Source: Bacteroidales bacterium (GTDB lineage: Bacteria; Bacteroidota; Bacteroidia; Bacteroidales; F082). From it: a DNA stretch of 64,000 bases. A program made the position numbers and the translations under genes. This document shows, piece after piece, positions 1-64,000 of this stretch. A model generated the notes under the pieces. It did not search any database and had not been told where the DNA came from. It saw only the letters and a list, made by a program, of their open reading frames with translations. Numbering within the stretch: position 1 is the stretch's first letter; every line of letters begins with the position of its first letter. The DNA lies in contig JAFXLL010000010.1 in the NCBI GenBank assembly GCA_017531225.1, positions 248,001 through 312,000 of the forward strand. The letters are read 5' to 3'.

Positions 1-298
1 CGAGCATGTTCTTGAACTTAAGTAGGGAACGGAACTGCGGACCGAGATCCAGATAATGCAAGAAGGCCTCTTTCTCGTAGCCCACGTCGACGAAAGCGGC
101 GTTCAGGCCAGGCAGGATCTTCTTCACCCGTCCCAAATAAACGTCTCCAACCGCAAACTGGTTGTTGATTTTCTCTTTGTGAAGTTCGACAAGTATCTTG
201 TCCTCCAACAGAGCGATGTCAACCTCCGAAGCGTGAGCGTTGACGACCAGCTCACGTTCCACCGTCTTGACTTTGATTTCTTGCTGTTCTTCAGCCAT
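1..298 (-). CDS. rng: Ribonuclease E/G family protein, N-terminal part (cut by the left edge)
   Basis: The minus strand from ATG at 298 reads about 99 codons of a ribonuclease G/E N-terminus and leaves the window at base 1. The stretch after residue 20 (ALLEDKILVELHKEK, then FAVGDVYLGRVKKILPGLNA and AFVDVGYEKEAFLHY) matches the start of the S1 domain of Bacteroidota RNase G. In the known family this endonuclease processes 5S/16S rRNA precursors and decays mRNA in the cytoplasm; the catalytic DEAD-like and Zn-link parts lie outside the window. It follows HU and the 29-residue basic gene on the same strand, an arrangement I recall from other Bacteroidales. A hairpin lies between it and that small gene. 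Confidence 0.9.
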   Translation of the reverse strand, partial: MAEEQQEIKVKTVERELVVNAHASEVDIALLEDKILVELHKEKINNQFAVGDVYLGRVKKILPGLNAAFVDVGYEKEAFLHYLDLGPQFRSLLKFKNML

Positions 299-343
299 TT
301 TCAGTGTTTCTTAGAGGTTAACTTAGGTACTTTACTAAAAACA

Positions 344-387
344 ATAACACAACATTGTATTGATTTCAAGATGCAATGCTGTGTTAT
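344..387 (-). terminator. Hairpin with T-run between the small basic gene and the RNase gene
   Basis: Arms of 14 bases (344-357 and 374-387) pair with one mismatch/wobble around a 16-base loop. Read on the minus strand the stem is followed by TTGTTTTTAG, so it looks like an intrinsic terminator for the transcript from HU and the small basic gene. It could instead be an attenuator or processing site, because the RNase gene follows on the same strand without an obvious promoter. Confidence 0.45.
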
Positions 388-418
388 CAGAATTCTACGA
401 CTTCTTCAAGAAGAAAGA

Positions 419-508
419 TTATTTCTTCTTGTGTCTGTCCTTTCTCAAGCGTTTTTTGCGCTTGTGCGTTGACATCTTATGTCTCTTGTGTTTCTTTCCG
501 TTTGGCAT
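419..508 (-). CDS. 29-residue very basic AURKAIP1/COX24 (mS38-like) domain protein
   Basis: ATG at 508 opens a 29-codon frame ending in TAA at 419-421. The product starts MPNGKKHKRHKMSTHKRKKR and ends LRKDRHKKK, so nearly two thirds of it is Lys, Arg or His. I recognise this as the short AURKAIP1/COX24-domain protein found in Bacteroidota. The related mitochondrial domain is ribosomal protein mS38 and mycobacterial bS22 is similar, so a role as an rRNA-binding small-subunit protein is a reasonable inference, not something the sequence proves. It sits 29 bp downstream of the HU stop on the same strand and is probably co-transcribed with it. Confidence 0.8.
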   Translation of the reverse strand: MPNGKKHKRHKMSTHKRKKRLRKDRHKKK

Positions 509-537
509 AATATAAGTATTTTAAGTATAATGATTGA

Positions 538-810
538 TTACTTAACTGCGTTCATGAAAGTCTTAGCTGGCTTGAAAGCCGGGATGTTATGAGCGGGGAT
601 GGTAATGGCAACGTTTTTGGAGATATTTCTACCTGTTTTTTCTGCACGGGTCTTGATAATGAAACTTCCGAAACCTCTGAGGTAAACATTCTCGCCCTTG
701 GCCATTGAAGCCTTCACTGCTTCCATAAAGCTTTCCACAACGGTTTGCACAGCGCCCTTCTCAATGCCGGTTTTACCAGCAATTTCAGCTACGATTTCTG
801 CTTTGGTCAT
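538..810 (-). CDS. hup: HU-family DNA-binding protein
   Basis: The 90-residue product has the full length and pattern of a bacterial HU/IHF protein. It opens with MTKAEIVAEIAGKTGI, then a helix-rich dimerisation part, the GENVYLRGFGSF turn near residues 40-51, the Arg/Lys-rich beta arm (TRAEKTGRNISK) and the closing PAFKPAKTF segment. HU dimers bend and compact DNA with little sequence specificity. The gene has a good -7 promoter box at 862-869 and is followed by a small ribosomal-type gene and an RNase E/G gene on the same strand. HU versus IHF-like paralogue cannot be told from this alone. Confidence 0.95.
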   Translation of the reverse strand: MTKAEIVAEIAGKTGIEKGAVQTVVESFMEAVKASMAKGENVYLRGFGSFIIKTRAEKTGRNISKNVAITIPAHNIPAFKPAKTFMNAVK

Positions 811-861
811 TTCTTTTCTAATTTTTAAATGGTTATTGTTACGATTGTATTAAATTTGCGG

Positions 862-869
862 CAAAGGTA
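862..869 (-). promoter_or_regulatory. Bacteroidota -7 promoter box for HU
   Basis: The minus strand reads TACCTTTG, a full match to TAnnTTTG, about 50 bp before the HU start codon. No clear -33 TTTG was found at the expected distance. Confidence 0.6.
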
Positions 870-949
870 CGAACAATTTTTATAACCACATAAAAGAATT
901 TTATTTTTTTTCTTCTAAACGGCTATAAATAAACATCTTCAAGGAAGTA

Positions 950-2008
950 ATGACCGAGATACAAGCGACATTGGCACATTGGTATGAAGTCCATAAAAGG
1001 GAACTCCCCTGGCGTAGCAATCCTACTCCTTATTATGTATGGTTATCAGAGATTCTATTACAGCAAACACGTGTAAATCAAGGATTTGACTATTTCGTTC
1101 GCTTCATTGAACGATGGCCCACATTGGCTGATCTCGCCCAAGCCTCCGAAGAAGAAGTGCTAAAAATGTGGCAAGGGTTGGGCTACTACTCCAGGGCGAG
1201 AAACCTGCACAAATGTGCCCGACAGGTGGTGGAGCTCTATGGAGGTGAGTTCCCTGCCGACTTCGAAAAGCTGAAGAAGCTGCAAGGCATCGGCAACTAC
1301 ACCGCCGCAGCCATTGCATCCATAGCCTTCGGTCTCCCCTACGCCGTGGTCGACGGCAACGTGTACCGCGTACTATCCAGGCTTTACGACATTGACACAC
1401 CTATTAATACAGACCAAGGCACCAAGCTTTTTGCCGACTTAGCCTTATCACTCCTCGACCGCGAAAGCCCAGGCCGTCACAACCAGGCCATGATGGAGTT
1501 CGGTGCCCTCCAATGCGTCCCGAAGAACCCCGACTGCCTCCAATGTCCAATACAAAGCCATTGCCTCGCCTTTGCCAACGGCACCGTCGACGAACGACCT
1601 CAAAAAGAGAAAAAACTCAAGGTCAAAACGAGGTATTTCCATTACTTGGTTATTAGAAATCCCGACAATAGTGTCTACCTCCATAAACGCTCAGCAAAAG
1701 ACATCTGGCAAAACCTTTACGATTTCCCCTGCGTTGAGAGCGAAAGGCCTCTGACCCTTGACGAAATCACAGCCTCCGACTACTTCAAAAGCCTGAATCT
1801 CAATGAAAAATATCTCATTAGTCACATCTCGCCTCAATATGTGCATAAACTGACACATCAGACCATTTTTGCCATTTTCGTTGAAATAAAAATTTCATTT
1901 TTTTTAGCCAAAATCCAAAAATATGATATACTTTTGGCGCTCGAAAATGAATTAGGAACGTACCCGGTTCCGAAGCTCATAGACAACTATTTACACAACA
2001 CAAACTAA
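950..2008 (+). CDS. mutY: Adenine DNA glycosylase MutY
   Basis: A 352-residue A/G-specific adenine glycosylase that removes A mispaired with 8-oxoG or G. The N-terminal HhH-GPD domain carries EILLQQTRV with the catalytic Glu, the helix-hairpin-helix LQGIGNYTAAAIASIA, and the catalytic Asp in VVDGNV. A [4Fe-4S] loop follows with cysteines spaced C-x6-C-x2-C-x5-C near residues 189-205. The C-terminal third (from about residue 228) looks like the NUDIX-type 8-oxoG recognition domain. ATG at 950 is taken because MTEIQATLAHWY is the normal N-terminus. It heads a plus-strand run; ssb starts 11 bp after its stop. Confidence 0.95.
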   Translation: MTEIQATLAHWYEVHKRELPWRSNPTPYYVWLSEILLQQTRVNQGFDYFVRFIERWPTLADLAQASEEEVLKMWQGLGYYSRARNLHKCARQVVELYGGEFPADFEKLKKLQGIGNYTAAAIASIAFGLPYAVVDGNVYRVLSRLYDIDTPINTDQGTKLFADLALSLLDRESPGRHNQAMMEFGALQCVPKNPDCLQCPIQSHCLAFANGTVDERPQKEKKLKVKTRYFHYLVIRNPDNSVYLHKRSAKDIWQNLYDFPCVESERPLTLDEITASDYFKSLNLNEKYLISHISPQYVHKLTHQTIFAIFVEIKISFFLAKIQKYDILLALENELGTYPVPKLIDNYLHNTN

Positions 2009-2019
2009 CAATCTACAAA

Positions 2020-2466
2020 ATGGCAAGCTTAAACAAAGTCATCCTCATTGGTCGTCTCGGGAAGGACCCGGAGATCACCACATTTGAAAATGGAAACCGA
2101 AAAATGTCAGTAACCATGGCTACCACGGAACGCTATCGCGACCGTGACAACAACTGGGTGGACCAGACCGAATGGCACAACTTGGTCGCCTGGGGCAACC
2201 TGGCCAATGACATCGCTGACAAACGCCGCAACTATGCAAAAGGAGACATGATGTATGCGGAAGGTCGTCTGCGCTCCCGCCAATACACTGACAATCAAGG
2301 AATCAACCGTACCGTTACCGAAATTCAAGTCGACAAACTGATGCAACTGGTCGCAGCCAGACCTATGCAACAATCGTCAAATTATCAAGAACCCGCATAT
2401 CAAGCACCGGTTGTCCCTGACCCACTGGCCAACCAACAGATGCCTCAAGATGATCTCCCATTCTAA
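2020..2466 (+). CDS. ssb: Single-stranded DNA-binding protein
   Basis: A 148-residue SSB with an N-terminal OB fold (MASLNKVILIGRLGKDPEI to about residue 110), a Gln/Pro-rich flexible linker, and the acidic C-terminal tip QDDLPF that binds partner proteins (DIPF in E. coli). It coats single-stranded DNA in replication and repair. The position between mutY and gldE is the gene order I know from other Bacteroidota, and spacing (11 bp before, 24 bp after) fits one operon. Confidence 0.96.
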   Translation: MASLNKVILIGRLGKDPEITTFENGNRKMSVTMATTERYRDRDNNWVDQTEWHNLVAWGNLANDIADKRRNYAKGDMMYAEGRLRSRQYTDNQGINRTVTEIQVDKLMQLVAARPMQQSSNYQEPAYQAPVVPDPLANQQMPQDDLPF

Positions 2467-2490
2467 CAGAAGTAAGAAAGAACAATTGAA

Positions 2491-3825
2491 ATGGATCCCG
2501 ACCCTGAACCTTATTTAAAGCTCATCTCCGTTATACTTACCCCATTTTTTACGGGATTCACCGTTAACGCGGTGATTGGATTAATCATACTTTGTTTACT
2601 GCTTGCGGCTTCGGCCTTGATCTCAAGCAGCGAAACGGCGTTTTTCTCGCTCCGGCCTGCCGACATCGACGATTTGGAGTCGAGAAACGACAGCAAAAGC
2701 CAATTGGTGCTGAAGCTTCGCGAGCAACCTAAATTATTGTTAGCCACTATCTTAATTGGCAACAATTTCGTCAACGTCACCATCACGTTGCTGGCGACCT
2801 ACATCGTCAGCGAGATGTTCGACATGGCCAACCATCCAATGGCAGCCTTCATCATGGAGGTGCTAGTCATCACCTCGTTGGTGCTAATCATCGGTGAGAT
2901 CACCCCGAAGATCCTGGCAGCACGGAAACCCGTGAAGTTTTCGCGCTTCATGGCCCGTACGCTGCAAGTGCTGATGGCCTTATTCAAGCCATTGAGCAGC
3001 CTATTGGTGAACTCCACCTCGTTCATGGACAAACACATGGAGAAGAAAAAAGCCGAGATCTCCATGGACGACCTCTCCGCCGCCGTTGACATCGCCACCG
3101 AGGCCTCCACGCCGTTGGAAGAGAAAAACATGCTGAAAGGCATCGCCACCTTCACCGAGAAGGAGGTGAGTAGCGTGATGAAGCCACGCATCGACATCAT
3201 CGCCGTGGAAATCAGCATGCCATTCCGCGAAATGCTCGACACGGTCATCAAGAGCGGATTCTCACGCATCCCCGTTTACGAGGAGAGCCTCGACAAGGTA
3301 AGCGGCATCCTTTACGTGAAAGACCTCCTACCCTACCTCGACGCTCAGACGTTTGCCTGGCAAGCGCTGCTTCGTCCCGCCTTCTTCATACCAGAGAACC
3401 GTAAGATCAACGACCTGTTCCAAGACTTTCGCGAGAAGAAGATCCACATCGCCATTGTGGTGGACGAATACGGCGGCACTTCGGGCCTGATCACCATGGA
3501 GGACGTCATCGAAGAGATTGTGGGCGAGATCAACGACGAGTTCGACAACGTGAAACAGGAACAGCATTATACTAAAATCGACGATAATACGTATTTATTC
3601 AAAGCCCAGACCAGCATTGTCGACTTCTGCAAGGTGTTTAACCTCAACGAGGATTACTTTGAGGAGTCACAAGGCGAGGCCGACACTTTGGCTGGCTTGG
3701 TGCTGGAGATTGAAGGTCGCATTCCTGAAGTCGGTTTCAGTTTTAACCTCGAGAAGTTCAACTTCGAGATCACCGAGGCCGATCACAGGAGGATTATTCA
3801 GATTAAGGTGAGAGTTGAGAGGTGA
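2491..3825 (+). CDS. gldE: GldE, CNNM/CBS-domain membrane protein linked to gliding/type IX secretion
   Basis: A 444-residue protein of the CorC/HlyC (CNNM) family. The N-terminal ~190 residues hold several membrane segments (around residues 22-45, 80-105 and 118-140) with the family-typical SSSETAFFSL. Two CBS domains follow (about 205-330, including FSRIPVYEESLDKVSGILY and IVVDEYGGTSGLITMEDVIE), and then a CorC_HlyC C-terminal domain. In Flavobacterium, GldE partners GldD, which is the next gene here; GldE may also transport or sense Mg2+ like other CNNM proteins (inference). The last codons are encoded by a purine-rich degenerate repeat that runs into the spacer before gldD. Confidence 0.9.
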   Translation: MDPDPEPYLKLISVILTPFFTGFTVNAVIGLIILCLLLAASALISSSETAFFSLRPADIDDLESRNDSKSQLVLKLREQPKLLLATILIGNNFVNVTITLLATYIVSEMFDMANHPMAAFIMEVLVITSLVLIIGEITPKILAARKPVKFSRFMARTLQVLMALFKPLSSLLVNSTSFMDKHMEKKKAEISMDDLSAAVDIATEASTPLEEKNMLKGIATFTEKEVSSVMKPRIDIIAVEISMPFREMLDTVIKSGFSRIPVYEESLDKVSGILYVKDLLPYLDAQTFAWQALLRPAFFIPENRKINDLFQDFREKKIHIAIVVDEYGGTSGLITMEDVIEEIVGEINDEFDNVKQEQHYTKIDDNTYLFKAQTSIVDFCKVFNLNEDYFEESQGEADTLAGLVLEIEGRIPEVGFSFNLEKFNFEITEADHRRIIQIKVRVER

Positions 3826-3842
3826 GAAGTGAAAGGTGAGAA
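3806..3842 (+). repeat. Purine-rich degenerate GTGAGA-type spacer repeat
   Basis: The end of gldE and the gap before gldD consist of imperfect 7-8 bp units such as gtgagag, ttgagag, gtgagaa, gtgaaag, gtgagaa. The repeat encodes the last residues and stop of GldE. A similar purine-rich tract, on the opposite strand, lies at 33673-33704. Confidence 0.55.
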
Positions 3843-3850
3843 CAAAAATT

Positions 3851-4435
3851 ATGAAAAAAATAGTCATTTTAACAATCATCACCATTTTAGGGGGAGTATT
3901 GTATTCTTGCGGCGAAGGTGAGCGTCCGCTGCCCAAGCCGAAGGGCTATTTCCGCATCGACCTGCCTGAGAAGAACTATGTGAGTGTTGATACTATTGAG
4001 AAATACGCCTTTGAGGTGCCAAGTTACGCCGTCTTAACGGGAGATCCCTTCTCGCCGCAGGAGAAGAACTGGATCAACGTGGAGGTGCCTCAATTCAAGG
4101 CTTCCATCCATTTGACCCATAAGGATGTGAATGGCAACCTCAGTGAGTATCTCGAGGATGTTCACACCATGTTGACCAAGCATTTGCAGAAAGCCAACGG
4201 CATGAACGATAGCCTCATCGTCAATCCTGAGCACCGGGTTTACGGCATGTTGATCGAGATGGATGGCAAGGGCGTAGCTACACCGCTTCAGTTTTATCTC
4301 ACTGATAGCACCGCCAATTTCGTCCGTGGTGCACTTTATTTCAATTTCGTTCCCAACAACGACTCGATGCAGCCAGTCATCGATTATCTGCGGCAGGATA
4401 TTGATCGGATGATCAGCACTTTTGAATGGAAGTAA
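3851..4435 (+). CDS. gldD: GldD, gliding motility/type IX secretion lipoprotein
   Basis: A 194-residue lipoprotein with the signal peptide MKKIVILTIITILGG and lipobox LYSC at about residue 20, followed by the GldD-typical PKPKGYFRIDLP. GldD is needed for gliding and type IX secretion in Flavobacterium and works with GldE, encoded just upstream. A GTG 15 bp upstream (3836) would add MRTKI in front of a clean signal peptide, so ATG at 3851 is preferred. Two other genes in this window encode type IX cargo proteins, so the pathway is probably active here. Confidence 0.9.
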   Translation: MKKIVILTIITILGGVLYSCGEGERPLPKPKGYFRIDLPEKNYVSVDTIEKYAFEVPSYAVLTGDPFSPQEKNWINVEVPQFKASIHLTHKDVNGNLSEYLEDVHTMLTKHLQKANGMNDSLIVNPEHRVYGMLIEMDGKGVATPLQFYLTDSTANFVRGALYFNFVPNNDSMQPVIDYLRQDIDRMISTFEWK

Positions 4436-4578
4436 TCTTGTTCCTTTTGGCATTGCTCCAAAAGGAACCGAAAAGATCTAGGCCAAAAACAACGGTCTTC
4501 CCACAGCCTCTCTAAGGCCTGCGCTGCTCCTGTTTTTGGCCTTGGCCCACGCGCCCGGCCCATGGCGGTGAGTCGTGT
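4436..4578 (-). repeat. Dispersed hairpin repeat, copy A (inverted relative to copies B and C)
   Basis: This segment follows gldD directly. Its reverse complement reads CTCACCGCC, a GC-rich GGGCGCGTGGGCC core, GGCCAAAAAC, a spacer, TTTTTGGCCT, and finally an 11-bp perfect hairpin. The same blocks in the same order occur on the plus strand at 7347-7440 and in part at 6905-6945. The hairpin (4440-4450 with 4458-4468, 7-base loop) may also end the gldD transcript. Confidence 0.7.
4440..4468 (+). terminator. Perfect 11-bp hairpin after gldD
   Basis: GTTCCTTTTGG pairs perfectly with CCAAAAGGAAC across a 7-base loop, starting 5 bp after the gldD stop. There is no T-run after it, so termination is only possible; it also belongs to the dispersed repeat. 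Confidence 0.4.
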
Positions 4579-4799
4579 TTAACACTTTATTCTAAGCGCT
4601 TTCAGCTAGTACTTCACGAATCAAATATCATTTATAAATAATAATTTGATTATTATTAATTTAATTATAAATATTGTTATTATAATTTATATATAATAAT
4701 ATATAAACATTTAACATTTTTTAACAAAAGAAATTTGGTAGTGCAAATTTTTCCGAATACCTTTGCCCCTAGAATGTTAAACAACAAACAATAATAACC
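4579..4799. other. Very AT-rich intergenic stretch ahead of the island genes
   Basis: No gene was found. Bases 4620-4720 are almost entirely A and T, unlike neighbouring DNA, and the stretch ends in a promoter (4734-4765) for the next gene. This marks the left part of an accessory island. Confidence 0.6.
4734..4765 (+). promoter_or_regulatory. Complete -33/-7 promoter for the island gene at 4800
   Basis: TTTG at 4734-4737 is separated by 20 bp from TACCTTTG at 4758-4765, fitting the Bacteroidota consensus well. The start codon lies 34 bp further on. Confidence 0.7.
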
Positions 4800-5462
4800 A
4801 TGGAAGACATAAAAAAACTACTAAAAACCCCTTTTGATGATTTGAAAGAGTATTGTATTCAAAACTATCAAGAAGAGTGTTCTGAAATCGCGAAAGAACT
4901 CTTTTGTAATTGGTGCATCAATTGCAATGGAAAAGAATACTATTTAGCTGAAATTGAGTTTTATTATTATGATAGCAAACTCTATTTACATGACAAAAAA
5001 CAATTTAAGTGGCAAAAAGTCACTTATGCGCGAGATGGGTACAATGCAGGAGATCTTCTCTATCATCTTAGTGGAATTGATATTTGTTTTGAAAGTAGTT
5101 ACAATAACCAGGAAGCAAAATTTGGTGGTATTCTGATTAGAGCCATTAAAGAAGTCAACGATAAAAATGGAACGATAATAGCAGGACCATTGGTTTGTAA
5201 AGATGAGATTTTAAATGCTTGCAAAGGCGGTAATATGCCTTTATTTTGTGAAGCAACCAAAAAACGCAAACTTACACCAAAGGCAACTTATCGAGCATTA
5301 GGCAAAGTTGACATTGATAAGGATAATGACAGATTGTGTTTTTATGATTCGAGCAAAAACAACAATTGGAATCCAACTATCGACAAATACGATAAAGAAA
5401 AAGGTATTATTAAACCATGTAGAAGTTCTTACAAAACCGACAGATTCCTTGAGAAAAACTAA
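4800..5462 (+). CDS. Unknown protein, possibly related to 3-methyladenine DNA glycosylase
   Basis: A 220-residue cytoplasmic protein without signal peptide or membrane segment. I do not recognise it firmly. The order YYLAEIEFYYYDS, then a GDLLYHLSGIDICFES block, FGGILIRAI, and AGPLVC resembles the spacing of AEIEAY, H-YVYF-YG, LLRA and GP motifs in the AAG/MPG glycosylase fold, so a distant relative of that fold is my best guess. Codon use is AT-rich and differs from neighbours, which suggests acquisition by transfer. The gene has its own promoter and is followed 19 bp later by a second small gene. Its 3' end overlaps an upstream extension of that second frame. Confidence 0.6.
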   Translation: MEDIKKLLKTPFDDLKEYCIQNYQEECSEIAKELFCNWCINCNGKEYYLAEIEFYYYDSKLYLHDKKQFKWQKVTYARDGYNAGDLLYHLSGIDICFESSYNNQEAKFGGILIRAIKEVNDKNGTIIAGPLVCKDEILNACKGGNMPLFCEATKKRKLTPKATYRALGKVDIDKDNDRLCFYDSSKNNNWNPTIDKYDKEKGIIKPCRSSYKTDRFLEKN

Positions 5463-5481
5463 AGAATTGATATCACCTTTC

Positions 5482-5766
5482 ATGGAAGATGCTTTCTCAG
5501 AACCCGTCTTGCACAAGGTCGTTTTAAGCAAGATTAGTTTTGAACTTCCTGACGAAATTTGGGATGAAATCAATGAAGGATTTGCGAATTACTGGGATGA
5601 GGAAGTGGGCTTAGGAAATGATGTGTATTTTGGCGATGCATGTGTTTCTATTCAAAGGCATCTTGATTCCGCAGGTATATTGTTTCCTTATGAGAAATTA
5701 GGAGAAATAATGGAGATATTGTTTGATTTCATTGAACAAATCCCTGGTGCCCTCTTGGATGATTAG
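5482..5766 (+). CDS. Small unknown acidic protein
   Basis: A 94-residue frame starting at ATG 5482 (MEDAFSEPVLHKVVLSKISF) with an acidic composition and a helical C-terminus ending IPGALLDD. The open frame extends back to 5308 but that part overlaps the upstream gene and looks like a shadow. It may be a partner of the upstream gene, or the pair may be one gene split by a frameshift near 5455; nothing in the sequence decides this. No function recognised. Confidence 0.5.
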   Translation: MEDAFSEPVLHKVVLSKISFELPDEIWDEINEGFANYWDEEVGLGNDVYFGDACVSIQRHLDSAGILFPYEKLGEIMEILFDFIEQIPGALLDD

Positions 5767-5794
5767 GCAATAGTAATTCCTAAACCATAACACC

Positions 5795-6634
5795 ATGCTC
5801 ACAGACAGCCAAACCAACACCGTCTATTTCTCAAGCCTTTTGCCTGAAAAATGCCCGATTCTGAACCAGCATCTCGCCGAAATGTTGGGGAAAAACCAGA
5901 TTCATTTTGCCTACCTTTCGGAAACAAAGGACATTTGGTGCCGCGATTTCATGCCCATCCAGATCACAGAAAATCGCTTTGTGTTCTACAAATACACACC
6001 CAATTATTTGCAGGACGCTCTATGGCTTCAAACCAACACCAAGGAAGTATTTCTTGCTGGCGTAAATCATCTTGAACACCTATTGCAAAACACCATTTCG
6101 ATTGACCTTGTGTTGGATGGAGGCAATGTCGTGAAATGTGGCAACATCGTAGTAATGACCGAAAAAGTCTTTGTCGAGAATCAGGACAAAAACCGTTCTG
6201 AAGTGGAGCGAATCCTAAAGGATGCCTTCAGTTGTGATATACTGTTTCTGCCGTGGGACCACCAGGAAAAGTTTGGCCATAGCGACGGCATCATCCATTA
6301 TGCCGGCAACGGAAAAGTCCTGTTGACGAACTACGACAACATCTCACCTTATTATTTCAATCGTTTCCGAAAAGCATTGGAAAAACACTTCGAAGTAATC
6401 CAGTTAAGGTACCAAACTAAACGGCCTCATGCCCGCAGTTGGGCTTATATCAATTTCCTTCAGATTGGGAAACTAATCCTTGTGCCGCAGTTGGGACTTG
6501 AAGAGGACAAGCAAGCACTGGAGCAAATTAGTAATGCTTTGCATAGTTGCGTTGTAATCGGCATTCCAGCGTTGGAAGGCGTCAGGAGAGGCGGAGCATT
6601 GAATTGTATTTCATGGAATATTAAGAACCATTAG
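5795..6634 (+). CDS. Agmatine deiminase / Porphyromonas-type peptidylarginine deiminase family protein
   Basis: A 279-residue protein of the PAD_porph family (guanidino-group hydrolases that turn agmatine or peptidyl-arginine into the citrulline form plus ammonia). Family marks in order: KDIWCRDFMP (substrate Asp), DLVLDGGNVV, FGHSDGIIHYAG with the catalytic His, and GGALNCIS near residue 266-272 with the catalytic Cys. There is no signal peptide, so a cytoplasmic agmatine-type substrate is more likely than secreted PAD activity. It is shorter than typical agmatine deiminases (about 340-370), mostly at the N-terminus, so specificity is uncertain. It lies in the accessory island 28 bp after a small unknown gene. 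Confidence 0.85.
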   Translation: MLTDSQTNTVYFSSLLPEKCPILNQHLAEMLGKNQIHFAYLSETKDIWCRDFMPIQITENRFVFYKYTPNYLQDALWLQTNTKEVFLAGVNHLEHLLQNTISIDLVLDGGNVVKCGNIVVMTEKVFVENQDKNRSEVERILKDAFSCDILFLPWDHQEKFGHSDGIIHYAGNGKVLLTNYDNISPYYFNRFRKALEKHFEVIQLRYQTKRPHARSWAYINFLQIGKLILVPQLGLEEDKQALEQISNALHSCVVIGIPALEGVRRGGALNCISWNIKNH

Positions 6635-6904
6635 TTCTTGAAAAGTACGAAAACAAAAAAAAGATGCCTTATTCCTAACGCGCACAGCCCTCTAAAGACT
6701 GGATGATTATCAACATCATTCCTAAACTCAGAAGCACGATTGATGAAGCCAAAACTCGTTTGGAAAACGTAGTTATCGTCAAAACGCAAGACACAAATGC
6801 CTCAATAAGAGCTTTGATAAATGGCTGTCGATAGAAAAACAATTGAGCTCATTTTAATGATTTCAAATTTGAAACAAATAATTGTAATAGAAGGTCATTT
6901 CAAT

Positions 6905-6945
6905 ATAGGCTGGGTGCGTGGGCCACGGCCAAAAACCAATGCCTA
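6905..6945 (+). repeat. Dispersed hairpin repeat, copy B (partial)
   Basis: GGCTGGGTGCGTGGGCC at 6908-6924 is identical to a part of copy C (7371-7387 region), and the following GGCCAAAAACC matches copy A read on the minus strand. The hairpin end of the element is missing here. Confidence 0.6.
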
Positions 6946-6965
6946 CTAAGTTGCTTTAAAAAAAA

Positions 6966-6983
6966 CTTACTTTATAAGGTAAG
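6966..6983. promoter_or_regulatory. Palindromic operator candidate upstream of the antitoxin gene
   Basis: CTTACTTTATAAGGTAAG is a near-perfect 18-bp palindrome located 18 bp before the -7 box, that is over the expected -33 region. Antitoxins of this class usually repress their own promoter through such sites. Confidence 0.45.
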
Positions 6984-7001
6984 CATTTCAAAAAACCTTC
7001 A

Positions 7002-7009
7002 TATCTTTG
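7002..7009 (+). promoter_or_regulatory. -7 promoter box for the antitoxin gene
   Basis: TATCTTTG matches TAnnTTTG exactly and lies 19 bp before the start codon. Confidence 0.6.
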
Positions 7010-7028
7010 CGTTATAATATTAGAGAAT

Positions 7029-7313
7029 ATGACCAAAGTTATGAAACAAGACACAAAAGGAAGGGAACTCTTTCGCCAAATTGTTGACGAAACTCCAAAG
7101 GATTTAAAGAAGCAACTGGGCTATTCAGATGCCATCGCCATCAAACTCGATGGAATGCTGAAACAGCGTGGTATGTCGCAACGTGACTTGGCCAAAAACA
7201 CGGGCAAAACAGAGGCCGAAGTGTCACGGTGGCTGGGCGGAACACATAACTTTACCCTTCGGACTTTGGCCAAGATATCTGTTGTTCTTGGGGAAGATGT
7301 TATTGCAGTGTAA
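7029..7313 (+). CDS. HigA-like HTH (Xre family) antitoxin, apparently orphan
   Basis: A 94-residue protein with a C-terminal Xre-type helix-turn-helix (about residues 36-90: LKQRGMSQRDLAKNTGKTEA, then VSRWLGG and FTLRTLAKISVVLGEDV). This form is typical of HigA-type antitoxins that neutralise an mRNA interferase and repress their own operon. In HigBA loci the toxin normally lies just upstream, but here the promoter sits directly before this gene and no toxin frame exists on either side. It may be an orphan regulator or the survivor of a decayed pair. ATG at 7029 is used; a second ATG at 7041 is possible. Confidence 0.75.
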   Translation: MTKVMKQDTKGRELFRQIVDETPKDLKKQLGYSDAIAIKLDGMLKQRGMSQRDLAKNTGKTEAEVSRWLGGTHNFTLRTLAKISVVLGEDVIAV

Positions 7314-7346
7314 CACTATGTCTGCAGGAACTTTACTCAAAAGCAC

Positions 7347-7440
7347 AACTCACCGCCCCGGGCTGGGTGCGTGGGCCGCTGCTCCGATTTTTGGCCTTGA
7401 CTTTTTGGTTACTTTTGGGTCAAGCCAAAAGAAACAAATA
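7347..7440 (+). repeat. Dispersed hairpin repeat, copy C
   Basis: Contains CTCACCGCC, GGGCTGGGTGCGTGGGCC, TTTTTGGCCTTGA and a hairpin whose arms read GTTACTTTTGG and CCAAAAGAAAC (one mismatch). The blocks match copy A in inverted orientation 2.9 kb away, so the two copies bracket the accessory island. Confidence 0.7.
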
Positions 7441-7471
7441 AAAAAAGGCTGCCGTTTGGCAGCCTTTTTCT
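7441..7471. terminator. Bidirectional intrinsic terminator
   Basis: GGCTGCC (7447-7453) pairs with GGCAGCC (7458-7464) around GTTT, with A6 on the left and T5 on the right. It can stop transcripts of the antitoxin gene from the left and of the lipoprotein gene from the right. Confidence 0.85.
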
Positions 7472-7489
7472 TAACATCGATAAAGCGAA

Positions 7490-8029
7490 TTATTCAGCAG
7501 CTTCAGCTGGCTTTTCGCAGCACTGATGAGCTTCTTCGCCCTCGTGATGCTCGCACTTACCCATGCCCATAGCAGCGATACGTTCAAGGACGAGGTCCTT
7601 AACTTCTTCAACGGTCATGGTCTCGATGTTAGCCCACTTTTCCATAACGGCATCCATCTGAGCCTTCATCTCGGCGCACTTAGCTTCGCATTCAGCTTTC
7701 TGTTCCTCGGTCATTTCGGCCATCTTCTGTTCGCAAGCTTCTTTCTTCTCGCAGCATTCCTTGCCTTCAGCCTTCATTTCAGCCATCTTGGCATCAAATT
7801 CAGCAAAAACAGCGATAGCTTTGGCGTTCAGTTCAGCCTTTGCGGTCTCATCCATGTTTTCCCAGTTGGCATATTCAGCCTTCAGGGTGCAGAAGGGGCA
7901 CTGATGTTCAACCACAACTTCTTGTTCTTGTTGAGGTTCTTCAGCTGTTTGTTCCTGTTGTTTGGGAGCGTTGTTGCAAGCCACCATGAAGAGGCTAGCA
8001 AGACCCATCATTAAGAATAACTTTTTCAT
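7490..8029 (-). CDS. Cys- and Glu-rich lipoprotein of unknown function
   Basis: A 179-residue lipoprotein: signal peptide MKKLFLMMGLASLFMVAC with the lipidated Cys at 18, then a Gln/Glu-rich linker. The body is a long charged helix, probably coiled coil, with repeated MAEMK/MTEEQKAE motifs and regularly placed cysteines (HQCPFC, ECC, EAC, AEC, AKC), ending with KCEHHEGEEAHQCC. The Cys/His clusters suggest metal binding or disulfides at the cell surface, but I know no family for it. It has its own promoter (8081-8088) diverging from the PFOR gene and ends at a bidirectional terminator. Confidence 0.8.
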   Translation of the reverse strand: MKKLFLMMGLASLFMVACNNAPKQQEQTAEEPQQEQEVVVEHQCPFCTLKAEYANWENMDETAKAELNAKAIAVFAEFDAKMAEMKAEGKECCEKKEACEQKMAEMTEEQKAECEAKCAEMKAQMDAVMEKWANIETMTVEEVKDLVLERIAAMGMGKCEHHEGEEAHQCCEKPAEAAE

Positions 8030-8080
8030 TTTGAATGATTTAAATGTTGATTAAATGAATAATTGTCGATTTTGAGCGCG

Positions 8081-8088
8081 CAAAAATA
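8081..8088 (-). promoter_or_regulatory. -7 promoter box for the Cys-rich lipoprotein
   Basis: The minus strand reads TATTTTTG, a full TAnnTTTG match, 51 bp before the start codon. Confidence 0.6.
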
Positions 8089-8119
8089 CAAATTATTTGA
8101 AATAATCGTAAAAAAAACT

Positions 8120-8127
8120 TATTTTTG
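8120..8127 (+). promoter_or_regulatory. -7 promoter box for PFOR
   Basis: TATTTTTG lies 65 bp before the PFOR start and back to back with the lipoprotein promoter, 31 bp apart. Confidence 0.6.
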
Positions 8128-8192
8128 CGCCCAAATTTCCCTATTAAGGAATTATCTAACAATCATTCATAACTAACACAAAACATTTAGAA

Positions 8193-11100
8193 ATGGCAGA
8201 AAAAAAATTCATGACATGTGATGGTAACTGCGCTGCTGCGCATGTAGCTTACATGTTTAGTGAAGTGGCCGCTATCTATCCTATCACTCCTTCTTCACCG
8301 ATGGCTGAGTACATCGACGAATGGAGCGCTGGCGGTCGTAAGAACATCTTTGGCGAGAATGTCAAAGTCGTTGAGATGCAATCCGAAGCCGGTGCAGCCG
8401 GTGCCGTCCACGGCAGCTTGCAGGCTGGCGCCCTCACCACCACCTACACCGCCTCGCAAGGTCTCTTGCTGATGATTCCCAATATGTACAAGATCGCCGG
8501 TGAATTGCTTCCTGGCGTGTTCCACGTCTCGGCCCGTGCCCTCGCCGCTCAGGCTCTGTCCATCTTCGGCGACCACGCCGACGTGATGGCTTGCCGCCAG
8601 ACTGGCTTCGCCATGTTGGTCACCAGCTCCGTCCAGGAGATCATGGACCTCGCCCCTGTGGCACACCTCGCAGCCATCGAAGGCCGCGTGCCTTTCGTTC
8701 ACTTCTTCGACGGTTTCCGCACCTCTCACGAAATCCAGAAGGTTGAGGCAGCCGACATGGAGAAACTCCGCAAGCTCGTCAACTACAAGGCTTTGAAGGA
8801 ATATCGCGAACGCGCTCTGAATCCTGAGCACCCTGTAACTCGCGGTACCGCCCAGAACCCTGACATCTATTTCCAGACCCGTGAGCTGCAGAACAAATAC
8901 TACGATGCTCTTCCCGACATCGTGGCCAAGTACATGAAGCAGATGACCAAGATCACTGGTCGTGAATATGCTCCATTCGTTTACTACGGCGCTAAGGATG
9001 CTACCGACATCATCATCGCTATGGGTTCCGTCAACGACGTCATCAAGACCGTCATCGACAAGGAAAACAAGGCTGGCAAGAAGCTCGGTCTCATCACCGT
9101 TCACCTCTATCGTCCTTTCAGCGTGAAGTTCCTCATGAGCGTCATGCCGAAGACCGTGAAGCGCATCTGCGTGCTCGACCGCACCAAGGAACCCGGCGCC
9201 AATGGCGATCCGCTGTACCTCGACGTCGTCGAAGCCTTCAAGGATGCCAAGAAGCAGCCTATGATCATCGGTGGCCGTTATGGTCTGTCCTCAAAGGACA
9301 CCACCCCGGCTCAGATCCTGGCCGTCTACAAGAACCTCGCTGCCGACAAACCGATGAACCAGTTCACCGTGGGTATCAAGGACGATGTCACCCATCGTTC
9401 ACTCAAGGTTGGTAAGGAAATCTCCATCCTGCCGAAGGGCACCTTCGAGGCTAAGTTCTACGGCCTCGGCGCTGACGGTACTGTGGGTGCTAACAAGAAC
9501 TCCATCAAGATCATCGGCGACAACACCAACAAGTACAGCCAAGCTTACTTCGACTACGACTCCAAGAAATCAGGCGGTTATACCTGCTCACACCTGCGTT
9601 TCGGTGACCAGCCCATCCTGGCTCCTTACCTCGTCGGCACTCCTGACTTCGTGGCTGTCCACGTCCCGAGCTACCTGAAGAAATACGACTGCCTCCGCGG
9701 CTTGAAGAAGAACGGTACGTTCCTCTACAACTCACCATGGAGCGTTGCTGAGACCAAGAAGCATCTTCCCGATTTCGTGAAGAAGTATCTGGCCATCAAC
9801 AATATTAATATGTACATCATCGACGCCACCAAGATCGCTGCTGAGATCGGTTTGGGCAACCGCACCAACACCATCCTCCAGAGCGCATTCTTCAAGATTT
9901 CAGGCGTTATTCCTTACGACCTGGCTGTGGAACAGATGAAGAAGTTCATCGTGAAGAGCTATGGTAAGAAGGGTGAAGACATCGTCAACATGAACTACGC
10001 TGCCGTTGACCGCGGTGGTGAGATCCAGAAGGTTGAGATCCCCGCTGAATGGGCTAAGCTTGACTGCACCACCGACTTCGTGTTCGAGCACAACGACGCT
10101 GATCCTGAATTCATCAACAAGGTGATGCGCCCGATGGTTGCCCAGTGTGGTAACGACCTGCCCGTGAGCGCCTTCAAGGACATCGTCGACGGCACCTTCC
10201 CGGCTGGTACCACTGCTTACGAAAAGCGTGGTGTGGCCACCGTCGTTCCTGAGTGGAACCCTGCCAACTGTATCCAGTGCAACCAGTGCTCGCTGGTGTG
10301 CCCGCACGCTGCCATCCGTCCTGTCGTCATGACCGACGCTGAGCTGAAGAAGGCTCCTAAGGGCATGGCCACTGCCGACATGAAGATGCCGAAGGAAATG
10401 GCTGGTATGCATTTCAGAATGCAAGTCTCTGTCTTGGACTGCACGGGTTGCGGCAACTGCGCCGATGTGTGCCCCGCCAAGGAGAAGGCTCTGGTGATGA
10501 AACCGCTCGAAAGCCAACTCGACGAAGCCAAGAACTGGGAGTACGGTCAGAAGAAGGTTACCTACAAGGACGAACTCATCGACAAGTTCGCCAACGTGAA
10601 GAACAGCCAGTTTGCACAGCCGCTGTTCGAGTTCTCGGGTGCCTGCGCCGGTTGCGGTGAGACACCTTACATCAAGACCATCACCCAACTCTTTGGTGAG
10701 AGCATGATGGTGGCCAACGCCACAGGTTGCTCGTCCATCTATGGCGGTTCCGCTCCTGCAACGCCATACTGCAAAAACTACCGCAGTGGCAAGGGTGTGG
10801 CATGGGCCAACTCCCTGTTTGAGGACAACGCCGAGTACGGTCTCGGTATGGCCACGGGTGCCCGCAAGCTCCGTGAAGGCCTCCGCAAGAAGGCTGAAGA
10901 GCTGGTCAACACCACCGTGTTCGACTGGATGAAGGAAGCCACGCAGAAGTGGTTAGACACCTACAACGACACGGTCGCCAACCGCAAGGCTACTGACGAA
11001 TTCGTCGCCGCCCTCGAAAAGGCCATTATGCCTATCGATGCTTGTGTCGACTTCTGGAACGGAGAAGGCAAGAAACTCTATGGTGCCGAAGTGGCAGCCC

Positions 11101-11864
11101 AGAAGCTGCAAGAAGCCAAGGATGCCAAAGCCGCTGGTAGCAAGATTTGCCCCTGCCACGGCTGCGCTCTCGAGCAAGAACTGTTGGATAACAAGGACTT
11201 CCTCGCCAAGAAGAGCCAGTGGATCTTCGGTGGTGACGGTTGGGCTTACGACATCGGTTTCGGTGGCCTCGACCATGTGTTGGCCAGCGGCGAAGATGTC
11301 AATGTCCTCGTTCTCGACACTGAGGTTTACTCGAACACGGGTGGTCAGTCTTCGAAGGCTACGCCTGCTGGTGCTGTCGCCAAGTTCGCTGCCTCTGGTA
11401 AGAAGGTCCGCAAGAAAGACCTCGGCATGATTGCCAAGAGCTACGGTTACGTCTATGTGGCACAGGTCGCCATGGGTGCTTCGCAAGCCCAGTACTTCAA
11501 GGCCATCAAGGAAGCTGAAGCTTATCCGGGCCCGTCGCTGGTGATTTGCTATGCCCCGTGTATCAACCACGGCATCAAGATTGGTATGGGTCACTCCCAG
11601 ATGGAAGAGAAGCTCGCCGTCGACTGCGGTTATTGGCACCTCTGGCGCTTCAACCCGGCCGAGGAAGAGGAAGGCAAGAACGGCTTCCACTTGGATTCGA
11701 AGGAACCCAACTGGGCCGACTTCCAGAAGTTCATCATGGGTGAGGTCCGTTACAACTCACTGCTGAAGACCTTCCCAGAAGAAGCTAAGGAACTCTTCGC
11801 CAAGACCGAGCAGTTCGCTAAGCTCCGCTACGAAGGCTACAAGAAGCTGAGCGAAGGGAAATAA
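8193..11864 (+). CDS. nifJ: Pyruvate:ferredoxin (flavodoxin) oxidoreductase
   Basis: A 1223-residue single-chain PFOR, the usual length, which oxidises pyruvate with CoA to acetyl-CoA and CO2 and reduces ferredoxin or flavodoxin. The N-terminal pyrimidine-binding domain begins MTCDGNCAAAHVAYMFSE with YPITPSSPMAEYID. Two [4Fe-4S] motifs follow, CIQCNQCSLVCP near residue 693 and CTGCGNCADVCP near 750. The thiamine diphosphate domain has GACAGCGETPY near 816 and GDGWAYDIGFGG near 1014, followed by the Mg site LDTEVYSNTGGQSSK. It is the main oxygen-sensitive pyruvate enzyme of anaerobes. It is monocistronic with its own promoter and a strong terminator; GC-rich, biased codon use points to high expression. 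Confidence 0.97.
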   Translation: MAEKKFMTCDGNCAAAHVAYMFSEVAAIYPITPSSPMAEYIDEWSAGGRKNIFGENVKVVEMQSEAGAAGAVHGSLQAGALTTTYTASQGLLLMIPNMYKIAGELLPGVFHVSARALAAQALSIFGDHADVMACRQTGFAMLVTSSVQEIMDLAPVAHLAAIEGRVPFVHFFDGFRTSHEIQKVEAADMEKLRKLVNYKALKEYRERALNPEHPVTRGTAQNPDIYFQTRELQNKYYDALPDIVAKYMKQMTKITGREYAPFVYYGAKDATDIIIAMGSVNDVIKTVIDKENKAGKKLGLITVHLYRPFSVKFLMSVMPKTVKRICVLDRTKEPGANGDPLYLDVVEAFKDAKKQPMIIGGRYGLSSKDTTPAQILAVYKNLAADKPMNQFTVGIKDDVTHRSLKVGKEISILPKGTFEAKFYGLGADGTVGANKNSIKIIGDNTNKYSQAYFDYDSKKSGGYTCSHLRFGDQPILAPYLVGTPDFVAVHVPSYLKKYDCLRGLKKNGTFLYNSPWSVAETKKHLPDFVKKYLAINNINMYIIDATKIAAEIGLGNRTNTILQSAFFKISGVIPYDLAVEQMKKFIVKSYGKKGEDIVNMNYAAVDRGGEIQKVEIPAEWAKLDCTTDFVFEHNDADPEFINKVMRPMVAQCGNDLPVSAFKDIVDGTFPAGTTAYEKRGVATVVPEWNPANCIQCNQCSLVCPHAAIRPVVMTDAELKKAPKGMATADMKMPKEMAGMHFRMQVSVLDCTGCGNCADVCPAKEKALVMKPLESQLDEAKNWEYGQKKVTYKDELIDKFANVKNSQFAQPLFEFSGACAGCGETPYIKTITQLFGESMMVANATGCSSIYGGSAPATPYCKNYRSGKGVAWANSLFEDNAEYGLGMATGARKLREGLRKKAEELVNTTVFDWMKEATQKWLDTYNDTVANRKATDEFVAALEKAIMPIDACVDFWNGEGKKLYGAEVAAQKLQEAKDAKAAGSKICPCHGCALEQELLDNKDFLAKKSQWIFGGDGWAYDIGFGGLDHVLASGEDVNVLVLDTEVYSNTGGQSSKATPAGAVAKFAASGKKVRKKDLGMIAKSYGYVYVAQVAMGASQAQYFKAIKEAEAYPGPSLVICYAPCINHGIKIGMGHSQMEEKLAVDCGYWHLWRFNPAEEEEGKNGFHLDSKEPNWADFQKFIMGEVRYNSLLKTFPEEAKELFAKTEQFAKLRYEGYKKLSEGK

Positions 11865-11876
11865 TGTTTATTAAAT

Positions 11877-11913
11877 AGTTAGCGGGAAGAAATCTTCCCG
11901 CTAACTTTTTTTT
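11877..11913 (+). terminator. Strong intrinsic terminator after PFOR
   Basis: A perfect 14-bp stem (11877-11890 with 11893-11906), 2-base loop drawn minimally, followed by a run of T. Confidence 0.92.
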
Positions 11914-11931
11914 GCTAAAACAGTACATTAT

Positions 11932-12645
11932 ATGAATAATACTAAAATTCTAAAACTGTTTATTGGGGTAGCCTTGTTTGCATTATATGGGTGTGTCAAT
12001 GATGGTACACATGCCAATAGTAATGTTACTTATTCTAATAATAAAAGTGAAACAGATACTCGAATGGATTCAAAATCGGATAATGAATGGTTTAGGAAGG
12101 CAAGTATTATTGCTCAAGAATTTGTCCAAGAAAAGATGGGTAAGTGCGATTTTGAAAGTTTGAATTATGTTGGAGAGACGACATTGGTTGAGAATAGATA
12201 TAAGATTCTTCAAAAATTTACGCATAACAAAGAACAATATGTATATAAGATTTATATTCAGTATAAAGGAGGTGAATGGACAAATAGAGATAATTGGAGT
12301 TATGGAGAATTAATTATTGAAAATTCTTCTACAGGAAAGCAGGTTAGGTATGATGGGACGATGAAATCAGAAGAAAGAAGTTCTAGCGGGTTGATAACTG
12401 CGGGAGGCATTGATTTTAAAATTGCTGAGAAAATAGGCACAACAATTCGTATTTATTCTAATAAAAAACTATCAATAAAAGAGATAAAGAAAGTAGTAAA
12501 GGATTTGTATAAACAATATGATATTATTCATTTCGCGGTTTCTCCTAAAATTGAGCGTGGAGATGAATACTGTACTTATCAAATAAAGATGTTATTTGAT
12601 TATGATAAAGACGAAGTAATTGGTTATAATCCAGAAAAGGATTAA
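11932..12645 (+). CDS. Lipoprotein of unknown function
   Basis: A 237-residue lipoprotein with N-terminal MNNTKILKLFIGVALFALYG and lipidated Cys at 21, then a Ser/Asn-rich linker. The body has beta-strand-like stretches (YVYKIYIQYKGGEWTNRDNW and STGKQVRYDGT) but no motif I recognise. Codon use is strongly AT-rich compared with PFOR before it and other neighbours, so it may be acquired. It lies between the PFOR terminator and a convergent ATPase gene. Confidence 0.7.
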   Translation: MNNTKILKLFIGVALFALYGCVNDGTHANSNVTYSNNKSETDTRMDSKSDNEWFRKASIIAQEFVQEKMGKCDFESLNYVGETTLVENRYKILQKFTHNKEQYVYKIYIQYKGGEWTNRDNWSYGELIIENSSTGKQVRYDGTMKSEERSSSGLITAGGIDFKIAEKIGTTIRIYSNKKLSIKEIKKVVKDLYKQYDIIHFAVSPKIERGDEYCTYQIKMLFDYDKDEVIGYNPEKD

Positions 12646-12751
12646 ATTCTCTTTTACGGCTGCTTTAAAATAGTTAGCTACATATTGACAATGAAGGTAT
12701 TTAAAAAACAGTAATCTTCATTTTTTAAAACCAAAACACCATCCCTGCTTT

Positions 12752-14017
12752 TTACGGTCTAATCTGGTTTATCGATGCCACATAAACACCGTCTTCTCTT
12801 AAATAAGATGGGCCAACAGCGGTGAGAACCATCAAAAAAGACGGCGCTCTGTAATCGCTTTTCTCGACAATCTTGTTCCTCAATAATTTCAAGGATTTCG
12901 CTCCCTCTTCAATCAATTTGTCGCCACCGAGTTTTATTTCAACAGCACCCCATCGCCCATCTTCAAGATGAATCACCGCATCGCACTCAAGCCCGGCATT
13001 GTCACGATAGTGACGGACTTCGCCATCCAAACTATTGGCATAAATCGACAAATCCCTAACAGCAAGATCCTCAAAAAACAAACCGAAGCTCTCCAAATCT
13101 TTGGTCAGGTCTTCCGGTCCGATTTGCAAGGCTCTGCAAGCTATCGATGTATCCACAAAATGCCTCGTTGGCGTAGTACGAATAGATGTTTTCGACCTGA
13201 TATTCGGATTCCACGCCTGCAAATCATCAATGATATACAAGTCCCGTAGTGCTTCCATATAGTCTCCAAACGTCTTTGCATCCATCGAACGTTCATTGTT
13301 TTGCTTGACATCCTCTATAATGGTTGACACGGAAGCCTCTGTAGAGATGTGACGGGCATAGCTTCTCAATATCATTCGCAACACTTCAGGCTTCTTATTA
13401 CGAAAGCGTTCGTTATCACTGTCTTCAAACAAAAACAAACCGTTATAATAGTTCTTGGTGACATCAATGGCTATGTCTTTCCCTGCAAGAACCGATATCG
13501 GCCAACCACCCCGACAAATCAAAAAAGCAACGTCATCGATATCAAAACCATCATTATAATCAGTTGTAAATTCATCGCCACCATCAAATAAATCCATCAA
13601 CGAGACTTTGCCATTGGAATCGCCAGACTCCCATAATGACATCGGCCTCATTTTTATTGGAGTGATGCGCCCTGCCCCCGAATGATGGATATCCGTCTTT
13701 TCCGCAGGTGTTGAACTTCCAGTTAAAATAAACTTCCCAAATTGATATTCATCATCAAGATTATCCTTAACACAATTCCAAATATTAGGAACGGTTTGCC
13801 ATTCATCAATTAGTCTTGGAGTTTCTCCAGCAAGAACCGTTTTAGGATTAAGTTTTGCCAATGCAATGGCTTGTTTTGTATTCAACTTAACAAAGCTCTT
13901 CTGGTATCGCATACAAGTTGTAGTTTTACCACAAAATTTGGGTCCTGCTACAACTATAGCACCTGAAGTACGAAGCTTTTTTTCGATCTCTTTTTCAACT
14001 AATCTTGGAACATACAT
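12752..14017 (-). CDS. AAA_14/DUF4143 family ATPase
   Basis: A 421-residue ATPase of the widespread AAA_14 + DUF4143 family. The P-loop GPKFCGKTTT is at residues 25-34 and a Walker B-type LIDEWQTVPNIW near 87-98; the DUF4143 half follows from about 200. Near the C-terminus the pattern CDAVIHLEDGRWGAVEIKLG resembles the PD-(D/E)xK nuclease core seen in this family. Cellular function is unknown; such genes are often scattered and multi-copy in gut Bacteroidales and archaea. It stands alone with its own promoter at 14044-14051. Confidence 0.88.
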   Translation of the reverse strand: MYVPRLVEKEIEKKLRTSGAIVVAGPKFCGKTTTCMRYQKSFVKLNTKQAIALAKLNPKTVLAGETPRLIDEWQTVPNIWNCVKDNLDDEYQFGKFILTGSSTPAEKTDIHHSGAGRITPIKMRPMSLWESGDSNGKVSLMDLFDGGDEFTTDYNDGFDIDDVAFLICRGGWPISVLAGKDIAIDVTKNYYNGLFLFEDSDNERFRNKKPEVLRMILRSYARHISTEASVSTIIEDVKQNNERSMDAKTFGDYMEALRDLYIIDDLQAWNPNIRSKTSIRTTPTRHFVDTSIACRALQIGPEDLTKDLESFGLFFEDLAVRDLSIYANSLDGEVRHYRDNAGLECDAVIHLEDGRWGAVEIKLGGDKLIEEGAKSLKLLRNKIVEKSDYRAPSFLMVLTAVGPSYLREDGVYVASINQIRP

Positions 14018-14043
14018 AGCATCATCTCTTTTATTTCACGCTG

Positions 14044-14051
14044 CAAATATA
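14044..14051 (-). promoter_or_regulatory. -7 promoter box for the DUF4143 ATPase
   Basis: The minus strand reads TATATTTG, 26 bp before the start codon. Confidence 0.55.
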
Positions 14052-14194
14052 CTAAAATTCCTATGATTTTCAATAAAAAATTACCAAGATTTTCAATTAT
14101 AATTATTAAAATAACGAGAACCTCCTCCTATATACTCACCATTACTATGTATTCCACTACAATAAAACCTTGCAGGTCACGTTATCTGATAACC

Positions 14195-15121
14195 ATGATT
14201 AAAAAACCATTCTCTATCATCCGCAATATCTTGGCCATCCTTGGCGGACTAACGATTGTCGCCCTAATCGTGATCTGGATCATTTCACCAAATTACGATG
14301 TAGAGGTATACAAAAACAACATTGGATTGTACAAAAACAGACTTAAAGCCTTACGCTCCTCGGGAGATTATGTTGCTGACACCAATGTGTTTTCCATGCA
14401 AATCATTCAAGATTCGACACGGGCAAAAGAGATTCGCGATTATTTTCAGCTGGACACCCTCTTTCCTGAGAATGCCGACACCTGGGAAAAAGCCGTTGCC
14501 ATTGGTAAGTTTGTGTCCTCAAACATTCCGCACGATAACCAAAAGCTATGGCCGGAACATATCAACGCCATCGGATTGTGGGAATACACAAAAGAGGTCG
14601 CTCCTGCCTTCAACTGCCGCCTTCATGGCATCATGACATTTGAGCTACTTCTCGCTGAAAACATCAAGGCAAGGTATGTCACTTGCATGCCCCAAGACAA
14701 AGACGACCCAGATTGTCACGTCGTCAATGAGGTATGGCTACCGGAACTCAACAAATGGGCGATGATCGACACCGACATGGGTGGGCATTATGTATCGGAC
14801 ATGGACGGCACACCGTTGTCACTTCAAGAAATGCGCGAGCATTACACTGCCGGCAAGAAAATGAAGATGTATCCGGCTTTTGGCCAAGGTAGCAGCAAAG
14901 TGGACGATTATTATGCCTATATGGCGAAAAACACTTACTGGTTCTCCTGCTGGGGAACGCTATCGTATTATCAAGAAGATTACAAGATAGAGAATGTCAT
15001 CCGTGACAGTTACCTCCATTTGGTTCCCTCTGGTTTTGAGCCGTTCGAAATAGGCGGAGGCACTACCATTACCACCAATGCATCTCAATTTTGGGAAGCA
15101 TCACTTATTCAGGGAAGATAA
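14195..15121 (+). CDS. Membrane-anchored transglutaminase-like protein
   Basis: From ATG 14195 the product has 308 residues: a short basic start MIKKPFSIIRNILA, one membrane segment (LGGLTIVALIVIWIISP), then a periplasmic or surface domain. A transglutaminase-like triad is likely: Cys in APAFNCRLHGIM, His in DPDCHVVNEVWL and Asp in KWAMIDTDMGG. Such domains act as peptidases or cross-link/cleave isopeptide bonds. The open frame extends upstream to 14063 but that part is low in coding character, so the internal ATG is chosen. The 3' end overlaps the convergent dehydrogenase gene by 21 bp. Confidence 0.7.
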   Translation: MIKKPFSIIRNILAILGGLTIVALIVIWIISPNYDVEVYKNNIGLYKNRLKALRSSGDYVADTNVFSMQIIQDSTRAKEIRDYFQLDTLFPENADTWEKAVAIGKFVSSNIPHDNQKLWPEHINAIGLWEYTKEVAPAFNCRLHGIMTFELLLAENIKARYVTCMPQDKDDPDCHVVNEVWLPELNKWAMIDTDMGGHYVSDMDGTPLSLQEMREHYTAGKKMKMYPAFGQGSSKVDDYYAYMAKNTYWFSCWGTLSYYQEDYKIENVIRDSYLHLVPSGFEPFEIGGGTTITTNASQFWEASLIQGR

Positions 15122-16030
15122 GCATTCCAAATTCTTAATCACAATCCCAAGCCTCAACTTGAACGCCTCCTCGGTGGCAAAACCGATGTGAGGCAACATG
15201 ATCAAATTGGGCGCATCAAACAGCGGATTGTCCTGCTTCAACGGCGGCTCGGTGCCATACACGTCAGTGGCGGCACCGGCGATGATGCCTGACTTCAAGG
15301 CATCAGCGAGGGCCTGCTCGTTTACGACAGGGCCTCGAGCCGTATTAATAAGGATCGCGGATGATTTCATCAGCTTCAAATCCTTGGCGGTGATGAAGTC
15401 GCGAGTCTCGTTGTTCAAGGCAATATGCAGGGTGACGATGTCGGATTCCTTCAACAAAGTCTCCTTGTCAACAAAGGTCACGCCGTCAACGGTCTTGGGC
15501 GTGCGGTTCCAAGCCAATACCTTGCAGCCGAAGGCATTGAGAATCTTGGCCACACGTTGACCAATGTTACCCATACCAATGATACCCACGGTCTTGCCAC
15601 CAATCTCACGGCCAGGCATGATGCCCTTGCGCTGACATTCACGGGTAATCTTGTCGTTTTCCAACACCTTGCGATACACATCGATCATCATGGCAATAGC
15701 GAGCTCAGCAACGGCTTCGGTGGAATAGCCGGCGGCGTTTTTCACGATGATGCCACGGCGCTGGCACTCCTCCATATCGATATGATCCAAACCCGTGAAG
15801 GCGATGGAGAGCATCTTCAGCTTGGGGCAGGCATCTAGGAAGTCTTTTCTCAACGGGATGTTGCTCTCGATGATGACCTCGGCACCTTCGGCGCGACGTT
15901 TCAGCTCATCGATGTTTTCGTTACGGTCAGGATAGATGACCACTTCATGACCTTGCGCTCTCAATCCAGCACAGGCTTCTTCAATGATATTGGTCTTGAG
16001 ACCAAGGGGTTCTAAAAAAACGATTTTCAT
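15101..16030 (-). CDS. D-2-hydroxyacid dehydrogenase (NAD-dependent)
   Basis: A 309-residue member of the D-isomer 2-hydroxyacid dehydrogenase family. The NAD-binding Rossmann motif is GKTVGIIGMGNIGQRVAKIL (middle of the chain), followed by the family blocks MKSSAILINTARGPVVNEQA (Arg of the active site region), and GAATDVYGTEPP (Glu), with the catalytic His in MLPHIGFATEEA. It reduces a 2-keto acid or oxidises a D-2-hydroxy acid; the exact substrate (glycerate, phosphoglycerate, lactate) is not evident. ATG at 16030 fits the MKIVFLEPLG start; the upstream ATG at 16051 would overlap the preceding response regulator gene. Likely last gene after the two-component pair. Confidence 0.88.
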   Translation of the reverse strand: MKIVFLEPLGLKTNIIEEACAGLRAQGHEVVIYPDRNENIDELKRRAEGAEVIIESNIPLRKDFLDACPKLKMLSIAFTGLDHIDMEECQRRGIIVKNAAGYSTEAVAELAIAMMIDVYRKVLENDKITRECQRKGIMPGREIGGKTVGIIGMGNIGQRVAKILNAFGCKVLAWNRTPKTVDGVTFVDKETLLKESDIVTLHIALNNETRDFITAKDLKLMKSSAILINTARGPVVNEQALADALKSGIIAGAATDVYGTEPPLKQDNPLFDAPNLIMLPHIGFATEEAFKLRLGIVIKNLECLSSLNK

Positions 16031-16040
16031 ATTTTCAGTT

Positions 16041-16796
16041 TTATTCAGCAAACCAAGATTTGAATTCCCCTACCCTCGCCTTGCTGACGATAATTTTCTC
16101 GGGGGTGGAAACGAAAAGGTTGATAGCCAATTTATTGCCAAACCACACCGACATGTCCTTGACGGAAGTACGGGCGATGATAAACTGCCTGTTGGCACGG
16201 AAAAACTGCTCCGGGTCAAGCTGAGCCATGATGTCGTCAAGCGTTTGGTTGAGGTAATAGGTGTGCCCGTCCATAGCAATGGCCTTCACCGTTTTAGTGT
16301 CAATATAGAAATATGCTATATTACTGGTAACCAGCGGTATAAGTTTATCACGTTCGGGAATCAGGAAGCAGGTTTTGTATTTCTTCTTCAAGCCGTTCAT
16401 CTGGGCCAACAGCCCATCCAAAGAAGTCTTTTCCGAAGCGGCAGTGAAGTTTTTGTACTTGTTCAACGCCCGCTCCAAATCAGCCTTGTTGATGGGTTTC
16501 AGCAGGTAATCGATACTGTTGACCTCGAAGGCTTTCAGGGCATATTCATCATAAGCCGTGGTAAAGATGATGGGACAGGTGATTTCCGTCTTTTCAAAGA
16601 TGGCGAACGACGATCCGTCGGCCAGATGGATATCCATGAACACCAAGTCTGGCATAGGGTTCTCCTCAAACCACTCCACACTTTCTTCAATGGTTTGTAG
16701 CACGGCGATGATTTCCGTCTCAGGGCTCGTCTCCTTGATTAGCGTCTCAAGAGCCTGTGCCGCAATGCTTTCGTCTTCGATGATCAGCGCTTTCAT
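16041..16796 (-). CDS. LytTR-family response regulator
   Basis: A 251-residue regulator with an N-terminal receiver (acidic EDE at 7-9, phospho-acceptor Asp 55 in LVFMDIHLADG, Thr in FTTAYD, Lys in LLKPI) and a C-terminal LytTR DNA-binding domain (about 145-251, with TVKAIAMDGHTYYLNQTLDD and QFFRANRQFIIA). LytTR proteins bind direct repeats upstream of targets. It follows its probable histidine kinase by 5 bp and forms one transcription unit with it. Target genes are not visible here. Confidence 0.93.
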   Translation of the reverse strand: MKALIIEDESIAAQALETLIKETSPETEIIAVLQTIEESVEWFEENPMPDLVFMDIHLADGSSFAIFEKTEITCPIIFTTAYDEYALKAFEVNSIDYLLKPINKADLERALNKYKNFTAASEKTSLDGLLAQMNGLKKKYKTCFLIPERDKLIPLVTSNIAYFYIDTKTVKAIAMDGHTYYLNQTLDDIMAQLDPEQFFRANRQFIIARTSVKDMSVWFGNKLAINLFVSTPEKIIVSKARVGEFKSWFAE

Positions 16797-16801
16797 AACA
16801 A

Positions 16802-17878
16802 CTATTGTTTTGGATCAATCAATGGCAAAGTTACTTCAAACACCTTTCCGTCGTCCTTAATGCCCACCTCTACATTCCATTTCAGGCGGTAGCGTTCGGC
16901 GAGATTCGCCAATCCGATGCCGTTTCCTGTCTCTTCCGTGATCTTCGGTTGGATGGGATTGGAGACCTTCAGCTGTCCAGATTCTTCCGTCGTGATGCTC
17001 ACCTGAAGCGGCTGTTTGCCACTGATGACGTTATGCTTGATGGCGTTTTCAACCAAGCCCTGAACCGAAAGCGGAAGCACCAAAAACGAAAGATAATTTT
17101 GGTCGATCTGGAAATCAAACTTCAAATTGTCGCCATATCGGATCTGCATCAGGTTGCAATAGGCATGAACACCCTGCATCTCCTGTTCAAAAGTGACCAC
17201 TTCCTTGTTCTGCAAGGTAGCCCGAAGCACCTGTGAGAGTTCCAGCACATAGCTTTGTGCCTTCTCCGAATCAGTGCCGATAAGCGACTGGAGGGTGTTC
17301 AATGAGTTGAACATGAAGTGGGGATCCAGTTGGCTTTTCAAAGCTTCGTAGTGCGTGGTGATATTTTCCGCCCGAAGTGCTTCATTCTCCACGGCAATCT
17401 GGTTACGTTCATTCGCCGTCTTCAACAATTGAACGATCAGCATCACAATGGCTGACAGCAGGAAGTCCTTGATCAGGCCGTTACGAAGCAGCCTCGGCAT
17501 GACACCTGGCTTAGGATCTACAGCATCCATCCAGATTGGCAGTAAAGTAAAAAACAAGCTGAACACCGCGGCAATCACCAGCGAGCCGATGATAATCCAT
17601 GTCAGTTGAATGTAGTTTTTCTTGAAGTTCACACGTAGCATCCTTCTATTGAACAAGAAGATACAAAACACCATGACATAACTCCACGCCGTGAAGGTCA
17701 ACACCCTGAGGACATCGAAGTGACGGTGCGGCATGGGCTTGGGCTCGGAGAAAAACAGCGTGTCACCGAAGAAAGCCGCAAGGGAGAACAACAGATGGAA
17801 TCCCACTGCGATAGCCAACGAGAGCAATGCGATGTCTCTCATCGATAGAAATGGATGAAGATTTCTTTGCTTATTCAT
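16802..17878 (-). CDS. LytS-type membrane sensor histidine kinase
   Basis: A 358-residue kinase starting at MNKQRNLHPF. The first ~150 residues hold four predicted membrane segments with short loops and no clear sensor domain. A coiled-coil linker precedes the His_kinase domain with the phospho-acceptor His in LDPHFMFNSLNTLQSL, and a HATPase region has LVENAIKHNV and GNGIGLANLAERY. It partners the LytTR regulator 5 bp downstream. An upstream ATG at 17908 would place the promoter box inside the coding region, so 17878 is chosen; the box then ends 4 nt before the start. Confidence 0.9.
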   Translation of the reverse strand: MNKQRNLHPFLSMRDIALLSLAIAVGFHLLFSLAAFFGDTLFFSEPKPMPHRHFDVLRVLTFTAWSYVMVFCIFLFNRRMLRVNFKKNYIQLTWIIIGSLVIAAVFSLFFTLLPIWMDAVDPKPGVMPRLLRNGLIKDFLLSAIVMLIVQLLKTANERNQIAVENEALRAENITTHYEALKSQLDPHFMFNSLNTLQSLIGTDSEKAQSYVLELSQVLRATLQNKEVVTFEQEMQGVHAYCNLMQIRYGDNLKFDFQIDQNYLSFLVLPLSVQGLVENAIKHNVISGKQPLQVSITTEESGQLKVSNPIQPKITEETGNGIGLANLAERYRLKWNVEVGIKDDGKVFEVTLPLIDPKQ

Positions 17879-17882
17879 ACTG

Positions 17883-17890
17883 CAAAGATA
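17883..17890 (-). promoter_or_regulatory. -7 promoter box 4 nt before the histidine kinase start
   Basis: The minus strand reads TATCTTTG, then four bases, then ATG. Transcription would start at or next to the start codon, predicting a leaderless mRNA. Confidence 0.55.
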
Positions 17891-17952
17891 ATCAAGGTTT
17901 TTAATCAAAAAACCTGCTTTTGGGCGAAATGGTTAAAATCGCTGTTGAAGCG

Positions 17953-19251
17953 TTATTCTACCACGACCAAATAGTAATTCTTCTTGCCTTTCTGAACCAG
18001 GATGTACTTGCCGTCGATGAGGTCGTCGGTGGTCATCACCTTGTCCAAGGTGACCTTATCCTTGTTGACGCTCACGCCGTTGCCTTGCACCATCTTGCGG
18101 GCCTCACCCTTAGAGGGGAAGATCTGAGTGTTGACAGCCATGAAGTCGACGATCGGGATACTGGCCTGCAGGTCATTCATGTTGACGTGCTCTTGTGGAA
18201 CGCCGTCGAACACATCGAGGAAGGTCTGCTCGTCGAGCTTCACCAAAGCGTCCTTGGTGGCTTTGCCAAAGAGGATGTTGGAGGCTTCGATAGCGGCATC
18301 AAGGGCTTCTTTCGAGTGCACCATCACGGTGACTTCCTCGGCCAGACGTTTTTGCAGCACGCGCATGCCTGGGTCTTTCTTGTGTTCCTCAATGAGACCG
18401 TCGATGACATCCTTCTCCAGCGAGGTGAAGATCTTGATGTACTTCTCAGCATCCTCGTCGCTGACGTTGAGCCAGAACTGGTAGAACTTGTAAGGCGTGG
18501 TGCGCTTCGGGTCGAGCCAGATGTTGCCGCTCTCGGTCTTGCCGAACTTCTTACCGTCAGCTTTGGTAATCAGCGGGCAAGTCAAAGCAAAGGCCTCGTT
18601 TTCGAAGCCCAAGGTACGGCGGATCAACTCTGTACCAGTGGTGATGTTGCCCCATTGGTCGTTGCCACCCAACTGCAGCTTGCAGTTCTTATGCTGGTAG
18701 AGCCACAGGAAGTCGTAGCCTTGCAGGAGCTGGTAGGTGAACTCGGTGAAGCTCAGACCATCGCGGGCGGTACCGTTGAGGCGCTGTTGCACGCTGTCCT
18801 TAGCCATCATGTAGTTCACGGTGATGTGCTTACCCACCTCACGAGCGAAGTCGAGGAAAGTGAAGTCCTTCATCCAGTCATAGTTGTTCACCATCTCGGC
18901 AGCGTTGGGATCCTTTGATTCGAAGTCGAGGAACTTGGCTACTTGCTTTTTGATGCACTCCTGGTTGTGACGCAGGGTCTCTTCGTTAAGCAGGTTACGC
19001 TCTTGGCTCTTGCCCGATGGGTCGCCGATCATACCGGTGGCGCCGCCCACCAGGATGATGGGCTTATGGCCGCAGCGTTGCAGGTGACGCAGCATCATGA
19101 TGCCGCAGAGGTGGCCGATATGCAGTGAGTCGGCGGTCGGGTCGGTTCCGAGGTAAGCCGTTACCATTTCTTTCTGGAGGAGTTCTTCCGTGCCTGGCAT
19201 CATCTGAGCCAGCATTCCGCGCCAGCGGAGTTCTTCAACAAAGTTCTTCAT
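17953..19251 (-). CDS. tyrS: Tyrosine--tRNA ligase
   Basis: A 432-residue class I tyrosyl-tRNA synthetase. It has the ATP-binding HIGH motif in [13 protein letters not shown], the tyrosine pocket [11 protein letters not shown] and [11 protein letters not shown], and the KMSKS-equivalent [11 protein letters not shown]. The C-terminal S4-like RNA-binding domain spans about 360-432. It charges tRNA-Tyr in the cytoplasm. Single gene with its own promoter at 19271-19278. Confidence 0.97.
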
Positions 19252-19270
19252 TGTTTCGCAATTTGAGGTG

Positions 19271-19278
19271 CAAAAATA
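19271..19278 (-). promoter_or_regulatory. -7 promoter box for tyrS
   Basis: The minus strand reads TATTTTTG, 19 bp before the start codon, implying a leader of about 15 nt or less. Confidence 0.6.
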
Positions 19279-19279
19279 A

Positions 19280-20260
19280 TCAATTTTTGTAATGTCTCAA
19301 CCGACACCGCATGTTTTCCACTACGTTGCCGCCGAAGAGCCAGGAATCGGCGATGTGGAGATTGCCATAGGGGAACGCATCCTTGAGGGATTCGATATAG
19401 ACCATGCCAGGATCGACGTCGGTACAAATCATGTTGTGATTCTCGAGATGACCACCCGTGACATGGGGAACAAAGATGATGCTATCCCAGTCATCATTGA
19501 CTTTGGCCATGCCGAGATGCATTGACTTATCCACCTGTAAGGTATCATCGGTCCAGGTCAAGGGATTGATGCCCACTACGCCTTCTTCGAACAAAGGTAC
19601 CGCAGCCTTAACATCGGTCATGGAATTGAAAATGATCACACCTTGGGAAACGCTATCCAAAGCAGGTTTCAAAGCCTCGGGGTATTTTTGCAGGTCTTCT
19701 TCGGTGATGAAATAGCCAATGCAATAGGCAGCGACCATCTGCTGGCGTTGCTCCTCGGTCATACCGTGTTTTAAAAGTTCGATGATCATCTGGGAGCCTT
19801 GGCTGTGACCCATCAGGAAGAAAGGCCGACCGTTATTGAAGTGTTCCATATAATACTGAAAAGCGTCAATCACATCAACTGCAGCGATCTCGGCGTAGTG
19901 ATTCAGGCTATCCATAGGCTGCAAATAAGCCCCGAAAATCATCTGGCGGTAATACGGCGCATAAAAGTTATAATCGCTGTACAGTAGCTTATTAAACAAT
20001 TGATTCTCATTAGCTTCTTCCCTTGCTTCAGCTTGAGTGATGTCGACAAACCATGAGTTGCCATTCTCCTCGTATGAGATCATCGCCACCGTGGGATAAA
20101 TGTAAAACACATCGGCCGCATGACTTTGATCGCCATAGCTATACCAATAGGTGGTATCGGCATAGTCAACCGCGTTGGAGACCGGCTTGTTTTCATTACA
20201 TGAAAGACAAATCAGGCCCAATAAAACCAAGGTTAGAGCGGTATTTCGAATAGTTTTCAT
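19280..20260 (-). CDS. DUF3089 alpha/beta-hydrolase lipoprotein
   Basis: A 326-residue lipoprotein with signal [20 protein letters not shown] and lipidated Cys 21. The domain matches DUF3089, an alpha/beta-hydrolase fold: VFYIYPTVA near 51, the nucleophile elbow GHSQGS at 151-156 with Ser 153, and a late Asp/His region ([16 protein letters not shown]). It is expected to be an ester or amide hydrolase on the outer or inner membrane surface; substrate unknown. Its promoter is back to back with that of glyA. The 3' end is 28 bp from the tyrS start. Confidence 0.85.
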
Positions 20261-20281
20261 AAAAACATTTTTTTAATCCGA

Positions 20282-20298
20282 CAAAAGTAGTAATTTTG
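20282..20298. promoter_or_regulatory. Back-to-back -7 boxes for the DUF3089 gene and glyA
   Basis: The minus strand carries TACTTTTG (20289 to 20282) and the plus strand TAATTTTG (20291-20298), separated by one base and forming a near-palindrome. Each gene's -33 region lies in the other gene's transcribed leader, so the two promoters should compete for polymerase. Confidence 0.55.
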
Positions 20299-20350
20299 CA
20301 CGTTGGTAAAGAATCGAATTTTTAAAACTAAAATATCAAATCTTACATTA

Positions 20351-21649
20351 ATGAAAAGAGACGAAAAAATCTTTGATCTGATCCGCCAAGAGAAAGAGCG
20401 TCAGATGCATGGAATCGAGCTTATCGCTTCAGAAAACTTTGTCAGCGAACAGGTTTTGGAAGCCATGGGTTCAGTGATGACCAACAAATACGCCGAAGGT
20501 TATCCAGGAAAGCGTTACTATGGTGGTTGCCAGATTGTTGACCAGAGTGAGCAATTGGCTATCGACCGTGCTTGCGAGCTGTTCGACGCCAACTTCGCCA
20601 ACGTGCAGCCTCACTCAGGCGCACAGGCCAACATGGCTGTGATGCAGGCTATCCTGCAACCCGGTGACACCTTCATGGGTCTCGACCTTTCACACGGTGG
20701 CCACCTCTCACACGGCAGCCCGGTGAACGCTTCAGGTATGCTCTACAAGCCAGTGGCTTACCACGTCAGCAAGGAAACCGGTCGTGTTGATTACGACGAG
20801 ATGGAGAAGATCGCTCTCGAGTGCAAGCCTAAACTCATCGTGGCTGGTGCTTCAGCTTACAGCCGTGACTGGGATTACGCTCGCATGCGTGACATCGCTG
20901 ATCAAGTTGGCGCCATCCTGATGGCCGACATCAGCCACCCCGCTGGTCTCATCGCCAAGGGCATCCTCAACGATCCTCTGGACTACTGCCACATCGTCAC
21001 CACCACCACCCACAAGACCCTCCGTGGTCCCCGTGGCGGCATGATCCTCATGGGTGAAGACTTCCCGGATCCTCAAGGCCGTACCACTCCTAAGGGCGAA
21101 GTGAAAATGATGAGCGCATTGCTCAACAGCGCTGTGTTCCCAGGCATCCAAGGCGGTCCTCTGGAGCACGTCATCGCCGCTAAGGCAGTCGCTTTCGGCG
21201 AGGCTCTCTCCGACGAGTACTTCGAGTACATCCTCCAAGTGAAGAAGAACGCAGCCGTCATGGCTCAAGCCTTCATGGATAAGGGTTATCAAGTCATCAG
21301 CGGTGGTACTGACAACCACTCCATGCTGATCGACCTCCGCGGCAAGTTCCCAGAGATCACCGGTAAGATGGTGGAGAACACCCTCGTGCTGGCCGACATC
21401 ACCGTCAACAAGAACATGGTGCCGTTCGACAGCCGTTCACCATTCCTCACCTCAGGTCTGCGTGTTGGCACTCCCGCCATCACCACTCGTGGCCTGAAGG
21501 AAGACAAGATGCCTCTCATCGTTGAAATGATTGATGACGTCATCGGTGCTATCGACCCAGTTGCTAAGACCGCTCCAGACGCCAAGATCAACGCCGTCAA
21601 GGCCGAGGTCAACAAGATGATGAAGGACTACCCGCTCTTTGCTTGGTAA
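20351..21649 (+). CDS. glyA: Serine hydroxymethyltransferase
   Basis: A 432-residue PLP enzyme that interconverts serine and glycine with tetrahydrofolate and supplies one-carbon units. Family marks are [36 protein letters not shown], the stretch [13 protein letters not shown], and the PLP-Lys motif [17 protein letters not shown] at 20351 gives the usual [11 protein letters not shown] start; the frame upstream to 20303 is leader. Single gene between a promoter at 20291 and a terminator at 21665. Confidence 0.97.
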
Positions 21650-21664
21650 TGATCCAAAAACAAC

Positions 21665-21700
21665 GAAACGCCCGGTTCTATTGAGTCGGGCGTTTCTTTT
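21665..21700. terminator. Intrinsic terminator after glyA
   Basis: GAAACGCCCG (21665-21674) pairs with CGGGCGTTTC (21687-21696) across a 12-base loop, followed by T4. On the other strand it also stands 22 bp after the elbB stop. Confidence 0.88.
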
Positions 21701-21717
21701 TAATCAAATCCCTTTTA

Positions 21718-22383
21718 TTATCTCTTTCCTTCCAGACAATCGATTACCGCTTCAACCATGTTGTAGGCGCCATCATAGATGTCTTTCAACGTAGCGTCAA
21801 GCATGAAAGCCGGCGTGGTGAACACCAAGTTCTCATTGTCGGCACACACGTCGCCGTTCTCGGTCTGCACGTGGTTGGCGCCCCAGCTCCGCACCTCGTC
21901 GGTCACAGGCGTGCCTTCATCGCCCAAAGTGACGCAAACACCAGGAATCAGCTTAGCCAACATCACAGGAGCAATGCATTGGGCTCCAATAGGCTTCTTA
22001 GCGGCATGCATCTCTAAAATCACACGAGCCACATCAGGCTGCACTTCCATGGCAGCACCTTTGAAAGCATAGTCGCAGAGGTTCTTGGCTGCTCCAAAGC
22101 CACCAGGGAAGAACAAAGCATCATAATCCTCAGCCTTGAAAGCCTCCAACGGAAGGACATTTCCACGGGCAATGCGTGCGGCTTCTGCCATGATGTTGCG
22201 TTTGGCGTTACAAACCTTCTTTCCAGCAAGATGATCAATCACCTCTGCCTGTGGGCGATCAGGGGCAAAGCATTGGTATTCACAACGATGTTGATCTATA
22301 GCGAGCAACAAACTGACGGCTTCATTGATCTCAGCGCCGTCCTTATGGCCGCATCCGGCTAAAACTACTGCAAATTTCTTCAT
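21718..22383 (-). CDS. elbB: DJ-1/PfpI-family protein ElbB (glyoxalase-like)
   Basis: A 221-residue protein matching ElbB: it opens MKKFAVVLAGCGHKDGAEIN, has CFAPDRPQAEVIDHL near 38-52, the DJ-1 loop LFFPGGFGAAKNL near 90-102, and the nucleophile Cys in PIGAQCIAPVMLA near 136. E. coli ElbB has weak glyoxalase activity and a reported link to isoprenoid synthesis; its true role is unsettled. It starts 8 bp downstream of the serine dehydratase stop and is probably co-transcribed with it. Confidence 0.9.
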   Translation of the reverse strand: MKKFAVVLAGCGHKDGAEINEAVSLLLAIDQHRCEYQCFAPDRPQAEVIDHLAGKKVCNAKRNIMAEAARIARGNVLPLEAFKAEDYDALFFPGGFGAAKNLCDYAFKGAAMEVQPDVARVILEMHAAKKPIGAQCIAPVMLAKLIPGVCVTLGDEGTPVTDEVRSWGANHVQTENGDVCADNENLVFTTPAFMLDATLKDIYDGAYNMVEAVIDCLEGKR

Positions 22384-22391
22384 AACGTGTT

Positions 22392-23594
22392 TTATTTCAT
22401 TTGTTCATAATCAAGTGCCAGTCCTCCTTGCGAGGTCTCCTTATAAAGCGAAGGCAGGTCTTTGCCAGTCTGCTTCATGGTTGCCACCACTTTGTCGAAC
22501 GACACACGATGATGACCGTCGGTAAAGGTGGAATAGATATTGGCATCGAGGGCACGGGCAGCGGCGTAGGCATTACGCTCGATACAAGGGATCTGCACCA
22601 GGCCGCATACGGGGTCGCACGTCATGCCCAGATGGTGTTCCAGTGCCATCTCAGCGGCATATTCAATCTGAGCCGGGCTGCCTCCGAAGAGTTGGTTGGC
22701 AGCCGCCGCGGCCATAGCACAAGCCACGCCCACCTCACCTTGGCAACCTACCTCAGCACCCGAGATGGAAGCGTTGGTGCGGACGATGTTGCCCACCAAT
22801 CCCGATGTAGCCAAAGCCCTGATGATGCGGGTATCGCTGAAATCGTAGCTCTTGGAGAGGTGATACAACACGGCAGGCATCACGCCGCTGGAGCCACAAG
22901 TCGGTGCGGTGACGATTCTGCCGCCCGAGGCATTCTCCTCAGAAACGGCGAGGGCGTATGAATAAACCAATCCACGGCTCTGCAGGGTATGCGAATAGCC
23001 TTTGGCCTTCACATGATACATGGCGGCTTTGCGTGACAGATGCAACGGTCCAGGCAACACGCCTTCCTGCTGGAGTCCGCGTTCCACAGCAGCCTTCATC
23101 ACCTGCCAGACCTCCATCAGGTAGTCCTCCACCTCCTGCTGGTTCTCATATTTATACACATATTCCCAATAGGTTCGGCCCGTATGCTCACACCAGTCGA
23201 GGATATCCGTCATCTTATCCATGGGATACACATCGACCGACACGTTGCGTTGACCATCCTCGGCCAATTCGCCTCCTCCGATGCTAAACACAGTCCATTC
23301 GCCAACGACCTCTTTTTTATCATTCAAAGCCTTAAACAACATGCCGTTGGGATGGAAAGGCAGCACTACATCAGGTTTCCAAACGATTTCAGCGGGCGCC
23401 TTCAACGTGTTGAGGATAGCCCAATCTGTCATGTGGCCTTTGCCTGTGGCGGCGAGGCTACCGTAAAGGGTCACCTCATAACTATTGGCATCGGGATAAC
23501 GGTCGTTAAAGATCTGAGCCGCCTTCTGCGGTCCCATGGTATGGCTACTCGAAGGGCCAATACCTATTTTGTAGATGTCTTTGATTGTTTTCAT
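22392..23594 (-). CDS. sdaA: L-serine ammonia-lyase, iron-sulfur-dependent, single chain
   Basis: A 400-residue iron-sulfur serine dehydratase that turns L-serine into pyruvate and ammonia. The N-terminal beta domain has IGIGPSSSHTMGPQKAAQIF; the alpha domain has TAPTCGSSGVMPAVLYHL, GCQGEVGVACAMAAAAAN and CDPVCGLVQIPC, which supply the three [4Fe-4S] cysteines. The enzyme is oxygen-sensitive, in line with an anaerobic host. ATG at 23594 (MKTIKDIYK) is used; the frame start at 23615 lies upstream of the promoter box at 23603-23610. Its product pyruvate could feed PFOR. Confidence 0.95.
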   Translation of the reverse strand: MKTIKDIYKIGIGPSSSHTMGPQKAAQIFNDRYPDANSYEVTLYGSLAATGKGHMTDWAILNTLKAPAEIVWKPDVVLPFHPNGMLFKALNDKKEVVGEWTVFSIGGGELAEDGQRNVSVDVYPMDKMTDILDWCEHTGRTYWEYVYKYENQQEVEDYLMEVWQVMKAAVERGLQQEGVLPGPLHLSRKAAMYHVKAKGYSHTLQSRGLVYSYALAVSEENASGGRIVTAPTCGSSGVMPAVLYHLSKSYDFSDTRIIRALATSGLVGNIVRTNASISGAEVGCQGEVGVACAMAAAAANQLFGGSPAQIEYAAEMALEHHLGMTCDPVCGLVQIPCIERNAYAAARALDANIYSTFTDGHHRVSFDKVVATMKQTGKDLPSLYKETSQGGLALDYEQMK

Positions 23595-23602
23595 AGTGGC
23601 TA

Positions 23603-23610
23603 CAAAGATA
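23603..23610 (-). promoter_or_regulatory. -7 promoter box 8 nt before sdaA
   Basis: The minus strand reads TATCTTTG, followed by 8 bases and the ATG, so the 5' leader would be only a few bases. Confidence 0.55.
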
Positions 23611-23683
23611 ATCACAAACCTCCGTTTTTTAAATCAATTTGAATTTTTTTTAGTTTTTTTTCTTGCATGTCCGAAAAAAGTTC

Positions 23684-23691
23684 TATTTTTG
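23684..23691 (+). promoter_or_regulatory. -7 promoter box for tRNA-Ala
   Basis: TATTTTTG lies 19 bp before the mature 5' end of the tRNA. Confidence 0.6.
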
Positions 23692-23710
23692 CAGCGCATT
23701 AAGCAAGCAG

Positions 23711-23784
<74 letters not shown>

Positions 23785-23788
23785 CAGA

Positions 23789-23812
23789 CCCCGCCAAAAG
23801 CGGGGTTTTTTC
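23789..23812 (+). terminator. Intrinsic terminator after tRNA-Ala
   Basis: CCCCGC (23789-23794) pairs with GCGGGG (23800-23805) around CAAAA and is followed by T6. Confidence 0.85.
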
Positions 23813-23834
23813 ATTCATAAACGTCGCAAAGGCC

Positions 23835-24161
23835 ATGGTTACGACAATTCTTATCGCTGCTTACATCATTCTGATCAACATCATCGCCTTTGTACTCTAT
23901 GGCATAGATAAAAAACTCGCAGTCCACCATGGACGTAGAATTCCTGTATGGGTTTTGCTTTGGATAGCTCGCCTTGGCGGAGGTGTCGGCAGTTGGCTGG
24001 GTATGCGCTACTTCCATCACAAGACTAAACACTCTCGATTCCGGACTTTAATCCCATTGTGGATCACCATCTGGATGGTAATTCTCGTTTTATTGCTTGT
24101 CATATTTGGTGGCGACGCAAAAGACGAATTGGATCTTCTTAATTCCAAGCTTCACAGATAA
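23835..24161 (+). CDS. DUF1294 family small membrane protein
   Basis: A 108-residue inner-membrane protein of the DUF1294 family: membrane segments at about 4-20, 38-56 and 75-95, with the family marks YGIDKKLAVHHGRRIPV, ARLGGGVGSWLGM and FHHKTKHSRF. Function unknown; the domain is sometimes fused to cold-shock domains in other bacteria. ATG at 23835 follows the tRNA terminator; the longer frame runs through the tRNA and is not real. The AAA+ gene begins 12 bp after its stop. Confidence 0.85.
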   Translation: MVTTILIAAYIILINIIAFVLYGIDKKLAVHHGRRIPVWVLLWIARLGGGVGSWLGMRYFHHKTKHSRFRTLIPLWITIWMVILVLLLVIFGGDAKDELDLLNSKLHR

Positions 24162-24173
24162 TCTTCCTAAAAC

Positions 24174-27050
24174 ATGAATTGGAACGAACTTCCCGCCGAT
24201 GAGTTGCTGGAAAGGATCAAATCCAAATCCGACAGCGACCGAGAAGACATTCTTAACGACTACATTGTCGAAAACCACGATAAGCTGCAGCCTTTGAAAC
24301 TGTTGCCGTTATTGGATGCGATCGACCAAATCAAGAAATCAAATCTTGAGAAAGGAAATCTAACCGAAGAAGGCACCGAGAATTGCCTCAACGACCGAGT
24401 ATTCCTTTCATTATGGATGGCGAAAATCTATTTGAACGAATTGTTCGATGTGAATCGCTCCCGCGAATTGGTCGACGAAGCAAAGGACCTGATCCAACGC
24501 TACGAAGGCAAATACGTCAAGGAAATGCGCGACACTAATGAACAAACACTTATGGAACTCAGCGAAAAACTCAAACAGATCAGCAAAGAGGTGGCCAGCG
24601 ATAAAGAAGGCCAGATGCCGAAACCTTTTGAAGACTATCTGAACCTGCTCGAAAAGAAGCGGGTCTTCAAGGAGCAAGTCAACGAAAACATCGGGCATAC
24701 CCGCCGCTATGGCTATCTGTTCACCGGCAACAGCGGCACCGGAAAGCGCTCAGCCGCCAAACAGTTGTTCAACGTCTTGAAAGCCATCGAGAGCGAAACC
24801 CAGATTTGGGTTGAGATACCGGCCATACAGATGTTCGACCCCAGTTCGGGATTCTCCCCCATCGGCAACACCATCGAGGAGAACCGACACAGTCTTATCT
24901 ACATCAGCGGCGCTGAAGACCTGGGCATGAAAGGCTTGCTGTCGCAGACAGGCATCGAGATTTTAGCCAACAAGCTAAAGACCGAACCCACCGTCACCGT
25001 AGTCCTTTCGGGTCCTCGCGACGAGATGATCCAGCTGATCAACTCCTGCCAAGCAGCCAAAGAGATCTTCATCAACAAGTTCCATTTCGAGGACTTCGAT
25101 CCCAAGACCTTGACTGACATCGCGGTCAACTATGCGCAAGAGCACGGCTATCGTTTCAGTGAAGATGCCCAGCATGAGTTGTTCAACTATTTCAGCTATG
25201 AGCACAAGATGCGCGGAAACGACTTTGGAAACATCCATCTGGCTCACCGCACCATCGACGACAAGGTGCTTCCTTCGCTTATCCAGCGCGTGGTAAACGG
25301 CCAAGCCGTTCAGGAAGACAAGGAAGCGGCCATTACCATCACCAGCGACGACATCCCAAAGATACGCCACCGCGACCCAAAGAAAGCCATCGAACGACTC
25401 GAATCACTCGTGGGTCTGGAGAATATCAAGCAAAGCATCATGGCACACGCCAGCTTGGTGAACCTGAATAGGCGACGCATGGAGTTAGGCTTGTTTAACC
25501 ACATGCCACCGATGCACATGGTCTTCACAGGCAACCCCGGCACCGGCAAGACTACCGTGGCTGAACTCATCGGCGAGATCTACTACGGCATGGGAGTGCT
25601 GTCGTCAGGCCACCTGGTAGAGGTAGACCGTTCCAAGCTGGTAGGCCAGTTCCTCGGCGACACCGAGAAGAACACCCTCAACGCCATCAAGAGCGCTGCA
25701 GGAGGCGTGCTCTTCATCGACGAGGCCTACAACCTGTTCACCAACGACCCTGACCGCCGAGACTTCGGGCACCGCGTCATCGAAACCCTGCTCACCTACC
25801 TGAGCATGGAGCAAACCAACATGATCGTCGTCCTGGCCGGCTACACCGTCGAGATGGAGCACCTGCTGCAATCGAATCCCGGACTGAAATCACGTTTCTC
25901 CTACCTGTTCCACTTCAACGACTATACGCCTGAACAGCTGATGAAAATCGGCGGCTTCGTCATGAAGAAGGAGCAATACAAGATCACGCCCGAAGCCGAG
26001 AAGAAGCTGACACAATATGTCATCAACGCCTATAACAACAAGGACGAGCATTTCGGCAACGGACGTTTCATCACCCGACTGCTGACCACCAAGATCATAC
26101 CTTCGGTCAGCGACCGTCTCTACAAGATGCCTGCTGAAAGCGTCACGGCACAAGACTTAGTCACCATTACCGAGGCCGACATCCCGGAAGTGGAAGATCG
26201 CATGAAGATGCGAACTTGGGACAGCGCCATCATCGACGATGCCCTGGAACAGCTGGACGAACTCGCCGGACTGGAAAACGTGAAGAAAGCGCTGCGCGAC
26301 TACGTGGTGATGCTGCACGCCAGCTTCGTCAACAAGACCCCGATGGCAGGCAACTACATGACATGGAACTTCTTAGGCAATACAGGTTCGGGTAAGAGCA
26401 CCGTGGCTGAGATCCTTTGCCGTATCATGCAAGGCGCCAGCCTGCTGCCTACCAACCATTTCTGCACGTTGAATATCGAAGAGTTTGCCAACGCCAACAA
26501 CCCGATGGCCATCGTGGAGAAAGCCCTGCTGAAAGCCACCGACGGAATGCTTTTCCTTGACCTCGACTCACCCAACTACAGCAACTATAACACGGATTTC
26601 CTGCAGTTCTGGATCGACAACAAACGCAAGGAGCTAAACATGAACATCGCCGTCGTCATTGCCCGCACCAACGACAACCGCGATGCCGTAGTGCGCAACC
26701 TGATGCAACATGGCGTGGTGCCTTCAAACCACATCCTTGTGTTCGAAGACTTCCAGCCTGCCGAGCTGAAGGAGATTTTCAGCTATCTGCTGAAGAAGCA
26801 ATTCAACCTGGACATCGAACCCGAAGCCAAGGATGTCATCGACAGATGCATCGACCAGATCTACAAAAACCGTCAGAACTATCCGGTCAACGCCCGCACC
26901 ATCCAGCTACTGGCCAGCACTGTGGCTCAGATTGCCCAACTACGCATCTTCAACAGCAACGACACATCGAGCAACCTCGTCGTCAAAGCCGATACCGACC
27001 AACTGGAATGGAGCGAGAGTTCCATGCTTTACCGCCGCATAGGATATTAA
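24174..27050 (+). CDS. Large AAA+ protein with three CbxX/SpoVK-type modules
   Basis: A 958-residue cytoplasmic protein. After a helical N-terminus (1-165) come three AAA+ modules. Module 1 has a P-loop with GNSGTGKRS near 185 but no good Walker B (LIYISGAEDL), so it is probably inactive. Module 2 has GNPGTGKTT near 453 and GGVLFIDEAYNLF near 510, and is fully conserved. Module 3 has GNTGSGKST near 735 and a weakened Walker B, DGMLFLDLDSPNY. CbxX/CfxQ proteins remodel protein complexes (CbbX activates Rubisco); here no such target exists. It resembles the AAA+ protein at 61255-63732 in module order and spacing but lacks the zinc ribbon. A MATE gene starts 3 bp later. Confidence 0.85.
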   Translation: MNWNELPADELLERIKSKSDSDREDILNDYIVENHDKLQPLKLLPLLDAIDQIKKSNLEKGNLTEEGTENCLNDRVFLSLWMAKIYLNELFDVNRSRELVDEAKDLIQRYEGKYVKEMRDTNEQTLMELSEKLKQISKEVASDKEGQMPKPFEDYLNLLEKKRVFKEQVNENIGHTRRYGYLFTGNSGTGKRSAAKQLFNVLKAIESETQIWVEIPAIQMFDPSSGFSPIGNTIEENRHSLIYISGAEDLGMKGLLSQTGIEILANKLKTEPTVTVVLSGPRDEMIQLINSCQAAKEIFINKFHFEDFDPKTLTDIAVNYAQEHGYRFSEDAQHELFNYFSYEHKMRGNDFGNIHLAHRTIDDKVLPSLIQRVVNGQAVQEDKEAAITITSDDIPKIRHRDPKKAIERLESLVGLENIKQSIMAHASLVNLNRRRMELGLFNHMPPMHMVFTGNPGTGKTTVAELIGEIYYGMGVLSSGHLVEVDRSKLVGQFLGDTEKNTLNAIKSAAGGVLFIDEAYNLFTNDPDRRDFGHRVIETLLTYLSMEQTNMIVVLAGYTVEMEHLLQSNPGLKSRFSYLFHFNDYTPEQLMKIGGFVMKKEQYKITPEAEKKLTQYVINAYNNKDEHFGNGRFITRLLTTKIIPSVSDRLYKMPAESVTAQDLVTITEADIPEVEDRMKMRTWDSAIIDDALEQLDELAGLENVKKALRDYVVMLHASFVNKTPMAGNYMTWNFLGNTGSGKSTVAEILCRIMQGASLLPTNHFCTLNIEEFANANNPMAIVEKALLKATDGMLFLDLDSPNYSNYNTDFLQFWIDNKRKELNMNIAVVIARTNDNRDAVVRNLMQHGVVPSNHILVFEDFQPAELKEIFSYLLKKQFNLDIEPEAKDVIDRCIDQIYKNRQNYPVNARTIQLLASTVAQIAQLRIFNSNDTSSNLVVKADTDQLEWSESSMLYRRIGY

Positions 27051-27053
27051 GCC

Positions 27054-28382
27054 ATGATGAAGACTTCTATTACCAACCGTGAAATCTGGCGTATCGCCTA
27101 CCCCATCATGTTGGGGAACCTAGCGCAAACCATCATCACGTTTACCGATACGGCTTTTTTAGGGCATCTTGGCACCATCGAGCTAAGCGCTTCCATGATG
27201 GCAGGGTTGTTCTACTTCGTGTTCACCACCCTGGCCATGGGTTTCGCCATCGGCATTCAGATTTTCATCGCACGACGTTTTGGCGAGGGTGACTTCAAAA
27301 AGATCGGCGTGGTCTTCGAGCACGGAGCCTTGTTTGTGTTGGTACTGGGAGTCTGTCTATTCTGCCTGCTGCATTTCTTTAGCGGCGGCCTCATGCATAT
27401 CATCATCGATTCGGAAAAGATTTATGCCGCTTCGATGCAATACTTGAAATTTAGGCACTTCGGCATCATCTTCGTGGTGTTCAACTACCTGTTCCGTTCA
27501 TTTTACGTGGGTATTAGCAACACCAAAGTCATCACCTATTCCACCATCCTCATGGCGGTAGTCAACATTTTCTTCGATTGGTGCTTGATCTTCGGCCACT
27601 GCAATCTCCCACAGATGGGCATCGGTGGTGCCGCCTTGGCATCCCTGCTGGCTGAAATCGCTGCCTTCTGTTTCTTCTGGATCTATACTTTCATTACCGT
27701 TCCCCACGAGGAGTACGGCATGTTCCGCTGGCATAAGCTCCAGCCCCAGCTGATGGGCAACCTCCTGAAGGTGGCCTTCCCTTGTATGATGCAGAAACTC
27801 TTCTCCTTCGGGGCCTGGTTTGCTTTCTTCATCCTCATCGAGAAGATGGGCGAGACAGCCATCGGCGTCTCTTCGGTGGTGAGAAGCACCTATATGATTC
27901 TCATCATCCCGTGCTTCGCCTTTGCGGCAACGGCCAACACCCTGACCAGCCGCATCATCGGCGAGGGCAAGAGCGATGAGGTGATGGCCATGCTCTGGAA
28001 AGTCGTCAAGAACGGCGCGCTCTGTTCCTTAGTGTTAGCCGTCATCACTTCCATCATCCCCCAGCTGATCTTGCAGATCTACACTGACGACCTTGCCTTG
28101 GCAGCGGCTGCTGTGCCTTCCGTATATGTCATTGCGGTAGCGACCGTCTTGGGTGCTGTCGGCATGGTCTATTTCGAAGCCGTCTCTGGGACAGGTAACA
28201 CTTCGGCAGCCATGGCCTTGGAGTTTGGGGTGCTCATCGTGTATGTGTTTTACGTCTATCTGATGACCAAAACATCGACCATCGCCGCCGTTTGGACCGC
28301 CGAATGCTTCTATAACACCGTCATGGGCCTCATTGCCTTCTTCTACATCTGGAAGGCCGACTGGAGAAAAAAAGTGATTTAA
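27054..28382 (+). CDS. MATE-family efflux transporter
   Basis: A 442-residue inner-membrane protein with about twelve hydrophobic segments in two similar halves. The start (MMKTSITNREIWRIAYPIML, then NLAQTIITFTDTAFLGHLG) is typical of the MATE/MatE family, which exports drugs or metabolites in exchange for Na+ or H+. ATG at 27054 or the next codon would serve. It is tightly linked to the AAA+ gene (3 bp gap) and converges with hemW, overlapping its 3' end by 4 bp. Substrate unknown. Confidence 0.92.
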   Translation: MMKTSITNREIWRIAYPIMLGNLAQTIITFTDTAFLGHLGTIELSASMMAGLFYFVFTTLAMGFAIGIQIFIARRFGEGDFKKIGVVFEHGALFVLVLGVCLFCLLHFFSGGLMHIIIDSEKIYAASMQYLKFRHFGIIFVVFNYLFRSFYVGISNTKVITYSTILMAVVNIFFDWCLIFGHCNLPQMGIGGAALASLLAEIAAFCFFWIYTFITVPHEEYGMFRWHKLQPQLMGNLLKVAFPCMMQKLFSFGAWFAFFILIEKMGETAIGVSSVVRSTYMILIIPCFAFAATANTLTSRIIGEGKSDEVMAMLWKVVKNGALCSLVLAVITSIIPQLILQIYTDDLALAAAAVPSVYVIAVATVLGAVGMVYFEAVSGTGNTSAAMALEFGVLIVYVFYVYLMTKTSTIAAVWTAECFYNTVMGLIAFFYIWKADWRKKVI

Positions 28383-29479
28383 TAGAAAAGCGCTTCCGCC
28401 ACGCCGTCGGCAAAAAGCATCTGCTCATCGTTGAGATAAAGGAATTCACGCGTCCGAGATAGGCGGCCTTCGGCAATCAGCGGCTCTGCCTGACGTTCGC
28501 AATAATCCGAAAAACGTTCACCCATCTCGCGTTTCATGTATTTCAAGTCGATGCCCCATAGGGTGCGTAGACGGAGCATGACATATTCGTCATAGATTTG
28601 TTCAGGGCTCAACGCTTCCCTTTCTGATTCGCCATACCTTTCCAAAGAGGCCACATTCCACTGGCGTGAGGTGCCATCAAACGAATGGGCAGAAGGTCCA
28701 AAACCGGCGTATGGGATGCAGAACCAATAGCTTGAATTATGTCTGGAATGTTTCCTAGGCTTACAAAAATTGGAAATTTCGTAATGGAGATAGCCGTTTT
28801 CAGCGGCACGACGGCACAGCACCTCATAGTCGCGCACGGCATCTTCCTCGTTGATTGGGAGCACCTTCCCCATCTCGATCTGTTTGGTCAGGATGGAATT
28901 GGGTTCCAAAGTCAGGGCGTATGCTGAAAGATGCGGGATCTCCAGCTCAAAAAAGAGGTCGAGGTTTCGGCTCCATTGATCGGCATTGGAGGTGGGCAAG
29001 CCATAGATCAAGTCGATGCTGATGTTGTCAAATCCGGCATCTTTGGCCAACTGAATGCATTGGCGGGCATGGCCTGCATCGTGACGGCGGCTCAGATAGC
29101 GTAAGTCGTCGTCAAAAAAGCTCTGGATACCGATGCTAAGCCTATTGATGCCTATGGCTCTCAGGCCTTGTAGATACTCCATCGAGAGCGTGTCGGGGTT
29201 AGCCTCAAGCGTAATTTCTGCGTTGGCTTCCACGCTATAGTATTCTTGGATCAAGCCCAGCAGGTTTTCGATTTCTTTCACCTTTAATATAGAAGGTGTG
29301 CCACCGCCAAAGTAGATCGTTTCGACCGCCTCACCGTGAAGGTAATCCTTACGGGAGACCATCTCCTGCTTCAGGGCTTCCAAAAACTCGGCTTTGCGCT
29401 TTTGCGAAGGGATGGAGTAAAACCCACAGTAGGCGCATTTGGAATTACAAAAGGGAATATGGATGTAGATACCCGCCAT
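28379..29479 (-). CDS. hemW: Radical SAM protein HemW (heme chaperone)
   Basis: A 366-residue radical SAM protein. MAGIYIHIPFCNSKCAYCGF carries the C-x3-C-x2-C cluster motif at the start, followed by ETIYFGGGTPSIL and a C-terminal HemN-type domain. It is close in length to HemW. HemW-type proteins bind heme and hand it to respiratory proteins; they are often misnamed coproporphyrinogen oxidase, and lack of the HemN N-terminal extension speaks against that. Last gene in its direction, overlapping the MATE gene by 4 bp. Confidence 0.92.
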   Translation of the reverse strand: MAGIYIHIPFCNSKCAYCGFYSIPSQKRKAEFLEALKQEMVSRKDYLHGEAVETIYFGGGTPSILKVKEIENLLGLIQEYYSVEANAEITLEANPDTLSMEYLQGLRAIGINRLSIGIQSFFDDDLRYLSRRHDAGHARQCIQLAKDAGFDNISIDLIYGLPTSNADQWSRNLDLFFELEIPHLSAYALTLEPNSILTKQIEMGKVLPINEEDAVRDYEVLCRRAAENGYLHYEISNFCKPRKHSRHNSSYWFCIPYAGFGPSAHSFDGTSRQWNVASLERYGESEREALSPEQIYDEYVMLRLRTLWGIDLKYMKREMGERFSDYCERQAEPLIAEGRLSRTREFLYLNDEQMLFADGVAEALFY

Positions 29480-29482
29480 AAC

Positions 29483-29511
29483 AAAAAAAAGCCCCGCGAG
29501 GCGGGGCTTTT
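29483..29511 (-). terminator. Terminator after the aquaporin gene
   Basis: GCCCCGC (29491-29497) pairs with GCGGGGC (29501-29507) across GAG; on the minus strand the stem is followed by T8. It separates the aquaporin from hemW. Confidence 0.88.
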
Positions 29512-29525
29512 CTAAGTCTCAAAAA

Positions 29526-30245
29526 TTACTTTTCACATTTCTTGCAGCAGCAGCCGCCGAGGCATTTGTAGCAAAGGCCAGCGAGGCAAGCGCCAACGAG
29601 AGGAGCCACGATGAACAGCCACAGTTGAGGCATAGCCAGCGGGTTCTCTGAGAAGAGGGCAACGCCGAGTGAACGAGCAGGGTTCACAGAGGTGTTGGTC
29701 AACGGGATGCTGATGAGGTGGATGAGCACCAGGGTGAGACCGATGGCCAGACCACCGAACTTACCGTTCTCATGACGGCTGTCGGTAACGCCAAGGATCA
29801 CCATCAAGAACACGAAGGTCAACAGAGCTTCAACGAGGAAGGCACCACCGCAGTTGGTCTGCAGATAACCGCCTGCCACATCGGCAGCGCTGAAGAAGTC
29901 ACCGTAACCATTGGCAGCAAATGTACCAAGAGTCATACCTGCTGACTTAGCGATCACCATCAGCAGCAAACCGGCGATAATACCACCGATGAACTGAGCT
30001 GCCCAATAGCAAAGCATCTCTTTCAAGGTCATACGACCATTGACGAATACACCAAAGCTGACGGCGGGGTTCAGGTGAGCACCCGAGATGTGACCGATGC
30101 CATAAGCCATGGCAACTACGGTAAGACCGAAGGCGATAGCCACGCCAAGGAAACCGACATGTCCGAAGATTGCGGTACCGCAACCACCGAAAACCAGAAC
30201 AAATGTGCCGAACAATTCAGCAAAGAACTTGTTACAAATCTTCAT
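29526..30245 (-). CDS. aqpZ: Aquaporin (MIP family) with a Cys-rich tail
   Basis: A 239-residue inner-membrane channel with six membrane segments and both NPA boxes, SGAHLNPAVSFGV near 60 and NTSVNPARSLGVALF near 185. Conserved Arg after the second NPA and the overall fit to AqpZ suggest a water channel rather than a glycerol facilitator. The C-terminal tail is odd: YKCLGGCCCKKCEK has five cysteines in the last twelve residues, which could bind a metal or report redox state. Own promoter at 30288 and own terminator. Confidence 0.93.
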   Translation of the reverse strand: MKICNKFFAELFGTFVLVFGGCGTAIFGHVGFLGVAIAFGLTVVAMAYGIGHISGAHLNPAVSFGVFVNGRMTLKEMLCYWAAQFIGGIIAGLLLMVIAKSAGMTLGTFAANGYGDFFSAADVAGGYLQTNCGGAFLVEALLTFVFLMVILGVTDSRHENGKFGGLAIGLTLVLIHLISIPLTNTSVNPARSLGVALFSENPLAMPQLWLFIVAPLVGACLAGLCYKCLGGCCCKKCEK

Positions 30246-30287
30246 GATACTATAATTTTAATGGTTGTTTAAATAGTTATCAAAGCG

Positions 30288-30295
30288 CAAACGTA
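30288..30295 (-). promoter_or_regulatory. -7 promoter box for the aquaporin gene
   Basis: The minus strand reads TACGTTTG, 42 bp before the start codon. Confidence 0.55.
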
Positions 30296-30379
30296 CAAAA
30301 TAAAATGGAATAATCCTCATTCAAACCCGATTTTTTCCATTTCGTCCATGACATACAATATTCAGAACACTGTTTTTGT

Positions 30380-30387
30380 TAATTTTG
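30380..30387 (+). promoter_or_regulatory. -7 promoter box 4 nt before the TolC-like gene
   Basis: TAATTTTG is followed by four bases and ATG, predicting a leaderless transcript for the exporter operon. Confidence 0.55.
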
Positions 30388-30391
30388 TGAT

Positions 30392-31687
30392 ATGAAAAAA
30401 ATAATCCTATTCACATTAACCATGATGCTTTCCTGCACCCTGATGGCACAGGAAAGCGCTGCCTACCAGTTCACCTTTGAGGACTGCATCCGTTTCGCCT
30501 TTGCCAACAGCTACGAGCGGAAGTCCATGCAACTGACAGGAAAATCGCTCGAAGCCACCTACGAGCAATCGAAACTGCAACGCCTGCCCAACCTCAGCGC
30601 CTCTTTTGGACAGAACATCTCCAACAACGAAAACGGTTGGTCCTCGTCAGGCAATGTGGGCGTTGGCACTTCTGTCACCATCTATCAAGGCGGACAGATC
30701 AACAACACCATCGAGCAAAACCGACTCAACCTTGAGCGCAACGAGGTCCAGATGGAACGGTACGACAACCAGACCATAGCGCAGATCCTCCAGAGTTTCC
30801 TCACCATCCTCGGCAACCAAGAGCGGCTGAAATACCTGCTCGACGTGCTGAAAACCAGCGGTGAGCAACTGCGCCAAGGCCAAAGCAAGTATCAAGTCGG
30901 ATTGATCCTTGAAAGCGACTACCTGCTGCTGGAGGCACAGTATTACAGCGATTCGAACAACGTGGTCGACACCCGCATCAACATCGAGAACAACCTGCTC
31001 GACCTCAAGGTGTTGCTCTCCATGGATCCCACCGATCAGCTGGAGATCATCTCCCCAGACACCGACAATCTCGATGAATTGAAGGCTTCGCTGCCCAGCG
31101 AGGAAGAAGCCCTAAGCCTGGCCATGGCATACATGCCCGACATCCGCATGGGTGACTACGACATCAAGATCGCCGAAAAAAGCGTGTCAATGGCCAAGGG
31201 CAACTATCTTCCCTCCATCTCCGCCAACGCCAACATCGGCATGGGAGTGTTCTCGTTCGACGGCACAGGTATGAAACAGTGGTGCAGCAAACCGACTGAA
31301 TCGGCTGGCATCTCGGTGAACATCCCTATTTTCAACCGTGGCGCCACCAAAGCCAATGTCAAGAAGAGTCAAATCGCCTTGGAACAATCCCGACTCGACT
31401 ATGAGCAGACCCAACTTGCGGTACGTCAAACCGTGGTTCAAGCCTATCGCGACGTCATCTCGGCCTACAACGCCTTCAAGGTGTCAGAAGTCAAGGAGAA
31501 TGCCTACAACAAGAGTTTCGATGCATACAACATACAGTACCGCTACGGCAAGATCACCACGGTGGAGCTGCTGCAACAGCAAAACAACTACCTCAACGCA
31601 TTGAACTCCTACCTCCAAAACAAATACAGCCTATTGATGAAGCGGAAAATCCTCGACATCTACATGGGCAAATCCATCAGTCTATAA
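30392..31687 (+). CDS. TolC-family outer membrane channel of a MacAB-type exporter
   Basis: A 431-residue outer membrane efflux protein with signal peptide MKKIILFTLTMMLSCTLMAQ and two OEP repeats made of long helices (about 30-230 and 245-425; e.g. VKKSQIALEQSRLDYEQTQL). It forms the trimeric channel through the outer membrane for the pump encoded downstream. First gene of a four-gene operon; the adaptor starts 12 bp later. Confidence 0.92.
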   Translation: MKKIILFTLTMMLSCTLMAQESAAYQFTFEDCIRFAFANSYERKSMQLTGKSLEATYEQSKLQRLPNLSASFGQNISNNENGWSSSGNVGVGTSVTIYQGGQINNTIEQNRLNLERNEVQMERYDNQTIAQILQSFLTILGNQERLKYLLDVLKTSGEQLRQGQSKYQVGLILESDYLLLEAQYYSDSNNVVDTRINIENNLLDLKVLLSMDPTDQLEIISPDTDNLDELKASLPSEEEALSLAMAYMPDIRMGDYDIKIAEKSVSMAKGNYLPSISANANIGMGVFSFDGTGMKQWCSKPTESAGISVNIPIFNRGATKANVKKSQIALEQSRLDYEQTQLAVRQTVVQAYRDVISAYNAFKVSEVKENAYNKSFDAYNIQYRYGKITTVELLQQQNNYLNALNSYLQNKYSLLMKRKILDIYMGKSISL

Positions 31688-31699
31688 TCTTATTGCCAT

Positions 31700-32926
31700 A
31701 TGAAGAAAAAGAAAGTCAAATGGTTTGTCATCTTGGGAATAGTGGCCCTCATCGCCATTATTTGCATGGCAAAAGCCACTAAATCCTCCAAAAAAGAGCT
31801 GGTGATCCGCACCCATGTGGTGAGTGAATACACCGTGGAGAACACCGTTACAGCAACGGGTACCATCGAGCCGGTAGAGACCGTCGATGTAGGTACTCAA
31901 GTATCCGGAAAAGTGGAAAAGATATACGTCGATTTCAACGACGTGGTGAAAAAAGGCCAACTGATGGCTGAATTGGATAAGCTGACACTCAACCAAAACG
32001 TCAGCAGGGCTAAGGCCAGCCTCACTTCAGCTGAAAGTCAACTGAACTATGCCAAGCTTTCCTACGAGCGCACCAAACAGCTCTATGAATCCAACGCTGC
32101 CACACTTGCCTCGTATCAAGAAGCACAGAACACCTACACCCAAGCTCAGATGAGCCAGAAGAACGCCCAAGCCGCCTACGACCAGGCTTTGGTTGACCTC
32201 AGCTATGCCGAGATTTATTCGCCCATCGACGGTGTGGTGCTCGACCGTGCCGTGGAAGTGGGCCAAACCGTGGCCGCCTCATTCAGCACCCCCACCCTCT
32301 TCACCTTGGCTAACGACCTCACCAAGATGCAAGTGGAAGCCGCTGTAGACGAGGCCGACATCGGGCAGGTGAAGATCGGTCAAAGAGTGACCTTCACCGT
32401 GGACGCCTACACCTACGAGACCTTCGAGGGCACCGTGAATCAGATCCGCATGAAAGCCACCACCACGAGCAACGTGGTGAAATACACCGTCATCATCAGC
32501 GCACCGAACCCAGATCTAAAGCTCTTCCCAGGCATGACCGCCAACGTTACCATCATCACTGAAGAAGCTACTGGTTTGGCTGTTCCCGCCGAGGCTCTGA
32601 ATTTCACTCCTGATGAGCAGGTGCTGCGTAACCTCCAGAAGCCTGAGATGCCCAAAGACGGCCAGCGTCCACCCATGGGCGAAGCTCCACAGATGGGCAC
32701 CGAACCAAACGCACATAACATGGTATGGATCCAAAAAAATGGCAACATCTTGCCTCGTCCTGTTAAGGTGGGCATGAGCGACGTGGCTTATAAAATCATC
32801 GAGGAAGGCCTGCAGGCAGGCGACTCCGTGGTGCTCTCAGCCCAATATGTAGTCAAGGAAAAGCAAGTGAAGAAAGGCGAGAATCCATTCATGCCTGGTC
32901 CTCCCAGAAGAAATAAAAAGAAATGA
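31700..32926 (+). CDS. macA: MacA-like periplasmic adaptor (HlyD/RND-MFP family)
   Basis: A 408-residue adaptor anchored by one N-terminal membrane helix (KWFVILGIVALIAIICMA). It has the lipoyl-like part TGTIEPVETVDVGTQVSG, a helical hairpin (about 85-160), a second lipoyl half SPIDGVVLDRAVEVGQTV, and a beta-barrel domain. It links the ABC pump to the outer membrane channel. The end is proline and lysine rich. The stop overlaps the start of the ATPase gene (ATGA). Confidence 0.92.
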   Translation: MKKKKVKWFVILGIVALIAIICMAKATKSSKKELVIRTHVVSEYTVENTVTATGTIEPVETVDVGTQVSGKVEKIYVDFNDVVKKGQLMAELDKLTLNQNVSRAKASLTSAESQLNYAKLSYERTKQLYESNAATLASYQEAQNTYTQAQMSQKNAQAAYDQALVDLSYAEIYSPIDGVVLDRAVEVGQTVAASFSTPTLFTLANDLTKMQVEAAVDEADIGQVKIGQRVTFTVDAYTYETFEGTVNQIRMKATTTSNVVKYTVIISAPNPDLKLFPGMTANVTIITEEATGLAVPAEALNFTPDEQVLRNLQKPEMPKDGQRPPMGEAPQMGTEPNAHNMVWIQKNGNILPRPVKVGMSDVAYKIIEEGLQAGDSVVLSAQYVVKEKQVKKGENPFMPGPPRRNKKK

Positions 32927-33672
32927 GCAAACAGACATCCATTATCAAAGTTGAAGGTTTGAGACGCACCTTCATTGTGGGCAGCGAGGAAGTCCACGCC
33001 CTCAAAGGCGTGTCGTTCGAGATCCACCAAGGCGAGTTCGTGAGCATCATGGGCTCTTCGGGCAGTGGCAAGTCCACCTTGCTCAACATCCTCGGCTGCC
33101 TCGACCAACCCACTTCGGGAGAATACCTTATCGACGGCATCTCCGTGAGGGAGCGTTCCAAAAACGAGCTCTCCGACATCCGCAACCGCAAGATCGGCTT
33201 CGTGTTCCAGTCGTACAACCTGCTGCCCCGCACCTCCGCCTTGGAAAACGTGGAGCTGCCTTTGGTCTACAACCCCGACATCTCGCACCGTGAGCGTCAC
33301 GAGCGGGCCCAGCATGCCTTGGAGTTGGTAGGTTTGAAGGACCGCATGGACCACATGCCCAACCAGCTCTCCGGCGGTCAGCAACAGCGTGTGGCCATCG
33401 CCCGCGCCTTGGTCAATGACCCCGTCATCGTGCTCGCCGACGAGGCCACCGGTAACCTCGACACCCGTACTTCGTACGAGATCATGAGTCTGTTCCAGGA
33501 CCTCCATGAGCATGGCAAGACCATCGCTTTCGTCACCCATGAATCTGACATCGCCGTGTTCACCAGCCGTACCATCTTCTTGCGCGACGGACACATCCTC
33601 CGCGACGAGTCAGTAGCTACCAAATCAGCTGCCGAAGCCCTAAAAGCCCTTCCCGTTGACAAAGATTATTAA
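32923..33672 (+). CDS. MacB-type ABC transporter ATPase
   Basis: A 249-residue ATPase of the LolD/MacB group: Walker A GSSGSGKSTLLN near 44, the Q-loop in GFVFQSYNLLP, signature NQLSGGQQQRVAIARAL near 145, Walker B VIVLADEATGNLD and H-loop VTHES. It drives the permease encoded next. In many bacteria MacB carries both parts on one chain; here they are separate. Confidence 0.95.
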   Translation: MSKQTSIIKVEGLRRTFIVGSEEVHALKGVSFEIHQGEFVSIMGSSGSGKSTLLNILGCLDQPTSGEYLIDGISVRERSKNELSDIRNRKIGFVFQSYNLLPRTSALENVELPLVYNPDISHRERHERAQHALELVGLKDRMDHMPNQLSGGQQQRVAIARALVNDPVIVLADEATGNLDTRTSYEIMSLFQDLHEHGKTIAFVTHESDIAVFTSRTIFLRDGHILRDESVATKSAAEALKALPVDKDY

Positions 33673-33704
33673 CTTTTATCTATTATCTCTTAACTCTTAT
33701 CTCC
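33673..33704. repeat. Degenerate purine/pyrimidine spacer repeat
   Basis: The gap between the ATPase and permease genes is made of units like ttatctatt, atctcttaact, cttatctcc. Its reverse complement (gagataagag, ttaagagataa, tagataaaag) resembles the gldE-gldD spacer at 3806-3842. Confidence 0.5.
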
Positions 33705-34925
33705 TTGGACATCTTAAACCTCATACGAATATCAGCCAAAGCCCTGTTGCGTAACAAAACGCGCTCAGCGCTCTCCATGCTCGGCATCGTCATCGGCATC
33801 GCCGCCGTCATCGCTGTGGTCAACCTCGGCGAGGGTTTGAAACAAAGCACCGCCAACCAACTTTCCGACATGGGCACCAACCTTATCATGGTGATGCGCG
33901 CTAACCAACGAAGGGGCGGCATCAGCATGGGCTCGTCGAACGTCGAGTCGCTTACCGTAAGGGACTGCGAGCTCATCGCCAAGAACGCCAAAAATATCAC
34001 CATGGTCAGCCCCGTGGTCAACAGTGGCGGACAGCTCGTCAATGGATCCAGAAACTGGTCGGGCACAGTCTACGGCGGCTCACCTGATTACCTTGAGATT
34101 CGAAAATACGACATCGCCACCGGTGTCAACTTCACTGAAGACGACATCAAGAAATACTCTAAAGTGGGCTTGATCGGCCAAACCATCGTCGAGGAACTTT
34201 TCGACGAAGGCGAGGATCCCATCGGCAAGACCATCCGTGTGGGCGGCATGCCCTTCATGGTGATTGGCACCCTGAAGGAGAAAGGCGAGAACGGCATGGG
34301 CATGGACCAGGACGACATCGTCATCATGCCCTACTCCACTGTGCAGAAGCGCATGTTGGGCATCAACTACATCCAGCAGATTGTGTGCTCTGCCGCCTCT
34401 GAAGACGTAGCCGAAGCCGCCGTGGAAGAGATCGAGGAGATTCTGCGTGCCTCGCACAAGATCGTTGACGGCGCTGCCGACGACTTCGAAGTGCGTACCC
34501 AACAGGAAATGCTTGAGATGATGTCATCGATGACAGGAATGATCACCACCGTGCTTGTCGCCATCGCCTTGATTTCGTTGCTCGTTGGATGTATCGGCAT
34601 CATGAACATCATGTATGTCACCGTCACCGAGCGCACCAAGGAAATCGGTCTCCGCATGTCCATCGGCGCCAAGAATGCCGCCATCCTGATGCAGTTCCTC
34701 ACCGAAAGTATCATCTTGAGCCTTATCGGTGGTGTCATCGGGCTGTTGTTAGGCTTAGGACTCTCTTACGTAGTAGCGATGGCCATGTCGCTGCCTTTCG
34801 TCATCAATGGCGTATGGATGGTGATTTCATTCGTTTCCTGCGCCATCCTCGGCTTGATCGCAGGCTTCTTCCCAGCCTTGAAGGCTTCACGGACAGATCC
34901 GATCAATGCCCTAAGGTACGAGTAA
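33705..34925 (+). CDS. MacB-type ABC transporter permease
   Basis: A 406-residue permease with the MacB/FtsX topology: one N-terminal membrane helix after MDILNLIRISAKALLRNKTR, a large periplasmic domain (about 50-270), and three C-terminal helices (about 280-300, 330-360, 370-395). Ends in the typical LKASRTDPINALRYE. The start codon appears to be TTG at 33705, since the N-terminus matches the family and no ATG fits. Last gene of the exporter operon. Substrate (peptide, antibiotic or lipoprotein-like) cannot be read from the sequence. Confidence 0.92.
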   Translation: MDILNLIRISAKALLRNKTRSALSMLGIVIGIAAVIAVVNLGEGLKQSTANQLSDMGTNLIMVMRANQRRGGISMGSSNVESLTVRDCELIAKNAKNITMVSPVVNSGGQLVNGSRNWSGTVYGGSPDYLEIRKYDIATGVNFTEDDIKKYSKVGLIGQTIVEELFDEGEDPIGKTIRVGGMPFMVIGTLKEKGENGMGMDQDDIVIMPYSTVQKRMLGINYIQQIVCSAASEDVAEAAVEEIEEILRASHKIVDGAADDFEVRTQQEMLEMMSSMTGMITTVLVAIALISLLVGCIGIMNIMYVTVTERTKEIGLRMSIGAKNAAILMQFLTESIILSLIGGVIGLLLGLGLSYVVAMAMSLPFVINGVWMVISFVSCAILGLIAGFFPALKASRTDPINALRYE

Positions 34926-34939
34926 TCTTTAGTTATGGA

Positions 34940-36073
34940 TTAATAGGCGTGAACACCGCCCAAAAACAGATTCACGCCGAAATAGGTGATCAGCACGCTG
35001 AGGAAAGCCACTATGCCATACACATGGAAAAACATCGGCTTTTCAAACGACTTCCAAAGCTTTCCGTGCAGCGGAGCGGCGTAGACCAATAAGGTAACCA
35101 AAGCCCACACCTCTTTCGGGTCCCATGACCAATAGTTGCCCCAAGAGATGTTGGCCCACACGGCACCGATAAAGATGCCCATTGTTAATAAGGCGACCGC
35201 AGGATAAAGCATCGCCATGCTAACGCTTTTCAGCTTTTCTAAACGAACTTGGTCTTTTGGCTTTATGACGGCGATGACACCTACCACCACGATGCCAAGC
35301 AATAAGGCGTAAGCAGTGATAATGGTCGAAATGTGAATGCTAAACAACGGCGAGCGTAGCACAGGCATCAACTGATGGGTAAGCATCCTGACGTGAAGCG
35401 CCACCATCAAAACAACGAGTACCGCCAACCACGAAATAGTGACGGCACGATAGGTCTTAGGCTGCTTAAAAAGCATCGCCACCAAGGCGATGAAAAGCAA
35501 GACATAACCCGTGTAGGTGACCCCTATGCCCCAAGGGTCACGCGACACAGATAAGATAGAGTTGCCTTTCGCGTCGTAATCGGCTTGGTAAAACCGATAG
35601 TGCTGGCGTTTCAGGATATGGTTCATGGAGATGGTGACCTCCTCTTCGCCCGAAGCATCGCCGACGACAATATGGCTTACAAAATCCATCGGCTTATGGG
35701 TTCCTGGATAATTCACCACCTCGAAAGTGTCCAGTGTCAACGTGAAAGGCAACTCACCACGCATCGTCACACCCGGTCTTAAGGTAATCTCACCGTGCCA
35801 GCCCGTGAGCTTGGTGAGCAGTGCGCCCAACAGGATTAGCAGGATGGACAGATGCATGACAAACACCGAGAGGCGTTTCCACATCTTGGTCTTGACGGCC
35901 ATCCATACCAGGAGGACGGCGACCAAAGCCCACAGACCTACAAACCACCAGGTGCCATACACATGACCCAAGGCGAATTCAGTGCCATGGAGACGTTCTA
36001 CAACGGTACCCGTGGCAAGCACGGCGATCATAACGATCATCAAAACAGATAGAATGTGACGAAGCGATTTCAT
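34940..36073 (-). CDS. Cytochrome c biogenesis protein (ResB-like part fused to CcsA)
   Basis: A 377-residue inner-membrane protein for system II heme delivery to apocytochromes c. The N-terminal half (membrane helices near 10-25 and 45-85, then a periplasmic segment) resembles a shortened ResB. The C-terminal half is CcsA with the heme-handling motif ISWGNYWSWDPKE and surrounding helices. It is much shorter than the full ResB-CcsA fusions (often 700-1000 residues), so a separate ResB may exist elsewhere. It follows the di-heme oxidoreductase gene on the same strand, which would need this pathway. A -7 box ends 4 nt before its ATG. Confidence 0.85.
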   Translation of the reverse strand: MKSLRHILSVLMIVMIAVLATGTVVERLHGTEFALGHVYGTWWFVGLWALVAVLLVWMAVKTKMWKRLSVFVMHLSILLILLGALLTKLTGWHGEITLRPGVTMRGELPFTLTLDTFEVVNYPGTHKPMDFVSHIVVGDASGEEEVTISMNHILKRQHYRFYQADYDAKGNSILSVSRDPWGIGVTYTGYVLLFIALVAMLFKQPKTYRAVTISWLAVLVVLMVALHVRMLTHQLMPVLRSPLFSIHISTIITAYALLLGIVVVGVIAVIKPKDQVRLEKLKSVSMAMLYPAVALLTMGIFIGAVWANISWGNYWSWDPKEVWALVTLLVYAAPLHGKLWKSFEKPMFFHVYGIVAFLSVLITYFGVNLFLGGVHAY

Positions 36074-36077
36074 AATG

Positions 36078-36085
36078 CAAAGGTA
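36078..36085 (-). promoter_or_regulatory. -7 box in the 12-bp gap before the CcsA gene
   Basis: The minus strand reads TACCTTTG, fills most of the gap after the di-heme gene stop, and ends 4 nt before the ATG. It may add a leaderless transcript of the CcsA gene inside the operon. Confidence 0.45.
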
Positions 36086-37690
36086 TTAAATTGCGTCAAT
36101 AAACTTCACGACGGCGTCGCGGTCTTTCTTATCGAGTTCACGGAACTTCTCCACGGTGCGGCGGGCGTCACTTTGGGCGTTGCCATGCCACATGATGGCC
36201 TCGATGACGGTACGGGCGCGGCAGTCGTGCAGACGGTCGCTGGCACCAGTGCAGATGGCAGAGAGTCCCCTACCCCACAACGGCGTGGTACGGCACCAGC
36301 CGGTACGGATGTCATTCTCCATGTGGAGCTTGTGCTGGATGTAGTCGCTGTAAGGCCAAATCTTCTGATTGGGATAACGCGGCAGGCGGTCATCGCCATC
36401 GCTGAAGAAGCCAGCTGGGTCGGTGAAGTAATCGTCGCCCGTCTGCCATGAGGGACGGTGGCAGTAGGCACAGCCAATCTCACGAAACACCTGACGGCCA
36501 CGCTGTATCTCCTCGTCGCCCAAGTTACGGGCAGCGGGAACAGCCAAACCACGATGCCACACCATGAAGTCGGAATACTCCTCGGCGCTCATCTCAGGCT
36601 CCTTAAGCTCATCGGGGATGTTGGCCATCATCAGGTAGTTATAAATGTCGGTTTCCACATCACCAGTGAGGTTATACTGCGGGAAGTAATTGTAGAACTC
36701 CGCTTGGACATCGGGATCCTTCGAGGCTTTGGTAGCATAAGCGGCGGTCATGTAATGTCCCATCTTGGTAGGGTGTGTCACGTTGGTGATGTTCCAGATG
36801 GCATTGGCACCTGGAGCATCCTGCAAAGGACCACGGGTCAAAGCGTAGGTGTATCTCTTAGGATGGTTGGTATTGCCATACAAACCTGTAGGTGCCCAAT
36901 CATTACCATCCCACATCGCAGGATTCAGACCGTTCGGCATGTAGTTGTCGTCGTATTCCTTTTGATATTGAGCCTTCAAAGAGTCATCGGGGATGGCGTC
37001 AATGAGGCCAGTGCCGTAGATGCCAATAGTGGACTCCAGACGGCAAACGAAATCGCTGTAGGAGATAGGATTGCCTCCCACCTCAAGCGGCACATAGAAA
37101 GCGTCCTCCGGGATGTAGACCTCAGGATAGATCAAGCTGTAGGACTCGCCATCGGGGAAGCGGTTGCCCCACTCGTCCACATAGCTGAGCCAGTTAATCT
37201 GAATCTTATCCTCGTCGAGAGGAGCCTTGAACGGCGCCACAGCCTTGGTTTGCGGCATGCCCGTATAGGAGCTGAGATAGGTGTCGTTGCGGTCAGTGAA
37301 GACCAGCAGATAGCCGTTGCCCCATTCGTCGGCGCGATAGCGGTTCATGCGTTTGCCATGACCGTAGCCAGGATGGCATGCGATGCAGCTACTGCGGATA
37401 TAGAGCGGCCCGAGTCCGTCGAAAGGCTCATTGTTTTGGGTGTAGGTGCGCTCAAAGAAATACTCGCCGTATTTGAAGGCGTTGCTCAAGCCAGCGTTGA
37501 CGACCGCCGGGGTTGGGTCTTCGTATGCGGTTTGAGTGTTGTTGAAGGTTGTCCCAAGTTCACCGCCGGCATACGTCTCTTCCAATACTTGGGGATCGGT
37601 GGGGATGGGTTCCTTGCCGCCGCAGGAAGCCACGGCAAATGCCAAAAGGCCACCGACGAATAAAAAACCGAAACATTTTGTTCTGTTCAT
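36086..37690 (-). CDS. Di-heme oxidoreductase (DHOR family) lipoprotein
   Basis: A 534-residue lipoprotein (signal with FAVASC, Cys near 23) of the di-heme oxidoreductase/thiol oxidoreductase-like family. It has two c-type heme sites, SSCIACHPGYG near residue 100 and GCAYCHRPS near 420. Late His/Met residues can serve as ligands. Genes of this family are often next to imelysin genes, as here, in loci linked to iron. The likely site is the periplasm or outer membrane; the electron acceptor is unknown. It depends on cytochrome c maturation, and a CcsA gene follows 12 bp later. Confidence 0.88.
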   Translation of the reverse strand: MNRTKCFGFLFVGGLLAFAVASCGGKEPIPTDPQVLEETYAGGELGTTFNNTQTAYEDPTPAVVNAGLSNAFKYGEYFFERTYTQNNEPFDGLGPLYIRSSCIACHPGYGHGKRMNRYRADEWGNGYLLVFTDRNDTYLSSYTGMPQTKAVAPFKAPLDEDKIQINWLSYVDEWGNRFPDGESYSLIYPEVYIPEDAFYVPLEVGGNPISYSDFVCRLESTIGIYGTGLIDAIPDDSLKAQYQKEYDDNYMPNGLNPAMWDGNDWAPTGLYGNTNHPKRYTYALTRGPLQDAPGANAIWNITNVTHPTKMGHYMTAAYATKASKDPDVQAEFYNYFPQYNLTGDVETDIYNYLMMANIPDELKEPEMSAEEYSDFMVWHRGLAVPAARNLGDEEIQRGRQVFREIGCAYCHRPSWQTGDDYFTDPAGFFSDGDDRLPRYPNQKIWPYSDYIQHKLHMENDIRTGWCRTTPLWGRGLSAICTGASDRLHDCRARTVIEAIMWHGNAQSDARRTVEKFRELDKKDRDAVVKFIDAI

Positions 37691-37708
37691 AATTGACTAT
37701 ATTTTTAT

Positions 37709-38875
37709 TTATTTTTTATCAATATTTAATAATTCTTCCTTCACTTCAGCCATCACATCGGAAAGTGCCTGGCAGGCTTCCATAGCGACGCCAGCGGAGG
37801 CATCGAGGTAATTTTCCACAAACGGAGCCTTCATGGCATTGATCTTCTCCAAGGCGTTGTTAATGGCGTTGACAACTCTCGTATCGAGTTCAGCGTTGCC
37901 GCCAGCGATATAGGCATGCAGTGAGCGGTCCTCGTCACGGTTGCTGATGATGCCACCCATGTAGGCGTTCTGGATGCTGAGCATATTGTCATAAAAATCT
38001 TCCTTTGACTTCTGGCTGTAAGGCGATTCTACGTAATGCGGATCTTCGCCAGTGTGAGGCTTGCCAATCTTGGAGGTACCCACCTCGTCGGCGATGTCGA
38101 TGCAGCCGTCAGCGATGGCTTGCAGGGCGTTGGTGAAGGTGGCGTAGGTGCTGCCTGCCTGGCCGGCAAGGAGCATGTTGGCGCCATAGGAGTTACTACC
38201 GCCGTTGACGGTGGTATTGAGTTCCAGTTCCTCCATCAAAGCCACATGTTCAGCGGGAGCGTCATCATTCCAGCTCACCTCCAATTGGAAGCAACGGTTG
38301 CGAAGGTCGCGAGCGACAGCCACCACATAGGTCAGCTGATCGTCAGTAACGTCATTGACATCGCGGGGCTGGCCATCACGGAACAGGATATACTCAATGC
38401 CGTGGAAGCCGAGCAGGGCGTTGCCGAGTTGGTCGCCAGCCACGGTGCCGTCCTCGTCGTTAGCGAGTTGGGCGATCATCTCAGGGCTGTCCATCAAACG
38501 GTTGAAAGCGTCCTCATCGAGAGGCCATGAGTCGATGTGCGGGTCGATGCCAAAGTCTGAAGCGGCACCGAACAGGAAGGCCTCGCTCCTCTCCCACCAC
38601 TTGCGGGCTACAAGGAAGCTCTCGGCGGCTTGGTTGAGGTTGTTTTGGGTCTCGTCGGCCTTCAAAGCCTCCAGGCGATCCACCAGATTCTGAGCCTCAG
38701 CAGCCAGATTACCATAGGTAGGATACACCGTCTGGTTGAGGTACTGCTTGACAATGGCTTCTTTGGTTTCTTTGTTTTTTTCTTCGACGATGTCGTCTTT
38801 GCCACAAGAGGTGAAACTCAGGGCAACAAGTCCTAACAATGCGATTAGGAGCTTCGTTTTGATTGATCTTTTCAT
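37709..38875 (-). CDS. Imelysin-family lipoprotein
   Basis: A 388-residue lipoprotein: signal peptide MKRSIKTKLLIALLGLVALS, lipobox SFTSC. The body matches the imelysin (peptidase M75-like/EfeO-like) helical fold, with the GxHxxE-type motif LLGFHGIEYILFRDG near 152 and the repeat-like helices AYMGGIISNRDEDRSLHAYI. Known imelysin proteins act in iron acquisition (e.g. IrpA, EfeO); peptidase activity is doubtful. It lies between a porin and a di-heme protein, all on one strand. Confidence 0.9.
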   Translation of the reverse strand: MKRSIKTKLLIALLGLVALSFTSCGKDDIVEEKNKETKEAIVKQYLNQTVYPTYGNLAAEAQNLVDRLEALKADETQNNLNQAAESFLVARKWWERSEAFLFGAASDFGIDPHIDSWPLDEDAFNRLMDSPEMIAQLANDEDGTVAGDQLGNALLGFHGIEYILFRDGQPRDVNDVTDDQLTYVVAVARDLRNRCFQLEVSWNDDAPAEHVALMEELELNTTVNGGSNSYGANMLLAGQAGSTYATFTNALQAIADGCIDIADEVGTSKIGKPHTGEDPHYVESPYSQKSKEDFYDNMLSIQNAYMGGIISNRDEDRSLHAYIAGGNAELDTRVVNAINNALEKINAMKAPFVENYLDASAGVAMEACQALSDVMAEVKEELLNIDKK

Positions 38876-38902
38876 GGTATAAAAAAATTAATTGTTGATT
38901 TG

Positions 38903-40198
38903 TTATTTCAGGAAGAATCCGCTATACGCCACCCCGATGCTGAAGCTCGGCTCATCGTTGTACTGCTCCTTGAGGAAGCGCTTGGAGTATTCAGCCTTGA
39001 TGACGATCTGATTAGTAGGATAGTAGTTCAGGCCAAAGGTCATCACATGACGGTCAGTCCATTGGTAATCGGTCAAGGTCAAAGCCGAAGGGATATAGGA
39101 ATCGTAGTAATCATAGCGACCGAAGACGTAAAGTTTCTGGCTTTTTATGCTCTTGATGGGGTGGAAGATATCGTAAGCCGCTTCACCTCCATAAGCGATG
39201 GCCTTCTCGCCCACCATGCTGCGCGGATAGGGTGAAAAACTCTGGTGGTTTTGGCTCTTGTTATGAGAGGAAATAAGGTTGGCCTCGCTAAGGTAACCAT
39301 AATCGAAGTTGCCGCGGAGCACCAAGCCATTGACCTTGTAATCGAACTCGGCGGTGCCGATGATCACAGTGCCTTTCACATTTTTATATGGGCTGGTTTC
39401 AGAATATTGGTCTGTGACTGCGTCATTATTGAAGCTGTTTCCGATGTAGCCGCTCACGCCGAGATGCAAGTTCTTGATTGAGTAGTTGTCGATGCGCAGC
39501 ACCCCAGCCAAGCGATTGGCCACACGGAACTCGTATGCTGACGCCGAGCCGTTCTTCACCCAGTTGGCGTTGTTGAACATGTTGGAGTTAAGGGCTGGAA
39601 TCACCATGGCCTCGTAGCGCCAGTCGCCGAGCCTCCCCCAGAGGCTGATGCCTGTTTCGTGCCAGGTGCAGGGCATGATGGTAAACTCACCTTCGGGACG
39701 GTAACAGGTGAAGAACTCCGTGGGCATGTGGGCTTTGTTGGTCTGTCCGACAGGCACCACCAGATGTCCCAGGCGAATGTTGAAGCCCTTGCCGAACGAC
39801 TTCTGGATCCAGAACTGCTCCAAGGCTATCTCGCCTCCACGTTCAATCTCATGCTCGAACTCACCGGTTTCCTCGGCCTCGATCTCCACCGCAACCTCGT
39901 TGCCGCCATGCTCAAACTCGATTTCAGTGCCCATCGACCATCCTTTGCCGAAGTCGTAGCCTAAGTTCAGGACCACATGGGGCAGATCCAATCGTCCATG
40001 GCTTGGGGCATCGGCGTAGGATGCCGCATGCGAGTAGCGATACATGTTGTCGCTATAAAAATTGCGAGTATAGACTGCCTCGCCGTAGCCGCCAATGGTC
40101 AAGCGAGATTTCGGTTTGATGGAATCCTGAGCCTGCACGGTACTGACGCTCAGCGCCAATGCCAATGCAATGCATTTTGCAATCGTTATCGGTTTCAT
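38903..40198 (-). CDS. Outer membrane beta-barrel porin
   Basis: A 431-residue protein with signal MKPITIAKCIALALALSVST (cleavage after VQAQ) followed by alternating beta strands of an outer membrane barrel. RLTIGGYGEAVYTRNFY and the closing SFSIGVAYSGFFLK are typical. It contains an acidic loop rich in Glu (about residues 95-125), which could attract cations such as iron. First gene of the set porin, imelysin, di-heme protein, CcsA. The ATG at 40198 is chosen because it begins a clean signal peptide. The substrate is not known. Confidence 0.82.
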   Translation of the reverse strand: MKPITIAKCIALALALSVSTVQAQDSIKPKSRLTIGGYGEAVYTRNFYSDNMYRYSHAASYADAPSHGRLDLPHVVLNLGYDFGKGWSMGTEIEFEHGGNEVAVEIEAEETGEFEHEIERGGEIALEQFWIQKSFGKGFNIRLGHLVVPVGQTNKAHMPTEFFTCYRPEGEFTIMPCTWHETGISLWGRLGDWRYEAMVIPALNSNMFNNANWVKNGSASAYEFRVANRLAGVLRIDNYSIKNLHLGVSGYIGNSFNNDAVTDQYSETSPYKNVKGTVIIGTAEFDYKVNGLVLRGNFDYGYLSEANLISSHNKSQNHQSFSPYPRSMVGEKAIAYGGEAAYDIFHPIKSIKSQKLYVFGRYDYYDSYIPSALTLTDYQWTDRHVMTFGLNYYPTNQIVIKAEYSKRFLKEQYNDEPSFSIGVAYSGFFLK

Positions 40199-40292
40199 AG
40201 TAAGCACTATTATTCAATTACGATTGCAAAAATCCAGCTTTTGCCCTCGCAGTCCAATCCCCAAAAATGGGTAATTCAGACTTTAGATCTCA

Positions 40293-41831
40293 TCAATAAT
40301 GAGGATATTGCTTAATAAACTTCCTTGCCTCTCCGTTTGCCTTGAGTACATACACGCCCTGTGGCAGGTCGCTGATTACAATTCGATTTACTTCATTGTT
40401 GAGCGGAACGGACTTGGCTGTTTTGCCGTTCATATCGATGATTTCCGCCTGGCCTTTTTCATGAATAAAAACATCAATGAAATCCGTGGCGGGATTGGGA
40501 CACACGCGAAGCGACGGTTCAAGCTGCACATGCTCGGATTTTACTGTAAATGGAGTATCAGAATGTGCTTCGATGACGGCTTCGATCGTTCTGCTGCACA
40601 CGGCACAGAAAGGCGCATAGTTGCGCATCATGCAATCGCGTTGCGGACGATAGATACCGTGTGTCAGATAGCCTCCGCCCTCAAAAGCACCTACCGTATT
40701 GCTGTATTGACTATTGTTGGGCGTGGGGATGGGGGTGTTAGGCGCAACAAGATCGGCCCACTTCGAGTCAAAATCCACCAAAGTGGTCAGATTGGGTTCC
40801 CATGGCTCAACACTCAGGTTATACAGCAATCCCATCGAATTGTCAGGCTCCTCATACTCATCACCCAAACCTGCAAAAGCATGACCAAATTCATGCACAA
40901 TGACACTGGAAGCCGACATATTGCCCGCCGTACTCATCGAATAGAAGTTGTAGAATCCACCGCCGCCATAAACGCTACTGTTTACCAAAATGTAGATTTG
41001 GTCGTATGGCGCATTGGCCGCCACATCTTTCACCGAGAAATAATTGCGGGTGGTGCAATAGCGATCAATATAAAAGGTGTAGAAATGCGAATTGAGGATG
41101 GTGCGTACCCATGTGTGGGATGAGGGAAGGTCAACACCGCTCTCTTCTGAAGGAGCCAGCACAGCGCGGAAATTGAAATCGTTGATATGGCTTGCAAACG
41201 GCTCCGCTTGTGCAAACACATTGGCCAAATATTGGCAATCTTGCACGAATTGCGACATTTCATCAGCAGTGTAGCCTTCGGGCAAAATCACAATATCCAC
41301 CTTGCTTTCAGGTGTACCATTGACCATCACATCTTGAACAGGAAACACATAACGCTGCTCGGTACTGTTGAATATTTCGTCAGGCTCATAGCGTTTTGAG
41401 AAAACTTCTTCAAACACGCCATCGTAATTCCTGATCTCGAGAATGATATAGGCTTCATTGCGAGGCAGCGGAACACTCACTGATTCCTCGTAACAGCGTT
41501 CCATCACTTTAGCTTCGTCGGTGGTTTGCCATTCACGGAACAAAGTATTGTACCCCCGTGAATAAATGAGCGTATTGGTCTGGGCATCGATCACTTTCAC
41601 TCGGTTGGTTCCGTAATTGAAAGGATCAACCAGATTGACCTTGGAACCACCGAAATGCGGCTCGATGATGAAACGCTCAAACACATAATGCGAACTATCG
41701 GAATTGCCGCATTGGAAAACATCCATACGCAACGATCCCTCGTTAAGGAAATATTGTTCAAAACTGATGTTTTGCGCTTTTGAAAGCTGCGAAAACGCAA
41801 TTACCAATAAAAATAATAGTAATTTCTTCAT
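40293..41831 (-). CDS. M64-family metallopeptidase with type IX secretion tail
   Basis: A 512-residue secreted protein: signal peptide MKKLLLFLLVIAFSQLSKAQ, an M64 N-terminal domain, the peptidase domain with SKVDIVILPEGYTADEM near 175 and the zinc site VIVHEFGHAFAGLGDEYEEP near 310. A C-terminal sorting domain starts VCPNPATDFIDVFI and ends LPQGVYVLKANGEARKFIKQ. M64 includes IgA-cleaving peptidases of gut bacteria, so a host or dietary protein target is possible. Surface export would use the type IX system to which gldD/gldE belong. The promoter overlaps that of the divergent hemerythrin gene. Confidence 0.9.
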   Translation of the reverse strand: MKKLLLFLLVIAFSQLSKAQNISFEQYFLNEGSLRMDVFQCGNSDSSHYVFERFIIEPHFGGSKVNLVDPFNYGTNRVKVIDAQTNTLIYSRGYNTLFREWQTTDEAKVMERCYEESVSVPLPRNEAYIILEIRNYDGVFEEVFSKRYEPDEIFNSTEQRYVFPVQDVMVNGTPESKVDIVILPEGYTADEMSQFVQDCQYLANVFAQAEPFASHINDFNFRAVLAPSEESGVDLPSSHTWVRTILNSHFYTFYIDRYCTTRNYFSVKDVAANAPYDQIYILVNSSVYGGGGFYNFYSMSTAGNMSASSVIVHEFGHAFAGLGDEYEEPDNSMGLLYNLSVEPWEPNLTTLVDFDSKWADLVAPNTPIPTPNNSQYSNTVGAFEGGGYLTHGIYRPQRDCMMRNYAPFCAVCSRTIEAVIEAHSDTPFTVKSEHVQLEPSLRVCPNPATDFIDVFIHEKGQAEIIDMNGKTAKSVPLNNEVNRIVISDLPQGVYVLKANGEARKFIKQYPHY

Positions 41832-41838
41832 ATGTTCT

Positions 41839-41861
41839 TATCTTTGTACGCTCCAAAGTTA
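41839..41861. promoter_or_regulatory. Overlapping divergent promoters of the M64 peptidase and hemerythrin genes
   Basis: TATCTTTG on the plus strand (41839-41846) drives the hemerythrin gene; TAACTTTG on the minus strand (41861 to 41854) drives the peptidase. Each points across the other, so the two RNAs would overlap at their 5' ends. Confidence 0.5.
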
Positions 41862-41879
41862 CGAAAAAAAGCAATCATC

Positions 41880-42578
41880 ATGGTCAAAAAGAAAGCTTTA
41901 TCAAAAGACTCCAAGCTGGCTGAGCTGATCGCAGGCGACAGACGGCTCTTGCAATTGCTGCCTAGATTCGGCATCGCATTGGGTTTTGGCGACCGCAATG
42001 TTGAGGAAGTGTGCCGCACGAACAACGTCAGCACCGAGCTTTTCCTCACCATCTGCAAGATTTACACCAACAACGACTACAAGCCTAATCAAGCCGAGAT
42101 CAAGAACATCGACTTAGGCGGTCTTCTCCCTTATTTAAAGGCCTCGCACCAGTATTACCTTGACGAGCGCTTTCCCCATCTTGAGGAACATTTTCAGCGT
42201 ATCATAAAGGCTTCAGGAGCCAAATATGGCCCCATGCTCAGCCATTTCTACGATGAATACAAGCAAGAAGTGGTGCGTCACATCAAATATTACGAGGAAG
42301 AGGTGGTATTCCCTTATATCGAGGAGTTGCGGAAAGGACAACGGTCCAACACCTATGAAATCAACGAGTTTCGCCACAACCACACGAACATCCAAGATGT
42401 GCTCGATGACATGATGAACATCCTACTGAAATACCTGCCTGGCGACATCCTCCCTAAAGAACGCATCGAAATCTCGCTGGATATCATGGAGTTGAGCGAC
42501 GACCTCAACCGCCACTCGGTTATCGAGGACCACATTCTCATCCCTTACGTTGAATCGCTTGAAAACGCACTGCCATGA
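41880..42578 (+). CDS. Hemerythrin-domain protein (RIC/YtfE-like)
   Basis: A 232-residue protein. The N-terminal ~70 residues resemble the ScdA/YtfE N-terminal domain (LLPRFGIALGFGDRNVEEVC) but lack its usual paired Cys. The C-terminal part is a hemerythrin-like helical bundle with likely di-iron ligands: FPHLEEHFQRI, FYDEYKQEVVRHIKYYEEE, FRHNHTNIQ, HSVIEDHILIPYVE. RIC proteins repair iron-sulfur clusters after NO or oxidant stress. The gene overlaps the next one (a LuxR-type regulator) by 4 bp, so a sensing role for oxygen or NO is plausible. ATG at 41880 is used; the upstream frame lies within the promoter. Confidence 0.85.
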   Translation: MVKKKALSKDSKLAELIAGDRRLLQLLPRFGIALGFGDRNVEEVCRTNNVSTELFLTICKIYTNNDYKPNQAEIKNIDLGGLLPYLKASHQYYLDERFPHLEEHFQRIIKASGAKYGPMLSHFYDEYKQEVVRHIKYYEEEVVFPYIEELRKGQRSNTYEINEFRHNHTNIQDVLDDMMNILLKYLPGDILPKERIEISLDIMELSDDLNRHSVIEDHILIPYVESLENALP

Positions 42579-43162
42579 GAAACCGTGTCATCATCTGCGA
42601 AGCCTCCGAAATCATCGCCAACGGTCTGGCCGAAATCATCGACAGCATGGCACAGTGCGATGTGGTCGCTCGTATCGAAACCCCCGAGCACCTCGGCGAA
42701 AAAATCACAAACTCTGACGCCAACCTCGTGATCATCGACCCAACGCTCTTAGGCTTCCATTACAAGGATTTTCTCCTGCAGCTCGGCAAGGAGCATCCCA
42801 ACCTCATTGTCATCGCCATTGTGACTTCGTGTCTTGATCATGCCGTGTTGTCCCCCTACAATGGATTCATCGAAATCAACGACACCCGTTCGAAGATCAT
42901 CAGCAAGATAAACGAATTCGTCCAAACTGAGGCCACGAAGAAAGACGATGTGGAGCTCTCGAATCGTGAGATCGACGTCTTGGTAGCCGTTGCCAAAGGA
43001 ATGATGAACAAGGAGATTGCCGATCTGATGAACATCTCCATCCACACGGTCATCTCGCACCGCAAGAACATCACCCGAAAGACCGGCATCAAGTCAGTTT
43101 CGGGTCTTACTGTCTATGCTTTGCTAAATAATCTGATTGACGAAAACGACTTAATCCACTAA
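42575..43162 (+). CDS. LuxR/NarL-type response regulator with an atypical receiver
   Basis: A 195-residue protein with a C-terminal LuxR HTH (about 128-190: LSNREIDVLVAVAKGMMNKE, then SIHTVISHRKNITRKTGI). The N-terminal domain looks like a receiver (LVIIDPTLLG with a candidate Asp near 54, IVTS) but the normal acidic pair is EAS, so phosphorylation is uncertain. It is translationally coupled to the hemerythrin gene (ATGA overlap), and no histidine kinase is near. The pair may be a one-operon redox sensor and regulator. Confidence 0.87.
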   Translation: MRNRVIICEASEIIANGLAEIIDSMAQCDVVARIETPEHLGEKITNSDANLVIIDPTLLGFHYKDFLLQLGKEHPNLIVIAIVTSCLDHAVLSPYNGFIEINDTRSKIISKINEFVQTEATKKDDVELSNREIDVLVAVAKGMMNKEIADLMNISIHTVISHRKNITRKTGIKSVSGLTVYALLNNLIDENDLIH

Positions 43163-43169
43163 AAAATCC

Positions 43170-43177
43170 TATCTTTG
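43170..43177 (+). promoter_or_regulatory. -7 promoter box for the riboswitch transcript
   Basis: TATCTTTG lies 5 bp before the first base of the aptamer, so the RNA would begin almost exactly at the P1 stem. Confidence 0.6.
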
Positions 43178-43182
43178 CCGCC

Positions 43183-43345
43183 GGATTCGGGTTCCTCAAC
43201 TGAGGATTAATAGGGAATCCTGTGTGAATCAGGAGCTATGCCCGTAGCTGTAAGTTCAGCAACGATCCGCAACAGCCATGTCACTGATATTCGTTATCGG
43301 GAAGACGTTGCGGATTTGAACAAGCCAGAAGACCTGCCCGACTCC
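43183..43345 (+). promoter_or_regulatory. Cobalamin (B12) riboswitch
   Basis: All main conserved blocks are in order: TTAATAGGGAA, a GTGTGAATC segment, GCCCGTAGCTGTAAG, CAGCAACG, CAGCCATGTCACTG, CGGGAAGACG, and the B12 box GCCAGAAGACCTGCC at 43324-43338. P1 is formed by GGATTCGGGT (43183-43192) and GCCCGACTCC (43336-43345) with one mismatch. A loop sequence GTTATCG (43293-43299) is complementary to CGATAAC (43349-43355) downstream, a possible L5-L13 kissing loop. The start codon of the CoA-transferase gene is 38 bp after the aptamer, so control of translation is most likely. Confidence 0.95.
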
Positions 43346-43383
43346 CATCGATAACAACTTTCGGGAACAAAAGTTAGTGTAAA

Positions 43384-44700
43384 ATGAGAAAACAGTATCA
43401 AGCAGTTACGGCTGAGGAAGCCGTCAAAGTCATCAAGTCGGGCGACCATGTGCACATCAGCTCGGTCTCCAATGTGCCCCAATGTTTAGTGAAAGCCCTG
43501 TGCGAACGCGGCCGTGCGGGTGAGTTGAAAAACGTTTACATCCATCACCTCCACACCGAAGGCGCCGCGCCTTATGTAAACCCTGAGTTTGAAGGCATCT
43601 TCCAGCACAACGCCTTCTTCGTAGGCGCCAACGTGCGCGAGAGTGTTCAAAAAGGGTTGGCAGACTACATCCCCGTGTTTTTAGGTGAGACCTCCAAGCT
43701 CTACCGTGAACGCTACATCAAATGCAATGTGGCGATGATCCAAGTGTGTCCGCCTGACAAGTTCGGATATGTGTCGTTAGGTTCGTCGGTCGATGCCACC
43801 TTGGCCGCCATGGAGAGCGCCGAGTTCGTCATCGCGGTAGTCAACAAGCATGTGCCCCGTACCTTCGGCGACGCATTGGTGCACATCAGCAGAATCAATG
43901 TTTTTGTTGAGGATGACACCCCCTTGCTTACGGTCGATATGCCGGAACCCAACGAGGTGGAAAAGACCATAGGCCGCTATTGCGCTGAGCTCATCGAAGA
44001 CGGCGCCTGCCTCCAGATGGGCATTGGCTCCATCCCCAACGCCATCCTGTCGTGCCTGCACAACCATAAGGACATCGGCATCCACACCGAGATGTTCTCC
44101 GATGGCATTCTGCCATTGATTAAAAAGGGCGTTATCACTGGTGACAACAAAAAGCTCGACAAAGGCAAGATCGTCTCCACCTTCGTGATGGGCTCGCAAA
44201 AGATCTATAACTTCATCGACGGCAACCACGAGGTGCTGCTGAAGGACGTGGAATACACCAACGACCCCTTCATCATCTCACAACAGCCTAAGATGACCTC
44301 CATCAACTCCGCCATCCAGATCGACCTCTCCGGTCAGGTTTGCGCCGACTCATTGGGTGATAAGATCTACTCTGGCGTAGGCGGTCAGATCGACTACGTC
44401 TATGGCTCGTCGCGCGCCAAAGGTGGCAAAGCCATCATCGCCATGCCTTCCACCACACGCAAGGGCATCAACAAGATCGTTCCAGCTTTGGATTTGGGCT
44501 CTGGCGCTGTCACCACCCGCAACCACATCCATTGGTTCATCACCGAATATGGTGCTGTCAACCTCTACGGACGCTCTTTGCAGGAGAGAGCCAAACTCAT
44601 CATCTCGGTAGCCCATCCACAGTTCCAGGAGCAGCTCGACGAAGCCGCCTTCAAACGTTTCGGATCGCATTTCCATTACCTCTGGAGTAACGTCTATTAA
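43384..44700 (+). CDS. Acetyl-CoA hydrolase/CoA-transferase family protein
   Basis: A 438-residue class I CoA-transferase of the acetyl-CoA hydrolase/4-hydroxybutyrate CoA-transferase group. It has SSVSNVPQCLVKAL near 23, GYVSLGSSVDATLAAME, LQMGIGSIPNAILSCL, the catalytic Glu in GIHTEMFSDG near 238, and the CoA-binding end MPSTTRKGINKIVPALD plus ITEYGAVNLYGRSLQERA. The enzyme moves CoA between acyl groups (acetate, propionate, succinate, 4-hydroxybutyrate). A B12 riboswitch directly upstream hints at a role next to methylmalonyl-CoA mutase in propionate formation, for example propionyl-CoA:succinate CoA-transferase; this is inference. Confidence 0.9.
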   Translation: MRKQYQAVTAEEAVKVIKSGDHVHISSVSNVPQCLVKALCERGRAGELKNVYIHHLHTEGAAPYVNPEFEGIFQHNAFFVGANVRESVQKGLADYIPVFLGETSKLYRERYIKCNVAMIQVCPPDKFGYVSLGSSVDATLAAMESAEFVIAVVNKHVPRTFGDALVHISRINVFVEDDTPLLTVDMPEPNEVEKTIGRYCAELIEDGACLQMGIGSIPNAILSCLHNHKDIGIHTEMFSDGILPLIKKGVITGDNKKLDKGKIVSTFVMGSQKIYNFIDGNHEVLLKDVEYTNDPFIISQQPKMTSINSAIQIDLSGQVCADSLGDKIYSGVGGQIDYVYGSSRAKGGKAIIAMPSTTRKGINKIVPALDLGSGAVTTRNHIHWFITEYGAVNLYGRSLQERAKLIISVAHPQFQEQLDEAAFKRFGSHFHYLWSNVY

Positions 44701-44712
44701 TAGGGGATTAAC

Positions 44713-45312
44713 ATGTTTGGATCTATTAATTTTGTAGAGATCTTCAGCTCCTTCATCGTGATGGCTGCCATCATTGATATCTTTGGGTCGATTCCCATCT
44801 TTGTGAGCATGAAAGAACAAAACAAGGTAATTAAGGCCGGCCAAGCCTGTTTGACGGCATTAGCCTTGTTTTTGGCTTTCTTCTTCGCAGGCGACGCTTT
44901 GTTGAAGCTCTTCGGCATCGACACCGCTTCGTTCGCCGTGGCTGGTTCGTTCGTGCTTTTCATCTTGGCGGTGGAGATGATCTTAGGTCGTGAAATCATC
45001 AAAAACGAAGGCGGCAAAAGCGGTGCCAGCATCGTGCCCATCGCCTTCCCCCTGATCGCCGGTCCCGGTGCAATCACCGCCCTGCTCTCACTCCGTGCCG
45101 ACTATTCCGTGATCAACATCCTTATAGGATTGCTGCTCAACATTTTGTTGGATTACATCGTCATCAGCCAACTCGATCGCATTCAAAAGCTGTTAGGCGA
45201 GAACCTGATTTTCATCCTTCGTAAGTTCTTCGGCGTCATCCTGTTAGCCATCGCCGTCAATATGTTCGTCAATAACATTTCAGTTATCATATCACAAGTT
45301 CGAATCAATTAA
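44713..45312 (+). CDS. MarC-family integral membrane protein
   Basis: A 199-residue protein with six membrane segments, matching the MarC/UPF0056 family (DIFGSIPIFVSMKEQNKVIK, then a central FPLIAGPGAITALLSL that is the family signature). MarC was once tied to multiple antibiotic resistance but that was not upheld, so function is unknown. It starts 12 bp after the CoA-transferase gene and may be under the same riboswitch-controlled transcript. Confidence 0.9.
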   Translation: MFGSINFVEIFSSFIVMAAIIDIFGSIPIFVSMKEQNKVIKAGQACLTALALFLAFFFAGDALLKLFGIDTASFAVAGSFVLFILAVEMILGREIIKNEGGKSGASIVPIAFPLIAGPGAITALLSLRADYSVINILIGLLLNILLDYIVISQLDRIQKLLGENLIFILRKFFGVILLAIAVNMFVNNISVIISQVRIN

Positions 45313-45318
45313 TACATC

Positions 45319-48300
45319 ATGAAAAAATATCTATTCTTAACCCTGTCGCTACTCTTTGCGACATTCGCAAGTGCCCAGCTTTCGGGTACTTACACCATCA
45401 ACAGCAACGCATCGCAAAACCCTAACTACACTTCATTCGGCGCAGCCGTCTCAGCTTTGTCGGCAGGTGTCTCGGGTCAAGTGATTTTTGAGGTGGCTCC
45501 CGGCACTTACGAGGAGTATGTCACCATCAACGAGATCACTGGTGCCAGCGCCACCAACCGTGTGATCTTCAGAGGCATGGGAGGCGACAACCAGCAGGTG
45601 GTGATCACCAGCAACGCCGGCTACACCGACAACAGCACCATCAAACTCAACGGCACCGATTACATCACCTTCGAAAACATGACGGTGACCACAACATCGG
45701 CCAACAAAGCCCGATTGCTGGTAACTGATGGCCAGACCGACTACAACCATTTCAATAACATGCGTTTCGTTGGAGCCGTGTCAGATAACAACCTCGACGG
45801 CGACAAAAACCTCGTTTATTACACCAGTGGCGAGTGGGTTTGCCATGACAACGAGTTCGTGGGCTGCCACTTCGAAAACGGCTACATCGCCCTTTATTAT
45901 CAAGGTAAAAACATCTACACGCTCAACGACGGAGTGTTGGTTGAAAACTGCACTTTCCTGAACCAGTCGTTCAAGAGCGTTTACATCTCGTTCACCGACA
46001 ATGCGATTGTGCGCGGCAACACCATCACCAACCATACACACGATGTGTTGACCAACTATCATGCGATGGATTTGCTCCGCATCCGCTTTAACAGCATCAT
46101 CGAAAACAACGTGATGAACGTGACACGAAACTCCAACTACGCCACAGTTTTCGAGACACGTCCGGCAATGGGAACGGCTGAGCAGCCTGTCATCATCAGA
46201 AACAACATCATCAACCTGGTGAGCAACGTCAACACTTCGTGGTGCTGCGAGCTGGACGACTCCAACAGCAGCTATGTCTACTTTGTGAATAACACCGTTA
46301 AGTGCTCGGGCAGCGGCAACTGCGGACTGATGTATGTCGACAAAAACTGGTCTAACTTATTCATGTACAACAACTTGTTCGTCAATGAGACAGCAGGATA
46401 CGTCTTCCGTTTCCAACAGAACGCCACCGACCGTTATTGCGACTACAACCGCGTCCAGTTTGCCGGCAGCAATGTCGGACGCTTCACAAGCACCGACTGC
46501 GCCACTTTGGCCGACTGGACTGCAGCCACAGGCTTCGACACCCATTCGGCACTTTGCACACCGCAGTTTGTCGGAACCAACGATCTGCACATCACCAGCA
46601 CCAATGGTTTGACGGTTGCCCACCCACTTTCTTACGTCACCAAGGACATCGACGACCAGAATCGTTCAACGACAACTCCTTGCGCCGGCGCCGACGAGTT
46701 GGCAAGCGGTGCAAACCTACCACCTGTTGTGGCCAACCCCATCGACAATATCACTTTCGAGACTTATCCAGCCAGCCAGACCATCAACTTGAACAACACC
46801 TTCAACGACCCTGACGATCCTAATACTGGCATTGTGATCACAGTGGCTTCGAACAGCAACCCTTCGCTGGTTTCAACCTCTTTGAGCAACAAGACTTTGA
46901 CGGTCACCCGTCTGGTAGCCACCGGTGGAACAGCCACTATCACGCTTAACGCCGAGAGCGCCGGACAGTCAGTGCAGACTAGCTTCACGGTGGAATGCCT
47001 TGCTGAAGACCTGCCGCCTGTCGTGGCAAACCAGCTGGCTCCAATCAACTTCACCAATTATCCACAGACGCTGAACTTCGACCTCAGCAACACCTTCGAT
47101 GACCCTGACAACAACAACCAGTTCATCGAGATCACAGTACAAAGCTGTCCTTCGGAAATCACCGCAACAATCGATTACGCCGATGTGCTTTGGGTGACAA
47201 GAAACACCTCCAATGCATTCACCAACAAGACTTTGATCATCCGCGCTACCAGCAACGGCAAGCATGTCGACATGAACGTCAGCGTTTCAGGCAACGAGGT
47301 CACAATAACCGTGGGCACTGCCAGTTTCGACGATGTCACATTGGGCGCAAGTGGCTATTGGCAAGGTGAGTCGGGCGAAAACGAGATGTTCAGTGGCGGC
47401 TGGTTATTCACAAACTCTTACTATCCCGAATGGAGTTTTTGGGGCGGCTTCACGGCTTCTAACCATACCGATATGTCGCAAAGCGGTTTGAGCGCGCAGT
47501 ATACAGCTGCATCAGGCGCTGGCTACAATGGCTCGACCCAATACGGTGTGGCCTATTGCATGGGTGTTCAAACCGACGTCTATGCTTCCGATGGTGCCGC
47601 ACACACCGTCACCGGATGCTATGTCACCAACAACCTCTGGGCTTATCAAAACATGCACGACGGCGATGCCACTGCTACCGCTTTCGGCGGCACCACAGGC
47701 AACGATCCTGACTGGTTCAAGCTCACTGCCACAGGTAAAAACGCCAGCGGCCAAACTATCGGAACGGCCGAGTTCTACCTCGCCGACTACCGCTTCTCCA
47801 ATAACGCTGAGGACTACATCCTCAACACCTGGGAATGGTTTGACCTCAGCTCACTCGGTGCAGTTCACACCATCTCGTTCAGCCTCTCTTCATCGAAAAA
47901 CAACAGCGGCGGCATGATCACACCGGCCTATTTCTGCATTGAGGACTTCAACGGAACAGGTCCTGCCCAACCACAAGACCTACCACCTTACGTCGTAAAC
48001 CCAGTCGACGATGTGATTCTTGAGACCTATCCAGAGACCTTCACCATCGACCTCAATGGTGTAGCCACCGACCCCGACGACCCAGATGAGGACATTGTCT
48101 ACTCCATCGTGTCCAACTCAAATCCTGACGACCTTGAAGCCCAACTGAATGGTAGAACGCTCAGCCTGACACGTCGCTCTATGAACTACGCTGAGGCCGT
48201 CCTTGTGATGAGAGCAACCAGCGATGGACAATACGTTGACTTTGAAATCCGTGTTACCATGACCCAATACGAAGGTATCAGCGAGAACAGCATGGAAATC

Positions 48301-48519
48301 AAAGTGTTCCCGAACCCATGCAAAGGCCAGCTTCATCTGTCCACGGGTAACGCCCAGAAGTTTGAATACAGCGTATATAATTTGTTGGGACAGCCTGTCA
48401 TCAGTGGTAGTTCACAGGGACATGAGGCCGTTATCGACATGACTCCGTGCTCTGAAGGCATCTATTTCGTCACGATTACCCAGAATGGCAAGCAATTTAT
48501 TACCAAGATAAGTCATTGA
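45319..48519 (+). CDS. Large type IX-secreted protein with beta-helix, Ig-like repeats and DUF4465
   Basis: A 1066-residue secreted protein. After the signal MKKYLFLTLSLLFATFASAQ comes a right-handed beta-helix region (about 25-460) with VFEVAPGTYEEYVTI-like starts and many Asn-rich turns. Ig/cadherin-like repeats follow, each opening with LPPVVANPIDNITFETYP-type sequence (about 475-560, 565-660 and, after the next domain, 890-980). Between them lies a DUF4465 domain (about 665-880: FDDVTLGASGYWQGESG, SGGWLFTNSYYPEW). The C-terminal sorting domain starts VFPNPCKGQLHLSTG and ends GIYFVTITQNGKQFITKI. It is probably a surface adhesin or glycan-binding protein; no catalytic residues are evident. 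Confidence 0.87.
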   Translation: MKKYLFLTLSLLFATFASAQLSGTYTINSNASQNPNYTSFGAAVSALSAGVSGQVIFEVAPGTYEEYVTINEITGASATNRVIFRGMGGDNQQVVITSNAGYTDNSTIKLNGTDYITFENMTVTTTSANKARLLVTDGQTDYNHFNNMRFVGAVSDNNLDGDKNLVYYTSGEWVCHDNEFVGCHFENGYIALYYQGKNIYTLNDGVLVENCTFLNQSFKSVYISFTDNAIVRGNTITNHTHDVLTNYHAMDLLRIRFNSIIENNVMNVTRNSNYATVFETRPAMGTAEQPVIIRNNIINLVSNVNTSWCCELDDSNSSYVYFVNNTVKCSGSGNCGLMYVDKNWSNLFMYNNLFVNETAGYVFRFQQNATDRYCDYNRVQFAGSNVGRFTSTDCATLADWTAATGFDTHSALCTPQFVGTNDLHITSTNGLTVAHPLSYVTKDIDDQNRSTTTPCAGADELASGANLPPVVANPIDNITFETYPASQTINLNNTFNDPDDPNTGIVITVASNSNPSLVSTSLSNKTLTVTRLVATGGTATITLNAESAGQSVQTSFTVECLAEDLPPVVANQLAPINFTNYPQTLNFDLSNTFDDPDNNNQFIEITVQSCPSEITATIDYADVLWVTRNTSNAFTNKTLIIRATSNGKHVDMNVSVSGNEVTITVGTASFDDVTLGASGYWQGESGENEMFSGGWLFTNSYYPEWSFWGGFTASNHTDMSQSGLSAQYTAASGAGYNGSTQYGVAYCMGVQTDVYASDGAAHTVTGCYVTNNLWAYQNMHDGDATATAFGGTTGNDPDWFKLTATGKNASGQTIGTAEFYLADYRFSNNAEDYILNTWEWFDLSSLGAVHTISFSLSSSKNNSGGMITPAYFCIEDFNGTGPAQPQDLPPYVVNPVDDVILETYPETFTIDLNGVATDPDDPDEDIVYSIVSNSNPDDLEAQLNGRTLSLTRRSMNYAEAVLVMRATSDGQYVDFEIRVTMTQYEGISENSMEIKVFPNPCKGQLHLSTGNAQKFEYSVYNLLGQPVISGSSQGHEAVIDMTPCSEGIYFVTITQNGKQFITKISH

Positions 48520-48566
48520 TATTAAATAAATTACAAGCAACAAGTAAAAAAATCCGAAAAAAACTG

Positions 48567-48596
48567 TTGCCATAATCAAAAAAGGTTGTACTTTTG
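48567..48596 (+). promoter_or_regulatory. Promoter of tRNA-Lys
   Basis: TTG at 48567-48569 and TACTTTTG at 48589-48596, 19 bp apart; the tRNA starts 14 bp further on. Confidence 0.65.
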
Positions 48597-48610
48597 CAGT
48601 CGCAAACGAT

Positions 48611-48683
48611 GCTTCCGTAGCTCAGTTGGTAGAGCACCTGACTCTTAATCAGGGTGTCCAGGGTTCGACCCCCTGCGGGAGTA
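48611..48683 (+). tRNA. tRNA-Lys (anticodon CTT)
   Basis: A complete 73-nt cloverleaf: acceptor GCTTCCG with CGGGAGT (two G-U pairs), D arm GCTC/GAGC, anticodon stem CCTGA/TCAGG around CTCTTAA with anticodon CTT, T arm CAGGG/CCCTG around TTCGACC. CCA is not encoded. Promoter and terminator flank it closely. Confidence 0.96.
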
Positions 48684-48688
48684 CAACC

Positions 48689-48720
48689 AAAAAAGCCGTT
48701 GGAGTTCCAACGGCTTTTTT
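48689..48720 (+). terminator. Intrinsic terminator after tRNA-Lys
   Basis: AGCCGTTGGA (48694-48703) pairs with TCCAACGGCT (48706-48715), extended by A/T pairs, and runs into T7 or more. Confidence 0.9.
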
Positions 48721-48726
48721 TGTGTA

Positions 48727-48758
48727 TTTGACATTTAATTAACTTTTTCATATCTTTG
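48727..48758 (+). promoter_or_regulatory. Complete -33/-7 promoter of the RND efflux operon
   Basis: TTTG at 48727-48730, 20 bp spacing, TATCTTTG at 48751-48758. The start codon is 46 bp downstream. Confidence 0.75.
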
Positions 48759-48804
48759 CACGTTAAAGTTAATTTATTCCTTGATAACAACAAAATGATG
48801 TATT

Positions 48805-49941
48805 ATGAATAAACCGTACCTTTTACTATGCGCAGCGCTGCTATTGGCCTGTAGCGTAATGGTTTCCTGCGGCGGAAGCCAAACCCAATTTGAGATGCCT
48901 ACGGCAAAGTTCGAAACCAAGGTGCTTCAGCCGGAATCCAAAACCTATAACATGACGTTCCCGGCAACGACCTGTGGTATCCACGAAATCAAGGTGTATC
49001 CACAGGTGGAAGGCCTGGTTACCAAGAAGAATTACACCCCGGGCACCATTGTCCAGAAAGGCCAAACCCTTTTTGTGATTGACCCGACCGAGTACCAACT
49101 CAATGTTCAGTCGGCCGAAGCCAATCTGATGGTGGCCAAAGCCAATTTGGAGACCACAAGGTTACAGTATGAGTCGAACCAGAAACTGTATGAGAAGCAC
49201 ATCATCAGCGACTATGTGCTCAATACCAGCCTCAACGACTACAACTCGGCACAGGCCTCGGTTTCGCAGGCCCAAGCTCAGCTCAACATCGCGAGGACCA
49301 ACCTCGGTTATTGCACCGTCACCTCACCGGTGACGGGCTTCATCGCCGGTAACGAATACAATGTGGGCGACATGGTCTCCAGAGCCATGCCTGTATGCAC
49401 CGTGAGCGACATCAGCAAGGTGAAAGCCAACTTCTCCATCACAGAGACCCAGCTGTTGAGCCTCGTCATGGAATATCACTTGACCACCGGCAAAAACGGC
49501 ATGGAAGGCCCCAATGGCTCCCTTATCGGCGATGTGATGCCCAAGGTAAAACTCAAACTGAAGGACGGTTCCATCTACCAACATGACGGCAATTTGACCG
49601 TCATTGGCGCTCTCGTCAGCCAAACCACGGGAACAGCGTCATGCGAGGCCGAGTTCCCTAATCCCGACGGCGTGCTTCGCTCGGGCTTGTCGGCCAATAT
49701 CATCATCCCCTTTACGCTCGACAGCGTGCTGAGCGTGCCGCAGACGGCCGCCGTGCGCCTGCAAGACCAGATGATGTTCTACCGCGTCAAGCAAGACGGC
49801 ACGGTGGAAGGCATTATCTGCAAGGAAGTGTATCCATCCAACGACGGAACGGAGTATTATATTCTCGAAGGCTTGAACGCTGGCGACGAAGTGGTCACCA
49901 ACGGTGCAGGCAAGTTGTCTAACGGAGCTAAAATCAGATAA
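48805..49941 (+). CDS. RND efflux periplasmic adaptor (AcrA/MexA family) lipoprotein
   Basis: A 378-residue membrane-fusion lipoprotein: MNKPYLLLCAALLLACSVMV with lipobox VSC near 22, then the lipoyl half VYPQVEGLVTKKNYTPGTIV, a helical hairpin (about 95-160), the second lipoyl half VTSPVTGFIAGNEYNVGDMV and a beta-barrel domain. It connects the RND pump to the outer membrane factor. First gene of a three-gene operon with a strong promoter; the pump starts 2 bp after its stop. Confidence 0.93.
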   Translation: MNKPYLLLCAALLLACSVMVSCGGSQTQFEMPTAKFETKVLQPESKTYNMTFPATTCGIHEIKVYPQVEGLVTKKNYTPGTIVQKGQTLFVIDPTEYQLNVQSAEANLMVAKANLETTRLQYESNQKLYEKHIISDYVLNTSLNDYNSAQASVSQAQAQLNIARTNLGYCTVTSPVTGFIAGNEYNVGDMVSRAMPVCTVSDISKVKANFSITETQLLSLVMEYHLTTGKNGMEGPNGSLIGDVMPKVKLKLKDGSIYQHDGNLTVIGALVSQTTGTASCEAEFPNPDGVLRSGLSANIIIPFTLDSVLSVPQTAAVRLQDQMMFYRVKQDGTVEGIICKEVYPSNDGTEYYILEGLNAGDEVVTNGAGKLSNGAKIR

Positions 49942-49943
49942 CC

Positions 49944-52900
49944 ATGGAGAAGCCCGTAAAACAAAAGTATTTCGTAAAGCACTGGGTGGCGGCGATGGTC
50001 GTCGGTGTGCTGGTTTGCCTTATCGGTATCGTGGGGCTTAGCTCGGTCTCGATTGAACAATACCCCAACATTGCGCCTCCCCAGGTTATTGTTTCGGCTT
50101 ATTACACGGGTGCCGATGCCGCTTCAATCATGAAATCGGTCATCATGCCTATTGAGCAGCAGGTGAACGGCGTGGAGGACATGATGTATATCTCATCGAC
50201 AGCCTACTCCAACGGTAGTGCTCAAATCAACGTGTTTTTCAAGCAAGGCACCGATGCTGACCAAGCTACCGTGAACGTGCAAAACCGTGTGAGCCAGGCT
50301 CAGGGTTTGCTGCCCGCCGCTGTGGTTCAGAACGGTATTACCGTCCAGAAGAGCGTCAACTCCATCCTACAAATCCAGTCGTTGGAGAGTACCGACGACC
50401 GGTTTGACCAGAAGTTTATTGGAAACTACCTGGACATCAATGTGATGCCGCGTATCAGCCGTATCACGGGTGTGGGTAGCACCACGCTCCTTGGCGATAC
50501 CTACGGTGTGCGTATCTGGATCAAGCCGGATGTGATGGCCTCCTACGGCATCACCAGAGAAGAAATCGCGAATGCCATTCTGGAGCAACACCTTGTGTCG
50601 CCCGTGGGAAGCATTGAGAGTACGGTAAACAAGATTGACATCGAGTTCCAGGGACAGCTCGAAGAAATGAGCGAGTTTGAGCAAATCATTGTTCGTGCCA
50701 CCTCTGCAGGTGAGTTTGTTCGCTTGGGGGATGTGGCCGACGTGGAGTTGGGTACCAAGTCGTATTCCTACCGATCAAGGGTGGACGGACACCCCGGGGT
50801 GATGTTTATCGTCAATCAAGCACCGGGTGCCAATGCCACAGAGGTTAATGCTGAAATCAACAAGGTGATCAAGGATATCTCCAAGTCGTTGCCTGCCGGT
50901 TTGGAATTCAGGCAGATGGAGACCTCCGATGATTTCCTTTACGCCTCCATCCACAATGTCGTCGAGACCCTCATTGTCGCCATCATCCTCGTCATCCTCA
51001 TCGTGTATCTGTTCCTGCAAGATTTCAAGGCAACGCTGATTCCTTCGATTTCCATCATCGTGTCGTTGATAGGTACTTTCGCCTTTGTGTGGGCCTTGGG
51101 CTATTCGCTCAACCTCATTACGCTATTTGCCTTGGTATTGGCCATCGGAACCGTCGTCGACGATGCCATTGTGGTCGTCGAGGCGGTGATGACGAAGATG
51201 GAGACCGGCAAATACAGTGCAGCCACCGCCACCACTGAGGCGCTCCATGAGGTGACGGCAGCCGCCATCTCAACTACGTTGGTGTTTGTCGCCGTGTTTA
51301 TCCCCGTGACCTTCATGGGTGGCACACAAGGCACCTTCTTCAAACAGTTCGGTTTCATCATGTCGGGTTCAGTGTGTCTCTCCACCCTTTCGGCCTTGAC
51401 CATCTGTCCAGCCCTTTGCGCGCTGATGTTCAAACCAAAGAAAGAAGGCGAGAAAGAGCGGAAAGGAATCAGCTATTACGTCAAGCAAGCCTACGATGTG
51501 GCTTTCAACGCCCTGTTGGGCAAGTATATGAAAGGTGTAAGCAAATTCATCAAGCGCCCCGCTGTTTCATGGATTCTGGTTGCAATCTTCGGTTTAGGTA
51601 TGATATGGCTGATGAAGACCGCCCAAACGGACCTCGTCCCCCAGGAAGACCAAGGCTTCTTCTTCGTCGACGTGCAAACTGCGCCTGGCACCTATTTGAA
51701 TGAAACGGAGTCGGCTGTCGCTAAGCTTGAAAACTACATCAATACCATCGATGATGTTGAATTGATGAGTGGCGTATCGGGCTTCTCCATCATGAATGGT
51801 GGTGCCGGCACCAATTACGGTACCTTGATGGTGCGTCTGAAGAATTGGAGCGAGCGTAGCTTTTACAGCATCGCCAATGTTCAGACCCAAATCTCCTTAT
51901 GGGCCATGGAGCATATGCCGGAAGCCGATGTCACCGCATTCCAGATGCCTCAGATTCCTGGCTATGGTTCTGGCTCTGCCATTGAGTTGAACCTACAGAA
52001 CAGTTCGAGTGACGATGATGCGACTTTCATCAATTATGCGAACGAGTTCACGCAGAAACTGAATGAACGTCCGGAAGTGATGATGGCCATAGCCTCCTAT
52101 TCGGCCAACTTCCCGAAATACACGCTCACGGTTGATGTGGCGGCATGTATGAGCAAGGGCATCTCACCCAAGACCGTCGTTGAGACCATCGGCACCAACC
52201 TCGCTGGAACCTATATCGGCAACTATACCAAATATGGTAAGGTTTACCAAGTGCTTATGGAGGCTGGCGATGAATATCGTATGGAACCGAGCACCCTTAA
52301 CAACATCTATGTGCAGGCAGGCGGTGGGATGATTCCCGTATCAGAGTTGGTCACACTCACCCCGACCTTGGGCACTTCCATGGAACGCCGTTTCAACCTG
52401 TTTACCTGCTACGGCCTCAACGTGCTTCCCGCCCCGGGATATACCTCGTCGCATGTGCGTACCGCCGTTGATGAGGTGATGGCAGAGGTGTTCCCCGATG
52501 GCTATAGTTACGAGTATGGTGGCATGGCACGTGAGGAAGCTGCCAACGCTGGTTCAAACACCACCGTTATCATCTATGCCATCGCAGTTTTGTTGATCTA
52601 CCTCATCCTTGCCGTGTTGTATAACTCGGTGTTTATCCCCTTCGCAGTGTTGCTGTCCATCCCGTTCGGTATCTTCGGCGCTTACCTGGCAGTTCGCCCC
52701 TTGGAGGTGCTGATGGGTGTGGGCGTCAACGTATATGTGCAGGTAGGTGTCATCATGTTGATGGGTTTGGCAGCCAAGACAGCCATCCTTATCACGGAGT
52801 TTGCCGTGCAGAAACACAAGGAGGGCTTGTCTGTTTACGATTCTGCCGTTGGTGCCTGCCAAGACCGTCTGCGTCCTATCTTGATGACCGTTTTGACCAT

Positions 52901-53090
52901 GATTATCGGTATGATTCCGTTGATTGTTGGAACTGGTGCAGGTGCTGTGGGTAACAAGTCGTTGTCCATCGCCGTGGTAGGCGGTATGATGGTGGCTATC
53001 ATCGCCATCCTGTTCATTACGCCGGCATTGTACATCGTGTTCCAAAACATTCACGATCGTTTGACCCCTGATAAAGATGATGTTGAATAA
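49944..53090 (+). CDS. RND efflux pump, HAE1/AcrB family
   Basis: A 1048-residue inner-membrane proton-driven exporter with the full AcrB length: twelve membrane helices in two halves and two large periplasmic loops. SVSIEQYPNIAPPQVIVSAY follows helix 1; the proton-relay Asp pair is in ALVLAIGTVVDDAIVVVEAV near residue 405 and the second half has VGVIMLMGLAAKTAILITEF. Multidrug or bile-salt type substrates are usual for the HAE1 group; the actual range cannot be read. Middle gene of the operon. Confidence 0.96.
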   Translation: MEKPVKQKYFVKHWVAAMVVGVLVCLIGIVGLSSVSIEQYPNIAPPQVIVSAYYTGADAASIMKSVIMPIEQQVNGVEDMMYISSTAYSNGSAQINVFFKQGTDADQATVNVQNRVSQAQGLLPAAVVQNGITVQKSVNSILQIQSLESTDDRFDQKFIGNYLDINVMPRISRITGVGSTTLLGDTYGVRIWIKPDVMASYGITREEIANAILEQHLVSPVGSIESTVNKIDIEFQGQLEEMSEFEQIIVRATSAGEFVRLGDVADVELGTKSYSYRSRVDGHPGVMFIVNQAPGANATEVNAEINKVIKDISKSLPAGLEFRQMETSDDFLYASIHNVVETLIVAIILVILIVYLFLQDFKATLIPSISIIVSLIGTFAFVWALGYSLNLITLFALVLAIGTVVDDAIVVVEAVMTKMETGKYSAATATTEALHEVTAAAISTTLVFVAVFIPVTFMGGTQGTFFKQFGFIMSGSVCLSTLSALTICPALCALMFKPKKEGEKERKGISYYVKQAYDVAFNALLGKYMKGVSKFIKRPAVSWILVAIFGLGMIWLMKTAQTDLVPQEDQGFFFVDVQTAPGTYLNETESAVAKLENYINTIDDVELMSGVSGFSIMNGGAGTNYGTLMVRLKNWSERSFYSIANVQTQISLWAMEHMPEADVTAFQMPQIPGYGSGSAIELNLQNSSSDDDATFINYANEFTQKLNERPEVMMAIASYSANFPKYTLTVDVAACMSKGISPKTVVETIGTNLAGTYIGNYTKYGKVYQVLMEAGDEYRMEPSTLNNIYVQAGGGMIPVSELVTLTPTLGTSMERRFNLFTCYGLNVLPAPGYTSSHVRTAVDEVMAEVFPDGYSYEYGGMAREEAANAGSNTTVIIYAIAVLLIYLILAVLYNSVFIPFAVLLSIPFGIFGAYLAVRPLEVLMGVGVNVYVQVGVIMLMGLAAKTAILITEFAVQKHKEGLSVYDSAVGACQDRLRPILMTVLTMIIGMIPLIVGTGAGAVGNKSLSIAVVGGMMVAIIAILFITPALYIVFQNIHDRLTPDKDDVE

Positions 53091-53098
53091 AACAAACC

Positions 53099-54454
53099 AT
53101 GAGCTTTATGAAAAGACCTATAGTTTTGATATGCGTTGGGTTGCTGCTGTTGTCGGGCTGCAACCTCTATAAGAAATACGAGTCGAATGTCACCGCGCAG
53201 GACAACCTCATGGGTGATATAGTCAATGCACAAGACACCGTATCGATAGGCGATTTGAGTTGGCGTGACATCTTCAAGGATCCATCGCTCCAGCGACTCA
53301 TTGAAACGGCTTTAGTCAACAACACCAACATGCGCATCACGCAACTCAGCATTGAGCAGGCGCAGAACGAGGTGATGGCAGCCAAATGGGGCTACGCTCC
53401 CACTTTGTCGTTTGTCCCCAATGTATCCTATAATTATCTAGGCGGAGCCAGCAGCTACAGCGTTCAGCTGCCCGTAAAGGCAAGTTGGCAGCTGGGCATT
53501 TTCGGCCAAACCCGAAGCAATATCCGTTCAGCCAAGGCCAGGCTGGCATACGATGAGGACTTACGTCAGTCAGTGCAAGTCGACTTGGCCGCCAACGTCG
53601 CCAACCTATATTATAACTTGGTGATGCTCGACCGCCAATTGGAGATTTCCGAAGCGACCGAGAAGCTGTATGAGGAGTCGTACAACACCACACAGGCCTT
53701 GTTCCAGGCGGGTATCTACAACAGTCCGGCTGTGTATGAGATGCAAGCTTCGTTGGAGGCACTGCGTGCCGATATTGTTGATTTGCGCTACAATATTGCC
53801 GTCACCGAGACTTCGCTCTGCAGGTTGCTCGCCGAGCCGCCTCATCACATTGAGCGTTCCACATTCGATAAGTTTGAGATGCCAGAACAGATTCACTTAG
53901 GTTTGCCCATCCGTTTGCTTGATGCCCGTCCGGACGTCCGCATGGCTGAACGCAACATGGAGATCGCTTACTACAGCACCCAACAGGCACGTCAGTCATT
54001 CTATCCTTCGCTCAGCATCGACGGCTTGTTCGGTATGGCTGGCTCTTTCAATGCCCTCGGCCTCATCGCACAGGCTGTAGGCACGTTGGCGCAACCTGTT
54101 TTCCAAGGTGGGCAGCTCACGGCACAACTCCGCAATGCCAAAGCCAACCAGGAGAAGGCACGCTTGCAGTTTGTCCAAACCCTTTATGACGCTGGCAACG
54201 AGGTGTATCAATACAAGAAAACCATCGAGACAGCAGAGGGAAAGGCTGGACATATCGACATCCGCGTCAATGCCCTGCAAGAAGCTTTTACAGCTACTTC
54301 CGAGTTGATGAACCACGGTTCAACCACCTATTTGGAGGTTCTCACAGCACAAGAGTCGCTGCTTTCGGCACAACTCACGCAGGTGCAGAACCAATACGAG
54401 ATGATCCAAGCACTCATCAATCTCTACACTGCATTAGGCGGGTTTGGAAAGTAA
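53099..54454 (+). CDS. RND efflux outer membrane lipoprotein (OprM/NodT family)
   Basis: A 451-residue outer membrane factor with signal MKRPIVLICVGLLLLSGC (lipidated Cys near 21) and two OEP repeats of long helices and short strands (for example LDARPDVRMAERNMEIAYYS). It forms the exit duct for the RND pump. Starts 8 bp after the pump gene. ATG at 53099 or the internal ATG at 53108 would both give a normal signal peptide. The operon ends in a terminator at 54477. Confidence 0.93.
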   Translation: MSFMKRPIVLICVGLLLLSGCNLYKKYESNVTAQDNLMGDIVNAQDTVSIGDLSWRDIFKDPSLQRLIETALVNNTNMRITQLSIEQAQNEVMAAKWGYAPTLSFVPNVSYNYLGGASSYSVQLPVKASWQLGIFGQTRSNIRSAKARLAYDEDLRQSVQVDLAANVANLYYNLVMLDRQLEISEATEKLYEESYNTTQALFQAGIYNSPAVYEMQASLEALRADIVDLRYNIAVTETSLCRLLAEPPHHIERSTFDKFEMPEQIHLGLPIRLLDARPDVRMAERNMEIAYYSTQQARQSFYPSLSIDGLFGMAGSFNALGLIAQAVGTLAQPVFQGGQLTAQLRNAKANQEKARLQFVQTLYDAGNEVYQYKKTIETAEGKAGHIDIRVNALQEAFTATSELMNHGSTTYLEVLTAQESLLSAQLTQVQNQYEMIQALINLYTALGGFGK

Positions 54455-54476
54455 CTAATTCCTTCTCGCACAGATA

Positions 54477-54507
54477 AAAAACCGCTGGAAACCAGCGGTT
54501 TTTTTTG
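54477..54507 (+). terminator. Intrinsic terminator after the RND operon
   Basis: ACCGCTGG (54481-54488) pairs with CCAGCGGT (54492-54499) across AAA, with A5 before and T7 after. Confidence 0.9.
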
Positions 54508-54533
54508 TTTTTTCAAAAAAATGTTTATTTTTG
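54504..54533 (+). promoter_or_regulatory. Promoter of the TerB-kinase-AAA cluster
   Basis: TTTG at 54504-54507 (inside the preceding T-run), 18 bp spacing, TATTTTTG at 54526-54533. The first start codon is 38 bp further on. No other promoter was seen between the six genes. Confidence 0.6.
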
Positions 54534-54571
54534 TACTCTATATTTAAAAATTTTCAAAAAACTAGAATAAC

Positions 54572-56722
54572 ATGAATAAACCTGAACTAGCTCATCTGAT
54601 CAACATGATCAACATCGCAATGATTGACGGAGAAATCAGCGATGAAGAAACAACTATCCTCTGCAGCATCGCCGAAAGCCTTGGCGCCACAAAAGAAGAA
54701 TTTGATTTTTGTATCAAAACCGCCAAGGAACAAAAAGACACTGTAATTATCGAGGTGCCTGAAACCGACGAAGAGAAGACCTTCTACCTGAAGAACCTCA
54801 CCCTTATGATGATGTCTGACGGAAACATCGACGAGAACGAGAAACAATACATCAAGTTCATCGCCGATAAGTTCGGCTATGATGGCGACAAAGCGCTTGA
54901 AATCCTCATTGACAGCGTCGCTAACGACATCCGTGAGCGTCTCGATAAAAGCCAAAGTAAAGGCTCCTCTGATACTCACGAAAGCAACGGTCCCTCCAAC
55001 ACCCGCGAAACTGGAAAGAAAGATGACGATATCGACATGGAACAGCTTCAAGATGAAATCAGGGAAGCCGTTAAGCTCGGCAAGAAAGCCCTCATGAAAC
55101 ATGATATTCCTACGGCTTTTGACAACCTCGTCTATGCCGCTCACATGGACAGAGACGCCTGCCAACTTTTCCTGATGATCATCAACCAACGCACCCGTCT
55201 CTTCGCGATCAGTAAAGAGCAGGTGGCCCTATTGAAGGATTTCGCCGAGAAAGGCTATGCCCTGTCACAATATGCCTATGGCCGCTGGCTGGAAGCCCAT
55301 CGCCCTGAAGCAGACTCACTCAACATCGCCAACGAATACCTCAAAAAAGCGGATAAAGGTGGTGTACACGACGCACTTTTTGCACAGTCGGTACTCTACA
55401 AGGCAGGTCATTATGGACTGGTGGATCGCGAAGAAGCCGCTCGAATGGTCAACGATGCCGTGGACAAAGGCAGTTTCCTTGCTTATCAGTATGTCTTACG
55501 CCAAACCATCTACGGCTGGAACAACGTGACTGCCGATCCCAAACGGGTTGCCGACGGCATAAAGGATTGGTTCAAAGACGGCGAAAGCGACGACATCCTA
55601 ACGGTCAATCCCGCCTATTACAGCATCATCGCTGAGGCGTACGCAGAACTCAAAGACAAGAAAAACGCCGACAAATACTACCGCAAGGCCATTGGCATGG
55701 GTTACTACGAGGCTTGGAGCGACCTGTGCAACCTGCACTTTGAAGACGATGAGTATGACGAACTGCTTGAGCAGGGTTGCGAAGCCGGTGTGGCCAACTG
55801 TCTTTTATTGAAGGCCAGCGGCCTCATGGATCGCTATGAAGACATGAACAGCCGTGACCAAAAACAGGCCACCGCAGACATCATGCACTACACCATCAGC
55901 GCTTGCGAAGAAGGCAGCGACTTAGCCCCCTACTTCATGGGCAATGCCTATTACCATGGGTATTACGGTTTTGAAAAAGACTTCGAAAAAGCATGGTTCT
56001 GGTTCTGCGAAGGCACCAAACGTGACGATGGCGAATCCTACGAAATGCTGGCCGTCATGGTTTCAGGAGATGAGAATCCTTATGAAATCTCAGACAAGGA
56101 AGGATTTGTGAATCACTGCGCCATGATGGCACTACGCAACGGCAACGACAACCTTCTCGACTTGGTGGTGGAAAGCTACCGTAACGGCGAACTCACCGAC
56201 TATGCCGCTGAGATTGAGAAATATTACATCCCGGAATACGAAAAAAGTCATGAAAACGACGACGAGGAAGATGAAGATGATGACGAGGAAGAATACGAAT
56301 CTGATTTGCTGCTTATCGCCATCGTGAAGACCGATGGCAAAGCCGACATCATCGAATTCGACGTGGAGAATGGCTGGGACGAGCTGCCTGATTTCGTCGG
56401 TGCCAACCGCCTCGACGCCATCCGCGTGCAACCGCTCTACGACATCAGCAACCAGTTGGGCTACGACGACCACATCACCGGTTGGGTGGACAACATGGGC
56501 CTGATGAAAGACCTGCCGATGAACCCCATCGGATGCAAGATCTACCCCGGCCCCATCGCAGGCGACATGATCCTGACACTCGAAGACAAGAAATACAATC
56601 CCAAGAGCTTTAACGACCTTGACGAGTTGAAACAAGTAATCGCTGCTCTGGGTGCCAAACTCGATAACATCTGCCTTGACGACGAGCCCGATGACGACGG
56701 CCGCTACGACGCTTGGTCATAA
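54572..56722 (+). CDS. TerB-like / Sel1-repeat protein with acidic linker and DUF3846-like end
   Basis: A 716-residue cytoplasmic protein. Residues 1-125 form a TerB-like helical domain in two halves with metal-type acidic motifs AMIDGEISDEE and MMSDGNIDENEKQYI. From about 165 to 540 there are Sel1/TPR-type helical repeats (YALSQYAYGRWLEAHRP, LAPYFMGNAYYHGYYGFEKD). An Asp/Glu-only stretch follows near 563-577, and the end (585-715) resembles DUF3846, with ENGWDELPDFVGANRLDAIR and GCKIYPGPIAGDMIL. TerB domains occur in tellurite/stress systems, and Sel1 repeats serve as docking scaffolds, so this may be the hub of the complex encoded by the cluster (inference). First of six genes. Confidence 0.75.
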   Translation: MNKPELAHLINMINIAMIDGEISDEETTILCSIAESLGATKEEFDFCIKTAKEQKDTVIIEVPETDEEKTFYLKNLTLMMMSDGNIDENEKQYIKFIADKFGYDGDKALEILIDSVANDIRERLDKSQSKGSSDTHESNGPSNTRETGKKDDDIDMEQLQDEIREAVKLGKKALMKHDIPTAFDNLVYAAHMDRDACQLFLMIINQRTRLFAISKEQVALLKDFAEKGYALSQYAYGRWLEAHRPEADSLNIANEYLKKADKGGVHDALFAQSVLYKAGHYGLVDREEAARMVNDAVDKGSFLAYQYVLRQTIYGWNNVTADPKRVADGIKDWFKDGESDDILTVNPAYYSIIAEAYAELKDKKNADKYYRKAIGMGYYEAWSDLCNLHFEDDEYDELLEQGCEAGVANCLLLKASGLMDRYEDMNSRDQKQATADIMHYTISACEEGSDLAPYFMGNAYYHGYYGFEKDFEKAWFWFCEGTKRDDGESYEMLAVMVSGDENPYEISDKEGFVNHCAMMALRNGNDNLLDLVVESYRNGELTDYAAEIEKYYIPEYEKSHENDDEEDEDDDEEEYESDLLLIAIVKTDGKADIIEFDVENGWDELPDFVGANRLDAIRVQPLYDISNQLGYDDHITGWVDNMGLMKDLPMNPIGCKIYPGPIAGDMILTLEDKKYNPKSFNDLDELKQVIAALGAKLDNICLDDEPDDDGRYDAWS

Positions 56723-56740
56723 CCTTAAAAACCTCACGCC

Positions 56741-58027
56741 ATGAAAGCATCAGACTATAGATCACGACTTCAGAAAGACATCAAGCAGAACGACCATCTG
56801 CCGGAGATTCCCATGTATAACCAACTTACCAAACAGCTTTGGGATGCCTTGCAAGGCGACATCGTTTGGCAAGTGATGCAAAAACTCGGCATCGACAAGA
56901 TGGACGACAGGGCCGAGCGCGTGCGGATGGAAGGACGCAGCCTGAAAGTCACTCAAAAGGTAATGCCCCGCTTGTACAATCTGTTTAACGACGTCAAGGA
57001 TCGCGTCAACCTGGAACATCCAGTCGACTTCTTCGTCATCAGCGACGCCACCCTCAACGCATGCGCCCATGTAATGAAACCCATGGATCCTGAGATGCCT
57101 TATATCGTGGAGGTGAACTCCGCCATGATCGAGACCATGACTGAACCCGAGCTCTGCTCCGTGGTCGGACATGAACTGGGCCATCTCCTTGACGACAACT
57201 ATATCCTAAACCAAGTCATCTACTTCATCTTCGGTGCCGATGAATACGGTCGTCCCAACCTGCCCATTCCGTTGCGTTTCAAGTACTACTACTGGAAACA
57301 GCTGAGCGAGCTCTTCGCCGATCGTTATGGTTACCTGGCCACCGACGACATCAACGCCTGCATCTCAGCTGAGCTGAAACTTAAGTCAGGACTGAAGCTC
57401 GACAAGATCGAAGCCAACATCCCCGCCTTCATCGAGGAAAACCGCGAAGCGTTGCAGCACTACATCTCAGGCTGCGGCCTCAGCCTCAACGACGGCTATA
57501 CCCATCCTGTGAGCCCCATCCGCATCGAAGCACTCAACCTCTTCGCCAATGCCAAGACCGAGAAGGAACTCAGCGAGGGCATGCAAGTGCTTACCAACGC
57601 CATCGCACGACTCAACACCAACCCGATTGAGGACGAGATGATCATCTTCATGGCCACCGGAGGTCTGATCATGGCTAACGCCGATGGACAGATTACCCAA
57701 CAGGAACACGAGCTCATCATCGACCAGATGTCGAGCTACTACATGTTCCCATTGAACATCCTGCAAGGCATCACCACCGAGAATTGCTCCGACCTCTTCA
57801 ACCAAAGCGTCCATAACATCTTGGAAGCCGACCCGAACAACGCCAGAACCCTGTTCCTCTACCTGATCAATGTGCTGGTGAGCGACCATAAACTTGACCA
57901 AAAGGAACTCGAGCTATTGTTCAAGATCGGTGAAGAGGCCTTGCATCTCGACGGGCGACAGATGGTTGAGCTCTTGGCCAACGGCTTGCGCCGAAGCTTC
58001 ATCCCATCCATTCTCTCCATTAGCTAA
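56741..58027 (+). CDS. M48-like metallopeptidase with C-terminal TerB-like domain
   Basis: A 428-residue protein without signal peptide or membrane helix. The zinc site is VVGHELGHLLDDN near residues 143-155 with the third ligand likely in SELFADRYGYLA near 190; this is M48-type (HExxH plus downstream Glu). The C-terminal part from about 285 has MATGGLIMANADGQITQQEH and VLVSDHKLDQKELELL, the same paired acidic motifs as the TerB-like domain of the gene before. Lack of membrane helices sets it apart from HtpX. It is 18 bp after the TerB/Sel1 gene. A regulated cytoplasmic protease acting in the cluster is the simplest guess. Confidence 0.8.
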   Translation: MKASDYRSRLQKDIKQNDHLPEIPMYNQLTKQLWDALQGDIVWQVMQKLGIDKMDDRAERVRMEGRSLKVTQKVMPRLYNLFNDVKDRVNLEHPVDFFVISDATLNACAHVMKPMDPEMPYIVEVNSAMIETMTEPELCSVVGHELGHLLDDNYILNQVIYFIFGADEYGRPNLPIPLRFKYYYWKQLSELFADRYGYLATDDINACISAELKLKSGLKLDKIEANIPAFIEENREALQHYISGCGLSLNDGYTHPVSPIRIEALNLFANAKTEKELSEGMQVLTNAIARLNTNPIEDEMIIFMATGGLIMANADGQITQQEHELIIDQMSSYYMFPLNILQGITTENCSDLFNQSVHNILEADPNNARTLFLYLINVLVSDHKLDQKELELLFKIGEEALHLDGRQMVELLANGLRRSFIPSILSIS

Positions 58028-58046
58028 CCAATAGAACGTCCTTCAC

Positions 58047-58790
58047 ATGACACAGAGCAATCCTGCCATAGAGTCGCAGCATGCCAAAGGCAAAGAAGCC
58101 ACCAAGAAACAGGTCAGGCCCAGCCACAAGAGCACAAGCTCAAGAAAATGCAAGCATTGCGGCGCCGAGATCGAGCTGAACGTGGAATTCTGTCCGTTCT
58201 GCGGAAAGAAGTTAGTGGATTACTGCACTTTCTGCGGCGCGCCTATGGATGCCTCGGATACTGTCTGCGAGGAATGTGGCATGCCAGCTGAAGGCACGGT
58301 ATGCCCAAAGTGCGGCACCTTCAACGTGCGGTCCTTCTGCCGCAAATGCAACGAACCACTGACCCGTGCTGCCGCCCGTGCCATCGAGAAAGCCAAGGAA
58401 GACCCCAAGGTACAGCAGGCCGCCAAGCTAATGGACCGTGCCGCCGAGTTGGAAGAGCAGCTGGAAAACGCCGCCGAGGGAACGCAACAGGCTGAAGTCC
58501 AGCAAGAGTACCAAAACGTGGTGAAGGACATCAACAAATTATTTGAAGAGATGCTGCCTCCAGCTGGATCCACGCCACAAGAGCAATACAACTATTACTC
58601 CGCCCGAAAGGTGGCCATCGAGACCATCAGAAAGGTAACGAAGACCACCCGGACAGGATGGGTGTGCAACTATTGCGGATGCTTCCACAGCAAGCCCAGC
58701 GATTGTGCTGAGCCTTGGCATGGCGGCACCTGGATTTACGAGACCGAGGAAGAGGTGATCGTCACCAAAGAATACCAATATGAGAAATAA
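58047..58790 (+). CDS. Zinc-ribbon protein with coiled coil
   Basis: A 247-residue protein with multiple zinc-ribbon knuckles in the first 110 residues: CKHCGAEI, FCPFCGKKL, YCTFCGAP, VCEECGMP, VCPKCGTF, FCRKCNEPL (double zinc-ribbon style). A charged helical part (about 112-175) that looks like a coiled coil follows. A last knuckle is GWVCNYCGCFHSKPSDCAEP, then a short tail ending EEVIVTKEYQYEK. Such proteins act as adaptors. It lies 19 bp after the peptidase gene and 3 bp before the kinase gene. Confidence 0.8.
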   Translation: MTQSNPAIESQHAKGKEATKKQVRPSHKSTSSRKCKHCGAEIELNVEFCPFCGKKLVDYCTFCGAPMDASDTVCEECGMPAEGTVCPKCGTFNVRSFCRKCNEPLTRAAARAIEKAKEDPKVQQAAKLMDRAAELEEQLENAAEGTQQAEVQQEYQNVVKDINKLFEEMLPPAGSTPQEQYNYYSARKVAIETIRKVTKTTRTGWVCNYCGCFHSKPSDCAEPWHGGTWIYETEEEVIVTKEYQYEK

Positions 58791-58793
58791 GCC

Positions 58794-61310
58794 ATGGACG
58801 ACTTGTCAGATCTGCTAAAAAACGTCAAGAAGCCCCAAGGAACTGCAACGGCGCCCCAAGGAACGGCCACTGCCCCGCAAGGGACCGCCACCGCTCCACA
58901 GGGGACAGCGACGCCACCCCAAGGCACCGCCACACCCCCGTCTGACGGCAACGTAGCCCATAGCGGATCACAAGCCGACATCATCTTACGTGACGGCAAG
59001 CTGCTGAAGGTCTATAAGCCAGGCTCCAGCTTTAACGCCAACGTGCTGAAGCTGGTGAAAAGGATGCGAGGCATAGGCCAGGTGGTAGATCTCTACGACT
59101 ACGGCACCATGGACTATGAAGGCGAGCAACGTCAGTTCGAGCTGATGGAACATTGCCCCGAAGGTGCCGTGAGCGGCGTCGACTTGAAAGGCAACAAAGA
59201 CGCCATCCTGGCCATCGTTCGCAAGGTGGCCGAGGCCTTGGATGCCTGCCATCGCATGGGCTTCATCCACAAAGACGTGAAACCCGCCAACATCCTCATT
59301 CGCGATAAATCCACCTGGGGCTGCGTGCTTTGCGACTTTGGCATCGCCGACGTGCTCGACCACGGCAAGGTAACCACACAACAAAGCCGAACCCCCATCT
59401 ATGCGGCGCCCGAAGTCTATGAGCACACGGTGACTATCGAAAATAGCACCTACTGCGAGCTTACCCCTGCTGCCGATTTCTACTCCTTAGGTATGACCAT
59501 CCTTTGTCTTTGGTATGGCGAATCAGCCTTCCGAAACAAAGAGACCACCATGGCCATGCAAAAGGTTCACAACGGCATCGTCGTCCCCTCCGACATGCCC
59601 GATCCCCTCTACACCATCACCCGAGGGTTGCTGGTCAAGGATCCCGCACACCGCTGGGGGCTGAAGGAAATCAACGAATTCCTCGATGGCAAGACTGTGG
59701 AGGTTTATAACGAGGCAAGCCACGGCGGCTTAAACATCATCTTCAACAGCAGTAAACATCAAATCGCCCACAGCCCAGAGGAACTGGCCGCTTTTATGGT
59801 CGAAGACATGGATCTGGCCATCAAATACCTCTATAGCGGCAAGATCTCAAAATGGCTTGAACACATTCCAGAACTCCAGATCGAGATCGAAAACATCATC
59901 GAAAAAGACTTCCCCAACGACCAAAAGATGGGATTGTTGGCCGCCATCCATACCCTCAACCCCTTTTACGACCTTCAGCTCTGCTGCGACATTCACAACC
60001 CCGACTACGCCATGACCGGCGCCACCATTGGAAAGGTACTGAACCAAGCCTACGACCGTTACTTCACCCAAAACAATGCCGACCTTCTGGCCACTTGCCT
60101 CGCTGAAAGCTTCCTCGATAGCAATAATAACAACTACCTCCCATGGTTCCTCATCCATAAAGGCGACCGTTTCACACAACAGCGCAATTGGTTCAACTAC
60201 TGCGTCTATGGCGACGACCAAAACAAGAAAAAAGCAGGGCCGAAAGACAGCGACTACCTACATCAGGTGGCTATGATGAAGACCCTCTCCGGTTTTGGAG
60301 CACAGCCTGAATACCACCTGTCGAGAACCGGAGCAGTCCTCAAGAGCATCGATGACATCTATAAAGCGCCAAAGAAAGAGCTGCTGTACGACCTTCAAAA
60401 CGACAAAGGCATCCGAGGATGGTTGGCTGTGTTATGCCACGAGAACCCTCATGCCGACCTGAAGAAGAAATACACCTACGAAAAACTCTTGGAGCAATAC
60501 GTTCAGCTGCTCGGGTACATTGACCATGACGACCATAACTACTCGCGTTTTCGCCAAGCCCAAGACAACGTCAAAGATATTGTCAGCGAAGCCAAAAACA
60601 AGATCAGAGGAACTTGGTCGGCAAGCCTGATCCAACGTCTTATGGCTATCTTCTTAGGGTTCGTACCCTTAGCCCTCCTCCTTACAGATATCATCCTCAA
60701 TATCATCGATAACCCAACCATCAAAATCGGCGGATGGACCAGCTATATTTTCTACGGACTTGGAATCGTCGCCGCCGTGATCTCCTATTTCACCCTCGAC
60801 AACGACGGGTGCTTGGTCCCAATCATTATCGGAGCCATCGTTTCTTTCTTGATAACGTTAGCCATTTCCGTTATAGGATATGTGATCTTGTATCTCTATG
60901 GATTGATCGTTCTCGCCGTGCTTGTTTTCTTCAGCATCACCACTCTCTTCGAGACCAGCGACAAGCGAAAACGAATCAAAAGCATCACCAATCCTGGGTT
61001 CGAGGAATTGACCCTGGAGCCGTTGTATTTCGCCTTCAACAACGAGAGGACCTTCGATTCCTCCATCAACGGCGCCATAGGCATCAAAGGCTCTACCTCT
61101 TGGAAAGAAGACGTGAAGAAACGCTGGAAGATGGTGTGGCTTTTCATCGGGAGCACCTTTGTGCTGATGATGTTTAGGTATGCGTTGCCGAAGTCAGAAC
61201 GTATGGACCGTTTCGACAAGTATTTGAAAAATCCTTTTAAAACCGAAATCCAATATGATGAAGTGCAAGAATTGTCAGACACAGAATCGGGATCAGGCGA
61301 AGTTCTGTAA
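58794..61310 (+). CDS. Membrane-anchored Ser/Thr protein kinase with heptapeptide-repeat linker
   Basis: An 838-residue kinase. After a short start MDDLSDLLKNVKK come five heptads PQGTATA/P (residues 14-48). The kinase domain (about 60-305) has the ATP-binding Lys in KLLKVYKPG, the catalytic loop FIHKDVKPANILI (Lys in place of the Arg of HRD), CDFGIADVL and YAAPEVYE; a standard glycine loop is not clear. A helical part (about 330-600) follows, then membrane segments near 618-640, 650-670 and 676-715, and one near 780-797, with a cytoplasmic tail rich in Ser, Asp and Glu. The likely targets are neighbours in the cluster. The 3' end overlaps the AAA+ gene by 56 bp. Confidence 0.85.
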   Translation: MDDLSDLLKNVKKPQGTATAPQGTATAPQGTATAPQGTATPPQGTATPPSDGNVAHSGSQADIILRDGKLLKVYKPGSSFNANVLKLVKRMRGIGQVVDLYDYGTMDYEGEQRQFELMEHCPEGAVSGVDLKGNKDAILAIVRKVAEALDACHRMGFIHKDVKPANILIRDKSTWGCVLCDFGIADVLDHGKVTTQQSRTPIYAAPEVYEHTVTIENSTYCELTPAADFYSLGMTILCLWYGESAFRNKETTMAMQKVHNGIVVPSDMPDPLYTITRGLLVKDPAHRWGLKEINEFLDGKTVEVYNEASHGGLNIIFNSSKHQIAHSPEELAAFMVEDMDLAIKYLYSGKISKWLEHIPELQIEIENIIEKDFPNDQKMGLLAAIHTLNPFYDLQLCCDIHNPDYAMTGATIGKVLNQAYDRYFTQNNADLLATCLAESFLDSNNNNYLPWFLIHKGDRFTQQRNWFNYCVYGDDQNKKKAGPKDSDYLHQVAMMKTLSGFGAQPEYHLSRTGAVLKSIDDIYKAPKKELLYDLQNDKGIRGWLAVLCHENPHADLKKKYTYEKLLEQYVQLLGYIDHDDHNYSRFRQAQDNVKDIVSEAKNKIRGTWSASLIQRLMAIFLGFVPLALLLTDIILNIIDNPTIKIGGWTSYIFYGLGIVAAVISYFTLDNDGCLVPIIIGAIVSFLITLAISVIGYVILYLYGLIVLAVLVFFSITTLFETSDKRKRIKSITNPGFEELTLEPLYFAFNNERTFDSSINGAIGIKGSTSWKEDVKKRWKMVWLFIGSTFVLMMFRYALPKSERMDRFDKYLKNPFKTEIQYDEVQELSDTESGSGEVL
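58833..58940 (+). repeat. Five diverged 21-bp units encoding PQGTAT(A/P) heptads
   Basis: Five in-frame 21-bp units from 58833 to 58937 plus a trailing CCG encode PQGTATA three times and PQGTATP twice. The DNA differs at many third positions while the peptide is nearly invariant, which suggests selection on the peptide rather than recent duplication. Confidence 0.9.
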
Positions 61311-63732
61311 ACACTGCGGAAAGCCTCTGCCCATCCCATACGGGAAGGAGTTTGAGGGCCTCTTCGGCAAAGACCACCTGCAGGAACCGCTCAACGAGTT
61401 CAAGAAGCGGGTCGACGTCGATTTGCAGATGAAGGAACGAGGCAACCGCGTCCACATCCAGATGGATTGCGTGATCTTGGGAAACGCCGGCACCGGTAAG
61501 CATTTCATGGCCGAACTCCTCTCCGACTATCTGATGAAGAAAGGCGTGGTGTATCAAAGTGACATCAAGACGATTGATGCCATCGACATTCCTGCATGGC
61601 TCGACAATATTGAAACGAATCTGAACGACATCAAAAACGGGTTGTTGGTGATTCACAACGCCCAAAAACTCATCTATAACGGCGAGTCGCCCGAGCTTGA
61701 CACCCTATTCACCCGCATGCACGACCATCCCGCCAACATGCCCGTGGTCATCCTGACCGGCTTGCGGCGCGACTTTGAGGACTTTTTGGCCGCTAAACCC
61801 GAAGTGGCCTCGCTATTCGAATTTCGCTTCGACCTCAAGCCACTCAACGAGCTGTCGCTCTGTGACATCTGCACCCATATCCTGAAAAAGAGATACAAGT
61901 TCGACATCACCGACGAGGCCTTGACGAAGCTCCGTGGCCATTTTGAATGGATCATGCGCAAAGGCGGCGGAATCGACAACAACGGTCTGTTGGCTGAATC
62001 GAAAGCTGAAGAGCTAGCCGTGAACGCCCTGTTGCGAGGCGGCACTACAATAGAGGAGCAAGACATCCGAGGCGAGGTGTTTGTGCCTCGTACCGAAGAA
62101 GAGATTTGGGCTGAGCTCGACGAATTCATTGGGCTTCAGAGCGTCAAGGACGAGATTCACAAGATCATCGATAATGTCAAGGAAGCCCAACGTGAAGGCG
62201 GTCCCAACGCCAAAGCCCAGCTCAAGGACCATTACATCTTTACCGGCAACCCTGGCACCGGCAAGACCACCATCGCACGTATCTTTGCCGACATCCTCGG
62301 CGCCACGGGCGTGCTACCCAAAGGCCAATATGTGGAGGTGGCTGCTAAGGACATGATCTCGGAATACATCGGCGGCACCGAGCGCAACGTTCAGGACTAT
62401 GTGGATCGTGCCATGGGCGGCGTGCTCTTCATTGACGAAGCATACGGCTTCAACGACGGCAACTTCGGTAAGGCCGGCATTGACAAGTTGGTGCCCATCC
62501 TAGAGAACAAGAAAGGCGAATTCGTATGCATCGCCGCAGGCTATCGCGACGACATGAAGGAGTTCCTCAAGATGAATACAGGTCTCCCCTCACGGTTCAA
62601 CAAACAGATTGAATTCCCCGACTACAACGCCAAAGAGCTCGAGCTCATCTTCCTCAGCATGGCCACGAAGAAAGGCTTCCGCCTTGACCAAGAAGCCACT
62701 GACAAGCTTCATATCGAGTTCGAGAACATGTATAACCGTCGTGGCGACACCTTCGGCAACGCCCGCGACGTACGCAACCTCCTTGACGCCGCCATCGAAC
62801 GCCGCAGGATACGCCATCGCGAAATGAGCGAGAGCGAGATCACTCGTGAGGGCAAGCTCCTCACCTACTCTGACATCGCCGGTGAAGGCGTGAACAAGGT
62901 CGTCGACATCCAAGAGGTGATGAAAGAACTTGACGAACTCGTGGGATTGGAGAGTGTGAAACGCAGTCTCCGTGACTTAGCAGCCACCATACGCCGTGAA
63001 CAGCAACTCGCCCAACGCCGCAACCGCACCCCCAACATCAACGTCAGCCATTATCTCTTCCTCGGCAACCCCGGCACTGGTAAGACCACCGTGGCACGCC
63101 TCATGGGTAAGATACTGCACGCCTTAGGCGTCATCAGCAGCTCCGATGTGTATGAGGTGACCCGCGAGGACCTAGTAAGCCGCTATCTGGGCGAGACCGC
63201 ACCCAAGACCCGCGAGACGGTGATGAAAGCCATGGGCGCCGTGCTCTTCATCGACGAGGCCTATTCGTTGAGCAACGGCGGTCCCCACGACTACGGCATC
63301 GAAGCCATCAACACCCTCACGCCCATGTTGGAGAACTACAAGGGCAAGTTCGTTTGCATTGCCGCTGGTTATACACAGGACATGATCCGTTTCCTCAATC
63401 AGAATAAGGGATTGAAGTCACGTTTCGACGAGACCATCGAATTTGAAGACTATAACGTCGACGAGCTCTTCCAGATTTTCGTCAACATGGCCAAGAAAAA
63501 AGAGTTCCTTCTCGACGACCAGGCCCTGGCCGCTGCACGGTCGCTCTTCGAGCGAGCCTACGCCGTACGCGACGAGAACTTCGGCAACGCTCGAACCGTG
63601 CGCAAGACCCTCGACCGAGCCATCAAGAACCTCTCAACTCGGACTGCCTACGACGACACCTTGAGCGAAGAAGAACTGATGACCATCAAAGCCGAGGATA
63701 TCAATCAAATTGAATTGGAGGATATACTATGA
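61255..63732 (+). CDS. Zinc-ribbon CbxX/SpoVK-type AAA+ protein with three modules
   Basis: An 825-residue protein starting with a zinc ribbon (Cys 4, 7, 18 and 21 in MMKCKNCQTQ and FCKHCGKPL). AAA+ module 1 has GNAGTGKH near 76 and a degenerate Walker B LLVIHNAQKL, so it is probably inactive. Modules 2 and 3 are intact: GNPGTGKTTIARI near 330 with GGVLFIDEAYGF, and GNPGTGKTTVARL near 602 with GAVLFIDEAYSL. CbxX-type ATPases form hexamers that remodel client proteins. The start lies inside the kinase gene, but the zinc ribbon at the very N-terminus supports it. The next gene overlaps its stop by 4 bp. Same architecture as the protein at 24174-27050. Confidence 0.88.
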   Translation: MMKCKNCQTQNRDQAKFCKHCGKPLPIPYGKEFEGLFGKDHLQEPLNEFKKRVDVDLQMKERGNRVHIQMDCVILGNAGTGKHFMAELLSDYLMKKGVVYQSDIKTIDAIDIPAWLDNIETNLNDIKNGLLVIHNAQKLIYNGESPELDTLFTRMHDHPANMPVVILTGLRRDFEDFLAAKPEVASLFEFRFDLKPLNELSLCDICTHILKKRYKFDITDEALTKLRGHFEWIMRKGGGIDNNGLLAESKAEELAVNALLRGGTTIEEQDIRGEVFVPRTEEEIWAELDEFIGLQSVKDEIHKIIDNVKEAQREGGPNAKAQLKDHYIFTGNPGTGKTTIARIFADILGATGVLPKGQYVEVAAKDMISEYIGGTERNVQDYVDRAMGGVLFIDEAYGFNDGNFGKAGIDKLVPILENKKGEFVCIAAGYRDDMKEFLKMNTGLPSRFNKQIEFPDYNAKELELIFLSMATKKGFRLDQEATDKLHIEFENMYNRRGDTFGNARDVRNLLDAAIERRRIRHREMSESEITREGKLLTYSDIAGEGVNKVVDIQEVMKELDELVGLESVKRSLRDLAATIRREQQLAQRRNRTPNINVSHYLFLGNPGTGKTTVARLMGKILHALGVISSSDVYEVTREDLVSRYLGETAPKTRETVMKAMGAVLFIDEAYSLSNGGPHDYGIEAINTLTPMLENYKGKFVCIAAGYTQDMIRFLNQNKGLKSRFDETIEFEDYNVDELFQIFVNMAKKKEFLLDDQALAAARSLFERAYAVRDENFGNARTVRKTLDRAIKNLSTRTAYDDTLSEEELMTIKAEDINQIELEDIL

Positions 63733-64000
63733 AATGCCCATACTGCAAAGAGATCATTGATGACGACAGCCACTACTGTGACCAGTGCGGCAAGGAGTTG
63801 CGTTTTTGCCCTGAGTGCCACCAACCCAAACGCGGGACGGAGTGCCCAGCCTGCGGTACCGATTTGGTGAGTGCTAAGGAATACTTTAAGCCTAAAGAGT
63901 CTCCGAAGCCCCAAAAGCCAGAAGAGACATCGGCACCTTCCCCATCGGCTCCCGCCCTTCTCGAAGGCGACGGCTTCGGGCTCACCCTTAAAGAAGGCGT
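63729..64000 (+). CDS. Zinc-ribbon protein, N-terminal part, possibly FHA-containing (cut by the right edge)
   Basis: At least 90 residues, open to the window edge. Two or more zinc knuckles: MKCPYCKEII, YCDQCGKEL, RFCPECHQPK and ECPACGTDL, followed by a Pro/Lys/Glu-rich linker (about 50-75) and then LLEGDGFGLTLKEGV. That last stretch looks like the opening strand of an FHA domain, which would bind phosphothreonine made by the kinase two genes upstream, but too little is visible to be sure. ATG overlaps the stop of the AAA+ gene (ATGA), so translation is coupled. Confidence 0.75.
   Translation, partial: MKCPYCKEIIDDDSHYCDQCGKELRFCPECHQPKRGTECPACGTDLVSAKEYFKPKESPKPQKPEETSAPSPSAPALLEGDGFGLTLKEG

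Follow-up and report, generated by a model that had tools for sequence, protein, structure and literature searches.

A conserved and apparently undescribed five-gene kinase, FHA, PP2C and AAA+ system of Bacteroidota

Results

A five-gene core conserved across Bacteroidota families

A zinc-ribbon scaffold, a membrane Ser/Thr kinase, a multi-module CbxX-type AAA+ protein with a zinc ribbon, a zinc-ribbon–FHA protein and a PP2C phosphatase make up a real and conserved five-gene system of Bacteroidota that is apparently undescribed. We observed this directly in gene content, gene order, co-occurrence, co-divergence and the integrity of the domains. The copy described here lies at the end of the window, by which we mean the whole 64,000-nucleotide stretch that was analysed; the window comes from contig C7 of a gut Bacteroidales assembly of 2.58 Mb. 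Genes 1–6 are on one strand, with gaps of 18, 19 and 3 bp followed by overlaps of 56 and 4 bp, exactly as the original prediction from this DNA had described. The unit extends beyond the window to seven genes in all, genes 6 and 7 running past position 64000, and these proved to be the FHA and PP2C genes that had been proposed to lie there. The features are as follows; positions past the window are given on L004, where L004 position + 54000 = window position.

54476..54504 (L004:476-504), + strand: terminator-like hairpin of the upstream gene, consensus match only
54504..54533, + strand: Bacteroidota-type promoter match, TTTG-N-TAnnTTTG
54572..56722, + strand: gene 1, TerB-Sel1 protein, 716 aa; accessory, genus-specific
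56741..58027, + strand: gene 2, M48 peptidase with HExxH and a C-terminal TerB, 428 aa; accessory
58047..58790, + strand: gene 3, zinc-ribbon scaffold, 247 aa, Pfam DZR/zinc ribbon; core
58794..61310, + strand: gene 4, Ser/Thr kinase, 838 aa, Pfam Pkinase, hydrophobic segments near the C-terminus; core
58833..58937, + strand: five PQGTAT[AP] units at the kinase N-terminus
61255..63732, + strand: gene 5, zinc ribbon, degenerate AAA and two intact CbxX-type AAA modules, 825 aa; core
63729..64000 in the window (whole gene L004:9729-10223), + strand: gene 6, adaptor with double zinc ribbon and FHA, 164 aa, FHA at 45.6 bits in Pfam; core
L004:10220-10960, wholly outside the window: gene 7, PP2C phosphatase, 246 aa, PP2C_2 at 47.1 bits in Pfam; core

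We identified the core in 24 genomes, which belong to seven Bacteroidota families (family codes of the search tool). Of these, 21 have the complete set of five genes, and contig ends truncate the loci of the other three (G014, G749 and G048). The order scaffold, kinase, AAA+, FHA, PP2C is constant in the 20 single-contig loci; in G126 the five genes are spread over two contigs, with scaffold and kinase separate from the contig of the AAA+ gene. The scaffold adjoins the kinase in every one of the 24 carriers. The run is interrupted by a SUKH-like gene in two genomes, G130 and G126, and by an extra AAA piece in G057, and the FHA gene of G013 was located by tblastn.

We then have the frequency of the core in overlapping samples of the phylum, the order and the genus, where in the large samples each genome was scored for its top 5 to 7 candidates, and where both profiles, of scaffold and FHA protein, derive from loci reached via gene 5 and its relatives. 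Among 395 phylum genomes, gene 5 as the query gave 17 matches in 16 genomes at E <= 1e-100, 7 of them within core loci; the scaffold profile was strong in 7 genomes and weaker only in 12 more, mostly as short zinc-ribbon matches, and the FHA profile singled out the same 7 genomes. Among 295 order genomes, the scaffold profile was strong in 4, counting the window's own and a cut copy, while its matches in 16 more were weaker and partial. It was also strong in 13 of the 100 genus genomes and, within the order of G176, in 7 of 164, five of which were already known.

Furthermore, the pairwise distances of the five core proteins correlate across 19 genomes (r 0.87–0.97, with none of 2000 permutations as high), a correlation that is partly due to shared host ancestry. 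In the AAA+ and PP2C trees alike, the genus forms a single group (support 100 and 99). The scattering of homologues, which the original prediction had named as counting against it, is not seen for the five core genes. Its expectation that the genes stay together across Bacteroidota is thus borne out for these five in 24 genomes, while TerB-Sel1 and M48-TerB belong at the genus level.

Could the whole run be transcribed as one unit? TTTG-N-TAnnTTTG, which we take to be the Bacteroidota -33/-7 promoter consensus, has five matches in the window against 1.07 expected, and one of them precedes gene 1. The promoter predicted at this place thus has a Bacteroidota-type consensus match, and no sigma-70-type site was found at the position. 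Another terminator-like hairpin lies past the window, beyond gene 7 (L004:11051-11071), though such hairpins are not enriched in the region (11 found, 12.8 expected from shuffles). Because a promoter-like match precedes gene 1 and terminator-like hairpins lie on both sides, about 10.5 kb may be a single transcript. Gene 7 is followed on its 3' side by ~620 bp without an evident system gene and then by large proteins that are unrelated to the system by BLAST.

Kinase tail and FHA adaptor

The kinase was predicted to be membrane-tethered, and both parts of this description agree with its Pkinase match in Pfam and its C-terminal hydrophobic segments. H[RK]DxKPxN is present in 23 of the 24 carrier kinases (HLDVKPAN in G036) and DFG in all 24; in the G126 kinase, APE was not found within 120 residues. 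A hydropathy scan placed the hydrophobic segments at the C-terminus; of the 21 untruncated kinases scanned, 20 have four to six and that of G048 has two.

The opposite end carries a repeated threonine motif, which we recognised by eye in 22 of the 24 kinases and which varies by lineage. It is PQGTATA-like or ERTAV-like in the window's genus, DKTLK in G057, SGTQRP in G664 and [DE]KT[VI]R-like in families f42 and f60; the tails of G454 and G048 are irregular. Codon comparison in nine genomes found synonymous divergence inside the tail arrays, whose units were chosen by pattern, which lowers the residue differences; the G000 units are contiguous. Between the G000 units, 48 of 70 codon pairs are synonymously different and 6 are residue-changing, and this repeat is therefore old and conserved at the protein level.

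On the reader side, the FHA residues G, R, S, H, N and G are invariant among nine aligned proteins. The FHA protein of each of the seven carriers from f42 and f60 has [DE][KRA]T[VI]R and one further residue as its C-terminal end, matching the tail of its own kinase. None of the 14 remaining FHA proteins ends in this way, and those of the window's genus have no kinase-tail motif at their end. These features suggest that the tail threonines are phosphorylated and that the phosphorylated tail is read by the FHA domain.

Zinc ribbons and chained AAA+ modules

Three zinc-ribbon proteins had been predicted; Pfam finds zinc ribbons in genes 3 and 5, and gene 6 is the double-zinc-ribbon–FHA protein. 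The scaffold also has a C-terminal motif, WxCN..H..P..C..P..GGxW, outside any Pfam match.

Gene 5 combines AAA, AAA_lid_6 and a zinc ribbon in Pfam. The claim of a three-module AAA+ protein was right as to the CbxX-type modules, but the first of the three is degenerate: its Walker B glutamate is replaced by N in 21 of 22 proteins (G048 retains the glutamate), and the Walker A Ser/Thr is also absent in 11 aligned genus proteins. Two to five modules with intact Walker motifs follow in each chain, and the longest chain, in G126, has six modules including the degenerate one.

Three PDB entries matched gene 5, the closest solved structures being CbbX (the best match) and EccA1. Its modules resemble CbbX/SpoVK-type AAA+ proteins in sequence and have the AAA plus AAA_lid_6 arrangement of that type. 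The SpoVK model scored 511 against a cut-off of 422.95, spread over three stretches, and passing this cut-off is non-diagnostic because the whole-protein score sums the modules. Unlike CbbX/SpoVK, the gene 5 family has a zinc ribbon, a degenerate first module and 2–5 intact modules per chain. A second multi-module AAA protein in the window (24174-27050, 958 aa) is a relative of gene 5; the ORF list around it contains no adjoining kinase, FHA or PP2C.

TerB-Sel1 and M48-TerB as additions within one genus

Gene 1 consists of a TerB domain (residues 1–130; Pfam 27.5 bits, cut-off 24.4), a Sel1/TPR-like middle and a C-terminal domain (residues ~576–716), all three of which recur in relatives in segment searches. 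The Sel1 scaffold proposed for it is weak in Pfam, where Sel1 is absent and TPR_8 reaches 19.1 bits, under its cut-off, and is recovered by the segment searches as a Sel1-like middle; the DUF3846 label is weak (E 0.066). The C-terminal domain also occurs as solo ORFs of ~155 aa, among them L177:7469-7942 and L181:2695-3159 (154–157 aa, ~62% identity to that of gene 1) in core-negative genomes.

Gene 2, which has a relative of 96% identity in an uncultured Bacteroidales MAG, fits the predicted cytoplasmic HExxH peptidase, with Peptidase_M48 at 32.8 against a cut-off of 20.3 and no hydrophobic segment in a hydropathy scan. The TerB-like domains claimed for two proteins are clear in gene 1; that of gene 2 is below the Pfam cut-off (20.4 against 24.4) but matches the TerB of two relatives' TerB-Sel1 proteins at about 3e-6.

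TerB-Sel1 adjoins the core in 11 of the 13 genus loci; the G010 copy is on another contig, and the G014 contig ends first. Matches to it occur in 13 of 13 core-positive versus 23 of 87 core-negative genus genomes (Fisher p 3e-7, ignoring relatedness). In the fetched stretches of 11 non-genus carriers, some of them short upstream, BLAST at 1e-4 or 1e-2 found neither TerB-Sel1 nor M48-TerB. Both are therefore genus-level additions outside the core that also occur alone elsewhere, and consequently TerB domains do not define the system.

A family of ~200–300 aa without a Pfam match recurs next to the core in three families, at five loci (L145:7787-8410, L147:7270-7866, L149:11336-11941, L116:17587-18396 and L117:16971-17873). 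Fusions of TerB with a ribosomal L7/L12 C-terminal domain lie upstream of the core at L145:1998-4418 and L147:1086-3878, the TerB of the second being under the cut-off, and a DUF3990 gene stands between TerB-Sel1 and M48-TerB in G748 (L151:12683-13210).

Proposed mechanism and alternatives

What might the five proteins do together? Our best reading, to which we give almost an even chance on the sequence evidence, is an AAA+ remodelling machine that is anchored in the membrane and controlled by the phosphorylation of threonines. C-terminal segments would hold the kinase in the membrane; it would phosphorylate the threonine units in the tail at its own N-terminus, and the adaptor's FHA domain, whose key residues are intact, would bind the resulting phosphothreonines. 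The zinc ribbons common to scaffold, adaptor and AAA+ protein may hold the complex together. The degenerate first AAA module would serve as a docking or regulatory part, the AAA+ protein with its 2–5 intact modules would remodel a client at the membrane, and PP2C would reset the switch. Within the genus, TerB-Sel1 and M48-TerB might, more speculatively, join the machine as a protease arm or as client adaptors particular to this lineage. In the kinase–FHA–remodelling scheme originally put forward, tail phosphorylation, FHA reading and client remodelling are all inferred, the first two with support in the sequences. The irregular tails of G454 and G048, the glutamate in module 1 of G048 and the genus FHA proteins without the tail motif speak against the reading.

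A bolder proposal, possible but doubtful, is a new class of machine: a phosphothreonine-scaffolded complex built on the multivalent kinase tail, where FHA–zinc-ribbon adaptors would assemble and an AAA+ motor, a covalent chain that varies in length, would remodel clients of the membrane or envelope, which exchangeable accessory proteins would supply. Adaptors that bear the tail motif themselves could then chain head-to-tail.

If the remodelling-machine reading is true, a complete writer–reader–eraser phosphothreonine circuit would be wired to a chained AAA+ motor with no known secretion apparatus; to our knowledge, such circuits are little studied in these bacteria. The lineage-specific tail motifs make the kinase–FHA pairing directly testable, and the AAA+ chains, with one degenerate and 2–5 intact modules, offer a natural series for the study of covalent AAA+ assembly.

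Could the system instead act in anti-phage or inter-bacterial conflict? Its patchy distribution (7 of 395 phylum and 13 of 100 genus genomes) would suit such a role, as would the variable number of TerB-Sel1 genes (three in tandem in G749), the domain-level resemblance of the kinase and AAA proteins to parts of defence systems, and the SUKH-like genes that three genomes have within the core or next to it (that of G126 under the Pfam cut-off) and the DUF1963 genes on the 3' side of PP2C in four loci, SUKH and DUF1963 being immunity families. However, the best NCBIfam defence models fall far below their cut-offs (the MADS kinase MAD6, NF047741, 73.7 against 460 bits; IteA/IetA of Iet, NF042959, 58.3 against 510 bits). 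PADLOC, run on 10 flanking proteins, matched three, all ATPases, of which two are generic and one, in G031, matches the candidate PDC-S27 over its full length; neither these models nor that run gave a sign of phage defence. Several flanking genes are housekeeping, and both trees hold the genus together. We regard a conflict role as unlikely.

It appears quite unlikely that the system serves proteostasis or the response to envelope stress, with the AAA+ protein unfolding clients and the M48-TerB protease degrading them. M48 with HExxH does adjoin the core in 7 of the 13 genus loci, and the kinase is of a membrane type. On the other hand, M48-TerB cannot be the universal output, because it is missing beside the core in the other 6 loci, was unseen in the stretches from the 11 non-genus carriers and has relatives (33–38% identity) that occur without the core.

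Comparison with known systems

Ter systems and the TerY-P triad combine TerB domains, a kinase and PP2C with the vWA protein TerY, and TerD is their defining member. The present system shares the TerB domains, kinase and PP2C, but TerB lies outside its core; among 11 carriers TerD occurs in one, G000, where it lies on a different contig, and a simple motif scan of the loci for vWA gave no match.

PppA is the PP2C phosphatase of the T6SS pathway. The PpkA–PppA–Fha set resembles the present one in having a membrane Ser/Thr kinase, a PP2C phosphatase and an FHA reader, but the present system adds a CbxX-type AAA+ protein and zinc ribbons. Similarly, several of the T7SS variants T7SSc–j are alike in kinase, phosphatase and FHA, and EccA1 of ESX is among the gene 5 PDB matches; unlike T7SS, the AAA+ protein here is multi-module with a zinc ribbon, and it scored 426 against the cut-off of 466.65 bits for the NCBIfam EccA model TIGR03922. 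The excerpt of PMC3953482 describes kinase-dependent threonine phosphorylation read by Fha in T6SS, and that of PMC11217815 a kinase, a PPM phosphatase and an FHA protein near the locus of several T7SS variants. Links of kinase, PP2C and FHA are described for other systems in the excerpts of PMC7159879, PMC11217815 and PMC3953482, which do not describe the present cluster.

Although such sets accompany T6SS and several T7SS variants (excerpts of PMC3953482 and PMC11217815) and EccA1 is itself CbxX-type, a phosphorylation module controlling a T6SS- or T7SS-like secretion or injection system, with the AAA+ protein as cytosolic ATPase, is already weakened and very unlikely, with sheath VipB (PF05943; E. 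coli control positive) and WXG100 (PF06013; B. subtilis and T. maritima controls positive) each in 0 of 11 carriers and no secretion genes recognised among the annotated sample of flanking proteins.

No named system matched the cluster, and no description of it was found in the one open-access literature library searched, in keeping with the original suggestion of a possibly undescribed system. A kinase-like reading frame (L005:13296-14000), open at the end of its stretch, lies ~22 kb downstream of the operon.
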